Below, piece after piece: positions 1-64,000 of a stretch of 64,000 nucleotides of DNA (its first letter is position 1; every line of letters begins with the position of its first letter). The notes below the pieces were generated by a model that had not been told where the DNA came from, did no database searches, and saw nothing but the letters and a program-made list of their open reading frames with translations. A program made the translations under genes and the position numbers. Source of the stretch: Solidesulfovibrio fructosivorans JJ] (GTDB taxonomy: Bacteria > Desulfobacterota > Desulfovibrionia > Desulfovibrionales > Desulfovibrionaceae); contig NZ_AECZ01000015.1 of the NCBI RefSeq assembly GCF_000179555.1, positions 1-64,000 on the forward strand. The letters run 5' to 3'.

Positions 1-401
1 TTTGGCCGGCACGATGTCGAGCTTCTCGCTGACTTCCTCGCCGATGCGGACCAGGACCGCGCCGCAAGGGCAAACCTTCTCCGATTCCGGCAGGTCGTGG
101 ACGATCTCCACCCGGGGCAGATCGGCGGGAATAGGGCGACGGCCGCGTTTGCCACGGGTACGAATCGGGGCGCAAACCTCCTCGAAGGTCTGCGGCTTGT
201 GCTCCTCCGCAGCCTGCTCGGCCTCATCGAACAGGGAAAGTTGCTGTTCCTGGCCGGTGCGGGGCTTTTTCTCGGACTTCGGGCCGTAGATGATCAGGTT
301 CAGGAGACGAAGGCGCTGCTCCAACTGGGCAATCTGCGCCTGATGATCGGCGATGACGCTTTTGAGGACGGCGGGGTCGTCGGGGAGGAATTGATGTCCA
401 C
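1..401 (-). pseudogene. tnpC: IS66 transposase TnpC, N-terminal part, frameshifted near the start
   Basis: The translation shows the N-terminal coiled segment (AQIAQLEQRLRLLNLIIYG), the basic linker (KRGRRP) and the zinc-finger start (VCPCGAVLVR) of an IS66 DDE transposase. A typical start (V/M-D-I-N-S) is visible as GTG at 401-399. However, the frame of that start and the frame of the following LPDDPA segment differ by one base near 385, so one base appears to be lost. Without the shift, translation would need a weaker TTG start at 420 in the downstream frame. The C-terminal catalytic part is outside the window. Confidence 0.75.
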
Positions 402-450
402 AGCCCGAACAATATACCAATATTATCCAATTTAATCAAATAAATACTGG

Positions 451-804
451 TCAGAAAACCGTTGAATATTCCAGGTTGGTGTGCCCCTTCACAGTCAGGG
501 GATCCAGGCCGTCGAGCAGCCAGGCAAGCTGTCTTGAGTCGATGGCCAGCACCTCGGCCTCTCGGGTCGGCCAGCAAAACACATGGCACTCCAAACGTTT
601 GTGCCATAGGCAAAAGCCATTACGATCCCAGTAGAGCAGCTTGATGATGGTCCTGCTGCGGTTGCAAAATCCAAACAGATGGCCAGCGAACGGATCGAGT
701 TGCATCTGCCGCGAGACCAGGATGGACAGGCCGTCGATGGATTTGCGCATGTCCGTGGCTCCCAGGGCCAAGTAGACCCGGACGCCATTTGCCGGCAACA
801 TCAC
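451..804 (-). CDS. tnpB: IS66 accessory protein TnpB
   Basis: This 117-residue protein has the family signature (LPANGVRVYLALGATDMRKS, then GHLFGFCNRSRTIIKLLYWD), recognised as IS66 Orf2/TnpB, and is of normal family length. TnpB is required for transposition together with TnpA and TnpC; its exact biochemical role is not settled. The ATG at 804 overlaps the tnpA stop (ATGA), which suggests translational coupling; ATG 801 is an alternative start. The gene appears intact. Confidence 0.9.
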   Translation of the reverse strand: MMLPANGVRVYLALGATDMRKSIDGLSILVSRQMQLDPFAGHLFGFCNRSRTIIKLLYWDRNGFCLWHKRLECHVFCWPTREAEVLAIDSRQLAWLLDGLDPLTVKGHTNLEYSTVF

Positions 805-1151
805 AGCCGCGCCAGCGTGCGAACAAGTTTCTCAAGCACCGGTGCGGCGAAATCGCCGCGTATCTCGATGCGAAAGGCGTTGGTCACATGCACCAGCATC
901 GGTTCCGGTGCGGTGGCAATGTCTGGTTGAGTCGACGCGGACAGCGGCACGGGGACGATGGTGACGAAAGACGCGGCATCCCTGTTATCCGTTGAGCCTA
1001 AACGCTTGCGCCAATAGCTCAGGGAACTCTGGGAAAGGCCATGCTGCCGACAGTATACCCCCTGGCTCAGACCGCTACGCTGACAAGCTGCAACATGCTC
1101 CGACCAATACGCCGCCTTCAAGGAACGCACTTCTGTTGCTGGTGCTGCCAT
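801..1151 (-). CDS. tnpA: IS66 accessory protein TnpA (helix-turn-helix)
   Basis: This 116-residue protein has an N-terminal helix-turn-helix region (residues about 14-50: YWSEHVAACQRSGLSQGVYC, then HGLSQSSLSYWRKR) typical of IS66 TnpA. It probably binds the element ends. It is first in the tnpA-tnpB-tnpC order, starts about 70 bp inside the right terminus, and looks intact. Confidence 0.88.
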   Translation of the reverse strand: MAAPATEVRSLKAAYWSEHVAACQRSGLSQGVYCRQHGLSQSSLSYWRKRLGSTDNRDAASFVTIVPVPLSASTQPDIATAPEPMLVHVTNAFRIEIRGDFAAPVLEKLVRTLARL

Positions 1152-1223
1152 GGTCGTCCTCCTGTGGGATAAACCATGGCAGAAAATTCAAGCGACGTAA
1201 GAAGGACCTATTTGGACGCTTAC

Positions 1224-1673
1224 TGTTGTCCTGGCGACTGTCCAACACCTTGGACGCTGATTTTTGCGTCGCCGCCTTGGAAGAGGCCATTAATCGTTAC
1301 GGGGTGCCGAAAATCTTCAACACGGACCAGGGCTCGCAGTTCACCAGCCTGGATTCACCCAGGCGCTCAAGGATGCCGGTGTCGCCATCTCCATGAATGG
1401 CAAAGGCCGGTGGATGGACAATGTCTTTATCGAGCGGCTGTGGCGCTCGGTGAAATGGGAGTGCGTCTACCTGCGAGAGTTCGAAACCGGCAGCCAGGCG
1501 CTCGGAAACTGGTTTCGTTTCTACAACGAGCAGCGACCGCATACGGCTTTTGACGGTCGCCGTCCCATGGACGTATATCGGGATGGCCACTCGGCTTCAA
1601 AGGCGGCATGAGCACTAACCGGACTATAGCTTAACTGCGCCGCCAAACTGTCCAACCAACTCGGACCAGCTCA
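1224..1673 (+). pseudogene. IS3-family element, 3' remnant (orfB C-terminus and right end)
   Basis: The sequence closely parallels 41586-42026 of the IS3 copy at 40862. It encodes the C-terminal integrase core (FNTDQGSQFTS, then NGKGRWMDNVFIERLWRSVK, then YNEQRPHTAFDG). One base is missing at about 1352 (GGATTC against GGAATTC in the other copy), which breaks the frame before the final catalytic Glu region. The right terminal repeat (GGACTATAGCTTAACTGCGC onward) ends near 1673. The 5' part was removed or displaced by the IS66 insertion. Confidence 0.88.
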
Positions 1674-1736
1674 GTCCTTAAATTGTAGCTTCGCTCCCAC
1701 AGGACCAATTTCTTTATGCCCCTGGAAATATGGAAG

Positions 1737-2798
1737 CTAACCCTCTTTGCGGCTTAACACTTTTATGACGCTCCCTTTTTTGAGCATCTTGTCGGCAATT
1801 AAGGGAAACAATGAATTTCCTATTTTTGCTATATACCTATTTGCATTGAGTCTTGCCCCAATTCGGTACGCAAGCCGCGTAAAGAAGGAACGGTCCCTTG
1901 GAAAGACAGTGGTAAAGCTCGATTCCCCCCAAAGGTATTCACAAATGTCGCGCAAGGTAAAATCTATGGACTCATGTTCGACCAGTTGCACGCTAAACCC
2001 CGCTCGCTGTAATGCTACATCGAGAGACCTGGGCGACCAATAGTTCGGGTGCTCAAATCCAAAAACAACCGTATGTCGTGAACCTGAGAATTTATAAATT
2101 AACCCCTCAATATTAGGGACCTGGATCAGTAGACTTCCGCCCGGCTTCAAAATTCGAGCAAGCTCGCGTAGAAAATCCACTGGATTGGGAATATGCTCCA
2201 GAACGTCACGCATAACGACATAATCGTAGAAACAATCACTTAGCCCAGCTTTTTCCAAGGTCGTATTGAGTAGCGTTGCCGAATTGCCAAAGCGCTTGGT
2301 CAAGCTGGCAAAGTTATCAGAGCTGAGTTCAAGCCCTGTGACTGAACACCCAAGAAGAGATGCTTCATGCAAAAGAGTTCCTTCGCCACCGGGTCCTACT
2401 TCCAAAAATTGCTTTCCTACCAAGGAATTCCTATCTCCCAGTATACCGAGAAGATACCTGTTTTCCAGCCTGTCGCGTTCTATAGCACCAGAAGAACCGT
2501 GAAATTTCGTCTCATTGTATATGTTTATCCATTCAGACTCATAAAAAGCGTATGTCGCGGCATCAGTCAAACGAGGGTTAAGGAAAACCATGCCGCAAGT
2601 ACTGCATTGATCGAACAGAAACCCATCTTTTTTCATAAAAAGGCATAGGCCTCTTCCATTACAAGCTGGACATGCCTGTAACTTGCAGGCGAACTCGTCC
2701 CTTAAATATCCAGTGTTCGTGTCAAAAAAAAGTGCATGTGCATTTTCCAACGCGGTATGCAGGCGTGTTTTATACGAAATATAATCAAATTCAGGCAT
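1737..2798 (-). CDS. Class I SAM-dependent methyltransferase with N-terminal zinc ribbon
   Basis: 353 residues. The N-terminus holds a CxxC pair arrangement (CPACNGRG about residue 43, CSTCGMVFLNPR about residue 65) typical of zinc ribbons that precede polysaccharide-locus methyltransferases. A Rossmann methyltransferase domain follows: motif I FLEVGPGGEG (about 130), then VVMRDVLEHIPNP and ILKPGGSLLIQVPN, as in the Methyltransf_23 group. It probably methylates a sugar or the chain end in the cytoplasm; the substrate cannot be read from the sequence. It is the last gene of the leftward block 9693-1737, with a 34-bp gap from the gene before it. Confidence 0.82.
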   Translation of the reverse strand: MPEFDYISYKTRLHTALENAHALFFDTNTGYLRDEFACKLQACPACNGRGLCLFMKKDGFLFDQCSTCGMVFLNPRLTDAATYAFYESEWINIYNETKFHGSSGAIERDRLENRYLLGILGDRNSLVGKQFLEVGPGGEGTLLHEASLLGCSVTGLELSSDNFASLTKRFGNSATLLNTTLEKAGLSDCFYDYVVMRDVLEHIPNPVDFLRELARILKPGGSLLIQVPNIEGLIYKFSGSRHTVVFGFEHPNYWSPRSLDVALQRAGFSVQLVEHESIDFTLRDICEYLWGESSFTTVFPRDRSFFTRLAYRIGARLNANRYIAKIGNSLFPLIADKMLKKGSVIKVLSRKEG

Positions 2799-2832
2799 AA
2801 CAATTCTTCTCCCACATCATCAAAAAACGTTT

Positions 2833-3846
2833 TTAACCACGACTAAGACTAAACAGCGCCCGGTCTATTAACACTTGCAAAGAGCGTAAGATCTCCCTGG
2901 CGATTTTGCGAAGGCTAATTTTTCCTGGGCGGAGGCTTTCAACAACGTGTTCAGAAGGGAGATGAGGCAGCCATGCCGGATTTATCTCTTTCACCCACTG
3001 CAAAAATGCGCTGTAGTCCATTCCTTCTTTATAGAGAAGCTTTGGCAGGTAAAAATCACGCACATCTCTGGCGAGCAACTCTGTAGGGGCCAAATACTTG
3101 ATATACCCTTTGATTTGCATTATGTTAGTTCGCACATCTTCTTCTGGAGAGACCTCTACATCATATGAGAAGTTCGTTATTTTGCGAGCTCTTGGGCTGT
3201 TTTTGTATACATTTTGGTGATAATGGAACAAGTTATCGACAAATCCCCAGGCAAACCCCTTTTTTTGTAAAAGTGTCCGGATGATGATATCTTCATTTCT
3301 GTACAGAAAGTCGTCATCAATCTCATGCAGCATTGCATCAAAGGCTTTCTTGCGCCCCATTTGTGTGCCGCCAAACCCGAAGCCTCTGGGATTTCCTGCG
3401 AACTTGTTGGGATACTCGACGAGGTAGACCATCTGCTGCTCACACTCAAACCAATCGTATTGGCCACAGTGGGCGCTCATGCCGTCAAACCATCCCGCAG
3501 GGATATACACATCGGAATGAAGATAGAGAAACCAGTCTGTTTCCACCTGCTCTACCAATTTGCGGATCGAGTACCCTAACGTTTTGTATTCCTTGTGGTC
3601 AAAGATGCTGACTCTCGGGAACTTTGCTGCCACATCCAAAGAGTTGTCGATACAACCTCCGTCACCAAGCAAAAGGCGGTTTACTGGGATCTCTCGATAG
3701 ATGGAAATAAGGTTTTTGCGCCAGAGTTCGTTTGAATGTACTATGGGTATAATAACATCAACTGCCCCTGCAGAATCAGAAAGAAAACGATCGACATAAG
3801 GTTCTTCGCTATACAGCCGCTTAAAAATCGAGTGAGCTTCCTGCAT
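2833..3846 (-). CDS. Family 2 glycosyltransferase
   Basis: 337 residues with a GT-A fold. The N-terminus carries VDVIIPIVHSNE and LLLGDGGCIDNS (nucleotide-binding start), and FLYLHSDVYIPAGW is the DXD-like segment (HSD). A downstream NEDIIIRTLLQKKG acidic helix is typical of GT2 enzymes. No membrane segment is seen. The start overlaps the 3' end of the upstream SDR gene by 26 bp, so the two are in one transcript. It is likely to add one sugar to a lipid-linked oligosaccharide; donor and acceptor are unknown. Confidence 0.8.
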   Translation of the reverse strand: MQEAHSIFKRLYSEEPYVDRFLSDSAGAVDVIIPIVHSNELWRKNLISIYREIPVNRLLLGDGGCIDNSLDVAAKFPRVSIFDHKEYKTLGYSIRKLVEQVETDWFLYLHSDVYIPAGWFDGMSAHCGQYDWFECEQQMVYLVEYPNKFAGNPRGFGFGGTQMGRKKAFDAMLHEIDDDFLYRNEDIIIRTLLQKKGFAWGFVDNLFHYHQNVYKNSPRARKITNFSYDVEVSPEEDVRTNIMQIKGYIKYLAPTELLARDVRDFYLPKLLYKEGMDYSAFLQWVKEINPAWLPHLPSEHVVESLRPGKISLRKIAREILRSLQVLIDRALFSLSRG

Positions 3847-4777
3847 ATTTCATTTCCTTTTGCATCATCTCCATGACCATTTGCTCGAACGTGGTTGACG
3901 GCATCCAGCCCAGTTCGTTTCGTATTGCAGAAATATCTCCCCGCAAAGGCACTTTCTTCCGGCGCATCAGTGTGGCGTCCTCCCACACGTGATCACGCCA
4001 GTTAAGGCCGAGGAGCGAGAAGGAATTCTCAATCCAGTCCTGTACCGTATGAAGTTCACCCGTTGCGATGACGTAATCTTTTGGAGCAGTGCTTTGCAGC
4101 ATCTTTTCAAAAGCCCGCACATAATCAGGTGCGAAACCCCAATCTGTCGCCGCAGCTAGACTGCCAACCACCAGCTCTTTTGCTCTACCCTGTTTTATGG
4201 CAACAGCGGTTCGTACGACTTTTTTGGAGACAAAATCTGGCGAGCGCAAGTGAGATTCATGATTGAATAAAATACCCGAACACGCAAATAAACCATGCCG
4301 TTCTCTATACCAGGCGACTACGTCAATTCCCATATTTTTAGTGATACCGTAGGCACATGCAGGAACACGCAGAGATTGTTCGTTGGCCACGCCCTCCTGC
4401 GTCTCTCCGAACACCAGTGACGAAGCCGCATAGAACAGACGGGCTTGTGAGCAATATTGCAGCACCGCTTCAAGAACATGCATCAGCCCTACTACATGTG
4501 TTTCTAAACATGCTGCAAACTCTGATCCTCTCTGTACCGTTGTTGACTGAGAAGAATGGTGGTGCGCAGCGAGATAGTAAATATAATCAATATGATGATG
4601 GGAGAAAAAGTGATCAATCGAAAATCGATCCGTAATATCGAGTAATGCCGCTCCAGTCTGTGATCCACTTTTGGTTTGACGGTAACTACCTATCACCTCA
4701 ACATTATTTTTCTGTAGATATCTTGAAAGAAGCGTACCATCCTGTCCAGAAGCACCGATAATCAATGCTTTGAACAT
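3821..4777 (-). CDS. NAD(P)-dependent SDR, GDP-mannose 4,6-dehydratase-like
   Basis: ATG 4777 was chosen because MFKALIIGASGQDG starts the Rossmann fold and GGAG lies just upstream; the frame extends further but without a recognisable domain. 318 residues. Visible are the GxxGQDG cofactor loop, the catalytic YGITK (Tyr-x3-Lys), and an FNHESHLRSPDFVSKKV segment close to the GDP-mannose 4,6-dehydratase hallmark. It is somewhat shorter than a typical GMD. It is likely to make a 4-keto-6-deoxy nucleotide sugar, perhaps GDP-linked. It starts 2 bp after the upstream gene ends. Confidence 0.8.
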   Translation of the reverse strand: MFKALIIGASGQDGTLLSRYLQKNNVEVIGSYRQTKSGSQTGAALLDITDRFSIDHFFSHHHIDYIYYLAAHHHSSQSTTVQRGSEFAACLETHVVGLMHVLEAVLQYCSQARLFYAASSLVFGETQEGVANEQSLRVPACAYGITKNMGIDVVAWYRERHGLFACSGILFNHESHLRSPDFVSKKVVRTAVAIKQGRAKELVVGSLAAATDWGFAPDYVRAFEKMLQSTAPKDYVIATGELHTVQDWIENSFSLLGLNWRDHVWEDATLMRRKKVPLRGDISAIRNELGWMPSTTFEQMVMEMMQKEMKYAGSSLDF

Positions 4778-4778
4778 A

Positions 4779-6236
4779 TTAATTCTCCTTGCACAAGGCG
4801 TCAAACAATTGCAACACACGTTTGTGCGCCAAACCATCAAGGGTCGCCCAACGGGGGGCCTCTTTACGTTGGGCTTCAGCAATGTTGCATCTATATGCTG
4901 AATCATTTGTCAGACGGGCTAAGCTATCTTCAAATGCGTTCCTGGACTGCACGGTGATCACCCCATCAAGCCCAATGTAATCGTCATAGTCAAGCCCGTA
5001 GACGTCGTAGTTGAGAACCGGAATTCCGCTCATTATGGCCCAGCGAATCGTGGACGAAATCGAAGCGACATAGAGTGAACAAAGGGGGACGACTTCAAAC
5101 GTGTTCCCTTTAAAAATCTTGAGGGATTCATTTTCATACTGTTTATATACATCCGGCGACACACTAGGGTGCACGCAAACAAGAACATTCCATCCTGTAA
5201 GCCGCTTCATAACCTGAAACCAGGCGGAAATAAGTTCAGCATAGGTTTCATGCGCAACGCAGGCGTTAGGCGGCAGCATGTAATGAGTGTCGGGTGGTAA
5301 CGCGGTCACAAGCAAAGGCTTTTCTTCTGGTAGGGCATACTTGTGGAGCAGTTCCTGTAAAAGCTGAGGCCTACGCTTAATCCTGTCATGCAGTATATCA
5401 TGCGTGGGAGAGCCGACTAGCTGCAATGCTGAAGGTTCAAGCCCGGCATGAACATAATAATCTCTCATCGCCTCGCCTTCCATAAGCACAGCATCGGCAA
5501 AGCCGCTGTTGAGCACCCATGGCTTGGGCGGCGCCAGACGCAGCCATTTCATGAGCAGAGCTTCACTTGCGGGTAGCCTTGTCAAAGGCACTCCATCAAT
5601 CGTATACTTCCATTCTGGGAACAACCATACCAAGCAACGATTGGCGAAATAGTCCAAACTGTGCGCGGGAATATGCCGCAGGACCCGTGCCGGCTCCTGC
5701 CCTTTACACAAACAATGGGTCAGCACCATGACGGGGACTCCTGCTTTCTTGCACTCATCGATTACGGCGCTTGTGTCGTGCCCGACTATATCTCCCCCTA
5801 GCAGCACCACATCAGGCTCAAGCATGGCTAAAAAGCATTTTGTCACGCATTTTCTAAGGCGCAATGCTCGCCACTTAGGAAGCGGGTTGGCCACTCTGCC
5901 AGAACTTGGGAGAAAAGAGCATATGCGGGCATACAACTGCCGCATCTTATTTTGTACGCTGCAAGCCAGAGTCCTGAAACATTTAGCAGCGCTTGACTGA
6001 GAGGATACATTTTCCTGCCTCACGGGAATCGGCAGGATACGCGCCCCGTAAGTGTCGTAAACATCAATCCCCAAATCATGGCAGATAGCTATTTGCGGCA
6101 GAACATACTGTTCCGGGACAGCAAACTGCACAACAGGCGTCCAGCCCCCACTTTTGATGCAAAGCTGAATGTACGGCAACTGATCAGCAAAAAAAGTCGC
6201 CATGTGACTTACAACAAGTAATTTACGTTTTTTCAT
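4779..6236 (-). CDS. Unknown GT-B-like surface-polysaccharide protein
   Basis: 485 residues, soluble. I do not recognise a named family. The N-terminal KRKLLVVSHMATFFADQLPY and the middle VCVHPS look like the two halves of a GT-B fold. The C-terminal region (about 395-450) holds ASISSTIRWAIMSGIPVLNY and YDDYIGLDGV, resembling nucleotide-sugar-binding segments of capsule glycosyltransferases. The same C-terminal pattern occurs in the 580-residue protein at 36934-38676 (AVTSATIRLAISCGVPVVNY, YDDFKGLSGV), so the two are distant paralogues. A glycosyltransferase role is inferred. Confidence 0.6.
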   Translation of the reverse strand: MKKRKLLVVSHMATFFADQLPYIQLCIKSGGWTPVVQFAVPEQYVLPQIAICHDLGIDVYDTYGARILPIPVRQENVSSQSSAAKCFRTLACSVQNKMRQLYARICSFLPSSGRVANPLPKWRALRLRKCVTKCFLAMLEPDVVLLGGDIVGHDTSAVIDECKKAGVPVMVLTHCLCKGQEPARVLRHIPAHSLDYFANRCLVWLFPEWKYTIDGVPLTRLPASEALLMKWLRLAPPKPWVLNSGFADAVLMEGEAMRDYYVHAGLEPSALQLVGSPTHDILHDRIKRRPQLLQELLHKYALPEEKPLLVTALPPDTHYMLPPNACVAHETYAELISAWFQVMKRLTGWNVLVCVHPSVSPDVYKQYENESLKIFKGNTFEVVPLCSLYVASISSTIRWAIMSGIPVLNYDVYGLDYDDYIGLDGVITVQSRNAFEDSLARLTNDSAYRCNIAEAQRKEAPRWATLDGLAHKRVLQLFDALCKEN

Positions 6237-6290
6237 GTTAGTCTCAGCAGCTTTTCGCCCAATAAAAGGATAATATAGCTAAAAATATCT

Positions 6291-8420
6291 TCATTCTTTG
6301 CTGCCCGAAACATCTTCAATGTATCCTCTGTCTTTTAGTTGTAGCAGGTAGGGCATAAGAAGCTTCTCAGCCTGCAAATGGCTGCCAACAAGAGAAAGGT
6401 GGTCGCTATCCCTGTACAATGGCAATCCATCAGGAGTAAAAGAGAGACATTCGCCTTGTGGACAAAAAAAATCAAGAGAATTGATAACCGTTGCCCCTTT
6501 TATGCTGTCAAGAATAGCCAGGTATTTTCTTTGCCTGGTGACAACTTCCTCTTTTGTGAGGCGTGGCACAGTTCTGGCCTTACTGAAAGGCCTGGATATA
6601 CATTGGCGTAAATTAACTGGCAATTCTGGATTCTCGGACACAATATAAACCAGTTTTCCTTCTTTTTTGAAAAAATTCACGGTGTCTTGTAGGGCTTCGG
6701 CAAAACCCTTGGCAGGTATAATAATAGGATGAATATACGTAGGGGCAGACGGCTCAAACCCTGTAAAGTATATGGGGCCACGAGTAAAAATAAACACTGC
6801 AACAATATCTTTCTTTGCAACAATACTCTCAAGCATCTTCCGCGTACGCTGCTCTGTGTCGCGTTGTGTTGACTTTAAAGCATATTTCCAGAGGCCCAAA
6901 AGTGGCGTTATGATCGTCGGTTTTTGTCTGTCTACCCATATAGTGCTCGCGACTAAAAAGGTGTTGAACCCTAATCCTGCATTTACCTTGGCCATTCCTC
7001 GGTACGCTACAGGAGCATGACTGTCGCCAATCACTGCTATTGTCGTTTTTCCCCCGACATCTGTGTAACCATAATAAGAGTATCTATCATGTGGTATATC
7101 TGGCGCATATCGCAATGCCTTATCATCATGCACAGCAGAAGCAGTGCCATTCATGGTTTCAATGGCCGCAGCGAATGCTTTCATGTGTGCCCTCTCCGGC
7201 AGGCCTGAGTAATGCCATATAAACAGACCGACACCACCGGCACATACCATCAAGGTAATCAAGCACCACACTTTCGCTTTTCGTGCTGAATTACCAAAAC
7301 GAATTGGCTTTTCAATCAACCAGTATGTCAGGACGGCTAAGCAAAGAGAAACACACACTAACCCCAGACGCAACAGCCACATATCGGACTCAAGCTTACC
7401 GTTGATAACAAAAGCAAGCGAAATAAGTGGCCAATGCCACAAGTAAAATGGATACGAAACTAACCCGATGCCAACAACAAAACGGTTGGACAGCAAGGCG
7501 TTGTTGATCCACTGCTGTCGGCCCGCCTTAATCAACAAAATCGTGCCGACCGTTGGCAAAAGAGCTTTCCAACTTGGCCATGCTTGGTTGCCCTTGCTAT
7601 AAAAAAGCGTCATTCCTCCTAAACAAATCGCGCCGAGCGAAGCGCTCAGCGCACTTGGCAGCCAATTAGTGACCCCACATTGTATTTTTCCGGGCAATGC
7701 TTTCCTGCACCAAGCGTTGAGCATACTTTGAAACGGTACCCCATGCCCCCCCCCCTCTCGGACAAAAATCCTCAACAGTGCACCAGAAAAAAGCTCCCAT
7801 ACTCGAGCTAACGGTGAGTAAAAATCCGCTATAGTATCCGTACGATGTAAATATATATTATCCGCAAAAGATAATAAACATAACGCCGCGATGACGAAGC
7901 CCACCCGTAACTTACCTTTTACACAGAGAAAAAGCAGCAGAGGAAAGACAATATAAAACTGTTCCTCTATGCCGAGGCTCCAAAGATGTAGCAGGGGTTT
8001 TGACTTGGCAGCCACGTCAAAATACCCACTCTCGTGCCAGAGGAAAAAATTGGAAAGAAAGGAGGATCCACCGAAAACATGTTTGCCAAGAGCGCTATAT
8101 TCATCAGGTAGAAGAAACGCCCAGCCCAAAATCAAAACCGTTGTCAGCACAGCGAGAAGCGCGGGGAAAATACGGAGGATACGGCGACAATAAAAATCCC
8201 AAAAGCTGAACTTCTCGGCCTCTAGACTATTTAGAATAATGCCGCTTATCAAGTATCCAGAAATAACAAAAAAAACATCCACGCCAATAAAGCCACCCGG
8301 GAAAAGAGTGGGAAATGCATGATAACCGACAACCGCCAGCACCGCGAATGCGCGAAGTCCATCAATATCCGGACGGTAGGCTAATGGAGAGACAGCATCG
8401 AGTGCCTTTATTCGTCCCAT
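6291..8420 (-). CDS. Membrane acyltransferase of the OafA/YrhL type with SGNH domain
   Basis: ATG 8420 (709 aa) has AGG 7 bp upstream and is preferred over a TTG at 8459. The N-terminal half is an Acyltransferase_3 domain with the YRPDIDGLRAFAVLAVVGYH start, FFVISGYLISG, RRILRIFPALL and about ten membrane segments. The C-terminal half begins with IAVIGDSHA (SGNH Ser) and ends with SDHLSLVGSHL (Asp-His pair), so both catalytic units are present. It is likely to O-acetylate a polysaccharide at the membrane. A run of ten Cs (7746-7755) encodes the Gly run before HGVPF and could slip. Confidence 0.88.
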   Translation of the reverse strand: MGRIKALDAVSPLAYRPDIDGLRAFAVLAVVGYHAFPTLFPGGFIGVDVFFVISGYLISGIILNSLEAEKFSFWDFYCRRILRIFPALLAVLTTVLILGWAFLLPDEYSALGKHVFGGSSFLSNFFLWHESGYFDVAAKSKPLLHLWSLGIEEQFYIVFPLLLFLCVKGKLRVGFVIAALCLLSFADNIYLHRTDTIADFYSPLARVWELFSGALLRIFVREGGGHGVPFQSMLNAWCRKALPGKIQCGVTNWLPSALSASLGAICLGGMTLFYSKGNQAWPSWKALLPTVGTILLIKAGRQQWINNALLSNRFVVGIGLVSYPFYLWHWPLISLAFVINGKLESDMWLLRLGLVCVSLCLAVLTYWLIEKPIRFGNSARKAKVWCLITLMVCAGGVGLFIWHYSGLPERAHMKAFAAAIETMNGTASAVHDDKALRYAPDIPHDRYSYYGYTDVGGKTTIAVIGDSHAPVAYRGMAKVNAGLGFNTFLVASTIWVDRQKPTIITPLLGLWKYALKSTQRDTEQRTRKMLESIVAKKDIVAVFIFTRGPIYFTGFEPSAPTYIHPIIIPAKGFAEALQDTVNFFKKEGKLVYIVSENPELPVNLRQCISRPFSKARTVPRLTKEEVVTRQRKYLAILDSIKGATVINSLDFFCPQGECLSFTPDGLPLYRDSDHLSLVGSHLQAEKLLMPYLLQLKDRGYIEDVSGSKE
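7746..7755. repeat. Homopolymer C10 inside the acyltransferase gene
   Basis: Ten consecutive C (G on the coding strand) lie in frame inside the OafA-like acyltransferase reading frame and encode three Gly. Gain or loss of one base would truncate the enzyme, so this is a candidate slipped-strand phase-variation tract. Confidence 0.7.
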
Positions 8421-8460
8421 AAAAGACCTTTCAGCATCATCTTCATAGAAAATCAGCAAC

Positions 8461-9693
8461 TCACCCGATCAAAGAAAACTCAGGCAAAGGGAAAAACATT
8501 TTTCCACCTTGATGCAGGAAATCCTTTTCCCGCGCTATTAGGTTGTCCTTAAAGTGCCACGGTAGCACAAGAAACACATCAGGGTTGCTTGCTTTGGCTT
8601 CGGCCTCGGAAACAATAGGAATATGACTACCCGGTGTATAACACCCGAATTTGTTTTCGTTCACCTCCGCAATGCAGGGGATATCTTTTTCAGTCAGCCC
8701 GCAGTACTGGAGTATCACATTCCCTTTGGTGGACGCTCCATACCCAAAAACAACCTTTCCCTCTGAGCGCAACACCTGTAGTCGCCGGATCAAATTGTCT
8801 TTGTGGCGACGTGTGTTTTCCGAAAAAGTGATATACGGGGTGAGTGTGTGCAAACCGAGCGCTTCTTCCTGGTTAAGAATGATCTGTACCAGCTCTGAGG
8901 CCTCGGGTTGTGGGGACCCCGCCAAGGCTGCGGTCACAGCAAAGCTGCCTCCATTGACATCATTAAACGTGACATCAAGGATCTTCAACCCCGCTTTGTC
9001 TGTCATGAATTTAATCTGCTCCAAGGCGTAATATTCCAAATGCTCATGGCATACCGTGTCGTACGCATTGGCCTTGAGCATAGCTGGCATGTAACTTTGC
9101 TCAAAATGCCAAATACCATCCGGTGCCAGCAGCGAAGCCACTTGGTGCATAAATTCTTGCGGATCTTCTAGATCGTAAAACATGGCAATAGAGGTGATAA
9201 TTCGGGCTTTTTTCTTGCCAAAATGTTTTTTAAACTGATCCGCAGAGAAAAAGTCAAGGATCAGTTCAATATTAGGCTTGTAATATTTCTGAAACTTCAA
9301 AGCCGAAGGGTCAAAACCAACCCGCTGAACATGCTCGGGATAAAAGCCCAACGTTGTTCCATCGTTACTGCCGATATCAACAACGATATCATCATCACGT
9401 AGTGACACAAAGCAAGATAAAGAAGCCACCTTCTCACGCAAATGCGTAACCATCGACTGGTTCAGGCCAGATCTGTATCCGTAGTGATCGCCATACAATT
9501 GGCCCATATCATACGAATGTTGTAATTGAACTAACTGACATGAGTCGCACAGACAAAGCGCAAGCGGCCCCGTGGGAACGTAGTCCGTTGTATTTTTTGG
9601 GAAAACACCTGTAAGTGCAAGTTCGCCAAGGTTCAGTATGCCTTTCAGGCCTGTCGAGCCGCAAAGGCGACAACAAGATATTTCCGTGTACAT
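8461..9693 (-). CDS. Sugar C-methyltransferase-like protein (three-domain type)
   Basis: 410 residues with the three-domain layout of NDP-sugar C-methyltransferases such as TylC3/NovU. There is an N-terminal zinc-binding domain (CRLCGSTG at about 8-15 and CLCDSC near 48), a central Rossmann methyltransferase (VVDIGSNDGTTLGFY near 105, HFEQSYMP, CHEHLEYY), and a C-terminal domain with VFGYGASTKGNVILQY. The CHEHLEYY segment corresponds to the catalytic His-Glu region of the family. It may act on a 3- or 4-keto deoxysugar, for instance one made by the SDR at 3821-4777. It is the first gene of the leftward block. Confidence 0.83.
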   Translation of the reverse strand: MYTEISCCRLCGSTGLKGILNLGELALTGVFPKNTTDYVPTGPLALCLCDSCQLVQLQHSYDMGQLYGDHYGYRSGLNQSMVTHLREKVASLSCFVSLRDDDIVVDIGSNDGTTLGFYPEHVQRVGFDPSALKFQKYYKPNIELILDFFSADQFKKHFGKKKARIITSIAMFYDLEDPQEFMHQVASLLAPDGIWHFEQSYMPAMLKANAYDTVCHEHLEYYALEQIKFMTDKAGLKILDVTFNDVNGGSFAVTAALAGSPQPEASELVQIILNQEEALGLHTLTPYITFSENTRRHKDNLIRRLQVLRSEGKVVFGYGASTKGNVILQYCGLTEKDIPCIAEVNENKFGCYTPGSHIPIVSEAEAKASNPDVFLVLPWHFKDNLIAREKDFLHQGGKMFFPLPEFSLIG

Positions 9694-9795
9694 TTTCTAC
9701 CTTTTCTTTATATCCATTCACAGGGTCTGAACGGCCTAACCAGAAAATTGAGCTGACGCCGGACGATATCCGCCGAATATGCTGTTATCGTCGTC

Positions 9796-10300
9796 ATGGC
9801 TTCCTCCCATCCGGGGGAGATCCCCCTCAGCGAAGAGGTCCCGGCCGCCCTGGCCCTGCTTCATGCATATAGGTCCTCAGGGAGCGACTCGACCAACAGG
9901 AAGTCCGGATCAAACAGCTTGGAACGCGCAATACCGAGCTTGTGGCTCGGAACCAGCAGTTGGAAACGCAAACTCAAGGCCAACTCCTCCAACCCCAACC
10001 GCCCGCCTTCGTCCGACAGTCCGTTCAAGCCGAGACCGCCCAAGGCCATGCCGATCTGGCAACGCTCACTTTCCAAGCCTGGAGCCGTACTACGCCCACC
10101 AAGTCATAGAGCTGCCCGAGGTCCAGATAGCGGTCACCCACTTCCACCTGCTGCGCGAGCGCTGTCCCAGTTGCGGCACGATAAACAAGGCATGCGTCCC
10201 CGACGAGCTCCGCACCGGCTTCGGCCCCAGGTTCTCAGTCATGGTCGAGGAGATGGCCGGCATGCACAGGGACTCACGCCGCATCACCCAGGACTTTTGA
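9796..10300 (+). pseudogene. IS66-type transposase fragment
   Basis: Two frames join to give an IS66-like N-terminus: ANSSNPNRPPSSDSPFKPRP in one frame, then PYYAHQVIELPEVQIAVTHF and CPSCGTINKACVPDELRTGF in another. The catalytic region is absent after 10300. The frameshift and truncation make it a fossil. It differs clearly from the IS66 copy at 1-1223. The remaining 195 bp up to the end of wzt hold nothing I can recognise. Confidence 0.78.
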
Positions 10301-10495
10301 TCCCCCGTCCTCGTCGAGGCCATCTCGCGGTCATTTCAGGGGGCCGCGTCGGACCTATTCTGGATCTGACCTACCCCGTAAACGCGTACTTTTCTTATTA
10401 CTGAGAGTAATAATTCTTCTCAGAACTATCCTGCAGCCCCCTAGCCTGACGCGGGTTCTTGATATGTCTGACTAAAGACATGTTGAAAAGTTACG

Positions 10496-11734
10496 TTATA
10501 TTCGTGTTTGCGACCATCGACAATCCGGCCTGACGCAGCCAGACAGCGCGCCGCCGAAGCCGTATCGGTCATTGCTTTCAAAAATTCGCTCGGTAACCAC
10601 AAACGCAAGAGGAGCCACAACAACAAAGTGCACGATTCGGCCTGTGCCTCCAAAAGACTGTAGAAGAAAATCAACGGAAAATTGGCCGACGTTCAATAAT
10701 TTCCCAGGAATGATGCACTCTGCTACGAAACGGCCTTGCTCACTGCGAGTGAGGCCCGGCATAGATGAAATGAAAACCGTTTCACCACTGGAGGTTATAA
10801 GGTCAATGCGCGGAACAATAGGCCCATCCACGAACTGCATGACCTCATATTCCATGTGCAAATGAATTGACTCTTCTCTGTCAAAGGATATGGCTGAAGC
10901 CCCATTTTTAGTCGACAATCGAATGGAAAGAGGTTTTGCGGTCGCATCTCCCAAGCCGTCCGCATCCGTAAAGTCCGCACGACTCTGATCGCCAAAGCCC
11001 CCTCGGTAGCGCAGCACAGCCTCGCTCATATTGCCATTGAACACACACTTCCCAGAATCCATCAGCAGCCCACGCTGGCACAGGGTTGTCATCATATTCA
11101 TATTATGGCTCACAAACAGCACGCTACGGCCCTGTTCTGTACTTACTTCTTCCATCTTGCCAAGGCATTTTTTTTGAAAATCCATATCGCCAACTGCCAG
11201 AACCTCGTCCACAATCAAAATATCCGGTTCGAGATGGGCAGCCACAGCAAAACCCAGGCGAACGTACATGCCAGATGAATAGCGTTTAACCGGTACATCC
11301 AGAAATTCTTCCACCCCAGAAAAATCGACGATTTCATCAAATTTGCGCACAATCTCCTTTCTGCTCATACCCAGGACGCCACCGTTGAGAAAGATATTTT
11401 CACGCCCGGTCAGTTCCGGGTGAAAGCCTGTGCCCACTTCCAATAGACTGGCCACACGGCCGCGGAGGGTGATCCTCCCTGTGGTGGGCACGGAGATACG
11501 TGAGAGAAGTTTGAGCAGCGTTGATTTACCGGCACCGTTTCGGCCGATAATGCCCAAGCGCTCCCCCGGTATGACATCAAAAGACACATCGTTTAAGGCC
11601 CAAAAATCTTCCCAATTCATCTTGGGTCCGCGCCGAAACAGGCTGGGTGGCTCGGGGTTTAGCCTGCTGCTCCTGGCACCCTTCATAATGCGGAAGCGTT
11701 TTCCCAGGTTTTCTACTGAAATAATTGGCTTCAC
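10496..11734 (-). CDS. wzt: Polysaccharide ABC exporter ATPase with C-terminal carbohydrate-binding domain
   Basis: 412 residues, GTG start. The ATPase domain (about 1-240) has Walker A GRNGAGKST, the signature YSSGMYVRLGF and Walker B ILIVDE. Residues about 270-390 form an extra beta-rich domain of the Wzt C-terminal kind, which in O9a-type systems recognises the finished O-polysaccharide end. It works with the permease directly upstream (9-bp gap) at the inner membrane to export undecaprenyl-linked polymer. The last residues (RPDCRWSQTRI) look non-native, so the 3' end may have been altered by the adjacent IS66 debris. Confidence 0.92.
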   Translation of the reverse strand: MKPIISVENLGKRFRIMKGARSSRLNPEPPSLFRRGPKMNWEDFWALNDVSFDVIPGERLGIIGRNGAGKSTLLKLLSRISVPTTGRITLRGRVASLLEVGTGFHPELTGRENIFLNGGVLGMSRKEIVRKFDEIVDFSGVEEFLDVPVKRYSSGMYVRLGFAVAAHLEPDILIVDEVLAVGDMDFQKKCLGKMEEVSTEQGRSVLFVSHNMNMMTTLCQRGLLMDSGKCVFNGNMSEAVLRYRGGFGDQSRADFTDADGLGDATAKPLSIRLSTKNGASAISFDREESIHLHMEYEVMQFVDGPIVPRIDLITSSGETVFISSMPGLTRSEQGRFVAECIIPGKLLNVGQFSVDFLLQSFGGTGRIVHFVVVAPLAFVVTERIFESNDRYGFGGALSGCVRPDCRWSQTRI

Positions 11735-11743
11735 GGCACGCTC

Positions 11744-12580
11744 CTACATAACATCCACAAAAGTACGTTCCATGCGCCGGAATACCAGCACGCCCACCCA
11801 CAACATTGCGACCGTCCAAAGGCAGCTAAAAAGCACCGCTTGAGTAGGAAAAGCCGGGGTGCTGAGCATGGCCCAACGAAAGCCGTCTACTACCCCGACA
11901 ATTGGGTTGAAATCATAGAGCATGCGCCATTTTTCCGGCACCAGAGAGCTGGAGTACATCACAGGGGAAAGGTATATGCCAAAACCAATGGCGACCGAGG
12001 CAGCATGCGCCACATCGCGGTAATGCAAGGTCAACGCAGCTAGTATAATACCCGGCCCAAGGGCCAGAAGTCCCGCCAACAAAATGAAGCCCAACGCGGC
12101 CGGACACTGTGCGGGCGGCACAATTCCAAACCAAGCCAGAACACACAAAAAAATCAGCAGTAACACCAGAAAGTCCACCAGAGCGACCGCAATGGTGCTT
12201 AATGGGATAATTAGACGTGGTATATACACCTTGCCTATTAGATTACCGTTAGTCAGTAAGCTGCTGCTGACGCTGGTCAAACATTGGGAAAAAAAGTTCC
12301 AGACCAGAGTGCCTGAAAAAATCAGAACGGAATAGGGAACCTCAGGTTCACTGGGCAGTTTCGCCACATTGCCCAGCAAGACGGTGAACGCGCCAATGCT
12401 GAGTAGTGGTCGAAAAATGGCCCAGAGTAAACCCATAGCTGTCTGCTTGTAGCGTACAGAAAGGTCCCGCCGACACAGCATCCAAAGCAGCTCTCTGTAT
12501 TGCCACAGGTCTTTCCAATACTGCGCGTCCAAGCGATTCGCTTCAATAACCAAGGTATAGCCGTCTTGTTTCGTCATCAT
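11744..12580 (-). CDS. wzm: Polysaccharide ABC exporter permease (ABC-2 type)
   Basis: 278 residues, starting ATG-ATG at 12580. The N-terminal cytoplasmic segment YRELLWMLCRRDLSVRYKQT is typical of Wzm/KpsM/TagG permeases, followed by about six membrane helices (GAFTVLLGNVAKLP, FLVLLLIFLCVLAWF, LGFILLAGLLALGPGIILAA and others). It forms the membrane channel for Wzt. Together they imply an ABC-dependent rather than Wzy-dependent polymer, and no Wzx/Wzy pair is seen in the window. Confidence 0.92.
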   Translation of the reverse strand: MMTKQDGYTLVIEANRLDAQYWKDLWQYRELLWMLCRRDLSVRYKQTAMGLLWAIFRPLLSIGAFTVLLGNVAKLPSEPEVPYSVLIFSGTLVWNFFSQCLTSVSSSLLTNGNLIGKVYIPRLIIPLSTIAVALVDFLVLLLIFLCVLAWFGIVPPAQCPAALGFILLAGLLALGPGIILAALTLHYRDVAHAASVAIGFGIYLSPVMYSSSLVPEKWRMLYDFNPIVGVVDGFRWAMLSTPAFPTQAVLFSCLWTVAMLWVGVLVFRRMERTFVDVM

Positions 12581-12597
12581 TTTTATCCACTAAACAA

Positions 12598-12670
12598 CCA
12601 CCAGCTAAAGCTGGTGGGTTTAAATCAGCGGACTGGAAGTCCAGCTATTGACCGGCAGGCTTCGCAGCCT
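12598..12670. other. Three tandem hairpins upstream of wzm; possible IS200/IS605 end
   Basis: Within 73 bp there are three short perfect stems: CCACCAGC/GCTGGTGG with loop TAAA (12598-12617), GGACT/AGTCC (12630-12642) and AGGCT/AGCCT (12657-12670). The first is the kind of hairpin seen at ends of IS200/IS605-group elements. No tnpA (Y1) or tnpB gene remains nearby, so this would be a scar. Alternatively it is a structured 5' leader of the wzm-wzt transcript's antisense side. Confidence 0.45.
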
Positions 12671-12730
12671 GTTGCTCAATATCAAATCTGGAGTTCACCC
12701 GATTTTGTGGAGACATTTCGAGTTGAACTC

Positions 12731-13480
12731 TCAGAAAGCGAGAGCATGCATCATTTCGTAAGCCAAAGGCGACATGTAGTCGAGAGCAGAATGTCGTCGA
12801 TGGGTGTTGTACCAGCCTTTGATGAAATCAAACACGGCCAGTCTGGCTTCCTGTCTTGAGCGAAACGAGTTTTACCAGAGCAGTTCGCACTCAAGCGATG
12901 CAAAGAAACTTTCACACATGGCATTGTCAAAGCAATCTCCGACAGTTCCCATAGATTGACGTATGTTCAATGTACGGCAACGGCTCCCGAAAGGATTACG
13001 TTGTTTCACCGGCATGGTGAGAGCCGCAAGCACCAAGTCCGTTCTCATATATGGCTGGCCATGGCCAAGCCAACAACTCTGCGGCTGAAAACATTCAGAA
13101 CCACCGCTAGGAAAAGGAAACCTTCCCACGTCGGGACATAGGTGATGTCAGCCACCCAAAGTCGGTTCGGAGCCGGTGCGGCAAATTCCCGTTTTACCAA
13201 GTCCGGAGCTGGGCGAGCTTTTTCCTGACGCACAGTCGTACGAATCCAACGCCGCCGACTCGCTCCTTGAAGTCCTTGCGAACGCATGAGGCAGGCCACG
13301 CGTTTCTGACTCACTGCAAAGCCTTGGTCCGACAGCTCGGCATGGACTCGTGGCGCGCCGTATGTGCGCCGGGATGAACAATGAATCTTGCGGATCAACA
13401 CGGTGAGCTCCACGCATAGCAGCCGCTGGGGGAGACACCCAAAACGCGGCACAACGTGGAAACGCTATACGTGTCCTGAT
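12731..13480 (-). pseudogene. IS3 orfB transposase, broken by frameshift and internal deletion
   Basis: The N-terminal part is readable (YGAPRVHAELSDQGFAVSQK, NRLWVADITYVPTWEGFLFL with the first catalytic Asp), then the frame stops after GLAMASHI because of an extra AT. It resumes as MRTDLVLAALTMPVKQRNP, but the segment carrying the second Asp (usually HSD-GSQY) is missing. VGDCFDNAMCESFFASLECE follows with the catalytic Glu, and the tail ALDYMSPLAYEMMHAL is in another frame. It cannot encode an active DDE enzyme. Confidence 0.85.
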
Positions 13481-13486
13481 TTGCCA

Positions 13487-13798
13487 TCACGAACCTGAAC
13501 GCTTCCGCGTAGTCGAGTCGGCCTCCTTGGCGAACCAGGCCGCGGCTTTTGACAAAATCTCACGCTCTTCGCGCAGCTGCTTGTTTTCGCGGCGCAATCT
13601 TCGAAGCTCGTCCCATTCCTGGGAGTTCAGTTCATCATGGCGGAGACCATCGTCGCGATCTGCTTGCTGCACCCAGTTGCGGATCGTCTGACCGGAGGGC
13701 TCGAATTCCTTGGCCAGATCCTCAGGGCTGCGCCCCGAGCGAACCAGATCGATCATCCGGCTACGGAATTCCGGGGGATACGGGGGACGTATCGACAT
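13487..13798 (-). CDS. IS3-family OrfA (helix-turn-helix)
   Basis: The start at 13798 (MSIRPPYPPEFRSRM) has GGAGAGG upstream; an open extension upstream is non-coding. 103 residues with a helix-turn-helix (SPEDLAKEFEPSGQTIRNWV) and a leucine-zipper-like tail (RRLRRENKQLREEREILSKA), as in OrfA of the IS3 family. In a healthy element OrfA and OrfB are joined by -1 frameshifting. Here orfB is dead, so this gene is a relic though intact. Confidence 0.85.
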   Translation of the reverse strand: MSIRPPYPPEFRSRMIDLVRSGRSPEDLAKEFEPSGQTIRNWVQQADRDDGLRHDELNSQEWDELRRLRRENKQLREEREILSKAAAWFAKEADSTTRKRSGS

Positions 13799-13851
13799 CG
13801 TGGACCTCTCCTTCCAAAGGATTATCTGTCCACGAAATCGGGTCAACTCCA

Positions 13852-14308
13852 CGGTCAAAAATTTTTCCGAGTACATATTCCGAGTAGATTCCGATGACAA
13901 GCTGGAATGTCCCTGCGCTTCGCCTGCTCTTTTTTTCAACCACGCCTATTCCGGCCCTATTCGCCCCGCCAGGACGTTTTCTTCCTATTTTGCAACCTCA
14001 CCCTGAAACGCCCCTGGCTGGCATTTTCGCGGGTTCTGGTCAACGCCTTGGCTTCCCGATGGCATCGCGCTCGGCGCTGACGTAGCCGGCCGGGCGACGG
14101 TAGTAACCCTGGCTGGTCAGGGGCCGAGTGCGCCAGTCCCGGATGCCTTTCCTCTCGGAAGGTAACTTGCCCTCCTTGAGGTACTTCCCCCTCCCTGGGG
14201 ACATCCGAGCCCGGTTTCCTTCTTCAAGGATTTGATCACCTTTCTATGATACTGCCACTGTCAGTGAACGGGTTCATCCCACCACGTTAGGTGTTCTCGC
14301 GAGAAATC
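13852..14308. other. Non-coding spacer with plasmid-gene fossil
   Basis: About 457 bp without an intact gene. The middle (about 14046-14147, minus strand) is a fossil of the plasmid winged-helix protein family and is listed separately. The 14160-14308 part has short direct and inverted bits but nothing I can assign. Confidence 0.5.
14046..14147 (-). pseudogene. Fragment of the plasmid winged-helix protein family (C-terminal part)
   Basis: The minus strand reads GIRDWRTRPL and then GYYRRPAGYVSAERDA before a stop. This matches the C-terminal region of the 427-residue protein at 62329-63612 (TGYYRRPKGYVSPEEQAARD) and, less closely, of the 454-residue protein at 58157-59521 (HPEYVSREEA). Only about 33 codons remain. 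It implies that a third copy of this plasmid gene once existed or that plasmid DNA was rearranged into this spot. Confidence 0.6.
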
Positions 14309-15241
14309 TCAGGCAAATCTTTTTTTGAAGGCCGCAAAAGTGAGACGCAGGCCCTCTTCCAACCCCACCCGCGGCTTCCAACCATAAAGTCTGTTTGCGA
14401 GGTCGATATCCAAGTAGTTGGCCGGGACATCAAACGACCGGACCGCCAGACACTCCACCGCCAGAGGCTGACCAGACACCTTGCGAATTAACTCAAGTAC
14501 TTCGTTTACTGCATACCCTCTCCCTGATCCAACATTGACTGTGACATTCCCCGGCCCCCCCCCCAGGCAGCGTAGGAAAAAATCCGTTAAATCATCGATA
14601 TAGAGGTAGTCGCGGATCACCGAACCGTCGCCAAAAACGGTGATTGCCTCTTGGCGGAGAGTCTTGAGCATCGCCACAGCAATTATTCCCTGCTGGCGAA
14701 ACGGGGATTGGCCCGGTCCATAAATATTAGAAGGTCTACAGATTACATAATCGAGACCGTGTTTAAAACCGAAGTAGCGGATGGCGTTTTCGATGACATA
14801 CTTGGTTAAGCCGTAGGAGGAAATGGGCGCGGGTACGGCGTTCTCGAGAATGGGCAGGGTCTGAGGGATACCATAGACCGTCCCGCCCGAGGAGCAGTAA
14901 AGAAGCCTTTCTACACCGCCAGCCGCGCACAATGTCAGGATGTTGAAGGCTGCGTCGAGGTTGGCGGAAAGAGTGGCCAGAGGATCGTCCTCGGCGGTCT
15001 GTGGTAAGGTGGCGTCGGCGAAGTGGGCCACCAACTTTGCTCCAGCCAAGGCTTGGCGCAAACGATTCCGATCGCTGATGTCGCCGGTGAGGTACTCCAC
15101 TCCGAGCACGGGGTGTTCAGGCTGACCTCCTCTGGAATAGACACGCACCTGACAGCCTCGGCAGAGCAGCGGTTCAAGTAGGCTAGAACCGAGAAACCCC
15201 GTGCCTCCAAGCACCAAGATACATTTCCCCTCAATTGTCAC
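14309..15241 (-). CDS. NAD-dependent epimerase/dehydratase (UDP-glucose 4-epimerase-like SDR)
   Basis: 310 residues from GTG 15241, preceded by GAGGGGAAAAGG; ATG 15265 is an alternative without a clear ribosome site. Motifs: GGTGFLGSSL cofactor loop, CSSGGTVYG (catalytic Ser/Thr), SYGLTKYVIE (Tyr-x3-Lys), RPSNIYGPGQ and FGDGSVIRDYLYIDD. The substrate is uncertain (a C4 epimerase or a dehydratase of a nucleotide sugar). It overlaps the upstream glycosyltransferase gene. A C10 run at 14555-14564 lies in frame in its 3' part. Confidence 0.82.
   Translation of the reverse strand: MTIEGKCILVLGGTGFLGSSLLEPLLCRGCQVRVYSRGGQPEHPVLGVEYLTGDISDRNRLRQALAGAKLVAHFADATLPQTAEDDPLATLSANLDAAFNILTLCAAGGVERLLYCSSGGTVYGIPQTLPILENAVPAPISSYGLTKYVIENAIRYFGFKHGLDYVICRPSNIYGPGQSPFRQQGIIAVAMLKTLRQEAITVFGDGSVIRDYLYIDDLTDFFLRCLGGGPGNVTVNVGSGRGYAVNEVLELIRKVSGQPLAVECLAVRSFDVPANYLDIDLANRLYGWKPRVGLEEGLRLTFAAFKKRFA
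14555..14564. repeat. Homopolymer C10 inside the epimerase gene
   Basis: Ten C on the plus strand (G on the coding strand) encode Gly-Gly-Gly in the epimerase (RCLGGGPGNV). This is the same length and kind as the run in the acyltransferase at 7746-7755, and a candidate on/off slippage site. Confidence 0.7.
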
Positions 15242-16427
15242 GTATCGGCCTTTTCCCCTCATCAATCAACTGATCGTAAATTGCCTCCAACGCCTTCTCT
15301 TGATGCCGGATGTTTAAGCATTGCTCGGCATGCTCGCGGCCCCGACGCCCCAGTCGCTCGCGCAGGTTCCTATCGGCGATCATTCGGGAAAGCGCCTCGG
15401 CCAGAGCCGTCACATCGTATTCGGGCACAAGCAGGCCACTTACCTCGTTGTGAATTATGGAGGGGATGCCGGAGTGGAAGGTAGAAAGCACTGGCAAACC
15501 CGAGGCCATGGCCTCTACGATAGCTCCAGGAATACCTTCCTTTTCGTTGGCCCGGCTGGTGACACTGGGGTGGACGAAAATGTCCGCTTCTTGGTAGGCC
15601 GACGCCATTTCCGGTGAACCGTATAGTATCGCCCCTGTGAAGTCCGTGTGCTTGGCTAGTCCGGCCTCGTCCACGTATCGGACGAGTTTTGCGTGGAGGG
15701 GACCATCGCCCACGAGGCGCAGGGTAAAGTCGGTCACGCCCTGAGAAAGAAGTTTCCGCAAGGCGCGAAGCAGTATGAGGTGTCCCTTCTGAGGCACGAA
15801 GGAGGCTAGGATGAGCAGGCGCACGGGGCCGGTCGGTTCGGGGTATTCCCTGGCCGGAAAGGCGAATCGCCCGATATCCGTACCGAAATAATGAACCACA
15901 ATCTTTTCTCTTGGGCACCCTAGAGACACCAGATCATCCTGCATCTGCTGACTCATGGCCAGAATACGGGTCGCCGGGCCAAAGACGTTTTGTCTGAGGA
16001 ACCGCCCGCCATAGCCGCAATACATGCGCGGAAAAGAGGAGCAGTCGTAGCCGTAAAAGGAGACAACTGAGGGGAGGTCAGCCCCGCGCATGACTGAGGC
16101 GTACATGCCGGCATCCGAGCCATAATGGAAGTGTAAGACGGTGGCGTTCTGCTCGCCGAGAAAGCGGACAATACGACTCGTATCCCGACCGGATAGGCAA
16201 TAGGCTAACTTGAAAAGCGCCTTTTCGACCAAGGTGGCACCCTGGCTCAAGTCCAATACAGGGAGGCCCTCAGCCGTGTCGAGGGCGGCGTAACCGCCGT
16301 CGTTTTGCCGAGAGAACTGTTTGTATACTACGGCAGGGGCATAGCGAACATGGTATTGGATCTGGTTACGGATGAACGATGCCCGTAGTTGGGTGGATTT
16401 TCGGACAAAATGGACAACACTTTTCAT
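15231..16427 (-). CDS. Family 4 glycosyltransferase (GT-B)
   Basis: 398 residues. The C-terminal GT4 domain has VRLLILASFVPQKGHLILLR, LVGDGPLHAKLVRY, then FVHPSVTSRANEKEGIPGAI with the E-x7-E nucleotide-sugar motif (EKEGIPGAIVEAMASGLPVL). The N-terminal acceptor domain has VLHFHYGSDAG. It transfers one sugar from a nucleotide donor, retaining configuration. It belongs to the leftward block 25593-14309 and overlaps the next gene. Confidence 0.88.
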   Translation of the reverse strand: MKSVVHFVRKSTQLRASFIRNQIQYHVRYAPAVVYKQFSRQNDGGYAALDTAEGLPVLDLSQGATLVEKALFKLAYCLSGRDTSRIVRFLGEQNATVLHFHYGSDAGMYASVMRGADLPSVVSFYGYDCSSFPRMYCGYGGRFLRQNVFGPATRILAMSQQMQDDLVSLGCPREKIVVHYFGTDIGRFAFPAREYPEPTGPVRLLILASFVPQKGHLILLRALRKLLSQGVTDFTLRLVGDGPLHAKLVRYVDEAGLAKHTDFTGAILYGSPEMASAYQEADIFVHPSVTSRANEKEGIPGAIVEAMASGLPVLSTFHSGIPSIIHNEVSGLLVPEYDVTALAEALSRMIADRNLRERLGRRGREHAEQCLNIRHQEKALEAIYDQLIDEGKRPIRDN

Positions 16428-16525
16428 GATGGTCTGCTTACCGATAAAATGTTAACAGGACTAGCAGGCGTAGACAACCGGTCATGATTGAGGCCTGGAC
16501 CAAAGACTCTTTCCGTCATGGGTTG

Positions 16526-16557
16526 CCCCGCAGACTTCATACGGGAAGTCTGCGGGG
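16526..16557. other. Perfect 12-bp inverted repeat between glycosyltransferase genes
   Basis: CCCCGCAGACTT (16526-16537) and its complement AAGTCTGCGGGG (16546-16557) flank an 8-base loop. Neither strand has a T run after the stem, so it does not fit a simple Rho-independent terminator. It sits in the only gap (about 210 bp) of the otherwise tightly packed leftward block and could attenuate transcription or stabilise the upstream mRNA. Confidence 0.55.
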
Positions 16558-16637
16558 AAATTCCCTTCCATAGATACAATTTGGATAGTGCCAATAAATA
16601 TGTTCCTAAGGCCATATTGTCGGGCGTGATACGACAG

Positions 16638-17888
16638 TCAAGTGTGCAAGAAATTTTTTTTGCCTTTGCGTCGTCTGCCCAAAACACTTTCATAAACCAG
16701 CATAACCGCTTCGGCGTGGCGGTCAAAATCGTATCGGGAAACAGCAAGTTCGTGGGCGCGCCCGCCCACCCGGCGACGCAACGCGGGATCGTCGGCCAGG
16801 GTCCGCACCGCCGCCGCCAGGGCCGCGCTGTCACCCTGGGCCACGGCGATGCCGCCGCCTTCATCGGCAAAACACGTCTCCGGCAAGGGCGTACCGTCGA
16901 ACACGACGCAGGGCACGCCGCACGAGGCCGCCTCGGCGGCCATCATGCCAAAAGTTTCGGCCGTGGAGGGCATCAGGAAAATGTCCGAGGCGCGGTAGAA
17001 ATCGACCATGCGCTCGGGCGTGGTGATATCTCCCAGTTCCGTAACGGGAAACCGTCCCAGAAGCGTATCGACGCAGCCAGTTTCGCCGCAGGTCAGGATG
17101 TGTATATCGTTGCGGTCGCCAAGACTGGACAGAGCCTCCAGAATGGAAGGCAGACCCTTAAACACTGAGATGGCTTCTCGGAAAGCGATTACGGTCCTGT
17201 CCTGTGGAATTCCAAGTCGTTGCCGAGACAGCATCCTATTCCCCGGGCTAAACATAGCGGTGTCAAGCCCCGGAGGCACGAGATGCGTCCTGTGGCTGCG
17301 TGTCAGGGGTGATCGGGACACCCGATCGCGAAGCCAAGTAGATAAGACGATGATGTCGAAGTCCGAACGTTCGTAGACGCGCTGCTTGATCCGGTACATG
17401 CGGGCCGCACCCTGCCCGGCCATGACAAAAGGGGTAGTCAGGTCCGGGCATCGCGGACAGCCTTCCAGCCATCCGGTGCAAGCGAAGGGATGCACGCAAC
17501 GCCCGGTCAACGGCCACATGTCGTGGAAACTCCAAACCGTTGGCTTAAGGTGCGTCAGCAGGGGAAGGAAGAGGATGTTGAAATAAGGGATATGGATCAG
17601 TTGGTAATGTACGATATCCGCCAGCCGATACTGTGTTGACGCCACAAGCCGGAGGGGGGTGGCGTGCAACACGGACTCCAGGGAGCAGCAGCGCTCGATG
17701 AAGTAGCTGAACTTAAAGAAAAGACGCGCCGCGAAGTTGGAAAGTGGCCAGGAGGTGTCCGAGACATCGGTTTTTATCCACACGGCCTGGGAGGTCGTGT
17801 GGCCTTGGGCGGCAAAGGCCCGGGCGAGGTCGAAACCATTGAAGCTCCGTCCTAGCGCATCTGTGTAGCTTACCTGGAGAATATGCAT
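16638..17888 (-). CDS. Family 4 glycosyltransferase (GT-B)
   Basis: The start at ATG 17888 is preferred because MHILQVSYTDALGRSFNGFD opens the fold; an upstream in-frame extension lies inside the next gene. 416 residues. The C-terminal domain shows VIAFREAISVFKGLPSILEA and DIFLMPSTAETFGMMAAEAA (E-x7-E), then GVPCVVFDGTPLPE. The middle HDMWPLTGRCVHPFACTGWL with CPRCP is a cysteine-rich segment seen in WcaC-like transferases. It overlaps the upstream GT2 gene by 19 bp. Confidence 0.88.
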   Translation of the reverse strand: MHILQVSYTDALGRSFNGFDLARAFAAQGHTTSQAVWIKTDVSDTSWPLSNFAARLFFKFSYFIERCCSLESVLHATPLRLVASTQYRLADIVHYQLIHIPYFNILFLPLLTHLKPTVWSFHDMWPLTGRCVHPFACTGWLEGCPRCPDLTTPFVMAGQGAARMYRIKQRVYERSDFDIIVLSTWLRDRVSRSPLTRSHRTHLVPPGLDTAMFSPGNRMLSRQRLGIPQDRTVIAFREAISVFKGLPSILEALSSLGDRNDIHILTCGETGCVDTLLGRFPVTELGDITTPERMVDFYRASDIFLMPSTAETFGMMAAEAASCGVPCVVFDGTPLPETCFADEGGGIAVAQGDSAALAAAVRTLADDPALRRRVGGRAHELAVSRYDFDRHAEAVMLVYESVLGRRRKGKKNFLHT

Positions 17889-18772
17889 TTTTTGACGCGC
17901 GACAGCAGCCGTAAGAGATAGAACCAGCAAAACAGCATCGGACTGTAAGAAAAAGACTGCTTGATATGCTCGCGAAAAGCCTGCCTGTCGTTGCCCGTGT
18001 AGTCCAGGGCGATAAAATGCCACTTCCCCAAAATGCGGTGGCGTCTTTTCCTGACGACCTCCGGCGTGCCGGGCTGATCGGTGTAAACATAGCCCAGACG
18101 TGCGATTTCCCGGGCCATATCCGCACCCTGGCAGGTATTGGATGCGGATGCGCCATGCTCGCGATGGGTGGCGAGAAATTTCGGAATATGTATGATCTTC
18201 CCAGAGGCCGCTAAGCGAAAGGAGTAATCGAGGTCGCCGGTATACTTAATGGTTGTATCCCGAAGTCCAATTTTTTTGATTGCTGTTCGTCGTATGAACA
18301 TGCCAGGCCCTATGGTAACGTTGGCATCTTCCAGCATGTTTTGCAGTGTATAGTCAGGCAGCCTCATACGCCTTAAAACCCGGCTTTGGGCGTCGATGGA
18401 AACCCAGTCTGGATAGGTCATGCTGGCTTCAGGATTGGCCACAAGACTGGCGACCGCAAGGCTCACGGCTTGGTCACTGTATAAGGGATCGTCGGAATTA
18501 ACGACGCAAACGATATCTCCAGAAGCCAGGGCAAATCCCTTGTTAACGGTTTTCGTCTCCCCCATGTTGTCGTGACGGAGATAGCGAACAGAATTCCCAT
18601 ACTGTTCAACCAGTTCGGCTGTGTCGTCTGATGAACCGTCGTCAAGGATTAGGTACTCGATGTTCGGATAATCCTGTCCAAGAACGCTTTCAATCGTTTC
18701 CGGAAGAAACGCCCGTCGGTTGTAGGTCGGCGTTAGGATGGTTACGATGGGGCATTTTGGATCCGCTAACAT
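17870..18772 (-). CDS. Family 2 glycosyltransferase
   Basis: 300 residues, GT-A: VTILTPTYNRRAFLPETIES, YLILDDGSSDDTAELV, and VCVVNSDDPLYSDQA as the DXD-type metal site (NSDD). Asp-rich YTGDLDYSFRLAASG follows. The tail has basic and aromatic residues, perhaps a membrane association. The 3' end overlaps the start of the neighbouring GT4 gene and the 5' end overlaps the fusion gene upstream by 7 bp, so all are co-translated. Confidence 0.88.
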   Translation of the reverse strand: MLADPKCPIVTILTPTYNRRAFLPETIESVLGQDYPNIEYLILDDGSSDDTAELVEQYGNSVRYLRHDNMGETKTVNKGFALASGDIVCVVNSDDPLYSDQAVSLAVASLVANPEASMTYPDWVSIDAQSRVLRRMRLPDYTLQNMLEDANVTIGPGMFIRRTAIKKIGLRDTTIKYTGDLDYSFRLAASGKIIHIPKFLATHREHGASASNTCQGADMAREIARLGYVYTDQPGTPEVVRKRRHRILGKWHFIALDYTGNDRQAFREHIKQSFSYSPMLFCWFYLLRLLSRVKKCIFSR

Positions 18773-20385
18773 AAGTCAGCAAGCCTCCACAGTCCCAGAG
18801 ATTTATCCGCGTATGCCCCATCGCCCTCGGTGCATTCTTCGATGATCAGCCGCAGCGGCTTTGGTAGACTGAACGGTGGTTTTTCCAAGTTCAGCACACG
18901 CCAACAGCCACAAAGCTCTTCATTGGACGCCCGGGAAGTGAAGGTGGTAGCCAGCAGATAGGTTGCTCCGCTACGCTTGAAGTTAGCCAGGGCCTTTTTG
19001 ACGTCGGCGTTCGTCAGGTGTACGAGGCAGTCGCGGCATAGGATCAGGTCCACCGTGGGCAGCGGGTCGCTGACGAGGTTCAGATGGTCGAAGACGTGCA
19101 GGGAATCGCCGTAGGCTGTCCGGTTCGCCTCGATCAGCTCGGGAACGATATCGATGCCGACGTAGCGGATCTGGCCCAGGTCGATGTGTTGCAACCAGTG
19201 GAAGTCGCCGCACGGCGCGTCGAGCAGACTCTTGATGCCAAACTCCCAGAAAAGTTTCGGCAGGTCCTGGCGTAATTTCGCGGTCTGCATCAGACTGGAG
19301 CCCTCCCCGGACCGGGACTCCTCCCCGCCGAAGATGTTTTTCTGGTAAATCCGGGAAAAATGCTCCTGCAAGGGGTAACGATTGCTTAGGGTTTTGGCAT
19401 AGGTCAAAATTTGACGAATTTTTTGCTTGAATCTCCAAGCCGAAGACGGCAGCAAGTATATTGCTATGGCCTGAACAAGGGCACCAAGTCCCTTCACGGA
19501 GGTGTGGCCTACGGCAGGCAGCCTGCGGGAGAGGGGCAAGCCTTGTGTGGCGACCATAGATTGACGTACTGCATCCCAAAAATAGCCGTACAGGCCGACG
19601 CGGGCCAGGGGCGACAAAAGTCCGAGATAGGCCACCCTCAACCCCCCAGAGCCAAAGGTCGTGCGCATCCAGTCTTGTGTTAGCAAGCGGTAGTTGTTGT
19701 TAAAAAAGCAGCGCACCTCGTCCTTATGGCAGGAGAGAGTGCGACTTCCCTGGCCGACGTGTTGCCGGGCGTGAGCCAGGACTTCGGCCAGGTGCACGAA
19801 GGGTACGAGCATGGCCATGCGCACCCAGAGGTCGTAATCCTGGGTGGTGCGCAGGTGCAGGGGGAAGGTCCCCACCTTTGAAAAGGCGCTTTTGGGCACG
19901 AGCAGGGTGCAACCATGCAAATTTTGCTCAATGTAGAGGTAATAGGGCATGGCCGCCGACGGCCTGTGCGGCAGGCGGACAGTATGAAAGAGGCTGCCTT
20001 TGGCGTCCATGAGGGTATAGTCCCCGTAGACAACCACTTCGCGGTCTTCGCGGGCGTCCAAAAAGGCTACCTGCTTTTCGATCTTGTCACAGGGATAGGT
20101 GTCGTCGTGGCTAAGCCACGAAAAGTATTCGCCGGTCATTGCTGCGATGCCGGCGTTGAGCGCCGTGGCCACGCCGCCATTGATCTTGGAGAGATAGCGG
20201 ATACGGGCCCCGTAGGAGAGCGCGATGGCCTCGGTCGCCCCGCCGTCGCTGGAGCCGTCGTTGACTACGATGACTTCAATATTCGGATAGGTCTGGGCCA
20301 GTGCCGAGTCTATGGCGTAGTGCAAGTACTCGGAACCGTTGTAGACCGGTATGACGATGGAGACCTTGGGCGCAAATGCGGGCAT
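18766..20385 (-). CDS. GT2 glycosyltransferase fused to a SAM methyltransferase
   Basis: The start at 20385 (MPAFAPKVSIVIPVYNG) has GGAG upstream. 539 residues. N-terminal GT2 domain (about 1-240): VIVVNDGSSDGG, SWLSHDDTYP (DXD), TTQDYDLWVRMAML. A middle linker with hydrophobic patches follows, then a methyltransferase domain (about 375-539) with SLLDAPCGDFHWLQHI (motif I), YVGIDIVPELIEANR and DLILCRDCLVHL. Both halves look complete, so one polypeptide may add a sugar and methylate it or the chain end. Confidence 0.85.
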   Translation of the reverse strand: MPAFAPKVSIVIPVYNGSEYLHYAIDSALAQTYPNIEVIVVNDGSSDGGATEAIALSYGARIRYLSKINGGVATALNAGIAAMTGEYFSWLSHDDTYPCDKIEKQVAFLDAREDREVVVYGDYTLMDAKGSLFHTVRLPHRPSAAMPYYLYIEQNLHGCTLLVPKSAFSKVGTFPLHLRTTQDYDLWVRMAMLVPFVHLAEVLAHARQHVGQGSRTLSCHKDEVRCFFNNNYRLLTQDWMRTTFGSGGLRVAYLGLLSPLARVGLYGYFWDAVRQSMVATQGLPLSRRLPAVGHTSVKGLGALVQAIAIYLLPSSAWRFKQKIRQILTYAKTLSNRYPLQEHFSRIYQKNIFGGEESRSGEGSSLMQTAKLRQDLPKLFWEFGIKSLLDAPCGDFHWLQHIDLGQIRYVGIDIVPELIEANRTAYGDSLHVFDHLNLVSDPLPTVDLILCRDCLVHLTNADVKKALANFKRSGATYLLATTFTSRASNEELCGCWRVLNLEKPPFSLPKPLRLIIEECTEGDGAYADKSLGLWRLADLC

Positions 20386-20389
20386 GAAA

Positions 20390-21469
20390 TCAACTCCAGT
20401 GGGAAAAGAGCAGCTTGGCCACCGTGCGGCTGACTGCCGGAGCAAGGTATTCCGCAGGCGTGACCCAGGGACCGTCGTGTTCGAGTACTAAGCGCAGGGC
20501 GCGTAGCAGATCCTCGGGTTCACAGCCAGTGAGGATGTTGCTGCCGGCCTCCATGGTTTCCGGGCGTTCGGTGACGTCGCGCAGGGTCACGGTGGGGATG
20601 CCGAAAATGCAGCCTTCTTCTTGCACGGTGCCACTGTCGGAGAGCACGGCCCGAGCATTCTTCTCCAGGTGCACGAAGTCAAAAAATCCCGGCGGCTCTA
20701 AGGCAACGACGCCCTTATCCAAGGCGCGGCCAGAAGCCTGAAGGCGGCTGCGGGTGCGCGGGTGCAGGCTTAGGAGTACGGGCAGGCTGTACTGGCTGTG
20801 GATGGCGATCAGGCCCTCAAGAAAGCTGTCCAGCCGGTCGGGCAGATCCACGTTTTCTGCTCGGTGCAGGGTCACCAAGAAATAGCCACCCGGCGTAGCC
20901 CCAAGTCGCGTCAACACGTCGCTCGACTCGATCTGTGGGGCGTAGTGCGTGAGCACCTCATGGATAGGGTTGCCGGTGACGTAGACCCGGTTGGCGGCGA
21001 ATCCCTCGCGCAGCAGGTGGTCGCGGCTGTTGACCGTGTAGGGCATGAGCACGTCGCTAGAATGGTCAATGATGCGACGGTTGACTTCCTCGGGCACTCG
21101 GGGGTCGAAACAGCGGTTGCCGGCTTCCATGTGGAAGACCGGAATGCCCCGGCGCTTGGCCGCGATGGTGGACAGTGCGCTGTTGGTGTCGCCGAGTACC
21201 AGAAAGCGCTCAGGCTTGTGGCGTTCGAGCAGGGCGTCGACCTCGGCCAGGATGACGCCGACCTGCGCCATGGCCGATGAGCCCTGACACTCGAAGCGAT
21301 GGTCCGGCGCGCGCACACCGAGCTGGTCAAAGAAGATGTCGCACAGGTTGGGATCGAAGTTTTGGCCGGTGAAGACCAGGATGTGATCGCACAACGCGTC
21401 GAGCAGGGGAATTACCTGGGACAGCCGGATGATCTCCGGCCGCGTCCCGAGTACGGTCATGACCTTCAT
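20390..21469 (-). CDS. wbjD: Non-hydrolysing UDP-HexNAc 2-epimerase, WbjD/FnlC type
   Basis: 359 residues. Motifs of the WecB/FnlC family: MTVLGTRPEIIRLSQVIPLL, GDTNSALSTIAAKRRGIPVF and EAGNRCFDPRVPEEVNRR. The EAGNRCFD variant is the one I associate with FnlC/WbjD rather than WecB. It would catalyse the last step to UDP-N-acetyl-L-fucosamine by C2 epimerisation of UDP-N-acetyl-L-pneumosamine. It follows wbjB with a 4-bp overlap; wbjC-wbjB-wbjD order fits one pathway cassette. Confidence 0.88.
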   Translation of the reverse strand: MKVMTVLGTRPEIIRLSQVIPLLDALCDHILVFTGQNFDPNLCDIFFDQLGVRAPDHRFECQGSSAMAQVGVILAEVDALLERHKPERFLVLGDTNSALSTIAAKRRGIPVFHMEAGNRCFDPRVPEEVNRRIIDHSSDVLMPYTVNSRDHLLREGFAANRVYVTGNPIHEVLTHYAPQIESSDVLTRLGATPGGYFLVTLHRAENVDLPDRLDSFLEGLIAIHSQYSLPVLLSLHPRTRSRLQASGRALDKGVVALEPPGFFDFVHLEKNARAVLSDSGTVQEEGCIFGIPTVTLRDVTERPETMEAGSNILTGCEPEDLLRALRLVLEHDGPWVTPAEYLAPAVSRTVAKLLFSHWS

Positions 21470-22536
21470 CGCAAAAGCTCACCGTCGGCCCCAAAGGATT
21501 CCACTTGCTCGACGAGAAGGCCGTGTTTTTCCAGTAGAGCACGGGTAGCAGCCAAATCCATGAGGTCGTCGTTGGACAAGTAAGCGCGGCCACGCGGCGC
21601 AGCGTCCTCGGGCACCACGAGTTCGGGCAGCATGGGCTTAATGGCGTAGAAGTCGCCCCGGTCGTAGGAGCGAAGGCCCTCTTCCTCGGAGATCATCATC
21701 TCGTGGATTTTTTCCCCAGGCCGTATGCCGATGACCTTGATGGGCGTGTCCCGGTCCCCGATTAGGGCTTTGGCGATGTTGACCACGGTGGCGGCGGGTA
21801 TCTTGGGGATAAATGTCTCGCCGGGCTGGGCCTGAGCCACGGCCGTGGCGATGGTGAAGACCGCATGCTCCAGGGGGAGCAGGAAGCGGGTCATATCCTC
21901 GGTGGTGATGGTCACCGCGCCGCCGCTACGGATTTGGTGGTGGAAAAGCGGGATTACTGAGCCGCGCGAGGCGAGAACGTTGCCGTAGCGCACGCAGATG
22001 TATCGGGTCTTGGGACTGTCCAGGTTGGCGGCGATGAACACCCGCTCCTGCAAGGCCTTGGTCATACCCATGGCGTTTATGGGCTTGCAGGCCTTGTCCG
22101 TGGTGACGCCGACGACGGTGGTCACCGGGAAGTCGTGCTCGCGGATGGCCCGGGCCACGTTGTGAGCACCCATGATATTGGTGAGGGTGGCTTCGGTGGG
22201 GAAGTATTCGCAGGTGGGCACCTGCTTGAGGGCGGCGGCATTGATCACGATGTCCACGTCGCGCAGACAGGAGACCACCGAGCCGTAATCGCGCACGTCG
22301 CCGATGCGAAATTCTAGCAACTTCTTGAAGTTGTCGTAGATGATCTCATCGGTTGGGTTTTGCAGGTCCTGGTACTCCACTCGCATGTAATGCTGCTTGG
22401 CTTCGTCGCGGGACAGGATGCGGATCTTTCTCGGGCAGCCGCTGCGGCCTTCGAGCAAGTGACGCACCAGGACTTTGCCGAGGGAACCCGTGCCACCGGT
22501 GATCAAGAGTGATTTGTTTTCGAAAACGTTATGCAT
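21466..22536 (-). CDS. wbjB: UDP-GlcNAc 4,6-dehydratase/5-epimerase, WbjB/FnlA/CapE type
   Basis: The start at ATG 22536 (MHNVFENKSLLITGGTGSLG) is preferred over an upstream in-frame extension that lies in the previous gene. 356 residues. Short-chain dehydrogenase with TGGTGSLG, NAAALKQVPTCEYFPTEA, and VTTDKACKPINAMGMTKAL (Thr/Met/Lys catalytic set of the inverting dehydratases). C-terminal GDFYAIKPMLPEL is typical of WbjB. It makes the 4-keto-6-deoxy-L-talo/ribo intermediate for UDP-L-FucNAc. It overlaps wbjC by 8 bp. Confidence 0.9.
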   Translation of the reverse strand: MHNVFENKSLLITGGTGSLGKVLVRHLLEGRSGCPRKIRILSRDEAKQHYMRVEYQDLQNPTDEIIYDNFKKLLEFRIGDVRDYGSVVSCLRDVDIVINAAALKQVPTCEYFPTEATLTNIMGAHNVARAIREHDFPVTTVVGVTTDKACKPINAMGMTKALQERVFIAANLDSPKTRYICVRYGNVLASRGSVIPLFHHQIRSGGAVTITTEDMTRFLLPLEHAVFTIATAVAQAQPGETFIPKIPAATVVNIAKALIGDRDTPIKVIGIRPGEKIHEMMISEEEGLRSYDRGDFYAIKPMLPELVVPEDAAPRGRAYLSNDDLMDLAATRALLEKHGLLVEQVESFGADGELLR

Positions 22537-23422
22537 TGTTGTTATCTCCCGAGAGAAATGCCTGGCGGTCTCGGTGCATGGCCGACACCAGTTCGGGCCA
22601 GGACGGCGCCGAGTAGCCCGTGGCTTGATAAAATTTCGCACCCGACAGCGTCTTGTCCTCGACCATCCGCTCGTCGCGGCGGATGTCGACATCCTTTCCG
22701 TAGGTCGCTGCCACGAGGCGCAGCAACTCGTACTTGGAAATCGGAGTGGATGCCACCTGAAAAAGCCCAGTCAACTGCGGCCGGGGCAGGACGTACTCGG
22801 CCACAACCCGGGCCAATTCGCTGGTCGGTAACCCGGAATAGAGGACGTTGGCGTAGCCCGAGACCGCCTCGCGGCAGCCCAGGAACCACTCCAGCAGGCT
22901 TTGGCGGTTGCGCAGTTCGTGGCCGATGATGGACGTGCGCAGCGTCAGCCCCGGGGCTTCGCGCACCTCGCCCAGGTATTTGCTAAGGCCGTAGACGTCC
23001 CGTGCCGTGGGTGGGTCCTCCTCGACGTAAGGGCTCCCCTTGTGCCCATCGAAAACGCAGTCGGTGCTGATGTGGATGAGGCGCGCGCCCCGGGCGCGGC
23101 ACAGTTCGAGGAGTTGGTGGGGCAGGCGGGCATTGACCTCGATGCAGGGCAGGGGCTGGCGGCCCTCGGGGAGCTGGCGGATGAGGCCCACGGCATTGAT
23201 GACGACATCGGCCCGGACCGCGTCCATGGTTGCGGCCACGGTTTCGATATCGCGGGCTTCAAGTCCACCGCGCAGGCGGGCCAGGAAGGCTTCCGGAGCC
23301 TGGCCTCGCAAGCGCTCGGGATTCCGGGCCGCTCCGGTCACGTCGAGCCCGGGACGACGCGACAGTGCGAAGGTGAGCGCATGGCCGAGCATGCCGGTGG
23401 CGCCGAGGACGAGAATGCGCAT
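22529..23422 (-). CDS. wbjC: RmlD-like 4-ketoreductase, WbjC/FnlB type (short form)
   Basis: ATG 23422 (MRILVLGATGMLGHALTFAL) gives 297 residues. SDR features: GATGMLGHA, VVINAVGLIRQ, HISTDCVFDGHKGSPY and YGLSKYLGE (catalytic Tyr-Lys). It resembles RmlD-like NAD(P)H reductases. Placed between a glycosyltransferase and wbjB, it most likely reduces the 4-keto product of WbjB. Canonical WbjC has an extra C-terminal cupin domain that is absent here, so a separate epimerase function may lie elsewhere or be dispensable. Confidence 0.83.
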   Translation of the reverse strand: MRILVLGATGMLGHALTFALSRRPGLDVTGAARNPERLRGQAPEAFLARLRGGLEARDIETVAATMDAVRADVVINAVGLIRQLPEGRQPLPCIEVNARLPHQLLELCRARGARLIHISTDCVFDGHKGSPYVEEDPPTARDVYGLSKYLGEVREAPGLTLRTSIIGHELRNRQSLLEWFLGCREAVSGYANVLYSGLPTSELARVVAEYVLPRPQLTGLFQVASTPISKYELLRLVAATYGKDVDIRRDERMVEDKTLSGAKFYQATGYSAPSWPELVSAMHRDRQAFLSGDNNNA

Positions 23423-23432
23423 GGGATACTCT

Positions 23433-24683
23433 TTACGGGTTGCGTCGCAGGGCCGCGACGTCATGATACAGGGCAAGAACGCGTTGCCTGACCGCACCAT
23501 ACTCGAGCCGCTGTCGCACAAGCTCGCGGTTGTAGACGGCCGCCGCCGTGACCAGGGCGTCGTCCTCCATGGCCCGCGACAAGGCGTCCTTGATGGCCTG
23601 CGGATCGTCCGCCGGAATAAGAAATCCGTTTTCCCCGGGCCTGATCCATTCGGCCACGGAAGGCAAGTCCGAGTAGATGGGAAAAGCGCCCAGGCCGAAG
23701 GCCTCACACAGGGAGCTCGGCAAGCCGTCGTTGACCGTCACAGCCATGAAGATGCGCGCCTGAGCGTACAGGGCCAGGACTTTCTCGTACGATAATCGGC
23801 CAGGGGCGCGGATGTCCATGCCTCCCGCGGCCAGGGCTTTCGCTCGCGGGCGGATGGAGGGCGAGGCCTGGAGCACGACCACCCGCCAACCTTTCAAGCG
23901 ATCCCCAAGGCTCTCTAGGGCGTCCAGGGCGAAGCGGGCGCGACCGACGGGATCGCCGCCCTTCTCGAGGGGGAGCGTATTGTCGCGCCCCTTGACGAGG
24001 ATCAGGCGGCGGGCTGCCGCAGGGGCCTGCGGCAAGGAGAGCTCCGATTCGGTCATTCCGCCGAACATGGGCAGTTTGCCCCAGAAAAGGCCTCGAAATC
24101 CGAATTCGCGGGCCAAGTCGCGATCGCGGTCGCATTCGGTGACCAGAACGTCCACATGAGGCAGGGTGTCCTGAATGCCTTGCGCCTGGTCTTTCCTGAA
24201 CCGGGGAAAAAAATCCAAGTCCGTGCCCCAGGAGCTGTAGATCCAGGGGGGACGCCTGGAGGCGGGCAGGCGCGAAAGCGCCTTGCGCACAGGGAGCAGG
24301 TGATTTTGCCAATTGACGTTGAGTCCGTGGGAATGGACGAGCCGGGGCCGCAGGAACAGCAGCAGCAGGCTCAGCCAAAGCGTGGAGCGGCCGCTGGGGA
24401 CGAGGCCCAGAAGGCGCAACGCCCTGTAGAGAAAACCGCGCGGTGTCCACCACGGACGTCGGCCCCAGCCGCCGAACATGCCCAGGGCGTGGTCCGGCGC
24501 GTCGGCAGGAATCCTGGGCAGGTACAAAACGCAATCTTCGTACCCCGCAAGGGAGGCGGGTGGCGCCGCACCGGTGTGCACCAGGCGGACGTCCAGGTCC
24601 GCATCGCGCAGCTGATTGCACCAGCGCCGGAAGTGGGGGCTGCCCAACTCGCCGGCCAACACGAGGCACAGCCCCCTAGCCAC
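23433..24683 (-). CDS. Family 4 glycosyltransferase (GT-B)
   Basis: GTG 24683 overlaps the stop of the upstream SDR and follows AGGTGG; a TTG at 24701 is an alternative. 416 residues. The C-terminal domain has RLSYEKVLALYAQARIFMAV, NDGLPSSLCEAFGLGAFPIY (E-x7-like motif) and a DLPSVAEWIRPGENGFLIPA tail. The N-terminal domain has VLAGELGSPHFRRWCNQL. It is adjacent to the FucNAc genes and could be the FucNAc transferase (compare WbuB/WbjE), but that is inference from position. Confidence 0.82.
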   Translation of the reverse strand: MARGLCLVLAGELGSPHFRRWCNQLRDADLDVRLVHTGAAPPASLAGYEDCVLYLPRIPADAPDHALGMFGGWGRRPWWTPRGFLYRALRLLGLVPSGRSTLWLSLLLLFLRPRLVHSHGLNVNWQNHLLPVRKALSRLPASRRPPWIYSSWGTDLDFFPRFRKDQAQGIQDTLPHVDVLVTECDRDRDLAREFGFRGLFWGKLPMFGGMTESELSLPQAPAAARRLILVKGRDNTLPLEKGGDPVGRARFALDALESLGDRLKGWRVVVLQASPSIRPRAKALAAGGMDIRAPGRLSYEKVLALYAQARIFMAVTVNDGLPSSLCEAFGLGAFPIYSDLPSVAEWIRPGENGFLIPADDPQAIKDALSRAMEDDALVTAAAVYNRELVRQRLEYGAVRQRVLALYHDVAALRRNP

Positions 24684-25593
24684 GGTCCGACCACCTGCCA
24701 AGGCAGGCCGCGAGGGCGGCGGAGAAGTCGAAGGGCAGCGGCCGGCCGAGCAGCATGCTCAGACGGTCGGTGCGGGCCACCAGACGCCCCGGGTCGCCCG
24801 GAATCGGTCGGCCGGCCGCCTCCACCGGAATGTCCGGGCCGACATGCCTAGCCACGAGTCGGGCCAGGGCATCAATGCGGGTGCCCGCCCCTGAGGCCAG
24901 GTTGACGAGGCGCAAGCCCCCGTTGGGTAGGTCGGCCAGGCGCAGCACGCCAAGGGCTAGCGTTTCCACGGACAAGTAGTCCCGGACTTCGCTTCCGGAG
25001 CCGCGCAACAGGATGCGGCCCTCGTTCCGGGCTTGGTTGTAGATCTCCCAAACGAGCAGGCGTCGCTGGCGCGGCCCGAATACAGAAAAAAGGCGCAGGA
25101 CGGTGGCCGGTATGCCGTGCAACGCGGCATACTGGCGGGCCAACAGCTCGCATTGCCACTTGTGGAAGCCATAGGGGGAAATGGGGGCGGGAGTGTCGTC
25201 CTCGGCGAAGTCCCCTGCGCCTTCGCCGTAGACGGCGGCGCTGGAGGGATAGAAGACATGGGGGCGGGCCCCGGTCAAACGCAGGGCTTCCAGCACGCCC
25301 TGGAAGAGCAGCACCGAGGCAGCGAAGTCCCGTCCGGGCTCGCGAAGGGATTGTCCCACGCCGGCTGAGCCGGCCCCTTGGAACAGGACCTGCGGCGCAA
25401 ACGCGTCGAGGACGCCGCCGAGGCTGTCCGGCGTGTAATCCGTTTCGCGGACCGGGAAGGGGTAGGCTTCGGCCCGGCGGTCGCGCCCGGCCAAGTCGAG
25501 GCCGAGCACCTCCCAACCATCGGTCGCGAACGCCTCGCCCACGGCCTGACCAATGAAGCCCCGGGCGCCGATGAGAAGAAGTTTCAAAGCCAT
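24676..25593 (-). CDS. NAD-dependent epimerase/dehydratase (SDR), possible hexulosamine reductase
   Basis: 305 residues: LLLIGARGFIGQAVGEAF, FYPSSAAVYGEGAG, SPYGFHKWQCELLA (Tyr-x3-Lys as YGFHK), RLFSVFGPRQRR and SEVRDYLSVET. It is an atypical extended SDR. In FucNAc loci a second SDR reduces a 4-keto-lipid-linked or nucleotide sugar, which would fit here but is unproven. It is the first gene of the leftward block; the DNA just upstream has been replaced by transposase debris, so its native promoter may be lost. Confidence 0.8.
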   Translation of the reverse strand: MALKLLLIGARGFIGQAVGEAFATDGWEVLGLDLAGRDRRAEAYPFPVRETDYTPDSLGGVLDAFAPQVLFQGAGSAGVGQSLREPGRDFAASVLLFQGVLEALRLTGARPHVFYPSSAAVYGEGAGDFAEDDTPAPISPYGFHKWQCELLARQYAALHGIPATVLRLFSVFGPRQRRLLVWEIYNQARNEGRILLRGSGSEVRDYLSVETLALGVLRLADLPNGGLRLVNLASGAGTRIDALARLVARHVGPDIPVEAAGRPIPGDPGRLVARTDRLSMLLGRPLPFDFSAALAACLGRWSDRG

Positions 25594-25635
25594 AATGTGT
25601 TATAAGTCCGAAGATACATGAAACAGCGCCGACCT

Positions 25636-25733
25636 TCAAGGCCGGCGTACAAGCGGAGCGTTCGACCCGTCCGGCCTGTCTCGGATGGATGCAGCGGGGT
25701 TGCCGGCGATGACGGAGCCGGCCAGAAAACTCC
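25636..25733 (-). pseudogene. C-terminal fragment of a hexapeptide-repeat acetyltransferase
   Basis: The minus strand encodes SFLAGSVIAGNPAASIRDRP and then a stop. This matches the C-terminus of the acetyltransferase at 42647-43330 (FPPGSVIVGNPAACIRS). It is cut at 25733, where the IS630/IS3 debris begins. It shows that an acetyltransferase gene stood upstream of the leftward block before the insertions. Confidence 0.7.
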
Positions 25734-25775
25734 TAGTGTAGCGTTCCTCAAATAGATATGTATAATGTTGCGCCA

Positions 25776-26265
25776 GGAGGAGTGAGACGGGAGCCCCAAC
25801 CAAGCGACTTGAATTGACGCCTGAGGACTTGGCAACCCTGCGCTTGTGGGAAGCATCGGGTAAAACCGGACAACGCCTTGCCGTCAGAGCACGGGTTGTC
25901 CTGGCCGCAGCCGAAGGACTGCCTTTGAAGGCTATCGCCGAGAAAACAGGCCTTGGCTACAATAGCTGCCTCAAATGGCGCAAATGATTTCAGGCGGTTG
26001 GCCTTGACGGTCTCGTAGACGCTCCCGGACGCGGGCGTCGTGAAAGCATATCTCAGGAGCAACGACTGGAGGTGATGGCCCTTGCCTGCACGACTCCGGT
26101 AGATGGCTCTTACGCCTGGAAGCGTTAGAAAGCTCGCCGAGGCAACGGGTTTCGGTGTTGGGACGATCCACCGCATCCCGAACGCTGGCGACCTGAAGCC
26201 CCATAACGTCCGGCATTGGTGCGGCAAGAGCCCTGACCCCGAATTCACGGAGAAACAGGCCACCA
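25776..26265 (+). pseudogene. IS630-family transposase, N-terminal remnant
   Basis: The plus strand reads KRLELTPEDLATLRLWEASG, RLAVRARVVLAAAEGLPLKA and IAEKTGLGYNSCLKWRK, then a TGA stop at about 25986. It resumes with FQAVGLDGLVDAPGRGRR and meets another stop (GCGTTAG near 26125). The helix-turn-helix N-terminus is recognisable but the DDE catalytic domain is missing. Confidence 0.75.
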
Positions 26266-26769
26266 TTATTGGGCTTCCCTGTGAAGCGGGTGGCAGAGGC
26301 GTTCGACGTGGCCCGTTCGCAGCTGTCCGGACAACTGGCGCCGGCCCAAAGAACCGTCCGTCCCGTTATTCCAAGGCCCAGGATGAAGTCCTGCTGCCTT
26401 TGATCCGCGAGATCGTCGACGGGCGGGTGACCTACGGCTATCGCCGAGTGTGCGCCCTGCTCAAAGCGATTCGGGACAAGCCGTGCACCGCACCGGGTCG
26501 AAAGGCTGACCGACAACGGTTCCTGCTTCGCAGCCAAGGAGACTGTGGAATTTGCGTCCTGGCTGGGCCTAGTTAGCCGGTTCACCCCAGTCAGAAACCC
26601 GGAGAGCCTCGGCATAGCCGAGGCGTTCGTCAAGACCTTCAAACGCGATTACGTGTATGTCCATGACCGCCCGGACGCGCAGACCGCCCTCAGCAAATTG
26701 GCAGCCTGGTTCGAGGACTACAACGAGGTGCCCCACACAAAGGGGCTGCGGATGCTCTCACCCAGGTAG
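26266..26769 (+). pseudogene. IS3-family (IS2-like) orfB remnant with internal deletion
   Basis: Frame one has KRVAEAFDVARSQLS. Then EVLLPLIREIVDGRVTYGYR appears, and after a jump RLTDNGSCFAAKETVEFASW (second Asp region), FVKTFKRDYVYVHDRP (Glu region) and FEDYNEVPHTKGLRMLSPR to a stop at 26767-26769. The part with the first catalytic Asp is deleted. About 90 bp of element end may follow. Confidence 0.8.
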
Positions 26770-26869
26770 TTTATCCGCTTGTCAGCAACTGTGGGGTGTC
26801 CGGTTTAGCGGGGGCAACTCCAGCATGGACACTAGAAGACTATCGATGTATTGACCTGCTCGGCTCTTT

Positions 26870-27550
26870 TCGCACCAGCTGAAACTCGAGAAGGTGGCTC
26901 CCGACGACGAAGCGCGGGTTGTCATAACGCAGGGCGTGTGCGCTGTTGTCCACCTCCCGCTCGACTTTGCACTACGAGTCGCGCCAGGAAACGCGTTGCG
27001 GGCTCACGTCCCCGACCGCAGTTGCCGAACGGGCCAAAGAGGTATGGGCTTACGATTTCGTGTTTGATACTTACGCCGACGGTCCGCAGGTGAAATGTTT
27101 GACACTCATCGATGAATATACCCGCGAGTGTCTGGCTATCGATGTAGCTGGGAGTATTCGCTCCGGGCCGGTGATTGGGGTGCTCTCGCGCCTTGCCAGC
27201 GAGACGCGCTATCTGCGCTCGGACAACGGGCCGGGGTTCGTGTCCAAAGCGTTGCTGCGCGGGGCTGCGAACGAATCGCTGGGCGTCGTCTTGATCGACG
27301 CCCGGTAAGCCCTGGCAGAATGGCATGGTCGAAAGCGTCAACGGGAAGTACCGAGACGAGTGCCTGTCCAAGGAGTGGTTTCGCTCAAGAGTGGAAGCCA
27401 AGGCCAATCATTGAGGACTGGCGCAAACAGTACAACGAAATCCGGCCTTACGCAAGCCTAGGGAAGATGACACCCAAGGCCTACGCAGGGATGATCGGCA
27501 ACAACCTGAACCAGGGGGACCACCTTCAAGAATTGACTGGTCCGAAAAAA
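26870..27550 (+). pseudogene. IS3-family orfB remnant (another group), frameshifted
   Basis: EVWAYDFVFDTYADGPQVKC (first Asp), LTLIDEYTRECLAIDVAGSI and YLRSDNGPGFVSKALLR (second Asp, with Gly replacing the usual Glu) are in one frame ending at 27308. The continuation (NGMVESVNGKYRDECLSKEW with the catalytic Glu; IIEDWRKQYNEIRPYASLG) is in other frames. It is inactive. It lies directly upstream of legG and has probably displaced that operon's promoter region. Confidence 0.82.
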
Positions 27551-27644
27551 ATGGCAAATGGTATGTTGGTTGTGCGCATAAAACAGATCTGGAAGCCAGC
27601 CTCGTCAAGCTCCCCAGCAGTTCTTTCCTTGCAGGAGGAACATA

Positions 27645-28814
27645 GTGGACTCGCGCCTTAAAATCTGCATCGTGACGGGGTCGCGCGCTGAATATGGTCT
27701 GCTCTACTGGCTGCTAAAGGACATTGCTGCTGACCCTGATCTTAAGTTGCAGATCATTGCGACGGGGATGCATTTGTCGCCTGAGTTTGGGCTTACGTAT
27801 CGACAAATTGAAGTTGACGGTTTTACAATTGATGCCAAGGTCGAGATGTTGCTATCGGCGGATACACCCGTTGCCGTAACAAAATCCATGGGCCTTGGTG
27901 TTATCGGCTTTGCTGATGCCTTGGACCGCCTTGCGCCGGACATCATAATCGTTTTGGGGGATAGATTCGAAATTTTTGCGGCTGCTCAGGCCGCCATGGT
28001 GGCGCGAATTCCACTTGCGCACATCCATGGAGGTGAAACGTCTGAAGGGGCCTACGACGAAGGCATCCGCCACGCAATTAGCAAGATGGCGCAATGGCAC
28101 TTTGTTGCCACAGAGCCCTACCGCCAGCGAGTGGTCCAGCTTGGTGAGGCACCACAGCGCGTGTTCAATGTGGGGGCTCCGGGCTTAGATCACCTTAGTC
28201 GCACGCAATTGCTCACACGTGAAGAACTGGAGCAGGTCCTGGATATGCGTTTGCGACAACCACTATTTGTGGTGACGTATCATCCGGTTACTCTGGGGAT
28301 GGATTCGCCAGAAAAGGCCATGAAGGAGTTGATTGCCGGCCTTAGGAAATTCGAAGATGCCTCTATAGTGTTTACCTATCCCAACGCCGATAGCGGTGGG
28401 CGAGCCTTGCGTCAGATTATCAACAGCTTCGTGGCTGAAGATCTGCAGCGGATAAGAGCGTATACTTCACTTGGCCAGCAACGCTACCTAAGTCTTATAC
28501 GCCAAGCCGACGTCATCGTTGGAAACTCGTCTAGCGGTCTTATAGAGGCACCGGCGCTTAAGACGGCCACAGTCAACATAGGTGACCGTCAGAAGGGACG
28601 CTTAAAGGCAAGCTCAGTCATCGATGCATCAGAGCATCGAACCGACATAGCCAAAGCGATACGGCACGCATTATCTCCAGAATTTCGCATCCAACTCCTG
28701 CAAACGCAGTCACTTTATGGCTGTGGCGATGCTAGTGCTTCAATATTGAGGCAGCTCAAGGCGCCACTACCAACAATTCAGAAATCTTTTTTTGATATCA
28801 AGCACAAATACTAA
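27645..28814 (+). CDS. legG: Hydrolysing UDP/GDP-diacetylbacillosamine 2-epimerase (LegG/NeuC family)
   Basis: GTG start at 27645 after AGGAGGAA; 389 residues. NeuC-family motifs: KICIVTGSRAEYGLLYWLLK, IIIVLGDRFEIFAAAQAAM, LAHIHGGETSEGAYDEGIRH, and VGNSSSGLIEAPALKTATVN near residue 300. It removes the nucleotide and epimerises C2 to give 2,4-diacetamido-2,4,6-trideoxymannose. LegG rather than sialic acid NeuC is chosen because ptmE, legB and legC are also present. It is the first gene of the tight plus-strand block to 38676. Confidence 0.9.
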   Translation: MDSRLKICIVTGSRAEYGLLYWLLKDIAADPDLKLQIIATGMHLSPEFGLTYRQIEVDGFTIDAKVEMLLSADTPVAVTKSMGLGVIGFADALDRLAPDIIIVLGDRFEIFAAAQAAMVARIPLAHIHGGETSEGAYDEGIRHAISKMAQWHFVATEPYRQRVVQLGEAPQRVFNVGAPGLDHLSRTQLLTREELEQVLDMRLRQPLFVVTYHPVTLGMDSPEKAMKELIAGLRKFEDASIVFTYPNADSGGRALRQIINSFVAEDLQRIRAYTSLGQQRYLSLIRQADVIVGNSSSGLIEAPALKTATVNIGDRQKGRLKASSVIDASEHRTDIAKAIRHALSPEFRIQLLQTQSLYGCGDASASILRQLKAPLPTIQKSFFDIKHKY

Positions 28815-28815
28815 T

Positions 28816-29883
28816 ATGACCACTTTCGTTATTGCTGAAGCTGGAGTGAATCATAACGGGTCACTCGACTTAGCATTCCAATTGATTGAGGCTGCGGCAG
28901 AAGCCGGCGCAGATGTTGTAAAATTCCAAACTTTCCGCGCCGAGAACCTTGTGGCGAAACATGCGCCTAAAGCTGCCTATCAAAAGTGTACGACTGATCC
29001 TGACGAAAACCAGTTCAACATGATTCGAAAGCTCGAACTGGATAAACAGCAGCATGGATATCTTATAAACCACTGTCATAAATGTGGTATTGCCTTTATG
29101 TCGACACCTTTTGACTGCGATAGTTTACGACTGCTCACCGACTATTTCAAATTCGATACCATAAAGGTCTCCTCTGGCGATCTCACCAATGCACCGTTTC
29201 TTTTGGAGATCGCAGGTGTGGCAGCACAGGTCATTTTGTCCACGGGAATGTCCACGTTAGGAGAGGTTGAGGCTGCCCTTGGTGTGTTGGCCTTTGGCTT
29301 TGTGGCCCCCAAAGACGCAGTACCCTCACCAGAAGCCTTTGTGCAGGCTTACACATCAAAGGAAGGACAAGCCCTGCTACGGCAGCGTGTCACACTTTTG
29401 CACTGCACGACTGAGTATCCGGCTCCAATAATTGAGGTCAATTTGCGGGCCATGGACACCATGGCGCAAGCATTTGGGCTCCGGGTTGGCTATTCCGACC
29501 ACACGCAGGGAATCCACATTCCAATCGCTGCCGTGGCGCGCGGTGCAACAATTATTGAGAAGCATTTTACCCTGGACCGCACTCTACCTGGCCCTGACCA
29601 TCAAGCCTCACTGGAACCAGCAGAGCTTGCTGAAATGGTCTGTGCCATCCGTGATGTCGAGAGGTGTCTAGGCGATGGAATAAAGCGACCAGCACCTAGT
29701 GAGTGGAAGAATCGGCCCATTGCACGCAAGAGCCTCGTGGCAGCGCGAGCAACGCAGCGCTGTGACCCCTTGGTCCTTGTTTGCAAGCGTCCGGGCAATG
29801 GTTGTACCCCCTTTCGCTACTGGGAGCTGCAAGGCACGGCTGCAGGTCGTCATTACGAACGAGACGAGCTCATTGATGCCTGA
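28816..29883 (+). CDS. legI: N,N'-diacetyllegionaminic acid synthase (NeuB family)
   Basis: ATG 28816 (MTTFVIAEAGVNHNGSLDLA) is 1 bp after the legG stop; 355 residues. The TIM-barrel NeuB domain shows VVKFQTFRAENLV, FMSTPFDCDSLRLL, VSSGDLTNAPFL, LHCTTEYPAP, VGYSDHTQGI and IIEKHFTLDRTLPGPDHQAS. An SAF antifreeze-like domain closes the C-terminus but is short. It condenses the 6-deoxy-mannose derivative with phosphoenolpyruvate. The 3' end overlaps the acetyltransferase start by 8 bp. Confidence 0.9.
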   Translation: MTTFVIAEAGVNHNGSLDLAFQLIEAAAEAGADVVKFQTFRAENLVAKHAPKAAYQKCTTDPDENQFNMIRKLELDKQQHGYLINHCHKCGIAFMSTPFDCDSLRLLTDYFKFDTIKVSSGDLTNAPFLLEIAGVAAQVILSTGMSTLGEVEAALGVLAFGFVAPKDAVPSPEAFVQAYTSKEGQALLRQRVTLLHCTTEYPAPIIEVNLRAMDTMAQAFGLRVGYSDHTQGIHIPIAAVARGATIIEKHFTLDRTLPGPDHQASLEPAELAEMVCAIRDVERCLGDGIKRPAPSEWKNRPIARKSLVAARATQRCDPLVLVCKRPGNGCTPFRYWELQGTAAGRHYERDELIDA

Positions 29884-30508
29884 AAGCAAGCTTGTCATGT
29901 TGGCGGGAGGAGGCCATGCGCGGGTACTCATCGATGCAGTTGAGCGAACTGGTGCATGTGTGAGCGCCATTTTGGATCCAGGCATTGCTGTTGGGCAAAA
30001 AATTTTGGGTGTTTCTGTGGTTGGGGACGAAAGTTGGCTTTCGACGATATCCCCCCTTGAGTTCACCTTGGTCAACGGCATTGGCGCACAGCCGCGATCC
30101 ACTGCGCGACAAAGCGTGTATGACCGATGTCGTGAGTGCGGTTTTAGCTTTGCCACGGTACTCCACCCGGCAGCAGTGATCAGCGTGCATGTGGAGTTGT
30201 GTGAAGGTGCTCAACTGATGGCCGGTGCCATAGTACAGTGCAGCGCGCGTGTGGGTGTCAATACGATACTCAACACTGGATCAAGAATAGATCACGATTG
30301 TGAAATTGCTGATCACGCCTTTGTTGGTCCCGGTGCAATCCTTTGCGGCAATGTACATATTGGGAGAAAGGCTTTCGTTGGTGCTGGCGCTGTTGTGCTG
30401 CAGGGAAGAAGAATCGGTGCCGATGCAGTGGTTGCCGCTGGTGCAGTTGTAACAAAGGATGTTCCTGACGGAAGCTTGGTCAAGGGAAATCCTGCTGGTC
30501 AAATGTGA
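29876..30508 (+). CDS. Sugar acetyltransferase of the NeuD/PglD (LegH-like) family
   Basis: ATG 29876 (MPESKLVMLAGGGHARVLID) gives 210 residues. The N-terminal Rossmann-like half (LAGGGHARVLIDAVE) binds the nucleotide sugar. The C-terminal left-handed beta-helix hexapeptide repeats include LHPAAVISVHVELCEGAQ, IDHDCEIADHAFVGPGA and GNPAGQM. In the legionaminate route LegH acetylates the C4 amine of the UDP/GDP sugar; this is the best candidate in the block. A NeuD O-acetyltransferase role is the alternative. Confidence 0.8.
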   Translation: MPESKLVMLAGGGHARVLIDAVERTGACVSAILDPGIAVGQKILGVSVVGDESWLSTISPLEFTLVNGIGAQPRSTARQSVYDRCRECGFSFATVLHPAAVISVHVELCEGAQLMAGAIVQCSARVGVNTILNTGSRIDHDCEIADHAFVGPGAILCGNVHIGRKAFVGAGAVVLQGRRIGADAVVAAGAVVTKDVPDGSLVKGNPAGQM

Positions 30509-31572
30509 TGAGTATGAAAAAATTACGTGACATGATTGTTAGCCCGCAAACGACATTGCGTGATGCCATCGCACACATTGATAGTACCGGTTCGCAGTTG
30601 GCAGTGGTGTTGCACGAAGACGGACGTTTGGCGGGGCTACTCAGTGACGGCGATGTGCGACGGGCCATCTTACGCGGATGCGATATGCAGGCTCCTGTGG
30701 CTGACTTTATGAATTGCAATCCGACTACGGCATCCATAAGCACGACATCAAGCGAGCTTTTGGCGCTGATGCGGCGCAAGGTGCTTCGTCACATTCCGCT
30801 TGTGGATGAAAACCTGCGTGTGGTTGAAATTGTCACACTTGAAGTTCTGACTGGCGTGGTCGAACACCCAAACTGGGTGGTGCTCATGGCTGGTGGACTG
30901 GGGACGCGCCTGCGGCCGCTGACAAAAACTTGCCCCAAACCCATGCTTCATGTGGCTGGTAAACCCATTTTAGAAGGTATTTTGGAAAATTTTCTGGAGC
31001 AAGGATTTCGTCGATTTTATCTATCCGTCAACTACTTAGCAGAAACAATTCAAGACTACTTTGGCGACGGTACTCGATATGGTGCAGAAATAAGGTACTT
31101 GCACGAGAACAAACGCTTGGGGACTGCTGGGGCATTGTCGTTATTGCCTACGCTACCAGTCGAACCGATTCTTGTCATGAATGGTGATCTAATAACGCGA
31201 ATGCGCTTTGACGAAATGCTCAAATTCCACGAAGAGCATAGGAGCTCCGCGACAATGGCGGTGCGCGAATATGATTTTCAGATACCTTACGGAGTTGTAA
31301 ATATTGATGGCGTTCGTATTACTTCAATTGAGGAAAAACCGGTTCATAACTTTTTTGTGAATGCTGGAATCTATGCTCTCTCGCCTGAGGTGCGCGGTTA
31401 TATTCCAGGTGATACCCACTTTGACATGCCCATGCTTTTCGACAAACTGCGAGATGGCGGGATAGTCACCACAGCCTATCCACTGCATGAATACTGGCTG
31501 GATGTGGGCCGCATGGAAGAACTAGAGCGTGCAAGGTCAATATGCTCTGCTTCTGGGAAAGACACATGTTAG
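30508..31572 (+). CDS. ptmE: GlcN-1-P guanylyltransferase with CBS pair (PtmE type)
   Basis: TGATG overlap with the gene before gives ATG 30508; 354 residues. Two CBS motifs (LAGLLSDGDVRRAIL; RRKVLRHIPLVDENL) occupy the N-terminal 120 residues. The nucleotidyltransferase domain follows: VLMAGGLGTRLRPLTKTCPK, MNGDLITRM, NAGIYALSPE, YWLDVGRMEELERA. In Campylobacter jejuni PtmE makes GDP-GlcN for legionaminic acid, so a GDP-linked pathway is inferred. A broken second copy lies at 45548-45900. It overlaps legF by 7 bp. Confidence 0.88.
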   Translation: MSMKKLRDMIVSPQTTLRDAIAHIDSTGSQLAVVLHEDGRLAGLLSDGDVRRAILRGCDMQAPVADFMNCNPTTASISTTSSELLALMRRKVLRHIPLVDENLRVVEIVTLEVLTGVVEHPNWVVLMAGGLGTRLRPLTKTCPKPMLHVAGKPILEGILENFLEQGFRRFYLSVNYLAETIQDYFGDGTRYGAEIRYLHENKRLGTAGALSLLPTLPVEPILVMNGDLITRMRFDEMLKFHEEHRSSATMAVREYDFQIPYGVVNIDGVRITSIEEKPVHNFFVNAGIYALSPEVRGYIPGDTHFDMPMLFDKLRDGGIVTTAYPLHEYWLDVGRMEELERARSICSASGKDTC

Positions 31573-32249
31573 CCGGAGGAACTGTACTTGCAATCATACC
31601 GGCTCGGGGTGGCTCAAAAGGTGTTTCCGGAAAGAACATCCGAGAAGTCGGCGGCAAGCCCCTTATCGCTTGGACCATAGAAGCCGCCAAGGGATCTCGA
31701 TTCGTCGATAGAGTTATTTTGTCGTCTGATGACTCCACCATCATAGGTGTGGCATTGGCGCATGGGTGCGAAGTGCCTTTCACGCGCGAGGCGAGGCTTG
31801 CACAAGACGACACCCCTTCCATTGATGTGGTTTTCGACGCGATAGAACGCTGCCCTGGCTTTGACTGGGTGCTCCTTCTGCAGCCAACATCGCCGCTCCG
31901 CACTGCTGAGCATATTGACAGTGCTATGAAACACTGCCAGCAGCATAACGCACCATCGTGCGTATCGGTCTGCCAAGCAAAAGAGAGTCCCTATTGGATG
32001 TTTACACTTTGCAAAGGCAACAAACTGCAGCCACTCTTACCTGCGGCAGAGTTTGCCCGTCGACAGGATCTTCCACCGGTTTTCATTCTCAATGGTGCAA
32101 TCTATCTTGCCCGCACAGAGTGGATGATGAAGCATAAAAAATTTATTTCGCTGGGCACAGTTGCTTATGAAATGCCTGACGAGCTTTCAATTGACTTGGA
32201 CACAGAGTCAGACTTTCAGCAACTAAAGTTCTTTATGGAGAACAAATAA
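31566..32249 (+). CDS. legF: CMP-legionaminic acid synthetase (NeuA family)
   Basis: ATG 31566; 227 residues. Cytidylyltransferase motifs: AIIPARGGSKGVSGKNIREV (CTP loop), SSDDSTIIGVAL, WVLLLQPTSPLRTAEHID, FILNGAIYLARTEW, and LSIDLDTESDFQ at the end. It activates legionaminic acid with CTP to the CMP-sugar used by transferases. Its stop shares a base with the next start (position 32249), as expected for coupled translation. Confidence 0.9.
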   Translation: MLAGGTVLAIIPARGGSKGVSGKNIREVGGKPLIAWTIEAAKGSRFVDRVILSSDDSTIIGVALAHGCEVPFTREARLAQDDTPSIDVVFDAIERCPGFDWVLLLQPTSPLRTAEHIDSAMKHCQQHNAPSCVSVCQAKESPYWMFTLCKGNKLQPLLPAAEFARRQDLPPVFILNGAIYLARTEWMMKHKKFISLGTVAYEMPDELSIDLDTESDFQQLKFFMENK

Positions 32250-33571
32250 TGAGTAGGTATCCGCGTCGCCGTACATTCGACATAGAGCCTTTCACGCGAA
32301 CTTCGGATCTACATGACATTCGTTATGGATTGCCGCATGATGTGCACTTTTGCAAGAAATGCGTCATTTCCAATCAGCGGCCAAACTCTGCTGTTGAGTA
32401 CGGTCACACCAAAGACAGCATGAAGACGACAATCCACTTTGGCAAGGACGGCGTCTGTGATGCGTGTCGCATGGCGGAGCAAAAAAACAAAACTATCGAC
32501 TGGAGCGAACGCGAGCAGTCCTTGCGCGATCTGTGTGAGAGACATCGCCGCAACGACGGAGCTTACGACTGCGTTGTGCCGGGGTCTGGGGGCAAGGACA
32601 GCTTCTACGCCGCCCACATACTCAGAACCACGTATGGGATGCATCCGCTGACAGTTACGTGGGCTCCCCATGTCTACACCGAGTGGGGCTGGAAAAACTT
32701 TCAAAGCTGGATTCATGCTGGCTTTGACAACTTCTTATGTACCCCAAACGGGCGCATTCACCGCTTGATTACGCGCCTGGCCGTGGAAAATCTGTTCCAT
32801 CCTTTTCAACCCTTCATGTTCGGACAGAAGGCTTTGGCCCCAAAAATGGCCTTGCTTCACAAGATTCCGCTGGTATTTTACGGCGAGAACGAGGCCGAAT
32901 ACGGGAACCCCATTGCCGACACACAAACCGCCAAGCGGGATTGGTCATACTTTACGGCATCGGACAAGTCCAACATTTACTTAGGTGGCACATCACTCTC
33001 TGATCTGAAGGAGCACTTCGGCGTCCAGGAATACGAGCTTCAGCCCTATCTACCCGCCAATCCAGAACACATAGAGCAGCAAAAAATTGAGGTGCACTAC
33101 TTAGGCTACTACCTTAAATGGCACCCGCAAAGTTGCTATTACTACTCTGTGGAGCACGGCGGTTTTCAAGCCTCCCCAGAGCGTACACCAGGCACCTACA
33201 GCAAATACAACAGTATTGATGATCGCATCGACGATTTTCATTATTACACGACCTTCATTAAATTTGGGATCGGTCGTGCGACCTATGATGCAGCGCAAGA
33301 AATTCGCTCGGGTGATATTACACGAGATGAAGGGGTGGCGCTGGTTAAGAAATTTGATGGTGAGTTCCCCGAACGCTTTGCAAACGAAATCTTCCACTAC
33401 CTCAGCATCCCCGCAAACGAGTTCCCCGAAGCGAGCAAGATGTTTGAGCAGCCCATTATGGACCGCGAATACTTCATGCATCTGGCCGACACCTTCCGGT
33501 CACCGCATCTTTGGAAATTTGAAGACGGTGAATGGAAGCTCCGTCGGCAGGTTTGGCAGCAGGGTGTGTGA
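32249..33571 (+). CDS. N-acetyl sugar amidotransferase, set 1 (PP-loop ATPase)
   Basis: 440 residues. Two Cys pairs (CKKCVISNQRP near 31, CDACRMAEQ near 71) form a probable zinc site. The ATP pyrophosphatase loop is VVPGSGGKDSFYAAHILRT (about 111). It belongs to the WbpG/PseA-like group that converts an N-acetyl to an acetamidino group with ammonia from a HisH/HisF pair, both of which follow. In Campylobacter a related enzyme is needed for Leg5Am7Ac, and that is the likely substrate class here. Confidence 0.87.
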   Translation: MSRYPRRRTFDIEPFTRTSDLHDIRYGLPHDVHFCKKCVISNQRPNSAVEYGHTKDSMKTTIHFGKDGVCDACRMAEQKNKTIDWSEREQSLRDLCERHRRNDGAYDCVVPGSGGKDSFYAAHILRTTYGMHPLTVTWAPHVYTEWGWKNFQSWIHAGFDNFLCTPNGRIHRLITRLAVENLFHPFQPFMFGQKALAPKMALLHKIPLVFYGENEAEYGNPIADTQTAKRDWSYFTASDKSNIYLGGTSLSDLKEHFGVQEYELQPYLPANPEHIEQQKIEVHYLGYYLKWHPQSCYYYSVEHGGFQASPERTPGTYSKYNSIDDRIDDFHYYTTFIKFGIGRATYDAAQEIRSGDITRDEGVALVKKFDGEFPERFANEIFHYLSIPANEFPEASKMFEQPIMDREYFMHLADTFRSPHLWKFEDGEWKLRRQVWQQGV

Positions 33572-33573
33572 GT

Positions 33574-34347
33574 ATGGCTGGCGTACGACTTATCCCCCGG
33601 CTTGATATCAAGGGACCAAATCTGATCAAAGGCATTCACCTTGAAGGCCTGCGCGTGGTTGGTGATCCGCAACATTTTGCTCGTCGCTACTACGAGCAAG
33701 GTGCTGATGAATTGATCTACATGGATATCGTTGCAAGCCTTTATGGAAGAAACAGCCTTAATGAACTCGTAAGCAGAACCGCGCGCGATATTTTCATCCC
33801 CCTCACTGTTGGAGGAGGGATTCGATCTGTCGAAGACGTTCGTGAACTCTTGAGGGCAGGTGCCGATAAGGTTGCCATCAATACTGCAGCAGTTTTGCGC
33901 CCAGAGCTTATCTCTGAAGTCTCACAAGTCTTTGGTTCACAGTGTATGGTGGCATCGATTGAGGCCAAGTACATTGCAGACAACCGCTGGGAAGTCTTTA
34001 CTGACAATGGTCGGGAACGCACGGGCTTGGATGTGCTCGAATGGGCGCAGAAGGCGGCATCCTTGGGCGCAGGTGAGATCCTACTGACCTCAGTAGATCA
34101 GGAGGGGACGCGAAAAGGTTTCGATATCGCTTTGGTCAAAGCCGTAGCAGACTGCTGTCCCATACCAGTCATTGCAAGCGGCGGAATGGGGACAGTCGAT
34201 CATTTGGTGGAGGTTGTGCAAAATGGTCATGCCAACGCAGTTGCCATTGCCGATGTGCTCCACTACGACCGCATTGCGCTACGAGACATCCAGATCATCG
34301 CTCGCAGAGAGGGTCTGGCGGTACGTCTGCTGGAAGAAAGGCACTAA
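33574..34347 (+). CDS. hisF: HisF-like cyclase subunit, partner of amidotransferase set 1
   Basis: ATG 33574 (MAGVRLIPRLDIKGPNLIKG), 257 residues. TIM-barrel with the HisF signatures: YYEQGADELIYMDIVASLYG, TVGGGIRSVEDVRELL, GADKVAINTAA, GAGEILLTSVDQEGTRKGFD (catalytic Asp) and IASGGMGTVDHL. The setting points to ammonia channelling for sugar amidination, not histidine synthesis (no other his genes occur here). Note IPRLDIKG rather than the usual IPCLDV at the catalytic Asp start. Confidence 0.87.
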   Translation: MAGVRLIPRLDIKGPNLIKGIHLEGLRVVGDPQHFARRYYEQGADELIYMDIVASLYGRNSLNELVSRTARDIFIPLTVGGGIRSVEDVRELLRAGADKVAINTAAVLRPELISEVSQVFGSQCMVASIEAKYIADNRWEVFTDNGRERTGLDVLEWAQKAASLGAGEILLTSVDQEGTRKGFDIALVKAVADCCPIPVIASGGMGTVDHLVEVVQNGHANAVAIADVLHYDRIALRDIQIIARREGLAVRLLEERH

Positions 34348-34350
34348 GAC

Positions 34351-34995
34351 ATGGCAAAGCAGGTAACAGTCGTTGATTATGGAATAGGTAATATCTTTAG
34401 CGTTACCCATGCCTTTCGTCATTGCGGGGCAGAGGTTTTGCTTGCCGACAAGCCAAGCGACATCATGAATGCATCATGCTTGGTCCTACCAGGCGTGGGG
34501 GCTTTCTCAAAGGGCATGGACGGGCTTAGACAGCGTGGTCTGGTCGAGCCCCTGCAACAATATGCCGAAAGCGGTCGCCTTATGCTTGGCATTTGTCTTG
34601 GGATGCAAATGCTGCTTTCAGAAAGTTCGGAATTTGGCACCCATGCGGGTCTAAATATCATTGAGGGCAAAATCTTACCGATACAGCCCCAGTCTCGGTG
34701 CGGCGAAGCGCTCAAGGTTCCCCACATTGGGTGGGGTGAGTTGGCCCAGCCAAGTGGAGGTCCTTCATGGGACGCAACAATCATGAAGGATCTCAAAGAA
34801 GGGGACTCCTGCTACTTTGTGCACTCGTTCATGGCTGTTCCTGATAATCCAGCCCACCGCCTGGCAGATACCGAATATGGCGCCATCCAGATTTGCGCAG
34901 TTGTGGCAAAGGATAACATCTATGGATGTCAGTTCCATCCCGAAAAAAGTGGTTCGGTGGGGATGAAGATCATTCGCAGCTTTTTGGGAGACTAA
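34351..34995 (+). CDS. hisH: HisH-like glutamine amidotransferase, partner of set 1
   Basis: 214 residues. Class I glutaminase: VVDYGIGNIFSVTHAFRHCG, LPGVGAFSKGMDGLRQRGL, nucleophile GICLGMQML (Cys near 83), CYFVHSFMAVP and CQFHPEKSGSVG (His/Glu). All three triad residues are present. It hydrolyses glutamine and passes ammonia to the HisF partner. It starts 3 bp after hisF and ends 1 bp before the next gene. Confidence 0.9.
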   Translation: MAKQVTVVDYGIGNIFSVTHAFRHCGAEVLLADKPSDIMNASCLVLPGVGAFSKGMDGLRQRGLVEPLQQYAESGRLMLGICLGMQMLLSESSEFGTHAGLNIIEGKILPIQPQSRCGEALKVPHIGWGELAQPSGGPSWDATIMKDLKEGDSCYFVHSFMAVPDNPAHRLADTEYGAIQICAVVAKDNIYGCQFHPEKSGSVGMKIIRSFLGD

Positions 34996-34996
34996 C

Positions 34997-35962
34997 ATGT
35001 TCAGAGTAAAGATCGTTGGGGCAGGGCAACTGGGAAGCAGGCATCTCCAGGCCCTGAAAGCAGTGAAATACCCCCTAGATATCCAGGTGATTGATCCTTC
35101 CGAAGCATCACTGCAGGTCGCAAAAGAGCGCTACGACGCGGTTGAATCTGGAGTCGGGCATGCCATCAGCTTTGCCACGCGTCTTCGCGACAGCGATTGC
35201 ACGGATGTGGCTATCATTGCGACGAGTTCAGATGTTCGCAGGCAGGCTATTGACCATCTTTTTGACCTTTCAAAGCCGCGATTTCTCATTCTTGAGAAGT
35301 TGCTTTTTAATACGCGTCAGGACTACGCCTATGCCGAAAGTCGCTTTGCCGAGGCAGGAACCATGGTGTGGGTAAACTGCCCTATGCGGGTCATGCCCTG
35401 TTATGAACACATTCGGCAAGAATTGACCTCAGACCGTATGTCCTACCGTGTGACGGGTAGTCAGTTTGGCCTTGTGACCAACGCAATTCACTACCTAGAT
35501 CATGTCGTTCACCTCTCTGGTTGCGGCGACTTCGAACTAAGCCTAGGCGAAATTGATAGCACTCCTATTAAGAGTAAGCGGCCAAGTTTCCTTGAACTAA
35601 ATGGCAGATTGCGTGCCAATTTTGCCAATGGGACAACGTGTGAAATGACCTGCTATCCGACCGGAACGGCCCCGATTCTGGTCGAGATTTTCACCGAAAA
35701 CCAGCGCTATGTGGTGAGGGAGTCTGAAGGCAAACTATGGCACGCAGAAGCAAGCACCAACTGGGTGTGGAATGAACGCGTAGCGACCATTCCCTATCAG
35801 AGTCAGCTCACAACTGAAATCGTCGAGTCTTTGCTTGCGTCAGGAGGGTGTGGGCTCACACCGTATGCAAGCTCTGTACGGACTCATCTAAGCTTGCTTG
35901 ATCCGTTGCGGGAGTTAATTCGCGCACAGTCTTGTGAAGTCTCTGAATATCCATTCACCTAA
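34997..35962 (+). CDS. Gfo/Idh/MocA-family oxidoreductase 1
   Basis: 321 residues. N-terminal NAD(P) fold: FRVKIVGAGQLGSRHLQALK, then VAIIATSSDVRRQAIDHLFD and FLILEKLLFNTRQD (the EK pair with Lys after the NAD-binding sheet). C-terminal mixed-sheet domain with NAIHYLDHVVHLSGC (His where the family often has the active-site His). It probably oxidises or reduces a nucleotide sugar or a free sugar acid; the substrate is unknown. It shares the operon with oxidoreductase 2, so the two may act in sequence. Confidence 0.8.
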   Translation: MFRVKIVGAGQLGSRHLQALKAVKYPLDIQVIDPSEASLQVAKERYDAVESGVGHAISFATRLRDSDCTDVAIIATSSDVRRQAIDHLFDLSKPRFLILEKLLFNTRQDYAYAESRFAEAGTMVWVNCPMRVMPCYEHIRQELTSDRMSYRVTGSQFGLVTNAIHYLDHVVHLSGCGDFELSLGEIDSTPIKSKRPSFLELNGRLRANFANGTTCEMTCYPTGTAPILVEIFTENQRYVVRESEGKLWHAEASTNWVWNERVATIPYQSQLTTEIVESLLASGGCGLTPYASSVRTHLSLLDPLRELIRAQSCEVSEYPFT

Positions 35963-35980
35963 TATTGATAAAAAAATGAG

Positions 35981-36937
35981 ATGACAAACGTGAGTATTCT
36001 GCTCGTCGGCGCTGGTCCTATGGCTGTCGAATATGCAAAAGTTTTCAAAGCGATTGGGATAGCACCTATCGTGGTTGGACGCTCAGAAGCATCGGCACAG
36101 AAGTTTACAGCCGAAACCGGGATTGCCGTGTCACGCGGAGGTCTTGACGCGTGGTTGGCGGATTCAAATCATTTCTTGCCTGAACGCGCTGTGGTTGCGG
36201 TTGGCGAAAAATGGGTCGGAGCGAGTGCAAAAGCACTGCTTACACATGGTGTACGCCAACTTTTGGTCGAAAAACCCGGTGGTTTTGATGCGGATGATAT
36301 CCTTTCCGTAAATAACGCTGCCGCAAAGCAGCGGGCGACAGTCTACGTCGGCTACAACCGGCGCTTTTATGCCTCAGTTGAGGCCGCAAAGCGGATTATC
36401 GCCGAGGATGGCGGCGTCACCTCATTCAACTTCGAGTTTACCGAATGGAGTCACGTCATCGGACCGATCGAGAAGGAAGAAGGCGTAAAGGAGCAGTGGT
36501 TCCTCTCGAATTCGACGCATGTAATTGACCTTGCATTTTACCTTGGTGGAATGCCGCAAGAAATGTCGGCATATGCGCAAGGTGGTCTGGCTTGGCACCC
36601 AACATCATCTATCTTTGCTGGAGCTGGACGATCGGTACACGGTGCGCTTTTTTCCTACCAAGCCAACTGGGAGGCCCCCGGACGCTGGGGAGTAGAGGTG
36701 CTTACGCGTAAGCATCGGCTCATTTTTCGGCCGATTGAAAAGCTTCAGATCCAAAAAATCGGCAGCGTCGCCATAGAAATGGTCGAGGTTGATGACAGCT
36801 TGGACAAAGATTTCAAGCCAGGACTATACAAGCAGGTACATGCCTTTCTTGCCGAAGAATCGAATGTTCTCCCGACGATTTCCGAGCAGGTTTCCATGCT
36901 CGATTGGTACCTGCAGATTCGTGGTGATGTGAAATGA
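35981..36937 (+). CDS. Gfo/Idh/MocA-family oxidoreductase 2
   Basis: 318 residues: VSILLVGAGPMAVEYAKVFK (NAD loop), RQLLVEKPGGFDADDILSV (EKP motif), VYVGYNRRFYASVEAAKRII, then STHVIDLAFYLGGMPQ (His-x3-Asp type active site). A typical Gfo/Idh/MocA dehydrogenase, more canonical than its neighbour. The stop overlaps the next start (ATGA). Confidence 0.82.
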   Translation: MTNVSILLVGAGPMAVEYAKVFKAIGIAPIVVGRSEASAQKFTAETGIAVSRGGLDAWLADSNHFLPERAVVAVGEKWVGASAKALLTHGVRQLLVEKPGGFDADDILSVNNAAAKQRATVYVGYNRRFYASVEAAKRIIAEDGGVTSFNFEFTEWSHVIGPIEKEEGVKEQWFLSNSTHVIDLAFYLGGMPQEMSAYAQGGLAWHPTSSIFAGAGRSVHGALFSYQANWEAPGRWGVEVLTRKHRLIFRPIEKLQIQKIGSVAIEMVEVDDSLDKDFKPGLYKQVHAFLAEESNVLPTISEQVSMLDWYLQIRGDVK

Positions 36938-38676
36938 ATGAGGCGTCCAATGTTCTGCTTTTTGTGACTATAAACACCCATCTTCGCGTTTTGATGGATG
37001 TGGCCGATCTCCTCAAATCATCGGGCCGATATACGCCGATATTCGTTTACTACCCATCGGCAGTCTTTGATTGCAATTATAATAACTGCCAGTCTGCGCC
37101 ATATGAAAGCTACATTTGGACGAGTGAGCATTTGTATTCAGAAGGTTCTTTTGAGCCTGCGGCAGACTATTTTTCGAGTAGATGTTCTCATTCTACGCCC
37201 TTTAGTCAAATGACGACGGATAAGGTGGGGCATGAAAATGGAAAAGTTGACAATTTCTTTCGATGGCTTTCATCGCCGACAGACTTAGCTAAGAAGACCA
37301 AGGCGTTGCTCATTATGGTAGCCCAGGTGGTGCAATTAGTAATTTATGCGTACACTTTTTTACGAGTCGCACTCTTTAGCATCATACCTCCCTTGAACTT
37401 TCCCGCTCTGCAGCAGAGGGAGCAGAATGCTTTAAAAAAAAAGACAAGATTCCAACGATTTTTGTTACATTTCTATGCGTATAGGTGGGCGGAAATATCA
37501 AAGAGGAGGCAACGGGTTAACGTTAATCGTCTGCAGCTTTTAATTGAGAAGTTTGAAGACGATGTGCTCTATGGTTTAAAAGAACAGCAAGTTTTTTATG
37601 AACAGATTTCTTATTTTATTCAACAACAAATTCCTGCTCTTATTATATTGCCTGAGGATAACTTTTTTTTCAGAGGGAATTTCATAGTTCGTGCTGCACA
37701 CTTGAATGCTGTCCCTGTTGCGATTGTTCCATTCACAATTGTCAATACACTCGAATGGGCGGAAGCATTTTTTAACGTAAGCGCTTATCAGGCGGATAGA
37801 GGGTGGAACAGGCTTTTCGCAAAAGCATTCCCTCATTGGGTTCTTGAACATAGAGGTCGTCAGCTCATATTCCCGGCGATCTATGTCCTTGGCTCCGAGT
37901 ATTTTGGAATGACCCCAGATGTCCCTTGGCTGATAAGCAGCGGCCATACAGACGCGCTAGCCGCTGAAAGTCAATTTATGGTTGATTATTATATTCGCGC
38001 AGGGATACGTAGGGACAAGATACGCCTCACGGGCGCGCTTTCCGATGACACGCTTTTTTTTCATCTCTCTGAGCGGGACCGGCAATGTAAGAAATTGGGT
38101 GCCCGTTGTGGCATTGAAATGAAAGATAAGATCGTCTTGATTGCTTTACCTCCGGATCAATTTACCACTGAAAACTGGAAAAACGATGAATTTGATTGCT
38201 ACGATACACTCATACTATTTTTGGTTGGGGTTGTCACTGAGTTGAGTGGCAATAATTTTACTGTACTGATTAATTTGCATCCACGAATAACACTTGAAAA
38301 GGTTGCCTGTCTGGCAAATTGCGGAGCAACAATCGTAATGGAACCTATTGAGCGTTTGGTTCCGCTTGCCGACCTATATGTTGCCGTTACCTCTGCAACA
38401 ATCAGGTTGGCTATTTCATGTGGAGTTCCTGTCGTTAATTATGATGCATACCAATATAACTATGACGACTTCAAAGGATTGTCCGGTGTCTGTGAGGTAC
38501 GCTCTAAGCAGGAGTACAGGGCAATTCTCAACTCACTGCTGAATGACCCGCAGTTCTATTCGCGAGTTCATGAGGCGCAAAAAGCTTCAGAAAACAACTT
38601 TTGCCATCTTGATGGGAAAGCTGGTGAGCGCATGTTGGCTTTGTTTGATGATCTTGTCAGTGCGTATCTGCAGTAG
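36934..38676 (+). CDS. Unknown GT-B-like protein, paralogue of the 485-residue protein
   Basis: 580 residues. The N-terminus NVLLFVTINTHLRVLMDVAD looks like the start of a GT-B domain. A hydrophobic helix (about residues 128-150) is followed by a basic stretch. The C-terminal half has INLHPRITLEKV, then AVTSATIRLAISCGVPVVNY and YDDFKGLSGVCEV, matching the protein at 4779-6236. The DNA is AT-rich compared with the upstream leg genes. It may transfer the nonulosonic acid or a neighbouring sugar, but no family is recognised. Confidence 0.6.
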   Translation: MNEASNVLLFVTINTHLRVLMDVADLLKSSGRYTPIFVYYPSAVFDCNYNNCQSAPYESYIWTSEHLYSEGSFEPAADYFSSRCSHSTPFSQMTTDKVGHENGKVDNFFRWLSSPTDLAKKTKALLIMVAQVVQLVIYAYTFLRVALFSIIPPLNFPALQQREQNALKKKTRFQRFLLHFYAYRWAEISKRRQRVNVNRLQLLIEKFEDDVLYGLKEQQVFYEQISYFIQQQIPALIILPEDNFFFRGNFIVRAAHLNAVPVAIVPFTIVNTLEWAEAFFNVSAYQADRGWNRLFAKAFPHWVLEHRGRQLIFPAIYVLGSEYFGMTPDVPWLISSGHTDALAAESQFMVDYYIRAGIRRDKIRLTGALSDDTLFFHLSERDRQCKKLGARCGIEMKDKIVLIALPPDQFTTENWKNDEFDCYDTLILFLVGVVTELSGNNFTVLINLHPRITLEKVACLANCGATIVMEPIERLVPLADLYVAVTSATIRLAISCGVPVVNYDAYQYNYDDFKGLSGVCEVRSKQEYRAILNSLLNDPQFYSRVHEAQKASENNFCHLDGKAGERMLALFDDLVSAYLQ

Positions 38677-38962
38677 CTAGCTTGATTTTGCAGACGACTT
38701 ATTTAAACTGATTAACAAGCTTATCATGAAGACAACTTAAACGCGCTTGCCACAAGCACGTGCGTTTGTTTTGGGTATACTTGACGGCGACACAATTGTA
38801 TTATGGGAAATACTCTCAAAGAAATATTTATGAATAAGCTTCCAAATCGGTCATATCGTGCGCTCGCAATGTTTATAAATTCAGATTACTGACTTGGATT
38901 GGCCTAGAGTTTTCTTTGACACCAATTTGGCGGTATGCAAATGCCGTCCAGGACGGTGTCGA
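38677..38962. other. AT-rich intergenic stretch, nothing assigned
   Basis: About 286 bp between the end of the leg block and the transposase debris. It is AT-rich with short repeats but no recognisable gene, convincing terminator or RNA. Confidence 0.4.
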
Positions 38963-39349
38963 ATGAAAATCGAGGGAGGAGCGCCCAAGCGATTCTGGGC
39001 GCGGCACAAGACCCAGGCTCTCCTCAGACTTCTTCGCGGGGAAAACATTGATCTGGTCAGCCAGAAGCTGGTGGTCACCGCCGCCACGCTGTCCCAGTGG
39101 CGTGACACCTTTCTGGGGGCTGGTGAATCAGGCCTGAAATCGCATCCGGTGAAGGAATCAAGGAGAAGATCGGCGCGCAAGCCATGGAAAATGAGCTGCT
39201 TTGAGAGAAAAACGCCCGACTGGAGCAAAACCGCTCTTTGGCACACCGGAGTGCCAAGCCGCCTCTGCCTCCACCGGGAGTGTCTACGGCCGGCTCTTGT
39301 CTGTCGCATCTGGAATGTCTCCAAATTAGCGAAGCCAGATGAGGCATGA
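38963..39349 (+). pseudogene. Transposase OrfA-type remnant (helix-turn-helix)
   Basis: MKIEGGAPKRFWARHKTQAL, then RLLRGENIDLVSQKLVVTAA and TLSQWRDTFLGAGESGLKSH form an OrfA-like DNA-binding domain with helix-turn-helix. After about residue 70 the frame is lost: the expected coiled segment appears only in other frames and the reading ends in unrelated sequence. No OrfB follows. Confidence 0.65.
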
Positions 39350-39466
39350 CGCAATGGTGAGCATGGTCAGAAAGGTTCTGGCCAGTTTTTCATAACGGGT
39401 TGCGATACGACGGAATTCTTTGATTTTACAGAAGAAGCATTCAATCAGGTGTCGCTCTTTGACCAC
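39326..39466 (-). pseudogene. IS5-family transposase C-terminal fragment
   Basis: The minus strand reads VVKERHLIECFFCKIKEFRR, IATRYEKLARTFLTMLTIAS and CLIWLR before a stop. The E-C-F-F-x-K-x-K-x-F-R-R-x-x-T-R-Y segment is the catalytic-Glu helix of IS5/IS1031-group transposases. Only about 46 codons remain. Confidence 0.8.
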
Positions 39467-39523
39467 CAACCGGACTATAGCTTAACCTCGCCGCCAACCT
39501 GCACAACCAACTGGGGCACCTCA
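39465..39523 (+). repeat. Solo right end of an IS3 element
   Basis: CCAACCGGACTATAGCTTAA and the next 35 bp match the right terminal region of the IS3 copies ending at 1673 and 42026 with several substitutions. No transposase sequence of that element accompanies it. Confidence 0.7.
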
Positions 39524-39657
39524 TCCTTAGCCATCTTCAAAACCATTCCAGACTAACACGGGCAGGCCATCATGACTAAGGCATGTTGGCGTCCACTTCT
39601 CTGGCGTGGAATTTTTCCTTGATACTCAGGTAAGATGCTACTTTTTGGATTAGATAT

Positions 39658-40836
39658 ATGACCACAATTGCAGAGTCAAAGAATCATGTGCTTCTTCTGG
39701 CGTATACCCCATGTAACTTGATCATGGGCTTCGCGGCTCATCATACGGTTGCCCCAAATGCTATTTTAGACGTTCTTTATTGTGGGGCCACTGACAAAAA
39801 TGAACTTTTCATACGGCAATTGGCTGACACCTGTCCCTCGATAGCCTCGATTACATTTCTGTCCTGGGAGCGTCTGGAGAAAATGGCCAGCAGCAGCTAT
39901 CCCCTCACCGCACGATGGGCGCTGCCACTTACAAAGGGCTGGCTTGAGAGAAGGGCGGGAGAACGCTTGAAATCTGTCTGCCCGACCCCCTGGTATGACA
40001 TAGTGTTTTACCCGCATGATGCCGTTGGCCAAGCTCTCGGGCTCGCTCGGGCTGCATGGCCTATGGCCAGCTTTGTGTGGATCGGCGATTCTTTTGGCAT
40101 TTTCGTGGAGAAAAAAGCACATTTTGACCTGCTTGGTCTCCGCGTTGTCAAACATCCTTTTCTGCGCGAAATAAAACCATCACAGGCCACTGCCTGTCTG
40201 CCGGTTGACCAGAGCGGCTACGCACTGAAAGACATCCCTTTAACTACGATTTCACGGCAGACCATCCTGGAGATATTGCATCTGATCCATGACTCACTTC
40301 CAGAGCTGACAGGTTATCTGGAAGATCTGCGACATCGTCATGCTGGTCGGACGGAAATCTTCCTTATGACGGAGAACCATGCAGAATTAGGCTATATCAC
40401 TCTTAAACAAGAGTGCGCTATGTATGCTGATCTGTTAGTTCAATACGCCAGTAAAGGCAGTGTTGTCTATGTCAAACCACATCCAGGCGAGATTTTTGAA
40501 CGTCATGAGCCTCTCATAACTGCCATTGCTGGACATTGCGACATTGTTACCATTTCTCCACATTTTAGATCCATCCCCGTTGAGCTCATGTTTGAGCTTA
40601 TTTTGAATTGTGAACTCTGTATTAGCATGTCTAACCCTCGTCTTTCATTGAAATTCCTTTACAACAAAGACGTGCTCAACCCAGCTGAACCACAATTCGT
40701 AGAACGTTGGTTTGACCCAGCGTCATGGCGGCTTTACAACGATTCGTACCTCCTCTACGAGAACCCTCGAGAGGCCTTGCGAACCTGGGATGGCCAGGGA
40801 GTGCTCTGGTCCGGTGACTTGCCTGATCGCGTTTGA
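39658..40836 (+). CDS. Candidate sialyltransferase-type (nonulosonic acid) transferase
   Basis: 392 residues, soluble, not assignable with certainty. Its layout recalls the bacterial sialyl/polysialyltransferases (GT52/GT38): an N-terminal HVLLLAYTPCNLIMGFAA, an acidic IGDSFG segment (about 142), an HP motif in VVYVKPHPGE (about 275) and a Ser-rich SMSNPRLSL segment (about 323). HP and Ser/Thr motifs contact CMP in that superfamily. The neighbouring CMP-legionaminate genes support this role. Both flanks are transposase debris, so the gene stands alone. Confidence 0.55.
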   Translation: MTTIAESKNHVLLLAYTPCNLIMGFAAHHTVAPNAILDVLYCGATDKNELFIRQLADTCPSIASITFLSWERLEKMASSSYPLTARWALPLTKGWLERRAGERLKSVCPTPWYDIVFYPHDAVGQALGLARAAWPMASFVWIGDSFGIFVEKKAHFDLLGLRVVKHPFLREIKPSQATACLPVDQSGYALKDIPLTTISRQTILEILHLIHDSLPELTGYLEDLRHRHAGRTEIFLMTENHAELGYITLKQECAMYADLLVQYASKGSVVYVKPHPGEIFERHEPLITAIAGHCDIVTISPHFRSIPVELMFELILNCELCISMSNPRLSLKFLYNKDVLNPAEPQFVERWFDPASWRLYNDSYLLYENPREALRTWDGQGVLWSGDLPDRV

Positions 40837-40929
40837 AGGTTTTTACGAAAGCCTCATTGGGTCAGCTGGTCGCGGAAAACTGGGCAGCCTGCTAAGCTAT
40901 AGTCCTCAAGTGATGAGGGACGGTTTTCG

Positions 40930-41213
40930 ATGTCCCAGCGACGGAAGTTTTCAGCGGAGTTTAAGGCCAAAGTGGCCCTTGAGGCCTGTCCGGTGAGTTG
41001 ACCTTGGCGGAGCTGGCCAGGAAATACGACGTGCACCCGACGCAGATCGCCGGTTGGAAGCGTCAGGCCAAAGGCGGCATGGTTGCGGCCTTTTCCGGGA
41101 AGGTGGCGAGCGTGCAGAAGGATGCCCCCGCCGAAATCCGAGAACTCCACGCCAAGATCGGGCAGTTGACCGTGGAAAAAGATTTTTTAGAGCGGGCCTT
41201 CGCCAAACGGTGA
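40930..41213 (+). pseudogene. IS3 OrfA with frameshift
   Basis: ATG 40930 begins MSQRRKFSAEFKAKVALEA, then hits a stop after about 23 codons. The rest (ELTLAELARKYDVHPTQIAG, KRQAKGGMVAAFSG, then EIRELHAKIGQLTVEKDFLE) is in another frame from about 40998. An indel in TGTCCGGTGAG (about 40985) explains it. Confidence 0.85.
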
Positions 41214-41964
41214 GTCGCGGGCGAAGGCGTGGGATGGTCGATCGTGGGCATCCCCGACTCAGTATTTCCCGACAGTGCCACATCCTCGGGCTGGCCAGGT
41301 CGACTTGGTATCATCGCCCGAAGGGCGAGTCGGCCATGAACCTGGACCTGATGCGGCGAATCGACGAGCAGTTTCTGGAGACGCCGTTTTACGGATCGCG
41401 CCAGATGCGGCTGCATTTGCGGCATCAGGGCATCGTGATCGGACGAGAACGTGTGCGACGTTTGATGCGCAGGATGGGGCTGATGGCGATCTACCAGAAG
41501 CCCAAGACCAGTCAGCCGCATCCAGGGCACAAGATCTATGCGACTTCCTGGTCATGGACTGGCACAGTCGAGCCGTGCTGGCCTGGCGGCTCTCCAACAC
41601 TTTGGACGCGGATTTTTGCATCGCCGCCTTGGAAGAGGCCATGAATCGCTACGGGGTGCCGGAAATCTTCAACACGGACCAGGGCTCGCAGTTCACCAGC
41701 CTGGAATTCACCCAGGCGCTCAAGGATGCCGGTGTCGCCATCTCCATGGATGGCAAAGGCCGGTGGATGGACAGTGTCTTTATCGAGCGGCTGTGGCGCT
41801 CGGTGAAATGGGAGTGCGTCTACCTGCGAGAGTTCGAAACCGGCAGCCAGGCGCTCGGAAACTGGTTTCATTTCTACAACGAGCAGCGACCGCATACGGC
41901 TTTTGACGGTCGCCGTCCCATGGGCGTATACCGGGATGGCCACTCGGCCTCCAAGGCGGCATGA
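41210..41964 (+). pseudogene. IS3 OrfB with internal deletion
   Basis: The N-terminal part is intact (RLSISRQCHILGLARSTWYH, YGSRQMRLHLRHQGIVIGRE, then YQKPKTSQPHPGHKIY). It then jumps, with loss of the segment that should carry the first catalytic Asp and with a change of frame, to VMDWHSRAVLAWRLSNTLDA. FNTDQGSQFTSLEF (second Asp) and WMDSVFIERLWRSVKWECVY (Glu) follow. An active DDE triad is therefore impossible. Confidence 0.85.
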
Positions 41965-42026
41965 GCACTAACCGGACTATAGCTTAACTGCGCCGCTAAA
42001 CTGTCCAACCAACTCGGACCACCTCA

Positions 42027-42160
42027 TTAAAAAAATAAATCGGGATTGACGTTGAACCGTTTGGCAAATTTTTTAGCAGTTTCTTTGCTGATCCCCCGCT
42101 TGCCGGCCAAGATAGCAGAAATATAGCTTTGCGGCGCACAATCGGTCATGTCATTGACCG
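42027..42160 (-). pseudogene. HigA-like antitoxin, C-terminal fragment
   Basis: The minus strand reads SYISAILAGKRGISKETAKK and FAKRFNVNPDLFF to a stop that abuts the IS3 right end. This is the helix-turn-helix and tail of HigA-type (XRE) antitoxins. Its N-terminus is missing, replaced upstream by an IstB fragment. Confidence 0.65.
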
Positions 42161-42213
42161 CCCTAATGGAGCCACTTGGGGTGGCGATACCGGGGATCGG
42201 ACGCATCGAAAAG

Positions 42214-42420
42214 TTAGGTGTTTTCCTCCGCACCGGCAACGCGATTTTTGAGCGCCGCCTCCTCTCGGGAGCTTCGATAGCTCCTTCCTTCGAGAATGAC
42301 TTTGTAGGCTCCATGCCTGATCCGGTCCAAAGTAGCCGCACCAAGCAGCTTGTTATTGAAGGCTTCCCCCCATTCGGAGAAATCCAGGTTGCTGGTGAGT
42401 AAGCGCTCAATAAGGCGCAT
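42214..42420 (-). pseudogene. istB: IS21-family IstB, C-terminal fragment
   Basis: Residues LLTSNLDFSEWGEAFNNKLL, GAATLDRIRHGAYKVILEGR and SYRSSREEAALKNR match the sensor region and tail of the IstB AAA+ helper. The Walker motifs are absent. Confidence 0.8.
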
Positions 42421-42451
42421 CTTGTCAGGGCAATCGGAAGGCGCCAGAAGT

Positions 42452-42625
42452 TCAGGTAGGGATAATCAGGCTTTTGGGAGCGATGTACGGTGGCAGGAGG
42501 GCCTTGCGCTGGGCGTCGGAAGTTGCCGTCGGCAAGTGCTCAAAGAGGTGACGCAGATAACGGTACGGCACCAGGCCGTTGACCTTGGCGGTCTCGGTGA
42601 GAGAGTACAGGGTGCTGCCCGCTTC
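42452..42625 (-). pseudogene. IS66 TnpC, C-terminal fragment
   Basis: STLYSLTETAKVNGLVPYRY and LRHLFEHLPTATSDAQRKAL, then LLPPYIAPKSLIIPT to a stop, is the classical C-terminus of IS66 transposases. It is cut at about 42625, where the acetyltransferase gene end begins. A run of seven C lies at the joint. Confidence 0.82.
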
Positions 42626-42646
42626 TGAGGCCCCCCCAAAAAGTCC

Positions 42647-43330
42647 TCAACTTGCAGATCCGCTCCCACTGAGCCCGGCAGACGTGCTCCGGATGCAAGC
42701 GGCTGGATTGCCGACGATGACGGAACCGGGTGGGAAGCTTTTGGTGACGACGCTCCCCGCTCCCACCACGCATTCCTCCCCCAAGGTGACGCCCTTGAGG
42801 ATGCTGACGTTGAATCCGATCCAGCATCTTGACCGGATGGTGATGGGAGACATAGCTACGTGGGTCCAGTTCTTGTTCCGTATCAGGTTCGCCCGATCGG
42901 CGAGGTAATCGTCGTAACAACAACGAACGTCGTCGGCCCGTTTCTCCCAGCGCGTGGAGTGGGAATCGTTGTCCATAAGCGTGACTCCCCAGGCCATGAT
43001 CACGTCGTCACCCACGGTGATGGCATCAGCGCAGACGAAATTGACATTGCCGAGCTGGCAGCGTGCGCCAACGCGAATGGTGGAGTCTTCTCGCAACAGG
43101 TTGAAGCTGCTGAAGATGTGGGAGCGCTCGCCGATGGACAGACGGATGCTCGGGTGGACGTCCGGCGACCAGACGCGCACTGTGGCGCAAGGATCGACGA
43201 TGGCCGTAGCGTGCACCTCGACATGGTCGCGACAACGCTGCCAGCAATCCCATGGCGGTGGGCCGGCCACATAGGAGGCCGCCCTGCGCGAGCTAAGGAG
43301 ACATCTGCCCAGCCGGCCAAGAATGTTCAT
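42647..43330 (-). CDS. Hexapeptide-repeat sugar O-acetyltransferase (WbbJ-like)
   Basis: 227 residues with left-handed beta-helix repeats from about residue 70: HPSIRLSIGERSHIFSSFNL, VGARCQLGNVNFVCADAITV and the C-terminal IRSRCWIGFNVSILKGVTLG, EECVVGAGSVVTKSFPPGSV, GNPAACI. An insert with DNDSHSTRWEKRADD holds the catalytic His loop. It probably acetylates a sugar of the legionaminate block; the gene overlaps legC by 4 bp. The last 12 residues (STSAGLSGSGSAS) look foreign, perhaps changed by the IS66 fossil next to it. Confidence 0.85.
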   Translation of the reverse strand: MNILGRLGRCLLSSRRAASYVAGPPPWDCWQRCRDHVEVHATAIVDPCATVRVWSPDVHPSIRLSIGERSHIFSSFNLLREDSTIRVGARCQLGNVNFVCADAITVGDDVIMAWGVTLMDNDSHSTRWEKRADDVRCCYDDYLADRANLIRNKNWTHVAMSPITIRSRCWIGFNVSILKGVTLGEECVVGAGSVVTKSFPPGSVIVGNPAACIRSTSAGLSGSGSAS

Positions 43331-44556
43331 GATCTGCTTGAGGCGTCCCCGGCAAGGGGACGGCTCCTTTGCCCATTTTCCGGGGTACGACGAGCGATGT
43401 GCACGGCGTCCTGTATGCGCGGGCTGCTCGGGATATTGACCAACTCCGCAGCCAATTTGGTGGCCACCTCCAAGGGGCCGCGCGGGTTATGAGCAAACAT
43501 GGGCAGGCTGGACAGCAGATCCCAGGCCCGACGCGTTTGGATGCCGCAATCGTTGCTCGTTTCAAGAAAGGCCTCCCTTGTCGCGATATCGGGTAGGCGG
43601 ATGGCGTTGAGCCAATAATTGGACTGAGTGTCGGCGGGTTCGCTCACGAAACGTAGGCCGACTTTGGCGCAAAAAGTCGCGTATTCACCGGCCAGGGCGC
43701 GTTTGCTCGCTAAGAAAGACTCGAGTTGCTCCAACTGGGCGCAGGCCAGGGCTGCGTTGAGGTTGGGCATGCGGTAGTTGTAGCCCACGCTGTCATGGAC
43801 GAAGCGGTAGGGGAGCGGCAGCTTAGCCGTGGTGGTGAGATGCTTGGCCCGGCGGGCCAGTTCCGGATCATCGGTCAGCACGGCGCCGCCCCCACCACTG
43901 GTGACGATCTTGTTGCCGTTGAAACTCAGGGTGCCAAGCAGGCCGAAGGTGCCGCAATGTCGGCCCTGGCGGAGGCTCCCCAGGGCTTCGGCGGCGTCTT
44001 CCACCACCGGGACGCCGAAGCCTGCGCAAACATCCGTCAGCGCGTCAACGCGGCAGGGGTGCCCGAAGGTATGCATGGGCACACACGCAGCCACGCGCCG
44101 CCCGGTGGCAACATGGCGGCAACCTCCATCGGCTTTTTTGCAGGCCGTGAGCAGGAACTCGGCCACAGCCCCGGGATCGAGCCCCAACGTGTCCTCTTCC
44201 ACGTCCAGGAAGACCGGTTCCGCTCCAGCGTGAGCGACGGCGTTGGCCGTGGCCACGAAGGACAGAGGCTGGGTGAGGACCATGTCGCCCGGCTGGACTC
44301 CTGCGACGAGCAAGGCGGCATGCAGGGCCGTGGTGCCGTTGACTGTGGCCACGGCGTATTTCGCGCCGGTGATCTGGCAAAGCATTTCTTCGAAACGCGT
44401 CACATAGTTCCCGACTGAGGATACGAACGTGGAATCGATGGCGTCGATGACATACGCCCGTTCGTTGCCGTAAAACTGCGGCTCGTGCAGGCCAATGCGA
44501 TCCCGCCCGAGAAAATGGGACCGAATGAATTCGCATAATGAAACGTAGGTGCTCAT
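43327..44556 (-). CDS. legC: PLP aminotransferase, LegC type
   Basis: 409 residues of the DegT/DnrJ/EryC1/StrS family. FYGNERAYVIDAIDSTFVSS is a LegC-type start. Further: NGTTALHAALLVAGVQPGD, VVEDAAEALGSLRQGRHCGT (Asp for the PLP ring), LSFNGNKIVTSGGGGAVLTD (Schiff-base Lys) and YNYRMPNLNAALACAQLEQL. It aminates C4 of the 4-keto-6-deoxy sugar made by LegB. The last 20-30 residues are rich in Arg/Ser and may be non-native. Confidence 0.9.
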   Translation of the reverse strand: MSTYVSLCEFIRSHFLGRDRIGLHEPQFYGNERAYVIDAIDSTFVSSVGNYVTRFEEMLCQITGAKYAVATVNGTTALHAALLVAGVQPGDMVLTQPLSFVATANAVAHAGAEPVFLDVEEDTLGLDPGAVAEFLLTACKKADGGCRHVATGRRVAACVPMHTFGHPCRVDALTDVCAGFGVPVVEDAAEALGSLRQGRHCGTFGLLGTLSFNGNKIVTSGGGGAVLTDDPELARRAKHLTTTAKLPLPYRFVHDSVGYNYRMPNLNAALACAQLEQLESFLASKRALAGEYATFCAKVGLRFVSEPADTQSNYWLNAIRLPDIATREAFLETSNDCGIQTRRAWDLLSSLPMFAHNPRGPLEVATKLAAELVNIPSSPRIQDAVHIARRTPENGQRSRPLAGDASSRS

Positions 44557-45551
44557 ATGTTGTAAGCCTGCGCCTTGTACCGACCGAGGTTCTCCGGGGC
44601 ACTGAACCAGTCGACCGTTTCCACTAGGCCCCGGCGGAAGCCATCGAGGCCGCCGTAGGCGGGAGCCCAGCCGGTTACGGCCCGCAGCCGGGTGTTGTCG
44701 GCCAGGAGACGTTCCACTTCGCTTTTCGCCGGACGCAGGCGCTGGGAGTCGTGGCCGATCTCGACGGAGGCGTCCATGACGGAGGCTATCATCTGGGCCG
44801 TGTCACCGATGCTGACCTCGAAGCCGGAGCCGGCGTTGAGCACCTGACCGACTGCTGCATCCGACAGCAAAACGGCCTCGAAGGCGCGTGCCGTGTCCGT
44901 CACAAAGCTGAAATCGCGGGTAGGATGGAGCGCCCCCAGTTGGATGCGCCGCGCGCCGGAGGCGATCTGGCTTATGATCGTGGGAATGACCGCCCGGGCC
45001 GACTGCCTGGGGCCGTATGTGTTGAAGGGGCGCAGGATGGCGACGGGGGTGTCGAAGGAAAGGTGAAAGGACAAGGCGAGTTGATCCGCGCCGATCTTCG
45101 TGGCGGAATAGGGAGATTGCCCGTGCAGTGGGTGCTCTTCTGTGATGGGCACGAATTGGGCCGTGCCGTATACTTCGCTGGTCGACGTGTGCACGACCTT
45201 GGACAGGCCCAAGTCGCGTGCGGCCTGGAGCACGTTGAGCGTGCCTTTGATGTTCGTGTCCACATAAGTGTCGGGCGAATGGTAAGAATAGGGAATGGCG
45301 ATCAGGGCCGCCAGATGCAGCACGGCGTCGCAGTCCCGCATGGCTGCGCGTATGCCGTGCGGATCGCGGATGTCGCCGGCGAATACATCGAGGTCCTTGC
45401 GGATATCCTCCGGCGAAGCGTCGAGCCAGCCCCAGGAATTGAACGAGTTGTAGTAGACGAAGGCCCGTACCTCGTGGCCCTGGCGCACGAGGTGCTCGAC
45501 GAGGTGCGAACCGATGAAGCCGTCGGCTCCGGTAACCAGGATGCGCGTCAT
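44553..45551 (-). CDS. legB: NAD-dependent 4,6-dehydratase, LegB type
   Basis: ATG 45551 (MTRILVTGADGFIGSHLVEH), 332 residues. Extended SDR: LHLAALIAIPYSYHSPDTYV, NIKGTLNVLQAARDLGLSKV, HTSTSEVYGTAQFVPITEEH, YSATKIGADQLALSF (Tyr-x3-Lys) and RPFNTYGPRQSARAVIPTII. IPYSYHSP is typical of the LegB group. It acts on UDP- or GDP-GlcNAc as the first committed step to legionaminic acid. Its start overlaps the end of the ptmE relic by 4 bp, so legB was once coupled to an intact ptmE. Confidence 0.9.
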   Translation of the reverse strand: MTRILVTGADGFIGSHLVEHLVRQGHEVRAFVYYNSFNSWGWLDASPEDIRKDLDVFAGDIRDPHGIRAAMRDCDAVLHLAALIAIPYSYHSPDTYVDTNIKGTLNVLQAARDLGLSKVVHTSTSEVYGTAQFVPITEEHPLHGQSPYSATKIGADQLALSFHLSFDTPVAILRPFNTYGPRQSARAVIPTIISQIASGARRIQLGALHPTRDFSFVTDTARAFEAVLLSDAAVGQVLNAGSGFEVSIGDTAQMIASVMDASVEIGHDSQRLRPAKSEVERLLADNTRLRAVTGWAPAYGGLDGFRRGLVETVDWFSAPENLGRYKAQAYNI

Positions 45552-45900
45552 ACATTTCCCCGGGCTCGGTCGAAGTCGCTGGACCGTCCCACGTCGAGCC
45601 AATCGTCGTGTATGTTGTAGACCGCCACGCCGTGCCCTGCGGCCATGGCCGAATCCAGAAGGTCGGGCATGATATGGCCCGGTCGGCCAGAACCAGGGGC
45701 AGAAGCGACGGCGCTATGACGTAACTGCCGGCATTGACGAGAAAATGGCAAGTAGGCTTCTCCCTGAAGGTCTGCAGCAATCAGTTGTCCGTGTTCACTA
45801 GGCCGAAGGGGTATTTCATAGGTGTGGTTGCGGACGCACAGCGGGGCAGCTTGGCCTTTGCGGACATGGAAGTCAAACAGGGCGGGCACGTCTATTTATG
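45548..45900 (-). pseudogene. ptmE-type guanylyltransferase, 3' fragment with frameshifts
   Basis: Three frame pieces line up with PtmE at 30508-31572: HVRKGQAAPLCVRNHTYEIP with FGLVNTDN, then REKPTCHFLVNAGSYVIAPS, then MPDLLDSAMAAGHGVAVYNI and DDWLDVGRSSDFDRAR. PtmE has REYDFQIPYGVVNIDG, EEKPVHNFFVNAGIYALSPE and EYWLDVGRMEELERAR. At least two frameshifts and loss of the CBS and active-site parts leave it dead. The functional copy is in the other block. Confidence 0.85.
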
Positions 45901-46100
45901 TGATGAGGTCTCCCAGGCGCGCAGTCGTTCGGCATTGCGCGAGCGGAGAAGAATAGTAGTCAATTCCCCAAAATTTGACAACTCGTCCGGTAAGCGATCA
46001 ATTAGGCCTAAACCCAACATTCATGCACCAGGTACCAAGTAGCTTCGAGCAGGTCTCTTGGTGTCAGGAGCATGACAAGCTCATCAAAAATTTCAGCCTG

Positions 46101-46400
46101 TTATGCCGAGCTTGGCGTCCTGTGCCGGTGGACGATGTCCATCACCGTGTTCTTGCTGAGCTTCAATTCTTTGGCGATGTCTCGATATGACTGATCCTCT
46201 TCGACGAGGCAGAGCACCTTGGGGGCCGAGCTCGGCCTTTGGGCGATGACCAAGCCTGCGCCCAACGGTCTTGTCCCGCGCCTTGGCTGCGGCGATGCCG
46301 GACCGCACCCGTTCCCGAAGCAGATATCTCTCGAACTCTGCCAGCGCGGCCATCATGGACGCGATCAGTTTCCCCTGCCCGAGCACCTTGTCTGTAACAA
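46101..46400 (-). pseudogene. Serine recombinase (resolvase) C-terminal fragment, frameshifted
   Basis: GKLIASMMAALAEFERYLLR, ERVRSGIAAAKARDKTVGRR and LGHRPKAEL in one frame is the end of the resolvase catalytic domain with its long helix. After a shift near 46225, KVLCLVEEDQSYRDIAKELK and LSKNTVMDIVHRHRTPSSA forms the helix-turn-helix domain. The catalytic Ser domain is missing upstream. A Tn3-type resolvase/invertase is likely. Confidence 0.8.
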
Positions 46401-46429
46401 GGGCTGGTTTGATTAGGGATTACCTTTTA

Positions 46430-46640
46430 AAAAAGTCATATGGGAATCTCTCAATAATATGACCCCTCCGGGTTTCCCGTGGGTAACCGCACTCAGGAGC
46501 TTATTGGATAGAGATCCAAGCCGCCGCCGAAGAATATAGATGGCGGCCTTGAGGTGTTCCCGGTTTCTGTAGCCGCAGTCCCCTCCTGAGGAGACCATAA
46601 CCGGTCAGGTACCCACGGAAAATCCGGAATGACCGAAAAA
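46430..46640 (-). other. Unassigned stretch, probably transposon debris
   Basis: The minus strand encodes CGYRNREHLKAAIYILRR and KLLSAVTHGKPGGVILLRDS over about 60 codons, which reads like the tail of a mobile-element protein, but I cannot name the family. No start or full domain is present. Confidence 0.35.
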
Positions 46641-46645
46641 CTTAC

Positions 46646-47410
46646 CTATTTTCTCCGGACCCGTTCCAACTCCGCCTTCTCGGGATAGGTGATAAGCACA
46701 GCTCGACGGGGGCCATGAAAGACAAACATCGAACCGGCGGCAGCCGCCGAAGCTTCGCCCTCGACAAGCGCCTGGCGCAGATGTGCGTTGGTTCCGGCAC
46801 CGCCGAGCGCGATAACCGGCACATCCACGGCCCGGCTGACCGTACGCGTGAGGTCGAGGTCGTATCCCTCCATGGTTCCGTCGCGATCCACGCTTTGCAC
46901 GATGAGTTCACCCGCGCCGCGCGCCACCATATCCCGGGCAACAGCCTCTACGTCGGTGGCGACCTTGTGGCTTCCCCGGCGGCTGACCACCACTGACCGG
47001 CCGGTCCAGGATTTTTTTACGTCCAGACAGACCAGTACACTTTGACTGCCAAAGCTCTCCGCCAGACGGCTGACCAAGTCGGGCTGCTCCAGCGCGGCGG
47101 TGTTGAGACAAATCTTCTCTGCTCCGGCGCTTAACAGGTCCCGAGCAACGGGCACAGAGACCACCCCACCACCGACCCCGAACGGCATGAGGCACTGGTC
47201 AGCCACGCGGGTGACAAGATCAAGCGGTGGGGTGCGGCCCTGCTTGCTTGCTTCGATGTCGAGGATAAGCAGTTCGTCCACTTCCTTAGCATCGAAGATA
47301 TGCACGGCGTTCATGGGGTCGCCCACATAAACGTGATTCTTAAAGCGTACGCCCTTGCAAAGCCCCTTGCCGCGCAAGAGCAGGACGGGAATGATTCGGG
47401 GCAACAGCAT
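46646..47410 (-). CDS. hisF: HisF-like cyclase subunit, partner of amidotransferase set 2
   Basis: 254 residues: LLPRIIPVLLLRGKGLCKGV, AKEVDELLILDIEASKQGRT, LMPFGVGGGVVSVPVARDLL, GAGELIVQSVDRDGTMEGYD (catalytic Asp), VIALGGAGTNAHL. IIPVLLL replaces the usual CLDV, so the first catalytic Asp of histidine HisF is lost, consistent with a role limited to ammonia delivery. It is last in the amidotransferase-hisH-hisF order, unlike set 1 where hisF precedes hisH. Confidence 0.87.
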   Translation of the reverse strand: MLLPRIIPVLLLRGKGLCKGVRFKNHVYVGDPMNAVHIFDAKEVDELLILDIEASKQGRTPPLDLVTRVADQCLMPFGVGGGVVSVPVARDLLSAGAEKICLNTAALEQPDLVSRLAESFGSQSVLVCLDVKKSWTGRSVVVSRRGSHKVATDVEAVARDMVARGAGELIVQSVDRDGTMEGYDLDLTRTVSRAVDVPVIALGGAGTNAHLRQALVEGEASAAAAGSMFVFHGPRRAVLITYPEKAELERVRRK

Positions 47411-47411
47411 G

Positions 47412-48029
47412 TCAGGTGAGCCTCAAAAAATTTTCGATCATCCGTAGGCCATGGTGGTGGCTTTTCTCCGGATGGAACTGCACGCCCCAAATATTGTCCC
47501 AGGCAACGGCGCTGGCGAAAATCTCTCCGTAATCGGTCTGTGCCGCCACTTGCTCCGGGGTATTGCAAAATGCGGCATAGGAATGGACGAAATAATACGG
47601 CAAGTCGGGATCGATGTCGGTGAAAAGTAACGCGCCGGGGCGGCAGGACACCGTATTCCAGCCCACATGGGGCACCCGCAACCGCCTGTCTCCCTCGGGG
47701 GGGCGCAATCGCCGCGTCTCGGCGTCAATCCAGCCCAGTCCCGGCCGGCGGCCTTCTTCGCTGCCCCGGGTGAACAGCTGCATCCCCAGGCAGATGCCAA
47801 GCACTGGCGTTTTTTTCTCCAGCACGGCTATATTGAGCGCCTCTTCCAATCCAGAATCCCGAAGATTTTTCATCCCGGCGTCAAAAGAGCCCACACCCGG
47901 CAGCACCAACTTTTCCGCGGTTGCCACCACGGCCGGATCGGCCGAGATCATGGCCTCGGCCTTGATGCGCGCGAACTTCATGGCCACCGAACGCAGGTTC
48001 CCCAGGCCATGGTCCACAATCACGATCAT
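47412..48029 (-). CDS. hisH: HisH-like glutamine amidotransferase, partner of set 2
   Basis: 205 residues: VIVDHGLGNLRSVAMKFARI, LPGVGSFDAGMKNLRDSGLE, nucleophile GICLGMQLFTRGSEEG (Cys near 80), YYFVHSYAAFCNT and GVQFHPEKSHHHGLRMIENF. The glutaminase triad is complete. Overlaps the amidotransferase by 4 bp and ends 1 bp before hisF. Confidence 0.9.
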   Translation of the reverse strand: MIVIVDHGLGNLRSVAMKFARIKAEAMISADPAVVATAEKLVLPGVGSFDAGMKNLRDSGLEEALNIAVLEKKTPVLGICLGMQLFTRGSEEGRRPGLGWIDAETRRLRPPEGDRRLRVPHVGWNTVSCRPGALLFTDIDPDLPYYFVHSYAAFCNTPEQVAAQTDYGEIFASAVAWDNIWGVQFHPEKSHHHGLRMIENFLRLT

Positions 48030-49195
48030 TGCGGGCAGGCTCCCTGATCGTCCCCGGGTGCATAGACATATTTATAGTACAGCACCGGCGGGACAACGCC
48101 CAGGCGCGTGCCCAAGGCGAGTGGGCCACGCAATGCTCGCAACAATGGATAAGTCGTGGGATAATCCTGGAAGGTCTTGACCGGCGCGTCCATGATCGCA
48201 TCGAATTCGGCCTGGGTCAGTTCCAGCTTCCGGATCGTGTATTCCACGAGTTCCGGCTTTTCCGGGTACGGCTCAGCTTGAATCGTCGCCAGCGCTTCAT
48301 CCCGGGATATTTTCCCGGAACGTACCCTGGCCGAAAGCCCTAGCTTGCGTTTGTCGATGCCGAATTTCCGGGGCAGCAGGTAGGATTGAAAAAAATGAGT
48401 GTAAAGCGACTCGTGATGATGGCCGCCGTAGTCCTGCCAATCGATTTCCCGGGCCAAGACCGCCGCCGCCTCCTTCTTGTCGTATTCCATATAGTTCAGA
48501 AAGGGCAGAATATGAATGCGTCGACCGAACATGTACCAGGCGAGCGCGAGCAGGGATAGATTGGGCACGTTCGTTCGGGCCGAGCCCGAAAAACGCTTGT
48601 GCACGGAGCGAATGTAACGACCGTCAAAATAGGTCCAATCCCGCGGCACAATTCCCTCGGTCCGGAAGCTATGGCCGCTTAGGACATAGCGCAAGCCATC
48701 CCTGGCAGCGGATTGGAGCAGCACGGCGCTGATGGCCATGTCCGTGGGGATCTCGGCGTCCGAGGTAGAAGCCTTGAGAAAAGAAATCTGCAGGCGGCGA
48801 AAATCGTCCCAGTCCACCACATGGGTGTAGAGCTCGACGCCAAGCCTGCGTGTGGCGTTTTCGATGTTATGAACCGCGATTTCCGAATCCCAGCCGTTGT
48901 CGAAATGCACAGCCAGGGGGCGCAACCCGAGGGAAACGGCTTTAAACAGCGTATAGGTGCTGTCCACCCCGCCGCTGACCCCGACCACGCAGTCATAGGA
49001 CTTGCCACGTCCGGAGGCCTTGATGCGAGCTACCAGTTCCTCAAGACGCCTTTCGCCAGCCTCTCCGAGCGGATAGCGCTTTTCCATGGTGTCGTGGATC
49101 TTGCAGAATTGACACACCCCGTTTGCATCAAAGACGATGCTTCTGATGGTTTTATCATAGAGGCAGCGGGAACAGACACGGGGAGGGGTAGCCAT
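48026..49195 (-). CDS. N-acetyl sugar amidotransferase, set 2 (PP-loop ATPase)
   Basis: ATG 49195 (MATPPRVCSRCLYDKTIRSI) follows GGAG; 389 residues. Zinc-type Cys pairs CSRC (about 8-11) and CQFC (about 28-31), PP-loop VVGVSGGVDSTYTLFKAVSL, and HFDNGWDSEIAVHNIENATR. It is a WbpG/PseA-type enzyme but clearly divergent from the 440-residue one of set 1 (SGGVDS against SGGKDS; shorter). It probably amidinates a different sugar or a different N-acetyl position. Confidence 0.88.
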   Translation of the reverse strand: MATPPRVCSRCLYDKTIRSIVFDANGVCQFCKIHDTMEKRYPLGEAGERRLEELVARIKASGRGKSYDCVVGVSGGVDSTYTLFKAVSLGLRPLAVHFDNGWDSEIAVHNIENATRRLGVELYTHVVDWDDFRRLQISFLKASTSDAEIPTDMAISAVLLQSAARDGLRYVLSGHSFRTEGIVPRDWTYFDGRYIRSVHKRFSGSARTNVPNLSLLALAWYMFGRRIHILPFLNYMEYDKKEAAAVLAREIDWQDYGGHHHESLYTHFFQSYLLPRKFGIDKRKLGLSARVRSGKISRDEALATIQAEPYPEKPELVEYTIRKLELTQAEFDAIMDAPVKTFQDYPTTYPLLRALRGPLALGTRLGVVPPVLYYKYVYAPGDDQGACPQ

Positions 49196-49301
49196 GGGAA
49201 ACTCCGGAGAAACGATCCTCGGTTGGTCAGGGTGCCGGACTACCACAGGTAGCCCATTCGCCCAGGCGGTTCAAGGCGCCGCGCGCGGTAGATACAGACG
49301 C

Positions 49302-50402
49302 TTACTTGTACAGCCGATCGTTGTCGAGCATGTCCATCCACATGGCCGAGAGCAGAAACTGAATGCCACTTATGATCAAGAAGACGAACAACAGTAACGC
49401 TGAAAAAGTCCAAGATTTGCTCTCAAAAACGTCAGCCATCAAACGTAAAAAAAGCAGACCACCACCCAAAAGTGTTAAAAAAGATAAATGGTACAGCATG
49501 AAAAGAGGGTGGAAATCCTTAAAAAGATATTTTATCCACAAACGCTTAAAAAAAGACTTAAACAAGAGCCAGCTTATAGAAGGTATCACCCTAAAAACAT
49601 TCATTTTTGATGTCTCGCCCACATTGTAAACAGGCTTTATCTCCACTTCACGAAGTGTACAAAAGGCGATGTTGAGCTTGACCAACATGTCATTCGGCAT
49701 ACCGTAACGCCGATAGATCTTGTGGATGCGAAGGCCCTGCAATGCATTGAGCGAAATGGCGGTGTAGCCGGTTTGGGTATCGGAGACGCGCCAGTAGCCG
49801 GAGGCGATCTTGGTCAGCATGGACAGGATGGAATTGCCGAAGTACCGCAACTTGGGAATGACCAGCCAAGCTGAACGGTGGATCAGTCGGTTCCCCTTAA
49901 CGTAATCAATCCCCTCGTCCACCACAGGCCTGCAGATGCTTTCCAGCTCCGCCGGGTCCATCTGGCCATCACCGGCCATCACGGCTGTACATTCGATGCG
50001 CAGATCCTTGCACAGCTTATATCCTCGCGCAATGGCCGCACCCACGCCACCGTTTTCCAGATTGTCAACCAAAATAACTCGATCTGCATTCGGCGAGCAG
50101 TTGTGCACTTTTGATGGCACAAAATATTTGATTTCCTCCTCGTCCATGCGCTGCACGAGAAGCTCTGCCCTATTGTAAACGCTATCTTGCCGCAAAATAC
50201 CATCATTCTCTTCTTCGAGCAGGGGAACAGTATTGTGAGCGTCCATGTAATCGAGCACACGCTGGCGGGTATCGTCCCTGGAACAATCGTTGACGACTAC
50301 AATATGATCCACGAACTCCGGCATTGTGTTCAACACCTTCGTGATCTGACTGCCTTCGTTATAGGCAGGTACGACCACGGCCACGGTCTTGCCAGAAAGC
50401 AT
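49302..50402 (-). CDS. Membrane-anchored family 2 glycosyltransferase (DPM1/DesVII-like)
   Basis: ATG 50402 is chosen with GAGG 9 bp upstream; ATG 50417 is possible. 366 residues. GT-A: VAVVVPAYNEGSQITKVLNT, IVVVNDCSRDDTRQRV, AVMAGDGQMDPAELESICRP (DXD as DGQMD), and YWRVSDTQTGYTAISLNALQ. Two C-terminal membrane helices (LSFLTLLGGGLLFLRLM; FSALLLFVFLIISGIQFLLS). Likely a polyprenyl-phosphate or lipid-linked sugar transferase. Confidence 0.85.
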   Translation of the reverse strand: MLSGKTVAVVVPAYNEGSQITKVLNTMPEFVDHIVVVNDCSRDDTRQRVLDYMDAHNTVPLLEEENDGILRQDSVYNRAELLVQRMDEEEIKYFVPSKVHNCSPNADRVILVDNLENGGVGAAIARGYKLCKDLRIECTAVMAGDGQMDPAELESICRPVVDEGIDYVKGNRLIHRSAWLVIPKLRYFGNSILSMLTKIASGYWRVSDTQTGYTAISLNALQGLRIHKIYRRYGMPNDMLVKLNIAFCTLREVEIKPVYNVGETSKMNVFRVIPSISWLLFKSFFKRLWIKYLFKDFHPLFMLYHLSFLTLLGGGLLFLRLMADVFESKSWTFSALLLFVFLIISGIQFLLSAMWMDMLDNDRLYK

Positions 50403-50472
50403 AAAAGCTGACCTCATTTGAACTGTGTTGGCGCATGCCACGCACATCTTTTGTCAACAGGAAGTGCATCCG

Positions 50473-51486
50473 TCAAGAACAACCGGGCCGACGCCGCCGG
50501 GTGCATGAATGCGAACTGGAGGACGGCTTGCGGCCGATGGACTTATCCACAATGAAAAGCGGACGTTTTCTGGTTTGCTCCAGGTTGTTCCAGAGGTAGC
50601 CGCCCACGATGCCGAAGCCGAGGAAAAGCACCGAGACAATGACGAGTTCCAATACAATCACGGAAGGCCAGCCAGGCGTACTGATAAAGCCAAGCAGTGA
50701 AGCCACGACCACGTAGGCGATGCCAATGGCGCTCAAGATCGACATAAGCAGCCCAAGCAGCACGAAAATGCGCAGTGGAAACGAGGAAAACGCCACCACC
50801 GAATGGAAGGCGTAGGAAAGCTTTTTGCCAAACGTCCACATGGAGTGCCCGTGGACGCGTTCGGCCCGGTCGTATTCGAGTATGGCCCGGTCGAAGCCGG
50901 CCCAGACGATCAGTCCTATAAGGCTGGTCTTTTTCTCCGAGGACTGCAGGATCACCCGGACCACGCAGCGGTCGATGAGGCAAAAGTCGAAGCCGCCCGG
51001 CGGCATCTCCGGCATGACAAGCTTCCGGTAGAGCGTATGAAACGCCTGGGCCAGAAATTTGGAAACGCCCGGGTCCTCACGGCGCCGTCTGGCGCACAGC
51101 ACAACTTTCTTGCCGCTCCGCCAGCTGGCCAGCATCTCCGGGAGCATCTCCGGCGGGTCCTGGAGATCCGCCGACAAAATCACTGCTGCGTCGCAGTCGG
51201 CGACCTGGGCCAGGCCGGCGGCGATGGCGGTAAAGGATCCGTGGTTGCGCGAGAGCAGCAGCACCCGCACCCGCGCGTCCGACGCGGCGAGACGCTCCAG
51301 CACGGCTTGTGATCCATCCGGGGACCGGTCGTTGACGAACTGGAGCACGAGCTCCACCCCGCAACCGACCACAGCGGCGGTGATGCGGCGATAAAGCTCC
51401 GGCAGGCTCCCCTCGTTGCCGTAGACCGGCACGACCACGGCCAGCCGGGGACGCTTGCCGGCCGGATGCCGGACCGCCTTTCTCAT
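50473..51486 (-). CDS. GtrB-like polyprenyl-phosphate glycosyltransferase (GT2, two membrane helices)
   Basis: ATG 51486 (MRKAVRHPAGKRPRLAVVVP), 337 residues; the upstream open frame is a shadow of the acetyltransferase gene. GT-A: VVVPVYGNEGSLPELYRRIT, LSRNHGSFTAIAAGL, AVILSADLQDPPEMLPEMLA (DLQDPP signature of GtrB/bactoprenol transferases), EYDRAERVHGHSMWTFGKKL. Two C-terminal membrane helices. It overlaps the acetyltransferase gene by 4 bp. Probably charges undecaprenyl phosphate for side-chain glucosylation. Confidence 0.87.
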   Translation of the reverse strand: MRKAVRHPAGKRPRLAVVVPVYGNEGSLPELYRRITAAVVGCGVELVLQFVNDRSPDGSQAVLERLAASDARVRVLLLSRNHGSFTAIAAGLAQVADCDAAVILSADLQDPPEMLPEMLASWRSGKKVVLCARRRREDPGVSKFLAQAFHTLYRKLVMPEMPPGGFDFCLIDRCVVRVILQSSEKKTSLIGLIVWAGFDRAILEYDRAERVHGHSMWTFGKKLSYAFHSVVAFSSFPLRIFVLLGLLMSILSAIGIAYVVVASLLGFISTPGWPSVIVLELVIVSVLFLGFGIVGGYLWNNLEQTRKRPLFIVDKSIGRKPSSSSHSCTRRRRPGCS

Positions 51487-52067
51487 AACGGCCTTGCCGC
51501 GCGGCAGACCATGCCCGCGTGCGGGGCGTCGCCGGTCCAATCGCCAACGCTGCATCGCAGTCCTTCCTTGCAAGAAACGAGTTTGCCGCCGCAGCGGCAC
51601 ACCTGTCCGGCCGGGCGGGCCGGATTGCCGACCACCAAGGTAAAAGGCGGTACATCGCGGGTAACCACCGCACCGGCTCCGATCATGGCATAGCTTCCGA
51701 TGGTGACACCCGGCGTAAGGACCGCGCCGGCTCCGATGGAACAGCCGCCCTCGAGAATCGTGGCCAATGCCGGGAGGTAGCGCTTGCTGCGCGGATAGCG
51801 GTCGTTGGCGAATACGGCCGACGGGCCGATAAAGACATCGTTGCCCACGCGAACGCCTTCCCAAAGCGCCACGTGGCATTTGACCGTAACCCGGTCGCCA
51901 AGGACCACGCCGCTCTCGAGAAAGACAAAGTCGCAGATGTTGGCGTCACGGCCGATGACCACCCCGGGCAGCACATGGGCGAAGGCCCAAATCCGCGAGC
52001 CCGGGCCAACGGCGTCGGTTTCGCAGATGCCCTGAGGATGCACGAAAACGTCTTGCGGGGCGCTCAC
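51483..52067 (-). CDS. Hexapeptide-repeat N-acetyltransferase (WbpD/WlbB-like)
   Basis: 194 residues. The beta-helix fills residues 10-150: FVHPQGICETDAVGPGSRIW, FAHVLPGVVIGRDANICDFV, FLESGVVLGDRVTVKCHVAL, AGAVLTPGVTIGSYAMIGAG, then VGNPARPAGQVC. This resembles UDP-amino-sugar N-acetyltransferases such as WbpD/WlbB, including the tail CRCGGKL. It would acetylate a 3- or 4-amino nucleotide sugar, a sensible companion to the set 2 amidotransferase. Confidence 0.83.
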   Translation of the reverse strand: MSAPQDVFVHPQGICETDAVGPGSRIWAFAHVLPGVVIGRDANICDFVFLESGVVLGDRVTVKCHVALWEGVRVGNDVFIGPSAVFANDRYPRSKRYLPALATILEGGCSIGAGAVLTPGVTIGSYAMIGAGAVVTRDVPPFTLVVGNPARPAGQVCRCGGKLVSCKEGLRCSVGDWTGDAPHAGMVCRAARPL

Positions 52068-53068
52068 CAGTAATACTCCCGGTTCTCGCGATAATAAGCG
52101 ATCGTCTCGGCCACGCCGCCCGCCAGGGCCGTACTCGGTCGCCAGCCGGTCACCCGGTTGATCTTGCTGATATCGGTATAAAAATCACCTGGTTCCTGGG
52201 CTTTGCGCTCCGGAGAGAAAGGCGTGAACGTAAGCTCGCCACTTCCGGCCTGGGCCACGATGGTCTCAGCCAGGGTCAAAAAATCCGAGGGGGCGTCATG
52301 GCCGATGTTGAAAACCTCGCCTTCGGCCTCGGGCGTGACAGCCAAAAGAAGCAGGGCGTCCACGCAGTCGTCGATGTAGAGAAAGTCGCGCTTGATGCGG
52401 CCATCGCCGAAAATGGGAATGAGATCGCCATCGATGGCCAGCCGCATGAACCAGTTGGCCACGCCGAAGCGGTTGTGGCGCATCTGGGCCCGGGGGCCGT
52501 AAATATTGGTCAGGCGCGAAAGCACACAGCGGATGCCGTGGTTGCGGTGATAGCTGCGCATGATGTGTTCGGCGGCCAAAAGCGAAATTTCGTAAATACC
52601 CTTGGGTTCGGGCTTGGTCTCCTCGCCGGCCGGGAGTTGCAGCACGGAGCCGTATTGGCCGCGCGAGCCGAGCTTGATCACTTTGGCTGTGGGGTTGAAC
52701 CGCCGCAAGGCCTCCATGACCACGGCTGTGCCTTTGATGTTGATGTCGATGTCCGGAAAGGGATCGGACAGGCTTTTTAAATGGCAGACCTGGGCCGCGC
52801 TATGAAAGACGTAGTCCTTTTCGCGCACGAGCCAGTCCATGGCGGCGGCGTCGCGGATGTCGCAGAAGTTGATGACCGCAGCATCGCGCACGGGGGCGAT
52901 GTTGCGCAGATTGCCGCCGTATTCCTCGATCATGGCGTCGGCCAGGGTGACCGTGGCGCCGCAGTCAACGAGGCGTAAGGCCAGCGAGGAGCCGAGAAAT
53001 CCCAGGCCGCCAAGAATGAGCACACGACGGCCGCGAAAGGCCTCGCGAAAAAGGATATCGGTATTCAT
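52064..53068 (-). CDS. NAD-dependent epimerase/dehydratase (extended SDR)
   Basis: ATG 53068 (MNTDILFREAFRGRRVLILG), 334 residues. LILGGLGFLGSSLALRLVDC, HSAAQVCHLKSLSDPFPDID, KLGSRGQYG, GIYEISLLAAEHIMRSYHRN (Tyr-x3 with Leu in place of the usual Lys), SRLTNIYGPRAQMRHNRFGV and GDGRIKRDFLYIDDCVDALL. The YEISL in place of YxxxK deserves attention: Tyr is there but not Lys four residues on. It is likely to modify a nucleotide sugar. Coupled by overlaps on both sides. Confidence 0.8.
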   Translation of the reverse strand: MNTDILFREAFRGRRVLILGGLGFLGSSLALRLVDCGATVTLADAMIEEYGGNLRNIAPVRDAAVINFCDIRDAAAMDWLVREKDYVFHSAAQVCHLKSLSDPFPDIDINIKGTAVVMEALRRFNPTAKVIKLGSRGQYGSVLQLPAGEETKPEPKGIYEISLLAAEHIMRSYHRNHGIRCVLSRLTNIYGPRAQMRHNRFGVANWFMRLAIDGDLIPIFGDGRIKRDFLYIDDCVDALLLLAVTPEAEGEVFNIGHDAPSDFLTLAETIVAQAGSGELTFTPFSPERKAQEPGDFYTDISKINRVTGWRPSTALAGGVAETIAYYRENREYYW

Positions 53069-53631
53069 GGAGCCTCGAAAAAGACAATTTTGCCCTTGTG
53101 CCAGAGCTGGCTGCCCTGGCCTTTGAGCACGATTTCCAGGGTAATGGGAAATTCTTCGTCCGACCAGCCGTTTTCCACGCAACCCAGGCACAATGGGTAT
53201 TGCGCCCCAACCTGGGTCCAGCGGCCGTCGCGGCCGGACAGCGAAAAAAGCTTTTTGCTGAAAGGGCCAAGCAGTTCGTTAACTGTCACTGAAGCGGCCG
53301 CACCGGACAGACGAGGATAAAAGACCACCCGATCGCTATATTTGCGCAGCCGGACAACGATCCGGGCCTCTTCCTGGCCCGGTTTTGGGGTGTACATACG
53401 CCAGCCGGGCGTATCGGTCGCGATATCCGCCGCGTCCCCCCACTCCGGTCGCTGCTCCATATTGGAACAGCCGAGCAGCCGGGTATGGCGCGGGACCGGA
53501 TCGACCACCGGCAGGGTCAGGGCGCAATAACTGTCATGAAGGGGATGCCCGGTGGCAACGCCGAACCCTATCAGGGCAGCCAGGGCCAGCAGCCAGGAGG
53601 CTGAAGCGGAAAAATGGGTGCGCCATCTCAC
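53065..53631 (-). CDS. Small exported or membrane-anchored protein of unknown function
   Basis: 188 residues. The N-terminus (RWRTHFSASASWLLALAALI, GFGVATG) is a signal peptide or anchor. Paired Cys (CALTLPV, LLGCSNME, LCLGCVENGW) suggest periplasmic disulfides. No domain recognised. It sits between an SDR and a polytopic membrane protein with 4-bp overlaps at both ends, so it probably works with the latter on polymer assembly. Confidence 0.7.
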   Translation of the reverse strand: MRWRTHFSASASWLLALAALIGFGVATGHPLHDSYCALTLPVVDPVPRHTRLLGCSNMEQRPEWGDAADIATDTPGWRMYTPKPGQEEARIVVRLRKYSDRVVFYPRLSGAAASVTVNELLGPFSKKLFSLSGRDGRWTQVGAQYPLCLGCVENGWSDEEFPITLEIVLKGQGSQLWHKGKIVFFEAP

Positions 53632-55151
53632 GGAGCAGCCTCCGGATACGAGGCGAAACCGAAGGCCACGTCGTTACGATAAAGCGTCCCGGCCGGAGTC
53701 TCGGCCACAGCGGTCAAAGGTGTATGTCGGGAGGCCAGGGCGGCCGCCGCCGGGGGGAGCAGGACAAAGCCAGCCCGGAGCGGCTGTTCAAGGGCCGAAA
53801 TATCATACAGCTCGATGCCGTAGGCCGGCGGTGCCGCCAGATAAGCGACAACTGGCTTGGTCGCGGGCACGGCCAGGGTGCGCAGCCAGGGCGAAGAAGC
53901 TCCGAGGCTCAGGGACAAAGTCGGGTTCATGGCCGTGGCCTGGGCGGCGATGCGCGGCGCGAAACCACGGAAGTCGTCATAGGCCGGACGCACAAAAAGT
54001 GCGTATTGGTGGGCCAGCGTCATCGGCAACAGCGCCAGGCCAGCGGCCGTCGTCCAAGCCAAAACCGTGGTCCGCGAACGCGGCGGCAGGGTTTTGACGG
54101 CATAGGTCAGGGAAAGGACGAAATGGGCAGCGAGCAGCCGGGACAAATGTCGGCCGGAGCCATTGTAGAGGGCGACGTAAGCCAGAAACGGCGCTCCCAT
54201 ATTGCACAGATGCACCGCCAGTGCGTACAGGCGGGCGCGTTTGCCGCCGGCGGTCACGACCATGGCCATGCCGGTGGCGCTCAACATGAGCAACAGGACC
54301 AGAGTATGGTAGCGGTTGTCGGCAAAATTGGTCAGGTTGCGTAGATTATTCAAAAAAAGCGGCAGGCGATCGAGAAATCCGCCGGAAAGCACGGCTGCAC
54401 CTGGATTGGTGCCGGGCGAGGCGATCCAGGACGCGGCGGTAAGAGAGAAAAGGGCATAGCCGGCTAGCAGACACAGCCCGCCCCACAACAGGGCACGCCA
54501 GCTCTCGCGCCAGTGGCCCGACCCGGCACAAAAAAAGACCGCCGGGAACAAGACGGCCCAGGTCGGCCTGGTCAGCGTCGCGGCCAGAACCAACCCGAGG
54601 ACGATCCAAAAGCGTCGCCGAATAGCCGCGTCCCCCTGGCGGACCAGACCGGCCAGCGCCGCACCCAACACAAGCCCCAGCGCGCACTGGGCCGCGTCCT
54701 GGTAGGCAGTCGGCAACAACACAACAAGAGGAGGGAAGAGCGTCAGGCAAATGGACAAAAAAGCAAAGGTTCCCAGAGACAACCCTCTGGCGCTGCCCAA
54801 AAGGGCCAACGTCAGAAGCACCATATTGAAGGTGGGTGCCAGCCAGTTTTGCCAGCCGCCGCTCAGCTTGGCCAAGCCGCCATAAACCACGGCATAGGCC
54901 GCCCCATGTGGGCCAAATCGGCCGATTCTGGCAGTATGCCCGTTACCACCGTAATAGCCGCCGGAAAATCCGGCCGCAGCGAAGGTAGAGGCTTCCCGCG
55001 TATACAGATATTGATCGAAATCATAGGCGGGCTGAAAATCCCCGACGCTCGCCCCGATCAGGCGGGTAAGCAGAAAAAGGCCCACAAGAGCGGGAGTAGC
55101 GGACAGAACCACCACCATGACCAAGCGGCCCACGCGAGAAAGAATATTCAT
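53628..55151 (-). CDS. Polytopic membrane protein, possible GT-C type glycosyltransferase
   Basis: ATG 55151 (MNILSRVGRLVMVVVLSATP), 507 residues, with about ten to twelve membrane helices and a periplasmic C-terminal part (about 400-507). The first loop (YDFDQYLYTREASTFAAAGF; GGYYGGNGHTARIGRFG) has acidic and aromatic residues where GT-C enzymes bind the polyprenyl-linked donor. I cannot name the family; an O-antigen polymerase/ligase is another option. Followed at once by the small exported protein. Confidence 0.62.
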   Translation of the reverse strand: MNILSRVGRLVMVVVLSATPALVGLFLLTRLIGASVGDFQPAYDFDQYLYTREASTFAAAGFSGGYYGGNGHTARIGRFGPHGAAYAVVYGGLAKLSGGWQNWLAPTFNMVLLTLALLGSARGLSLGTFAFLSICLTLFPPLVVLLPTAYQDAAQCALGLVLGAALAGLVRQGDAAIRRRFWIVLGLVLAATLTRPTWAVLFPAVFFCAGSGHWRESWRALLWGGLCLLAGYALFSLTAASWIASPGTNPGAAVLSGGFLDRLPLFLNNLRNLTNFADNRYHTLVLLLMLSATGMAMVVTAGGKRARLYALAVHLCNMGAPFLAYVALYNGSGRHLSRLLAAHFVLSLTYAVKTLPPRSRTTVLAWTTAAGLALLPMTLAHQYALFVRPAYDDFRGFAPRIAAQATAMNPTLSLSLGASSPWLRTLAVPATKPVVAYLAAPPAYGIELYDISALEQPLRAGFVLLPPAAAALASRHTPLTAVAETPAGTLYRNDVAFGFASYPEAAP

Positions 55152-55369
55152 GAGTATGTGGGCAGGCTCATAGCATTCCGCCAACCGACAAGGCAATATA
55201 AAGCCTCGCACACCACTGCCGTGCTATACGGACAGTGCGCTAACCGAGCCGTTTTCTGGTTGTTTTATCCGGGCACCGATGCTATTGCTGCCCCGCTTTT
55301 CGGTCTGGTGGAAATCATTCCTGCCTCCTGGCCAGACGCGGCAATCTGTTCTCCGACGAGAATCCTGAA

Positions 55370-57340
55370 ATGAAAGGATTTTCGCTTAAAATACGCATTC
55401 CAGCCTTGTGCGTCGTGCTGGCCGTATTGGGGTTGGAAGGCCTCATGCGTCTTTTGCCGATGCCACCAGCTTCGCCTGGATACGAGTATGTCAAAAATGC
55501 CGGGATCTTCTACAAACATGGCCAGCCCGGCGTCAACAGCATGGGATTTCAAGATCGCGAGCGGCAAAAGGAAAAACCGGCCGGTATCGGGCCAGGACAA
55601 AATCCCGGCATGAAAAAATTATTTTTCAGCCTCATTCTCGTAGGGCTGGTTGTTCTTGCCTGCGAAGGAGCTGCCCGGCTGGCCTACCGGCTCGAGTTTG
55701 GGCACGCCTACATGGCCGCCGCAATACACAGTCGCATTGCCACCGTGCTGGCCCGACAGTCGGCCGCCAAGGCCAATGAACGCGGCGCATCCGGTCGGGC
55801 CCATCCCTATTATGGCTTTGTGGCCAGCGACGACCGCCCCCTGCCGGCCCAACGCGCGATGGTTGATATCACCGCTTCCCAGCTTGGCTTTACCGGCGAT
55901 ACCCGACTGTTCGATCCCTCAGGCAAGACTTTTCTGGTCGTGATCACGGGCGGCTCCGTCGCCCACTATTTTGCCACGGACAAAAAATCGGAATTGCTCG
56001 CTTGGCTGGAGAAACGTCCGGAATTCGCCGGGCGTACCGGCCGGCTGCTGGATACGGCTCTGCCCGGCTACAAGGAGCCCCAACAGCTGCTCATCCTGTC
56101 CGACCTGCTAGCCCTTGGCGTGCGGCCGGACGTGGTCATCAATCTCGACGGGTTCAACGAAACCTGTATCGCCCGAAAAAACCTGGAGGTAGGCGGCTAT
56201 CCCTTCATGCCTTGGTTCTGGGTGGGCAACGACTCCCCTTCACGTGAGCGTCTGCGCCTGCTTGGGCGTCTGGAATTCCAGGAATCTCTGCGCGATCGGG
56301 TGGCCGCACTCCTTGCCCGTTTGCCCGCCCTGCCGGCGCTGGTCGGCTTTCCGGCTACGGCACTCGATAAACTGGCCGATAATCGCACCGGGGAAATCGA
56401 AAACCAGCTGGCCCGGGAAAGCATCGCCCGCAATCCGCTGGCCAGGCAGCAGGCCAGCCCCGGAGGCGGTTTTTATCTCGGTCCCAACGTAGTTATCACC
56501 CAGGACCAGTTCGCTGACTTGGCCGCTGCCGAATGGGCCCGTGCCTCGATTTTGATGAGCGACATGGTTCGTGCCGCCGGGGGGCGCTATTTTCATGCTC
56601 TGCAACCGGCGTCTCCGCTATGGGCGGCCGCCCGGGGCGAGGCGCTTGGTCCGCTTTGCCCGGAGACCTGCGTGGAGTCAGGATATCCGGCGCTCTCCCG
56701 CTACGGAGCCGCCCTGGCCGCCGCCGGCGTGCGTTTTGCCGACCTGGAGCCGGATATGACTGCTACGGCCAAGGTATTCGTGGACTGCTGCCATGTCACT
56801 CCGGCTGGCCAGAACGCACTTTTTTCTGCTATGATCGCCTTTTTAGCCCGGACCTGGAGTGCCGAGCCGCCCAATGTCGATCCTGATACAGCCCTGGCCG
56901 CCTTGCGTGACAAACCGGCCGCTCCTTTTTCCGGAGCCGACCTACTGGCCGCACCAGCACCGGGAAATGTAGTCACGGAAAACATCCGGGCTGTGGAACG
57001 CTCCAGCGATGGCCCCTACCGCACCGTTTTAGGTCACGAGGCGGTCGTCTGCCTGCCACTGGCCCGTCCGGAAAAAATCCGCCTCGCCTTCGGGCTCAAG
57101 GATCCGCTTCCCGGGCAAGGCCTGACAGTCCGCTTAAACGGCCACGAACTTGGTGCCTTCGCCTTGGACAAGCCAGACTTTCGGTTGGAAAAGCCCCTGG
57201 AGATCGATTTCTCCCAAGGGCTCAATACGCTTTCCTTTGCCTTTTCCCAGACCAACACAGGGCCAAAGCGCAACACGAACATTCCCGAAGGCTACGCGGC
57301 TGAGTTCACAACTCTGACCCTGATGCCAGTAACAAGATAG
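55370..57340 (+). CDS. Membrane-anchored SGNH/GDSL-like protein with duplicated N-terminus
   Basis: 656 residues. Two anchors occur in one frame: MKGFSLKIRIPALCVVLAVL at 1 and MKKLFFSLILVGLVVLACEG at 81 (ATG 55610), the second followed by the true domain. VVITGGSVAHYFATDKKSEL carries the Ser-type block of the GDSL/SGNH-like family, NLDGFNETCIA a block with Asn, and DCCHVTPAGQNALF the His block. The first 80 codons look like the start of a related gene joined by deletion. Expression from 55610 would give the canonical protein (576 aa). Confidence 0.7.
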   Translation: MKGFSLKIRIPALCVVLAVLGLEGLMRLLPMPPASPGYEYVKNAGIFYKHGQPGVNSMGFQDRERQKEKPAGIGPGQNPGMKKLFFSLILVGLVVLACEGAARLAYRLEFGHAYMAAAIHSRIATVLARQSAAKANERGASGRAHPYYGFVASDDRPLPAQRAMVDITASQLGFTGDTRLFDPSGKTFLVVITGGSVAHYFATDKKSELLAWLEKRPEFAGRTGRLLDTALPGYKEPQQLLILSDLLALGVRPDVVINLDGFNETCIARKNLEVGGYPFMPWFWVGNDSPSRERLRLLGRLEFQESLRDRVAALLARLPALPALVGFPATALDKLADNRTGEIENQLARESIARNPLARQQASPGGGFYLGPNVVITQDQFADLAAAEWARASILMSDMVRAAGGRYFHALQPASPLWAAARGEALGPLCPETCVESGYPALSRYGAALAAAGVRFADLEPDMTATAKVFVDCCHVTPAGQNALFSAMIAFLARTWSAEPPNVDPDTALAALRDKPAAPFSGADLLAAPAPGNVVTENIRAVERSSDGPYRTVLGHEAVVCLPLARPEKIRLAFGLKDPLPGQGLTVRLNGHELGAFALDKPDFRLEKPLEIDFSQGLNTLSFAFSQTNTGPKRNTNIPEGYAAEFTTLTLMPVTR

Positions 57341-57360
57341 GGGCAATCCCAAGCGTACCG

Positions 57361-58133
57361 TGGAGTTGACCCGATTTCGTGGACAGATAATCCTTTGAGA
57401 AGGAGAGGTTCACGATGTCGATACGTCCCCCGCATCCCCCGGAATTCCGTAGCCGGATGATCGATCTGGTTCGCTCGGGGCGCAGCCCTAAGGATCTGGC
57501 CACCCTCCGGTCAGACGATCCGCAACTGGGTGCAGCAAGCAGATCGCGACGATGGTCTCCGCCATGATGAACTGAACTCCCAGGAATGGGACGAGCTTCG
57601 AAGATTGCGCCGCGAAAACAAGCAGCTGCGCGAAGAGCGTGAGATCTTGTCAAAAGCCGCAGCCTGGTTCGCCAAGGAGGCCGACTCGACTACGCGGAAG
57701 CGTTCAGGTTCGTGGCAGTGGTTCTGAATGTTTTCAGCCGCAGAGTTGTTGGCTTGGCCATGGCCAGCCATATATGAGAACGGACTTGGTGCTTGCGGCT
57801 CTCACCATGGCGGTGAAACGACGTAATCTTTTCGGGAGTCGTTGCCGTATATTGAATATGTATCAATATATAGAAACTATCTAAAATTGATTTTATAATG
57901 CAATGTGCGAAATTTTCTTTGCATCGTTTGAGTGCTAACTGCTCTGGCAAAACTCGTATCAGTCAAGGCAGGAGGCCAGACTGGCCGTGTTTGATTTCAT
58001 CGAAGGCTGGTACAATACCCATCGACGACATTCTGCTCTCGACTACATGTCGCCGTTGGCTTACGAAAGGATGCATGCTCTCGCTTCATAAGCGTTCAAG
58101 CTGAAAAGTCTCCACAAAATCGGGAGAACTCCA
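57361..58133 (+). pseudogene. IS3-family element, decayed (copy 2 of 2)
   Basis: Ends TGGAGTTGACCCGATTTCGT (57361) and the complement GGAGAACTCCA (58133) match those of 12689-13851. orfA has an 11-bp deletion (after GATCTGGCC, about 57500) and orfB has lost most of its middle: KRSGSWQW runs straight into a VVLNVFSRRVVGLAMASHI frame. Both copies share the extra AT in CATATATGAG. It separates the polysaccharide genes from the plasmid genes. Confidence 0.88.
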
Positions 58134-58156
58134 CTGCACCTGATTGGCACGGCCGG

Positions 58157-59521
58157 TCAGGGAACGTCGCGCACGTTTTTGCGCCAATGCTTTTTGATCC
58201 AGGCGTCCTTTGAGCCGCCGGGAAAGCCTTGCATAATCGATTTCAATTCCTTGGCCGTAAGCGCGTCACGGTATTGCTCGAACCGGACGTTTTCAAGGGT
58301 TTCCAACGCCTCCTTGCGACGACGCATGGCAGTGACGGCGGCTTCGGCCTCGGCCTCCTCCCTGGAGACGTATTCCGGATGCGCCCGCAACACGCCCCAG
58401 CGGGCCAGGGCGGTAAAAATATACGCGGGCACGCTCCGCACCGGCTCGCCTGTTTGCAGGTCCACAAGCTTTCCCTTCGTTTCAAGCTCCCATTCGGCCC
58501 GGTCAAGGCTTAAGGCCAGCAGATCCCGCTCGAGTGTCTTGCCAAGTTTTTCCCGCGCGGCCGAAGCCTGGCCGACCTGCTCCCGGCGCAACCCCGCAGC
58601 AAAAACCCGTGGCCACATGAGCTCCAGAAACGCCTCGTCCCAGCCTTCCAGGGCCTGGATAGAAAGATTTTCTTTCTTATCTATCTCAAGAGGCATTGAG
58701 AGTCTGGCTGACTGGCTGTGCGGCGCATTGACAGACTGGCTTTGAGATGTGCTTAAAGACAGGTCTTGTGCTGGGTTTTGAGATTGGTTTTTTGTTAGGA
58801 TTAATAATTGGCTTACTGACTGGTCGCATGTCTGGTCTTGTTGGTATTGCTCGATGACCGGCTGGTTGAACACCACGCGCACGCCTTGCAAGTTACCGTC
58901 CCGGGCCTTGCGGAAGGTCAAAAAGCCCAGGGCGTCCAGGCGCCGCATAATCGTGCGTATGGAAGCTTCCCGCATATCGAGGACGGCGGCGATGTCGCGG
59001 AATTTAACGATGTAGGGTTTGGTTTGCAGAAGCAGATCCAGGACGCGGCGCTGGTTGTCGTTGAGCCGGTCAGCAACCTTGGCGCGGCCTAATGTCTGGC
59101 CTTTTGAAAGGTCTCTGTCATGGCTTACAGTGTGGCCTTGTGTATGGTCTTTAGTTTGGCTTTTTGAGGGGCTTTGTGTCTGTCTGATAGACTGGCTGGC
59201 CTTTTGATTGGCTTTTGGTGTGGCTGACAGACTGGCTGGCTGTGTATATGTGTGGCTGACAGGCGTCGTGTCCGGGGGGCTGAATGGCTGACTGGTCGAC
59301 TGTGTGGCTGGCTGACTGGCTAACTCCGGTATACGGCGGGCCGAAGCCTCGGGGATTGTCGGCGATTGCGGCGCGTCCGGAGGCGAAGACGACGTTTTGC
59401 CTGTCAAAAAGGCGATGGCGTTTTCCGGAAACGCCGTCAGGGAAGGAAAGGCGTCGAAAGCCTCCTGCGGTGGAATCGTGGCAAAGGGGTCTTCGGACAG
59501 GCTAGGCTTGTTTTTCGACAC
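58157..59521 (-). CDS. Plasmid winged-helix protein 1 (ParB/Rep-like role inferred), repeat linkers
   Basis: 454 residues, ATG 59521, overlapping the end of parA by 20 bp. Architecture: short N-terminal motif; tetrapeptide-repeat linker (about 65-150); winged helix (about 152-222: DRLNDNQRRVLDLLLQTKPY, FRDIAAVLDMREASIRTIMR, ALGFLTFRKARDG); second repeat linker (about 225-280); C-terminal domain (about 290-454) with FEQYRDALTAKEL and GFPGGSKDAWIKKHWRK. Family not recognised. The partner of a ParA in this position is usually a centromere-binding protein; a replication initiator is the alternative. Confidence 0.75.
   Translation of the reverse strand: MSKNKPSLSEDPFATIPPQEAFDAFPSLTAFPENAIAFLTGKTSSSPPDAPQSPTIPEASARRIPELASQPATQSTSQPFSPPDTTPVSHTYTQPASLSATPKANQKASQSIRQTQSPSKSQTKDHTQGHTVSHDRDLSKGQTLGRAKVADRLNDNQRRVLDLLLQTKPYIVKFRDIAAVLDMREASIRTIMRRLDALGFLTFRKARDGNLQGVRVVFNQPVIEQYQQDQTCDQSVSQLLILTKNQSQNPAQDLSLSTSQSQSVNAPHSQSARLSMPLEIDKKENLSIQALEGWDEAFLELMWPRVFAAGLRREQVGQASAAREKLGKTLERDLLALSLDRAEWELETKGKLVDLQTGEPVRSVPAYIFTALARWGVLRAHPEYVSREEAEAEAAVTAMRRRKEALETLENVRFEQYRDALTAKELKSIMQGFPGGSKDAWIKKHWRKNVRDVP
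58690..58855. repeat. 12-bp-period DNA array in the second linker of winged-helix protein 1
   Basis: About 12 degenerate units, coding-strand core CAGTCAGCC and variants (AGCCAGTCTGTC, CAGTCAGTAAGCC). The word CTGGCTGACTGGCT at 58704-58717 (plus strand) is identical to 59308-59321 in the first linker but is read in a different codon frame. Confidence 0.75.
59085..59330. repeat. 12-bp-period DNA array in the first linker of winged-helix protein 1
   Basis: About 20 contiguous units; the plus strand shows TGGCT-type cores at 12-bp intervals (for example 59121, 59133, 59145, 59157 and again 59209, 59221, 59233). The encoded unit is x-S/T-Q-x (ASQP, ATQS, TSQP, VSHT and so on). Confidence 0.8.
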
Positions 59522-60302
59522 GAGCGATCACCTCGCGGGCCAGGGCATGGTAGTCCAGGGCGCCGGATTTGGTGGCGTCAAACTCGAAAATGGACTTGCG
59601 GTGCGAATGCGCACGATCGATATCGATGTTGACCCGGATTTCCGTTTCAAACACCGGGATGCCCTTGGCATCGAAAAATGCCCGGATCCGGCCCTTGTTT
59701 TTTTTGTGGGTCACGGCCCGGCCGTCGAACTTGGTCAGCACCACGCCCAAAAGCAGCAGTTTCTTATTTTGCTGCTTGGCCTGAGAAAGCACCTGGACAA
59801 AGGTGGAAAAGCCGTCCAGGGCGTACTGGTCCCCCACCGGGCACGGGACGAGCACGTAGTCCGAGATGAGCAGCGCATTTCGCAGCATGGGGCCGATATT
59901 GGGCGGCGTGTCTATAAGCACGTAATCGTAGCGGCCGATATCCTTGTCGTTTTGCAACAGCCGTGAAAATCCCAGCACCGAATCGATGCCGGCATAGGAA
60001 CGGACTTCCCATTCCATACAGCGAATGGAATTGGGAACGATTTCCATGTGTTCCGTTTTCGTGGCGCAGGCATTGGGGCTGAATGCCCCTTCGGGGTCCT
60101 CGAGGGCCTTGACCAGGCTCGAATTTTCACGCAACCCAAAATCCGGCAAAAGTGTGGAAGTGGTGTTGGATTGCGGGTCCCCGTCCACCACGAGCACGCT
60201 CGCGCCTTCACGGGCCAACCCTGCGGAAAGATTGATACAGGTCGTTGTTTTTCCGACCCCCCCCTTATTGTTGCCTACGGTAATAATGATAGGTTCTGCC
60301 AT
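59502..60302 (-). CDS. parA: ParA-type partition ATPase 1
   Basis: ATG 60302 (MAEPIIITVGNNKGGVGKTT); a GTG at 60308 is also in frame. 266 residues. Deviant Walker A KGGVGKTT, VLVVDGDPQSNTTSTLLPDF (A'), YDYVLIDTPPNIGPMLRNAL (Walker B) and NKGRIRAFFDAKGIPVFETE. No N-terminal regulatory helix-turn-helix, so it is of the short ParA (type Ib) class. It drives plasmid segregation along the nucleoid with a DNA-binding partner, presumably the winged-helix protein that follows. Confidence 0.92.
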   Translation of the reverse strand: MAEPIIITVGNNKGGVGKTTTCINLSAGLAREGASVLVVDGDPQSNTTSTLLPDFGLRENSSLVKALEDPEGAFSPNACATKTEHMEIVPNSIRCMEWEVRSYAGIDSVLGFSRLLQNDKDIGRYDYVLIDTPPNIGPMLRNALLISDYVLVPCPVGDQYALDGFSTFVQVLSQAKQQNKKLLLLGVVLTKFDGRAVTHKKNKGRIRAFFDAKGIPVFETEIRVNIDIDRAHSHRKSIFEFDATKSGALDYHALAREVIARVEKQA

Positions 60303-60318
60303 TTTCACCCCCCCCTAA

Positions 60319-60353
60319 ATTTCCCTATCGGGCATATTTCCACCGAGGGAAAT
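60319..60353. promoter_or_regulatory. Inverted repeat upstream of parA
   Basis: ATTTCCCT (60319-60326) and its complement AGGGAAAT (60346-60353) are separated by 19 bp and lie 17-51 bp upstream of the parA start. The spacing suits an operator or a partition site for the parA operon. No other evidence supports it. Confidence 0.4.
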
Positions 60354-60531
60354 CCTTGTCAACGCAATCCATTACCTATTTTCTCGGGGCGCGGTTTCTC
60401 TCGTAGCGGGAAAAAGCGGACATCCGCCAGCCAGAAACTGTCCATCGAGGTATTTGGCCTGGAAGGAACGAGTTCGTGCTTTCGTGTCGGCAAGCAGAAA
60501 TCGTCCGTCGCAGGAGGAAAGCGCCTTTCCC

Positions 60532-61053
60532 TCAATCGTTGCGAAGGAATTTTTTCAAATCCTTCATGACGAGGAAAAGCCGATACGGATCGGTCGGGCT
60601 GGAATCAAAGGCGAAATGTTCATAGAAGGCTTTGGCCTGGTCATCCTTGGCGACGACGAACAGGGCGCGGATACCGGCAATGTCCGCGGCCTGCGCCGTG
60701 CGAAGTAGGGCATCCTTGAGGAGGCCTTTTCCGATCCCGAGCCCCTGCTCGCGGCGATCGACGGCAAGCCGCGCCAAAACCATGACCGGCACGAGGTGGC
60801 GGGCAAGCCCCTTCCCGACTCTTGCCGGTACGGTTCGGTGCGCAGCACCGCCTACGGCAAGGCTGTAGTAGCCAACGACGACATCACCACGCGTGGCGAC
60901 GTAGGTTTGCGCGCTGTTGGCTTGCTGGCCGGCGAGAGCGAATTTTTTCAGAAAACGGTTAAGTTCCTCGTGTCCACAATCAAAGGGCCCCGTGTCATGC
61001 GCGGTGCACAACTTTTCGACCGGAGAGAGCGGGGCCGTGATACGACTGCTCAC
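60532..61053 (-). CDS. tacT: GNAT acetyltransferase toxin, TacT-like
   Basis: GTG 61053 overlaps the antitoxin stop (GTGA); a GTG at 61074 would add seven residues. 173 residues. TacT/AtaT features: TGPFDCGHEELNRFLKKFAL at the N-terminus, VVGYYSLAVGG, PVMVLARLAVDRREQGLGIG (acetyl-CoA loop REQGLG), ALFVVAKDDQAKAFYEHFAF. Such toxins acetylate charged tRNAs and block translation. Together with tacA it is a likely plasmid-stabilising pair. Confidence 0.88.
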   Translation of the reverse strand: MSSRITAPLSPVEKLCTAHDTGPFDCGHEELNRFLKKFALAGQQANSAQTYVATRGDVVVGYYSLAVGGAAHRTVPARVGKGLARHLVPVMVLARLAVDRREQGLGIGKGLLKDALLRTAQAADIAGIRALFVVAKDDQAKAFYEHFAFDSSPTDPYRLFLVMKDLKKFLRND

Positions 61054-61328
61054 TCGAACACACTCGTTTCGCACAACAGCGCTTCAAGGCGGGGCTTTGG
61101 TTTCGTCGGCGCATCGAGCGCCGCCTGAAAAGCCGCCCATGCCGCATCATCAAGCTGGAGAAGCCTCTGCTCGGCCAATACCGCGGCAGCTTCGGTCAAG
61201 GCGACATCAAGCATAAATTCGGTCACCGTCTTGCTCTTGGCGGCGGCGGCTTCTTGTAAAACGCGCTTCACGCTTGTTGTGGTGCGGATGTCTATCCGCT
61301 CTGATTTTGCTTCCGTTCCCAGGTTCAT
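61050..61328 (-). CDS. tacA: DUF1778 antitoxin, TacA-like
   Basis: ATG 61328 (MNLGTEAKSERIDIRTTTSV) with GGAAGGAAG upstream; 92 residues. Ribbon-helix-helix N-terminus (SERIDIRTTTSVKRVLQEAA, KTVTEFMLDVALTEAAAVL) and a C-terminal toxin-binding tail (WAAFQAALDAP). It neutralises TacT and normally represses its own promoter; the palindrome at 61377-61394 is a fitting operator. Confidence 0.9.
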   Translation of the reverse strand: MNLGTEAKSERIDIRTTTSVKRVLQEAAAAKSKTVTEFMLDVALTEAAAVLAEQRLLQLDDAAWAAFQAALDAPTKPKPRLEALLCETSVFE

Positions 61329-61376
61329 GGTGTTTCTTCCTTCCGTGGCGCAAATTGGAATTGTCCTATCATCCGG

Positions 61377-61394
61377 ATATTGTCCGGACAATAT
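61377..61394. promoter_or_regulatory. Perfect 18-bp palindrome, candidate TacA operator
   Basis: ATATTGTCCGGACAATAT is its own reverse complement. It lies about 50 bp upstream of the tacA start, with a further half-site TTGTCC at 61361. Ribbon-helix-helix antitoxins bind palindromes of this kind, so autoregulation by TacA(-TacT) is inferred. Confidence 0.7.
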
Positions 61395-61477
61395 AAAATT
61401 GAGGCTTGTCGGCGAGGAGTCAAGAGGACTTCCGGTGTCCAAGGCGGGTCAAACGGGCGTTGTTTCTGCCGGCTCTT

Positions 61478-61507
61478 CTCGTTAACTTCTCATAAAAAGT
61501 TAACGAG
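61478..61507. other. 11-bp inverted repeat near the recombinase gene
   Basis: CTCGTTAACTT (61478-61488) and AAGTTAACGAG (61497-61507) are exact complements around an 8-bp spacer. A looser second version (CTCATTAACTCAT to AAAAGTTAA, about 61586-61620) lies upstream of the recombinase start. The geometry (11-8-11) resembles a tyrosine-recombinase core site; a bidirectional hairpin terminator for tacAT is possible too. Confidence 0.5.
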
Positions 61508-61641
61508 CTATATATCGTATGAAAGCGTATAAATTTATGGTGTTAGGCGTATTTTGAGGTCAGGCGCTTGAAAAAACCTTTCTTTCTCATTAACTCATAC
61601 CCAAATAAGACATAAAAGTTAAAAAGCGGTGGGAGGGGAAA

Positions 61642-62238
61642 ATGGCCGGAAACGGAAACAGGAATCATCCCCAGCGGGGCAGCTCCATCGCCGTGGAGCC
61701 GATCAAGAGCTTGCGGGCAATCGCCACCATCAAGAAATTGCTGGCGGATAGTCCGCGCAACTACGCGCTTTTTGTGGTCGGGATCAACACGGCGCTTCGC
61801 GGCTGCGACCTGCTGTCGCTGACGGCCGGCGAGGTGCGCGCCATCCTGGCCGATCCGGACGGCGCGGCCAAACGTGAACGCAAAACCGGGAAGAAGCGGC
61901 GGTTGACCGCCAACGGCGCGGTGCGCAAGGCGCTGCTCGGACTTTTGGCCACGCGGGACTTCGCGGACGAGGATCAGGTCTTCCAGGGCCAGCGCGGGCC
62001 GATCACCAAGCAGTACCTGTGGGCCCTGGTCAAGGGCTGGTGCGGGGCCATCAACCTGCCCGGACATTACGGCGCGCACACCTTGCGCAAGACCTGGGGC
62101 TATCACCAGCGCGTGACTTACGGCGTGGATATCCCCACGCTGATGGCGATTTTCGGCCACGCCACCCAGCGCCAAACCCTGGCATACCTGTGCATCCAAC
62201 CCGAAGAAATCCGATCGGTCTACGCCAACGAGCTGTAG
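61642..62238 (+). CDS. Small tyrosine recombinase (catalytic domain only)
   Basis: 198 residues, ATG 61642 after GGGAGGGG. Catalytic set: Arg in NTALRGCDLLSLTAGEV, HTLRKTWGYH (His-x-x-Arg), GHATQRQTLAYLCIQPEEI (His and Tyr). The N-terminal core-binding domain of longer integrases is absent. It is probably a plasmid multimer-resolution enzyme rather than a phage integrase; the inverted repeat at 61478-61507 is its possible site. It is the only plus-strand gene in this plasmid section. Confidence 0.85.
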   Translation: MAGNGNRNHPQRGSSIAVEPIKSLRAIATIKKLLADSPRNYALFVVGINTALRGCDLLSLTAGEVRAILADPDGAAKRERKTGKKRRLTANGAVRKALLGLLATRDFADEDQVFQGQRGPITKQYLWALVKGWCGAINLPGHYGAHTLRKTWGYHQRVTYGVDIPTLMAIFGHATQRQTLAYLCIQPEEIRSVYANEL

Positions 62239-62328
62239 CTGCGGCGACAACGTCGCCAGCGGGGCGCTTCGTCTTTGAGTAGCCGGCGTGCGGTGCGGGC
62301 CATGCCGCCAGGCGCGCAGACCAGCAGC

Positions 62329-63612
62329 TCACGTCCGGGACTTGCGCCAGGCCGCCTTGAGCCAGGCATCCTTCGGGCCGCCGGGATAGCCGTGCATAGC
62401 CTGGGCCAGTTTCTCCGGGGAAAGCGCATCACGCCAGGTCTCGAACTGTGCCTGCTCGGCCTTGCGCCAGGCCACGGCCACGGCCCTAGCTTCCTCTTCG
62501 GCATCCCGGGCCGCCTGTTCCTCGGGCGAAACATACCCTTTTGGACGACGGTAATAGCCGGTGCGGGCCAGGGAACGGAAAACCCAGGCACATGGGTCGA
62601 GCACAGGCTGGCCCTCTTTGTCGCGCATGGCTCCCTGGGCCAGCTCCCATTCGGCATGATCAAGGCTTCCCACCACCTTGTCGACGGGTTTGCCAAGCTC
62701 GGCCAATGACGCGGTGATCTGTTCGAATTGTTCCCGGTCAAAACCTGCCCGGTGCAGATTGGGCCAAGTCATCGCGATACGCTCTGAAGAGATAGATAGA
62801 TTTTCTATCTTTCTATCTTCCTTATTTATGGTCGGATCACCTGTCGGCTCAGGCGCCTTCACTGGCGCCATGGTTGGGACATCCTTCGGCTCATGCGTTG
62901 GATCAGGTGTCAGGTCAAGTGTCGGGTCATGCTGCTTAAATGCTTGGCAACGGGAGTGGACCAGAAACAGGCGCAGTCCCTGGCACACGCCGTGGCGGTA
63001 GGTCTCCTTGCGGAAAAAGCCCAGTTCGGCGAACTCGGCAAAATACCTTTTTACTGAAATTTCGGTGAGTTGAAGTGCTCTCGCCACGGAATGACGGTTG
63101 AGGATATAATCATCCCCGTCCGGTTCGTTGTCGATGATAAAATGGAGGAAGCGCCGCTTGTTCTCGGCCAGGCTTCGAATGATCTGTTTCATCCCGAGCG
63201 TATCAGCCGGAGACCTAGTAGGGACACCTCTCGGCTCAACGGTCGGATCATATTTAGGGGTTGGATCAAGAGTTGGTGCATGCGTCAGCTCATGATCCGA
63301 CAGGGGTCCCAACTCCTGTCCCGACAGCGGTCGGGTCACCGGTCCCGACAGGGGTGCCGACACCTGATCCGACACTTGAGCCGGCAAATGATCCGACAGA
63401 TGAACTGAAGTATGATCCGACTCATCTGGGCACGCCTGGGCCGGAGCAGCCTCCGGCTCCGGGCGCTTGGTGGGGAAAACGCTGATCTTGTCGGCCATGC
63501 GCGCGGCCTCGGCAAGACTGAGCCGGCCATCCGCCGACTTCTTGAGCGTATCGAAGATAGAGCGTCTGTGTTTGGGTTTGACGTCGGGCATGGCTTCCCC
63601 TGGGGCGCTCAT
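62329..63612 (-). CDS. Plasmid winged-helix protein 2 (ParB/Rep-like role inferred), repeat linkers
   Basis: 427 residues; start 63612 overlaps the stop of parA2 (ATGA). Same architecture as the protein at 58157-59521: N-terminal motif; repeat linker (about 62-140); winged helix (about 142-220: MKQIIRSLAENKRRFLHFII, RHSVARALQLTEISVKRYFA, ELGFFRKETYRHG); second linker (about 222-270); C-terminal domain with WDLAQGAMRD-like WELAQG, VFRSLARTGYYRRPKGYVSP, FETWRDALSPEKL, GYPGGPKDAWLKAAWRK. Clear paralogue, but with a different repeat unit. Confidence 0.75.
   Translation of the reverse strand: MSAPGEAMPDVKPKHRRSIFDTLKKSADGRLSLAEAARMADKISVFPTKRPEPEAAPAQACPDESDHTSVHLSDHLPAQVSDQVSAPLSGPVTRPLSGQELGPLSDHELTHAPTLDPTPKYDPTVEPRGVPTRSPADTLGMKQIIRSLAENKRRFLHFIIDNEPDGDDYILNRHSVARALQLTEISVKRYFAEFAELGFFRKETYRHGVCQGLRLFLVHSRCQAFKQHDPTLDLTPDPTHEPKDVPTMAPVKAPEPTGDPTINKEDRKIENLSISSERIAMTWPNLHRAGFDREQFEQITASLAELGKPVDKVVGSLDHAEWELAQGAMRDKEGQPVLDPCAWVFRSLARTGYYRRPKGYVSPEEQAARDAEEEARAVAVAWRKAEQAQFETWRDALSPEKLAQAMHGYPGGPKDAWLKAAWRKSRT
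62831..62929. repeat. 12-bp-period DNA array in the second linker of winged-helix protein 2
   Basis: Seven near-matches to GTYGGRTCA on the plus strand start at 62831, 62843, 62873, 62885, 62897, 62909 and 62921; the last five are exactly 12 bp apart. On the coding strand this gives the D-P-T type unit. Confidence 0.8.
63230..63422. repeat. 12-bp-period DNA array in the first linker of winged-helix protein 2, with orientation switch
   Basis: On the plus strand, units of the type GTYGGRTCA start at 63230, 63242, 63260, 63272, 63284. From 63294 the complementary type GATCCGACA continues at 63294, 63318, 63342, 63354, 63366, 63378, 63390, 63414 with weaker units between, all in one 12-bp phase. 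The switch falls near 63290. Confidence 0.82.
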
Positions 63613-64000
63613 TCAGGGCTTTCGAGGATAAGCCGGAGTTCGGCGGCCAATTCCCGGTAGGCTTTGGCGCCGTAGGTGGCGGAGTGACTGCCGAAGACGG
63701 TGGCCTTGGTGTATTCGGCCTGTTCGAAGACTGTGCTGCGCGGGATGTGGGTTTCAAACATCTTACCGCGGAAATTGTCCTCCAGCTCGGAAACGATGAG
63801 CCGCCCCATGGCGGTCCGGCGGTCGATGTTGTTGACCAGAAGGCGCAGGAAACGCAGATCCGGGTTGCCGTCCTCCTGGATCTTCTCGATGACGGTCAAC
63901 ACGCGCAACAGGCCCTCGATGCTGTAGGCGGAACCGGCGGAGATGGGCACGATGCAAAAGTCCGCGGCAAACAGGGAGGACAGGGAGAAAAAGCCAAGGT
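63609..64000 (-). CDS. parA: ParA-type partition ATPase 2, C-terminal part (cut by window edge)
   Basis: About 130 C-terminal residues are visible: LGFFSLSSLFAADFCIVPIS after the expected Walker B position, then GLLRVLTVIEKIQEDGNPDL, RFLRLLVNNIDRRTAMGRLI and FETHIPRSTVFEQAEYTKAT, VFGSHSATYGAKAYRELAAE. These are ParA/Soj C-terminal features (compare HIPRS and the AK-Y-x-x-L-A helix). It is divergent from ParA 1. Coupled to the following winged-helix gene by ATGA. Confidence 0.85.
   Translation of the reverse strand, partial: LGFFSLSSLFAADFCIVPISAGSAYSIEGLLRVLTVIEKIQEDGNPDLRFLRLLVNNIDRRTAMGRLIVSELEDNFRGKMFETHIPRSTVFEQAEYTKATVFGSHSATYGAKAYRELAAELRLILESPE

Follow-up and report, generated by a model that had tools for sequence, protein, structure and literature searches.

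In a plasmid gene of sulfate-reducing bacteria, the coding sequence seems to hold the sites that the encoded protein is inferred to bind, most likely for the start of plasmid replication

Initiators of replication often autoregulate, winged-helix proteins act as centromere binders in other systems, and origins located inside initiator genes are already known. In the plasmid pSK41, for example, the winged-helix domain has been reported to bind four boxes inside rep, where the encoded linker is dispensable, and primase is bound by the C-terminal domain of Rep, which is DnaD-like; pPR9 has exchanged the binding domain together with the origin and retained the C-terminal domain (PMC5703833). Another example is lambda, whose origin lies inside O and includes iterons and a 40-bp A+T-rich region (PMC5043065). 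The DNA considered here (the window) is a stretch of 64,000 nucleotides from Solidesulfovibrio fructosivorans JJ, positions 1 to 64,000 of contig NZ_AECZ01000015.1. Gene B of this window (Table 1), a plasmid gene of sulfate-reducing bacteria, seems to have the binding sites for its own protein spread along its coding sequence, the binding itself being inferred. These sites most likely serve the start of plasmid copying and, since they are written through the coding sequence, the same DNA doubles as control site and as protein code.

The family to which gene B belongs resembles the Rep of pSK41 (RepA_N, staphylococcal plasmids) in the winged helix, the central origin boxes within rep, the origin-encoded linker and the separate helical C-terminal domain, and it resembles the pSK41/pPR9 pair in the natural swap of binding domain and origin with the C-terminal domain kept. 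The RepA_N trait of repeated sites between the binding domain and the C-terminal domain is seen in the array of linker 2, and linker 1 has an array as well, with binding again inferred. However, neither of the two window proteins matched RepA_N (PF06970) in the Pfam scan (E ≤ 1), and a six-frame search for RepA_N in 11 genomes or records found none, with a silent control. In addition, the sites of this family lie in two linkers flanking the winged helix, with at least 21 matrix hits in each of the genes given a matrix instead of four boxes, and the family differs from pSK41 in its 13-bp three-frame units, its AT-rich palindrome, the adjoining ParA and the Desulfovibrionales hosts. With lambda O the family shares iterons within the gene, with an A+T-rich stretch after them. 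It differs in the length, number and position of the units and in the plasmid setting with ParA, and no O match was obtained in the Pfam scan (E ≤ 1); PHROG gave O-like matches in two of six proteins, only at E 0.002-0.02 and covering the winged helix and the linker. Finally, ParA systems with iteron centromeres also have parA directly upstream, a DNA-binding protein and short sites arranged in an array, but here the sites are within the coding sequence, ParB_N is missing, there is a large extra C-terminal domain, and some members have no ParA detected nearby.

Table 1. Positions in the window of the two family genes and their parts.
Feature	Position	Strand	Basis
Gene B, 427-aa winged-helix protein with an array in both linkers	62329..63612	-	ORF and family profile match
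Linker 1 array of gene B, 11 GTCGGNTCA sites with at most one mismatch	63230..63421	-	site positions, shuffles, matrix
Linker 2 array of gene B, 6 GTCGGNTCA sites in a single orientation	62831..62929	-	site positions, shuffles
Winged-helix domain of gene B, between the array-bearing linkers, likely reader of the word	62935..63201	-	profile match
C-terminal helical domain of gene B, common to the family, no Pfam family	62332..62793	-	AlphaFold2 pLDDT 85
AT-rich inverted repeat AGATAGAAAGAT...ATCTATCTATCT of gene B, directly before the C-terminal domain	62786..62822	-	inverted-repeat search, fixed motif
ParA upstream of gene B, truncated by the window end	63609..63998	-	Pfam and NCBIfam matches on the fragment
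Gene A, paralogue of B, 454 aa, with its own AGCCANTCA-type word in both linkers	58157..59521	-	z 7.4, matrix
ParA of cassette A, complete	59502..60308	-	Pfam AAA_31, E 2.3e-38
Linker 1 array of gene A, spacing mostly 12 and 8 bp	59084..59335	-	matrix
Linker 2 array of gene A	58700..58855	-	matrix
AT-rich inverted repeat of gene A	58652..58687	-	pairing-chosen window, fixed motif

Within gene B (62332-63612), 18 GTCGGNTCA sites are found with at most one mismatch on both strands, all in the two linkers except one at 63519-63527, which carries one mismatch. Synonymous-codon shuffles that keep the protein gave a mean of 8.5 and a maximum of 16, and shuffles of codon order within the two linkers a mean of 2.4 and a maximum of 7; 18 was reached by none of the 2000 shuffles of either kind. 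The initial annotation had proposed to scan the plasmid with a matrix of the 12-mers; on this contig (111,446 bp scanned) the exact 9-mer TGATCCGAC is confined to gene B, with six copies there and none in the other 110 kb; with one mismatch allowed, there are 11 in the gene and 16 in the rest of the contig (8.6 vs 0.15 per kb). The 17-bp matrix built for the gene places 14 of 23 gaps at 12 bp and divides its sites 10/14 between the strands.

The array of linker 2 is absent from the initial annotation, which had described linker 1 as 12-bp units in one phase, carrying GTYGGRTCA on the window plus strand left of a switch and its complement on the right. The switch has been located at 63292/63293 and the four sites on its left (63230-63292) do read GTYGGRTCA on the plus strand. 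Six sites in 63293-63421 have the complementary orientation as proposed, but an exact copy at 63330-63338 is opposite and in another reading frame, so that the split over the linker is 6 vs 5. Similarly, a single 12-bp phase holds for the six sites of the right block and fails for the left block, which uses two other phases. The translation of one word into different peptides is borne out (ESDH/LSDH/VSDQ/LSGQ/LPAQ vs LDPT/YDPT/VEPR/HELT). The inverted arrangement is present in gene B but is no common trait, as all 31 matrix sites of another member, L040, have one orientation.

The inverted repeat of gene B is equalled by 2 of 60 synonymous shuffles, with an RNA fold z of -2.0. The ParA fragment before the gene matched Pfam AAA_31 slightly below the cut-off (E 7.8e-6, 26.4 bits) and NCBIfam ParA_partition far below the whole-protein cut-off (E 6.7e-7); ParA in L001 was found by tblastn (E 1.4e-71, 45% identity). 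The domain of gene A homologous to the winged-helix region of B was modelled as a winged helix with pLDDT 90.

Arrays of this kind have been followed through a family set of 58 ORFs with differing C-terminal sequences (from loci L001-L079). The words differ among the branches of the family and are common to close relatives. An 8-mer test against synonymous shuffles gave z ≥ 4 in 26 of 57 genes, counting L067, whose best 8-mer is poly-A, and L037; L069 was left out because N read as A produced an artefact. Matrices were built for 18 of the 58 genes, picked for visible words, and in them the cores are conserved while the information between cores is mostly low. In eight of these 18 genes the spacing is 13 bp, and therefore the reading frame shifts at each successive unit. 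The word is in fact used near-equally over the three frames in seven of the eight (L066 21/21/21, L028 14/15/13, L027 12/13/12, L013 10/12/13, L011 10/12/9, L010 11/9/9, and L025 9/11/9); the eighth, L007, has 7/5/13. The matrices of L066 and L028 also picked up the opposite strand, at offsets of 6-7 bp. Both strands are used in several arrays, with 17/19 matrix sites in L024, 23/6 in L010, and 20/11 in L011. In 32 linkers of 16 genes the coding frame is open from the winged helix to the C-terminal domain, which holds by construction because the ORFs had been selected as open frames, and stops occur in 60 of the 64 other forward frames of these linkers. Constraint on the peptide alone does not yield such three-frame, two-strand arrays.

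The word follows the winged-helix domain and not the C-terminal domain, as has been observed in seven relatives whose C-terminal domains are 69-77% identical to that of B. In three of them the winged helix is 77-81% identical, and these have 25-28 sites of the word of B; the four with a winged helix only 20-25% identical carry 0-4 such sites and other words instead. According to the initial annotation, homologues keeping the peptide and losing the DNA word would refute selection on DNA; the opposite has been found, since in the three closer relatives the word is kept with different mixes of orientation, and the peptide varies. Within this group, nearly all the linker peptides of L040 are of the DPT/EPT/VPT type, and L024 mixes DPT/EPT/VPT with SGQ/SAQ types.

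The AT-rich palindrome that precedes the C-terminal domain is a second DNA feature. With GANAGA-N(2-18)-TCTNTC taken as a fixed motif, 41 of the 56 members have it directly ahead of this domain, where synonymous shuffles would lead one to expect 3.9, and it is not seen once in the other 74,591 nt of the family genes; L037, which is 99.7% identical to L010, and L069, which consists largely of N, had been removed from the palindrome and C-terminal sets. A strict pattern, AGATAGATAGA-N(3-11)-TCTATCTATCT, was found at nine distinct places in 7 of 288 genomes, every one inside a family gene, and its reversed control had no match in the 288 genomes. The two palindromes of the window are imperfect and fall outside the strict pattern. 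Both the fixed motif and the genome-wide pattern are independent of pairing, although the motif was derived from the same sequences and several members are closely related. Among the cases with perfect arms the loop is 3 to 11 long, and because of this variation the right arm is translated in different frames, as LSIS or as SIYL, a further sign of selection on DNA. In the arms, 9 of 12 pairs have changed on both sides and the covariation score was reached by none of 500 shuffles; this count is partly circular, because 36 windows were picked by pairing and 20 of the 56 rows omitted. When only the best inverted repeat was sought, many members were not above synonymous shuffles, among them gene A, whose repeat alone is matched by 21 of 60. 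The tests did not separate an RNA from a DNA form of the hairpin. Taken together, selection on DNA in the family arrays, which the initial annotation had suggested in the form of an iteron or parS-like array within the coding sequence, is well supported because of the shuffle excess, the use of three frames, the linkage of word and winged helix and the palindrome excess. The DNA-level arrays, the palindrome and the joint travel of word and winged helix are observations; binding remains inferred.

In the genomes of the same taxonomic family, a search with the family profile gave a match in 51 of 288; among plasmid records, B had 11 matches and A had 6. Of the 58 ORFs, 33 have ParA directly upstream; at least three of the remainder (L014, L030, and L047) are at the end of their locus, and a very divergent ParA would have been missed. 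Where both genes are fully annotated (pDMC2, pDRET01, the D. bizertense plasmid, pDMC1, and pDVUL01), the gap between them is 2 to 50 bp. Some members without ParA are found beside conjugation genes, such as L073 (VirD4-type coupling protein and S26-type peptidase) and L031 (NikA, relaxase). Because the L073 gene is near the VirD4-type gene and the S26 peptidase, the same device may be at work in a conjugative element. The genes L073, L075, L076, and L079, with no ParA detected, have CGGTATCA arrays in two orientations. The members L012 and L014, on N. vulgaris plasmids, exceed 1100 aa; their linker region is very long and their word is GTCACCCC. The contig of L027, a close relative, was binned as Spirochaetia, which may reflect a binning error or a transferred plasmid.

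For L003, L004, L005, and L013, public annotation begins beyond the first array or splits the gene, and the array region is either unannotated or given an opposite-strand ORF, the plasmid gene table being incomplete. In the feature tables of seven plasmids, some of them partial, an initiator is listed only on D. sulfoxidireducens p1, and some family genes are annotated too short or divided at the array. Searches of Pfam, NCBIfam, PHROGs and PDB sequences with the proteins or the C-terminal domain assigned no family; weak matches, such as those to internalin K, DinB_2, or RanBP2, were taken as composition noise. No relatives were found in the scan of viral contigs or by phage tblastn, and an Rfam scan of 58000-64000 gave no match.

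The window holds two such cassettes, and genes A and B are 34% identical. The plasmids pDCAR1 and pDMC1 also have two family genes each, one of them near A; the second has a C-terminal domain nearer that of B (57% for L007) and a different winged helix and word. L024 is on a scaffold of S. alcoholivorans in which an A-like and a B-like gene are less than 10 kb apart. Between the cassettes of the window, at 60532-61442 (-), there is a small acetyltransferase-like ORF with an overlapping small ORF, a couple with the appearance of a toxin-antitoxin pair. An ORF at 61642-62238 (+) is taken, by eye, to be tyrosine recombinase/integrase-like (HTLRKTWGYH stretch) and is possibly part of a plasmid resolution system.

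By analogy with the systems described above, a gene that combines iterons, an AT-rich palindrome, a winged helix and, as a separate unit, a C-terminal domain most likely follows the design of an initiator with a built-in origin. It is considered probable, with a fair margin of doubt, that the product of this gene initiates plasmid replication and that the origin lies in the gene itself. The repeated word in both linkers would be bound, as iterons, by the winged-helix domain of the encoded protein; strand opening, or the formation of a hairpin, would take place at the AT-rich inverted repeat after them; the C-terminal domain would bring in the host replication machinery; and ParA, made immediately upstream, probably works on the same protein. 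Because the linkers would mainly need to stay translatable, the DNA could dictate their peptide. Binding, strand opening, recruitment of a helicase or primase and the link to ParA are all inferred. Several searches bear on this proposal. Rep_3 (PF01051) was found in only one of ten plasmid records, as a separate gene of D. sulfoxidireducens p1, and had no match in the window proteins in the Pfam scan; RPA gave only a sub-cut-off match, on the same p1; TrfA and RepA_N were found on none of the plasmid records, but their controls were silent. The ten records are not independent, pDCAR1/pDMC1 and pDVUL01/pDsulf-L2-1 being near relatives. None of the 12 annotated proteins of the 8.9-kb pDMC2, each searched in at least one library, matched an initiator family, and two of them are DnaB_C helicase-like. 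Known initiator families likewise failed to match the family proteins in Pfam, NCBIfam and further profile searches. Replication families of PHROG (DnaD-like loader, O-like, and initiation) matched three of six proteins weakly (E 0.0004-0.02), and B not at all.

The C-terminal model matched the DnaD domain 2i5u in VIA (Z 3.4, rmsd 3.6, 65/77 residues), a weak result, third among 21 rows; it alone in that list seemed meaningful, yet it tied with unrelated rows. Foldseek with the same model found nothing at E ≤ 0.001 against PDB and viral structures, and the DnaB_2 profile nothing on nine plasmid records, with one unrelated place at E 1.19 in genome G000. The winged-helix model gives no function, because MarR/ArsR-type structures and DnaD-N match about equally. 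In the masked GC skew the minimum lies at most 16 bp from the cassette edge in pDVUL01 and pDsulf-L2-2, and elsewhere in pDMC1, pDRET01, and D. sulfoxidireducens p1; over 11 plasmids the effect is modest (p = 0.026), with cassette limits set by hand on the G261 contigs. The unmasked minimum, at most 0.5 kb from the gene in five of seven plasmids, was set aside because masking showed much of it to be due to array composition. The skew signal would also fit a centromere near the origin.

Other explanations of the arrays have been considered. The linkers could be repetitive disordered spacers selected for their amino acids, with the DNA repeats as a by-product of tandem duplication. In favour of this, the 12-bp arrays of L040 and L042 are mostly in one frame and orientation (27/28 and 24/28), the indels observed between relatives include 12, 24, 39, and 60 bp among others, as expected of duplication, and some genes are not above synonymous shuffles in the 8-mer test, such as L040 (z 1.1) and L006 (z 0.1). 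Such a peptide-level origin is nevertheless hardly credible in the face of one word used in three frames and on two strands, of its excess over shuffles that keep the protein, and of conserved cores with mostly little information in between. Binding by the protein to its own gene solely to block transcription or control copy number is only a little less improbable: the sites are within the gene and autoregulation is frequent among initiators, but 18 to 24 sites over two linkers far exceed what an operator needs, and the palindrome is left unexplained.

The position of ParA raises a more serious alternative, in which the adjacent ParA has the winged-helix protein as an unusual partner, the arrays serve this protein as a centromere, bound in the manner of other iteron centromeres, and replication is run otherwise. 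ParA upstream of more than half of the members, at the short gaps given above, counts against an initiator and suits a centromere, and no ParB_N protein is present in the ten plasmid records or, by Pfam, among the window proteins (the control was positive in 10 of 14 genomes). Winged-helix centromere binders exist in other systems; the TubR chain 6tey matched only at E 1.2. Many members without ParA also lack an array (e.g., L057-L061 and L070), and D. sulfoxidireducens p1 has a gene of this family together with its Rep_3 gene, both counterpoints to an initiator. Against a centromere alone, which is judged unlikely, arrays persist in members with no upstream ParA found (L055, L071, L073, L075, L076, and L079), the palindrome accompanies the gene with or without ParA, nine of the ten plasmid records have no Rep_3, and separate partition functions exist, as a small ParA on pDRET01 and on D. 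sulfoxidireducens p1 and a MipZ-type ATPase on the D. bizertense plasmid. Between the two options of the initial annotation, the evidence thus leans to replication iterons over parS. Because ParA sits upstream, a centromere, or both roles together, is not excluded, and since ParA adjoins the gene a partition role is likely at some level, alone or within the same protein. One protein and one array may even do both jobs; this would be a new family of initiators, acted on directly by ParA, with iterons inside the gene that double as origin and centromere; this is put forward tentatively, with somewhat less doubt than a centromere alone. If true, the core maintenance region of the plasmid would be parA and one coding sequence, and compatibility would change through the joint swap of winged helix and array.

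For a gene that would be both initiator and origin, what is new with respect to the known cases is the lack of a match to any tested initiator family, the arrays flanking the winged helix, the three-frame 13-bp units, the family-specific palindrome and the ParA in front. A literature search found no title on an intragenic array in Desulfovibrio plasmids, subscription journals being mostly uncovered, and the family gene is absent from the main text, so far as it was available, of a transposon study that includes plasmid pDV1 (PMC10102598). The 13-bp arrays are a clean example of the spacing of DNA sites dictating a protein stretch, over three frames and, in several genes, on both strands. Through the link of ParA with a protein resembling an initiator, one can test directly how replication and partition are coupled. 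Finally, if the proposal is true, sulfate-reducing bacteria would have a replication-initiator family whose origin is already located, which would be of use for vectors in such hosts.
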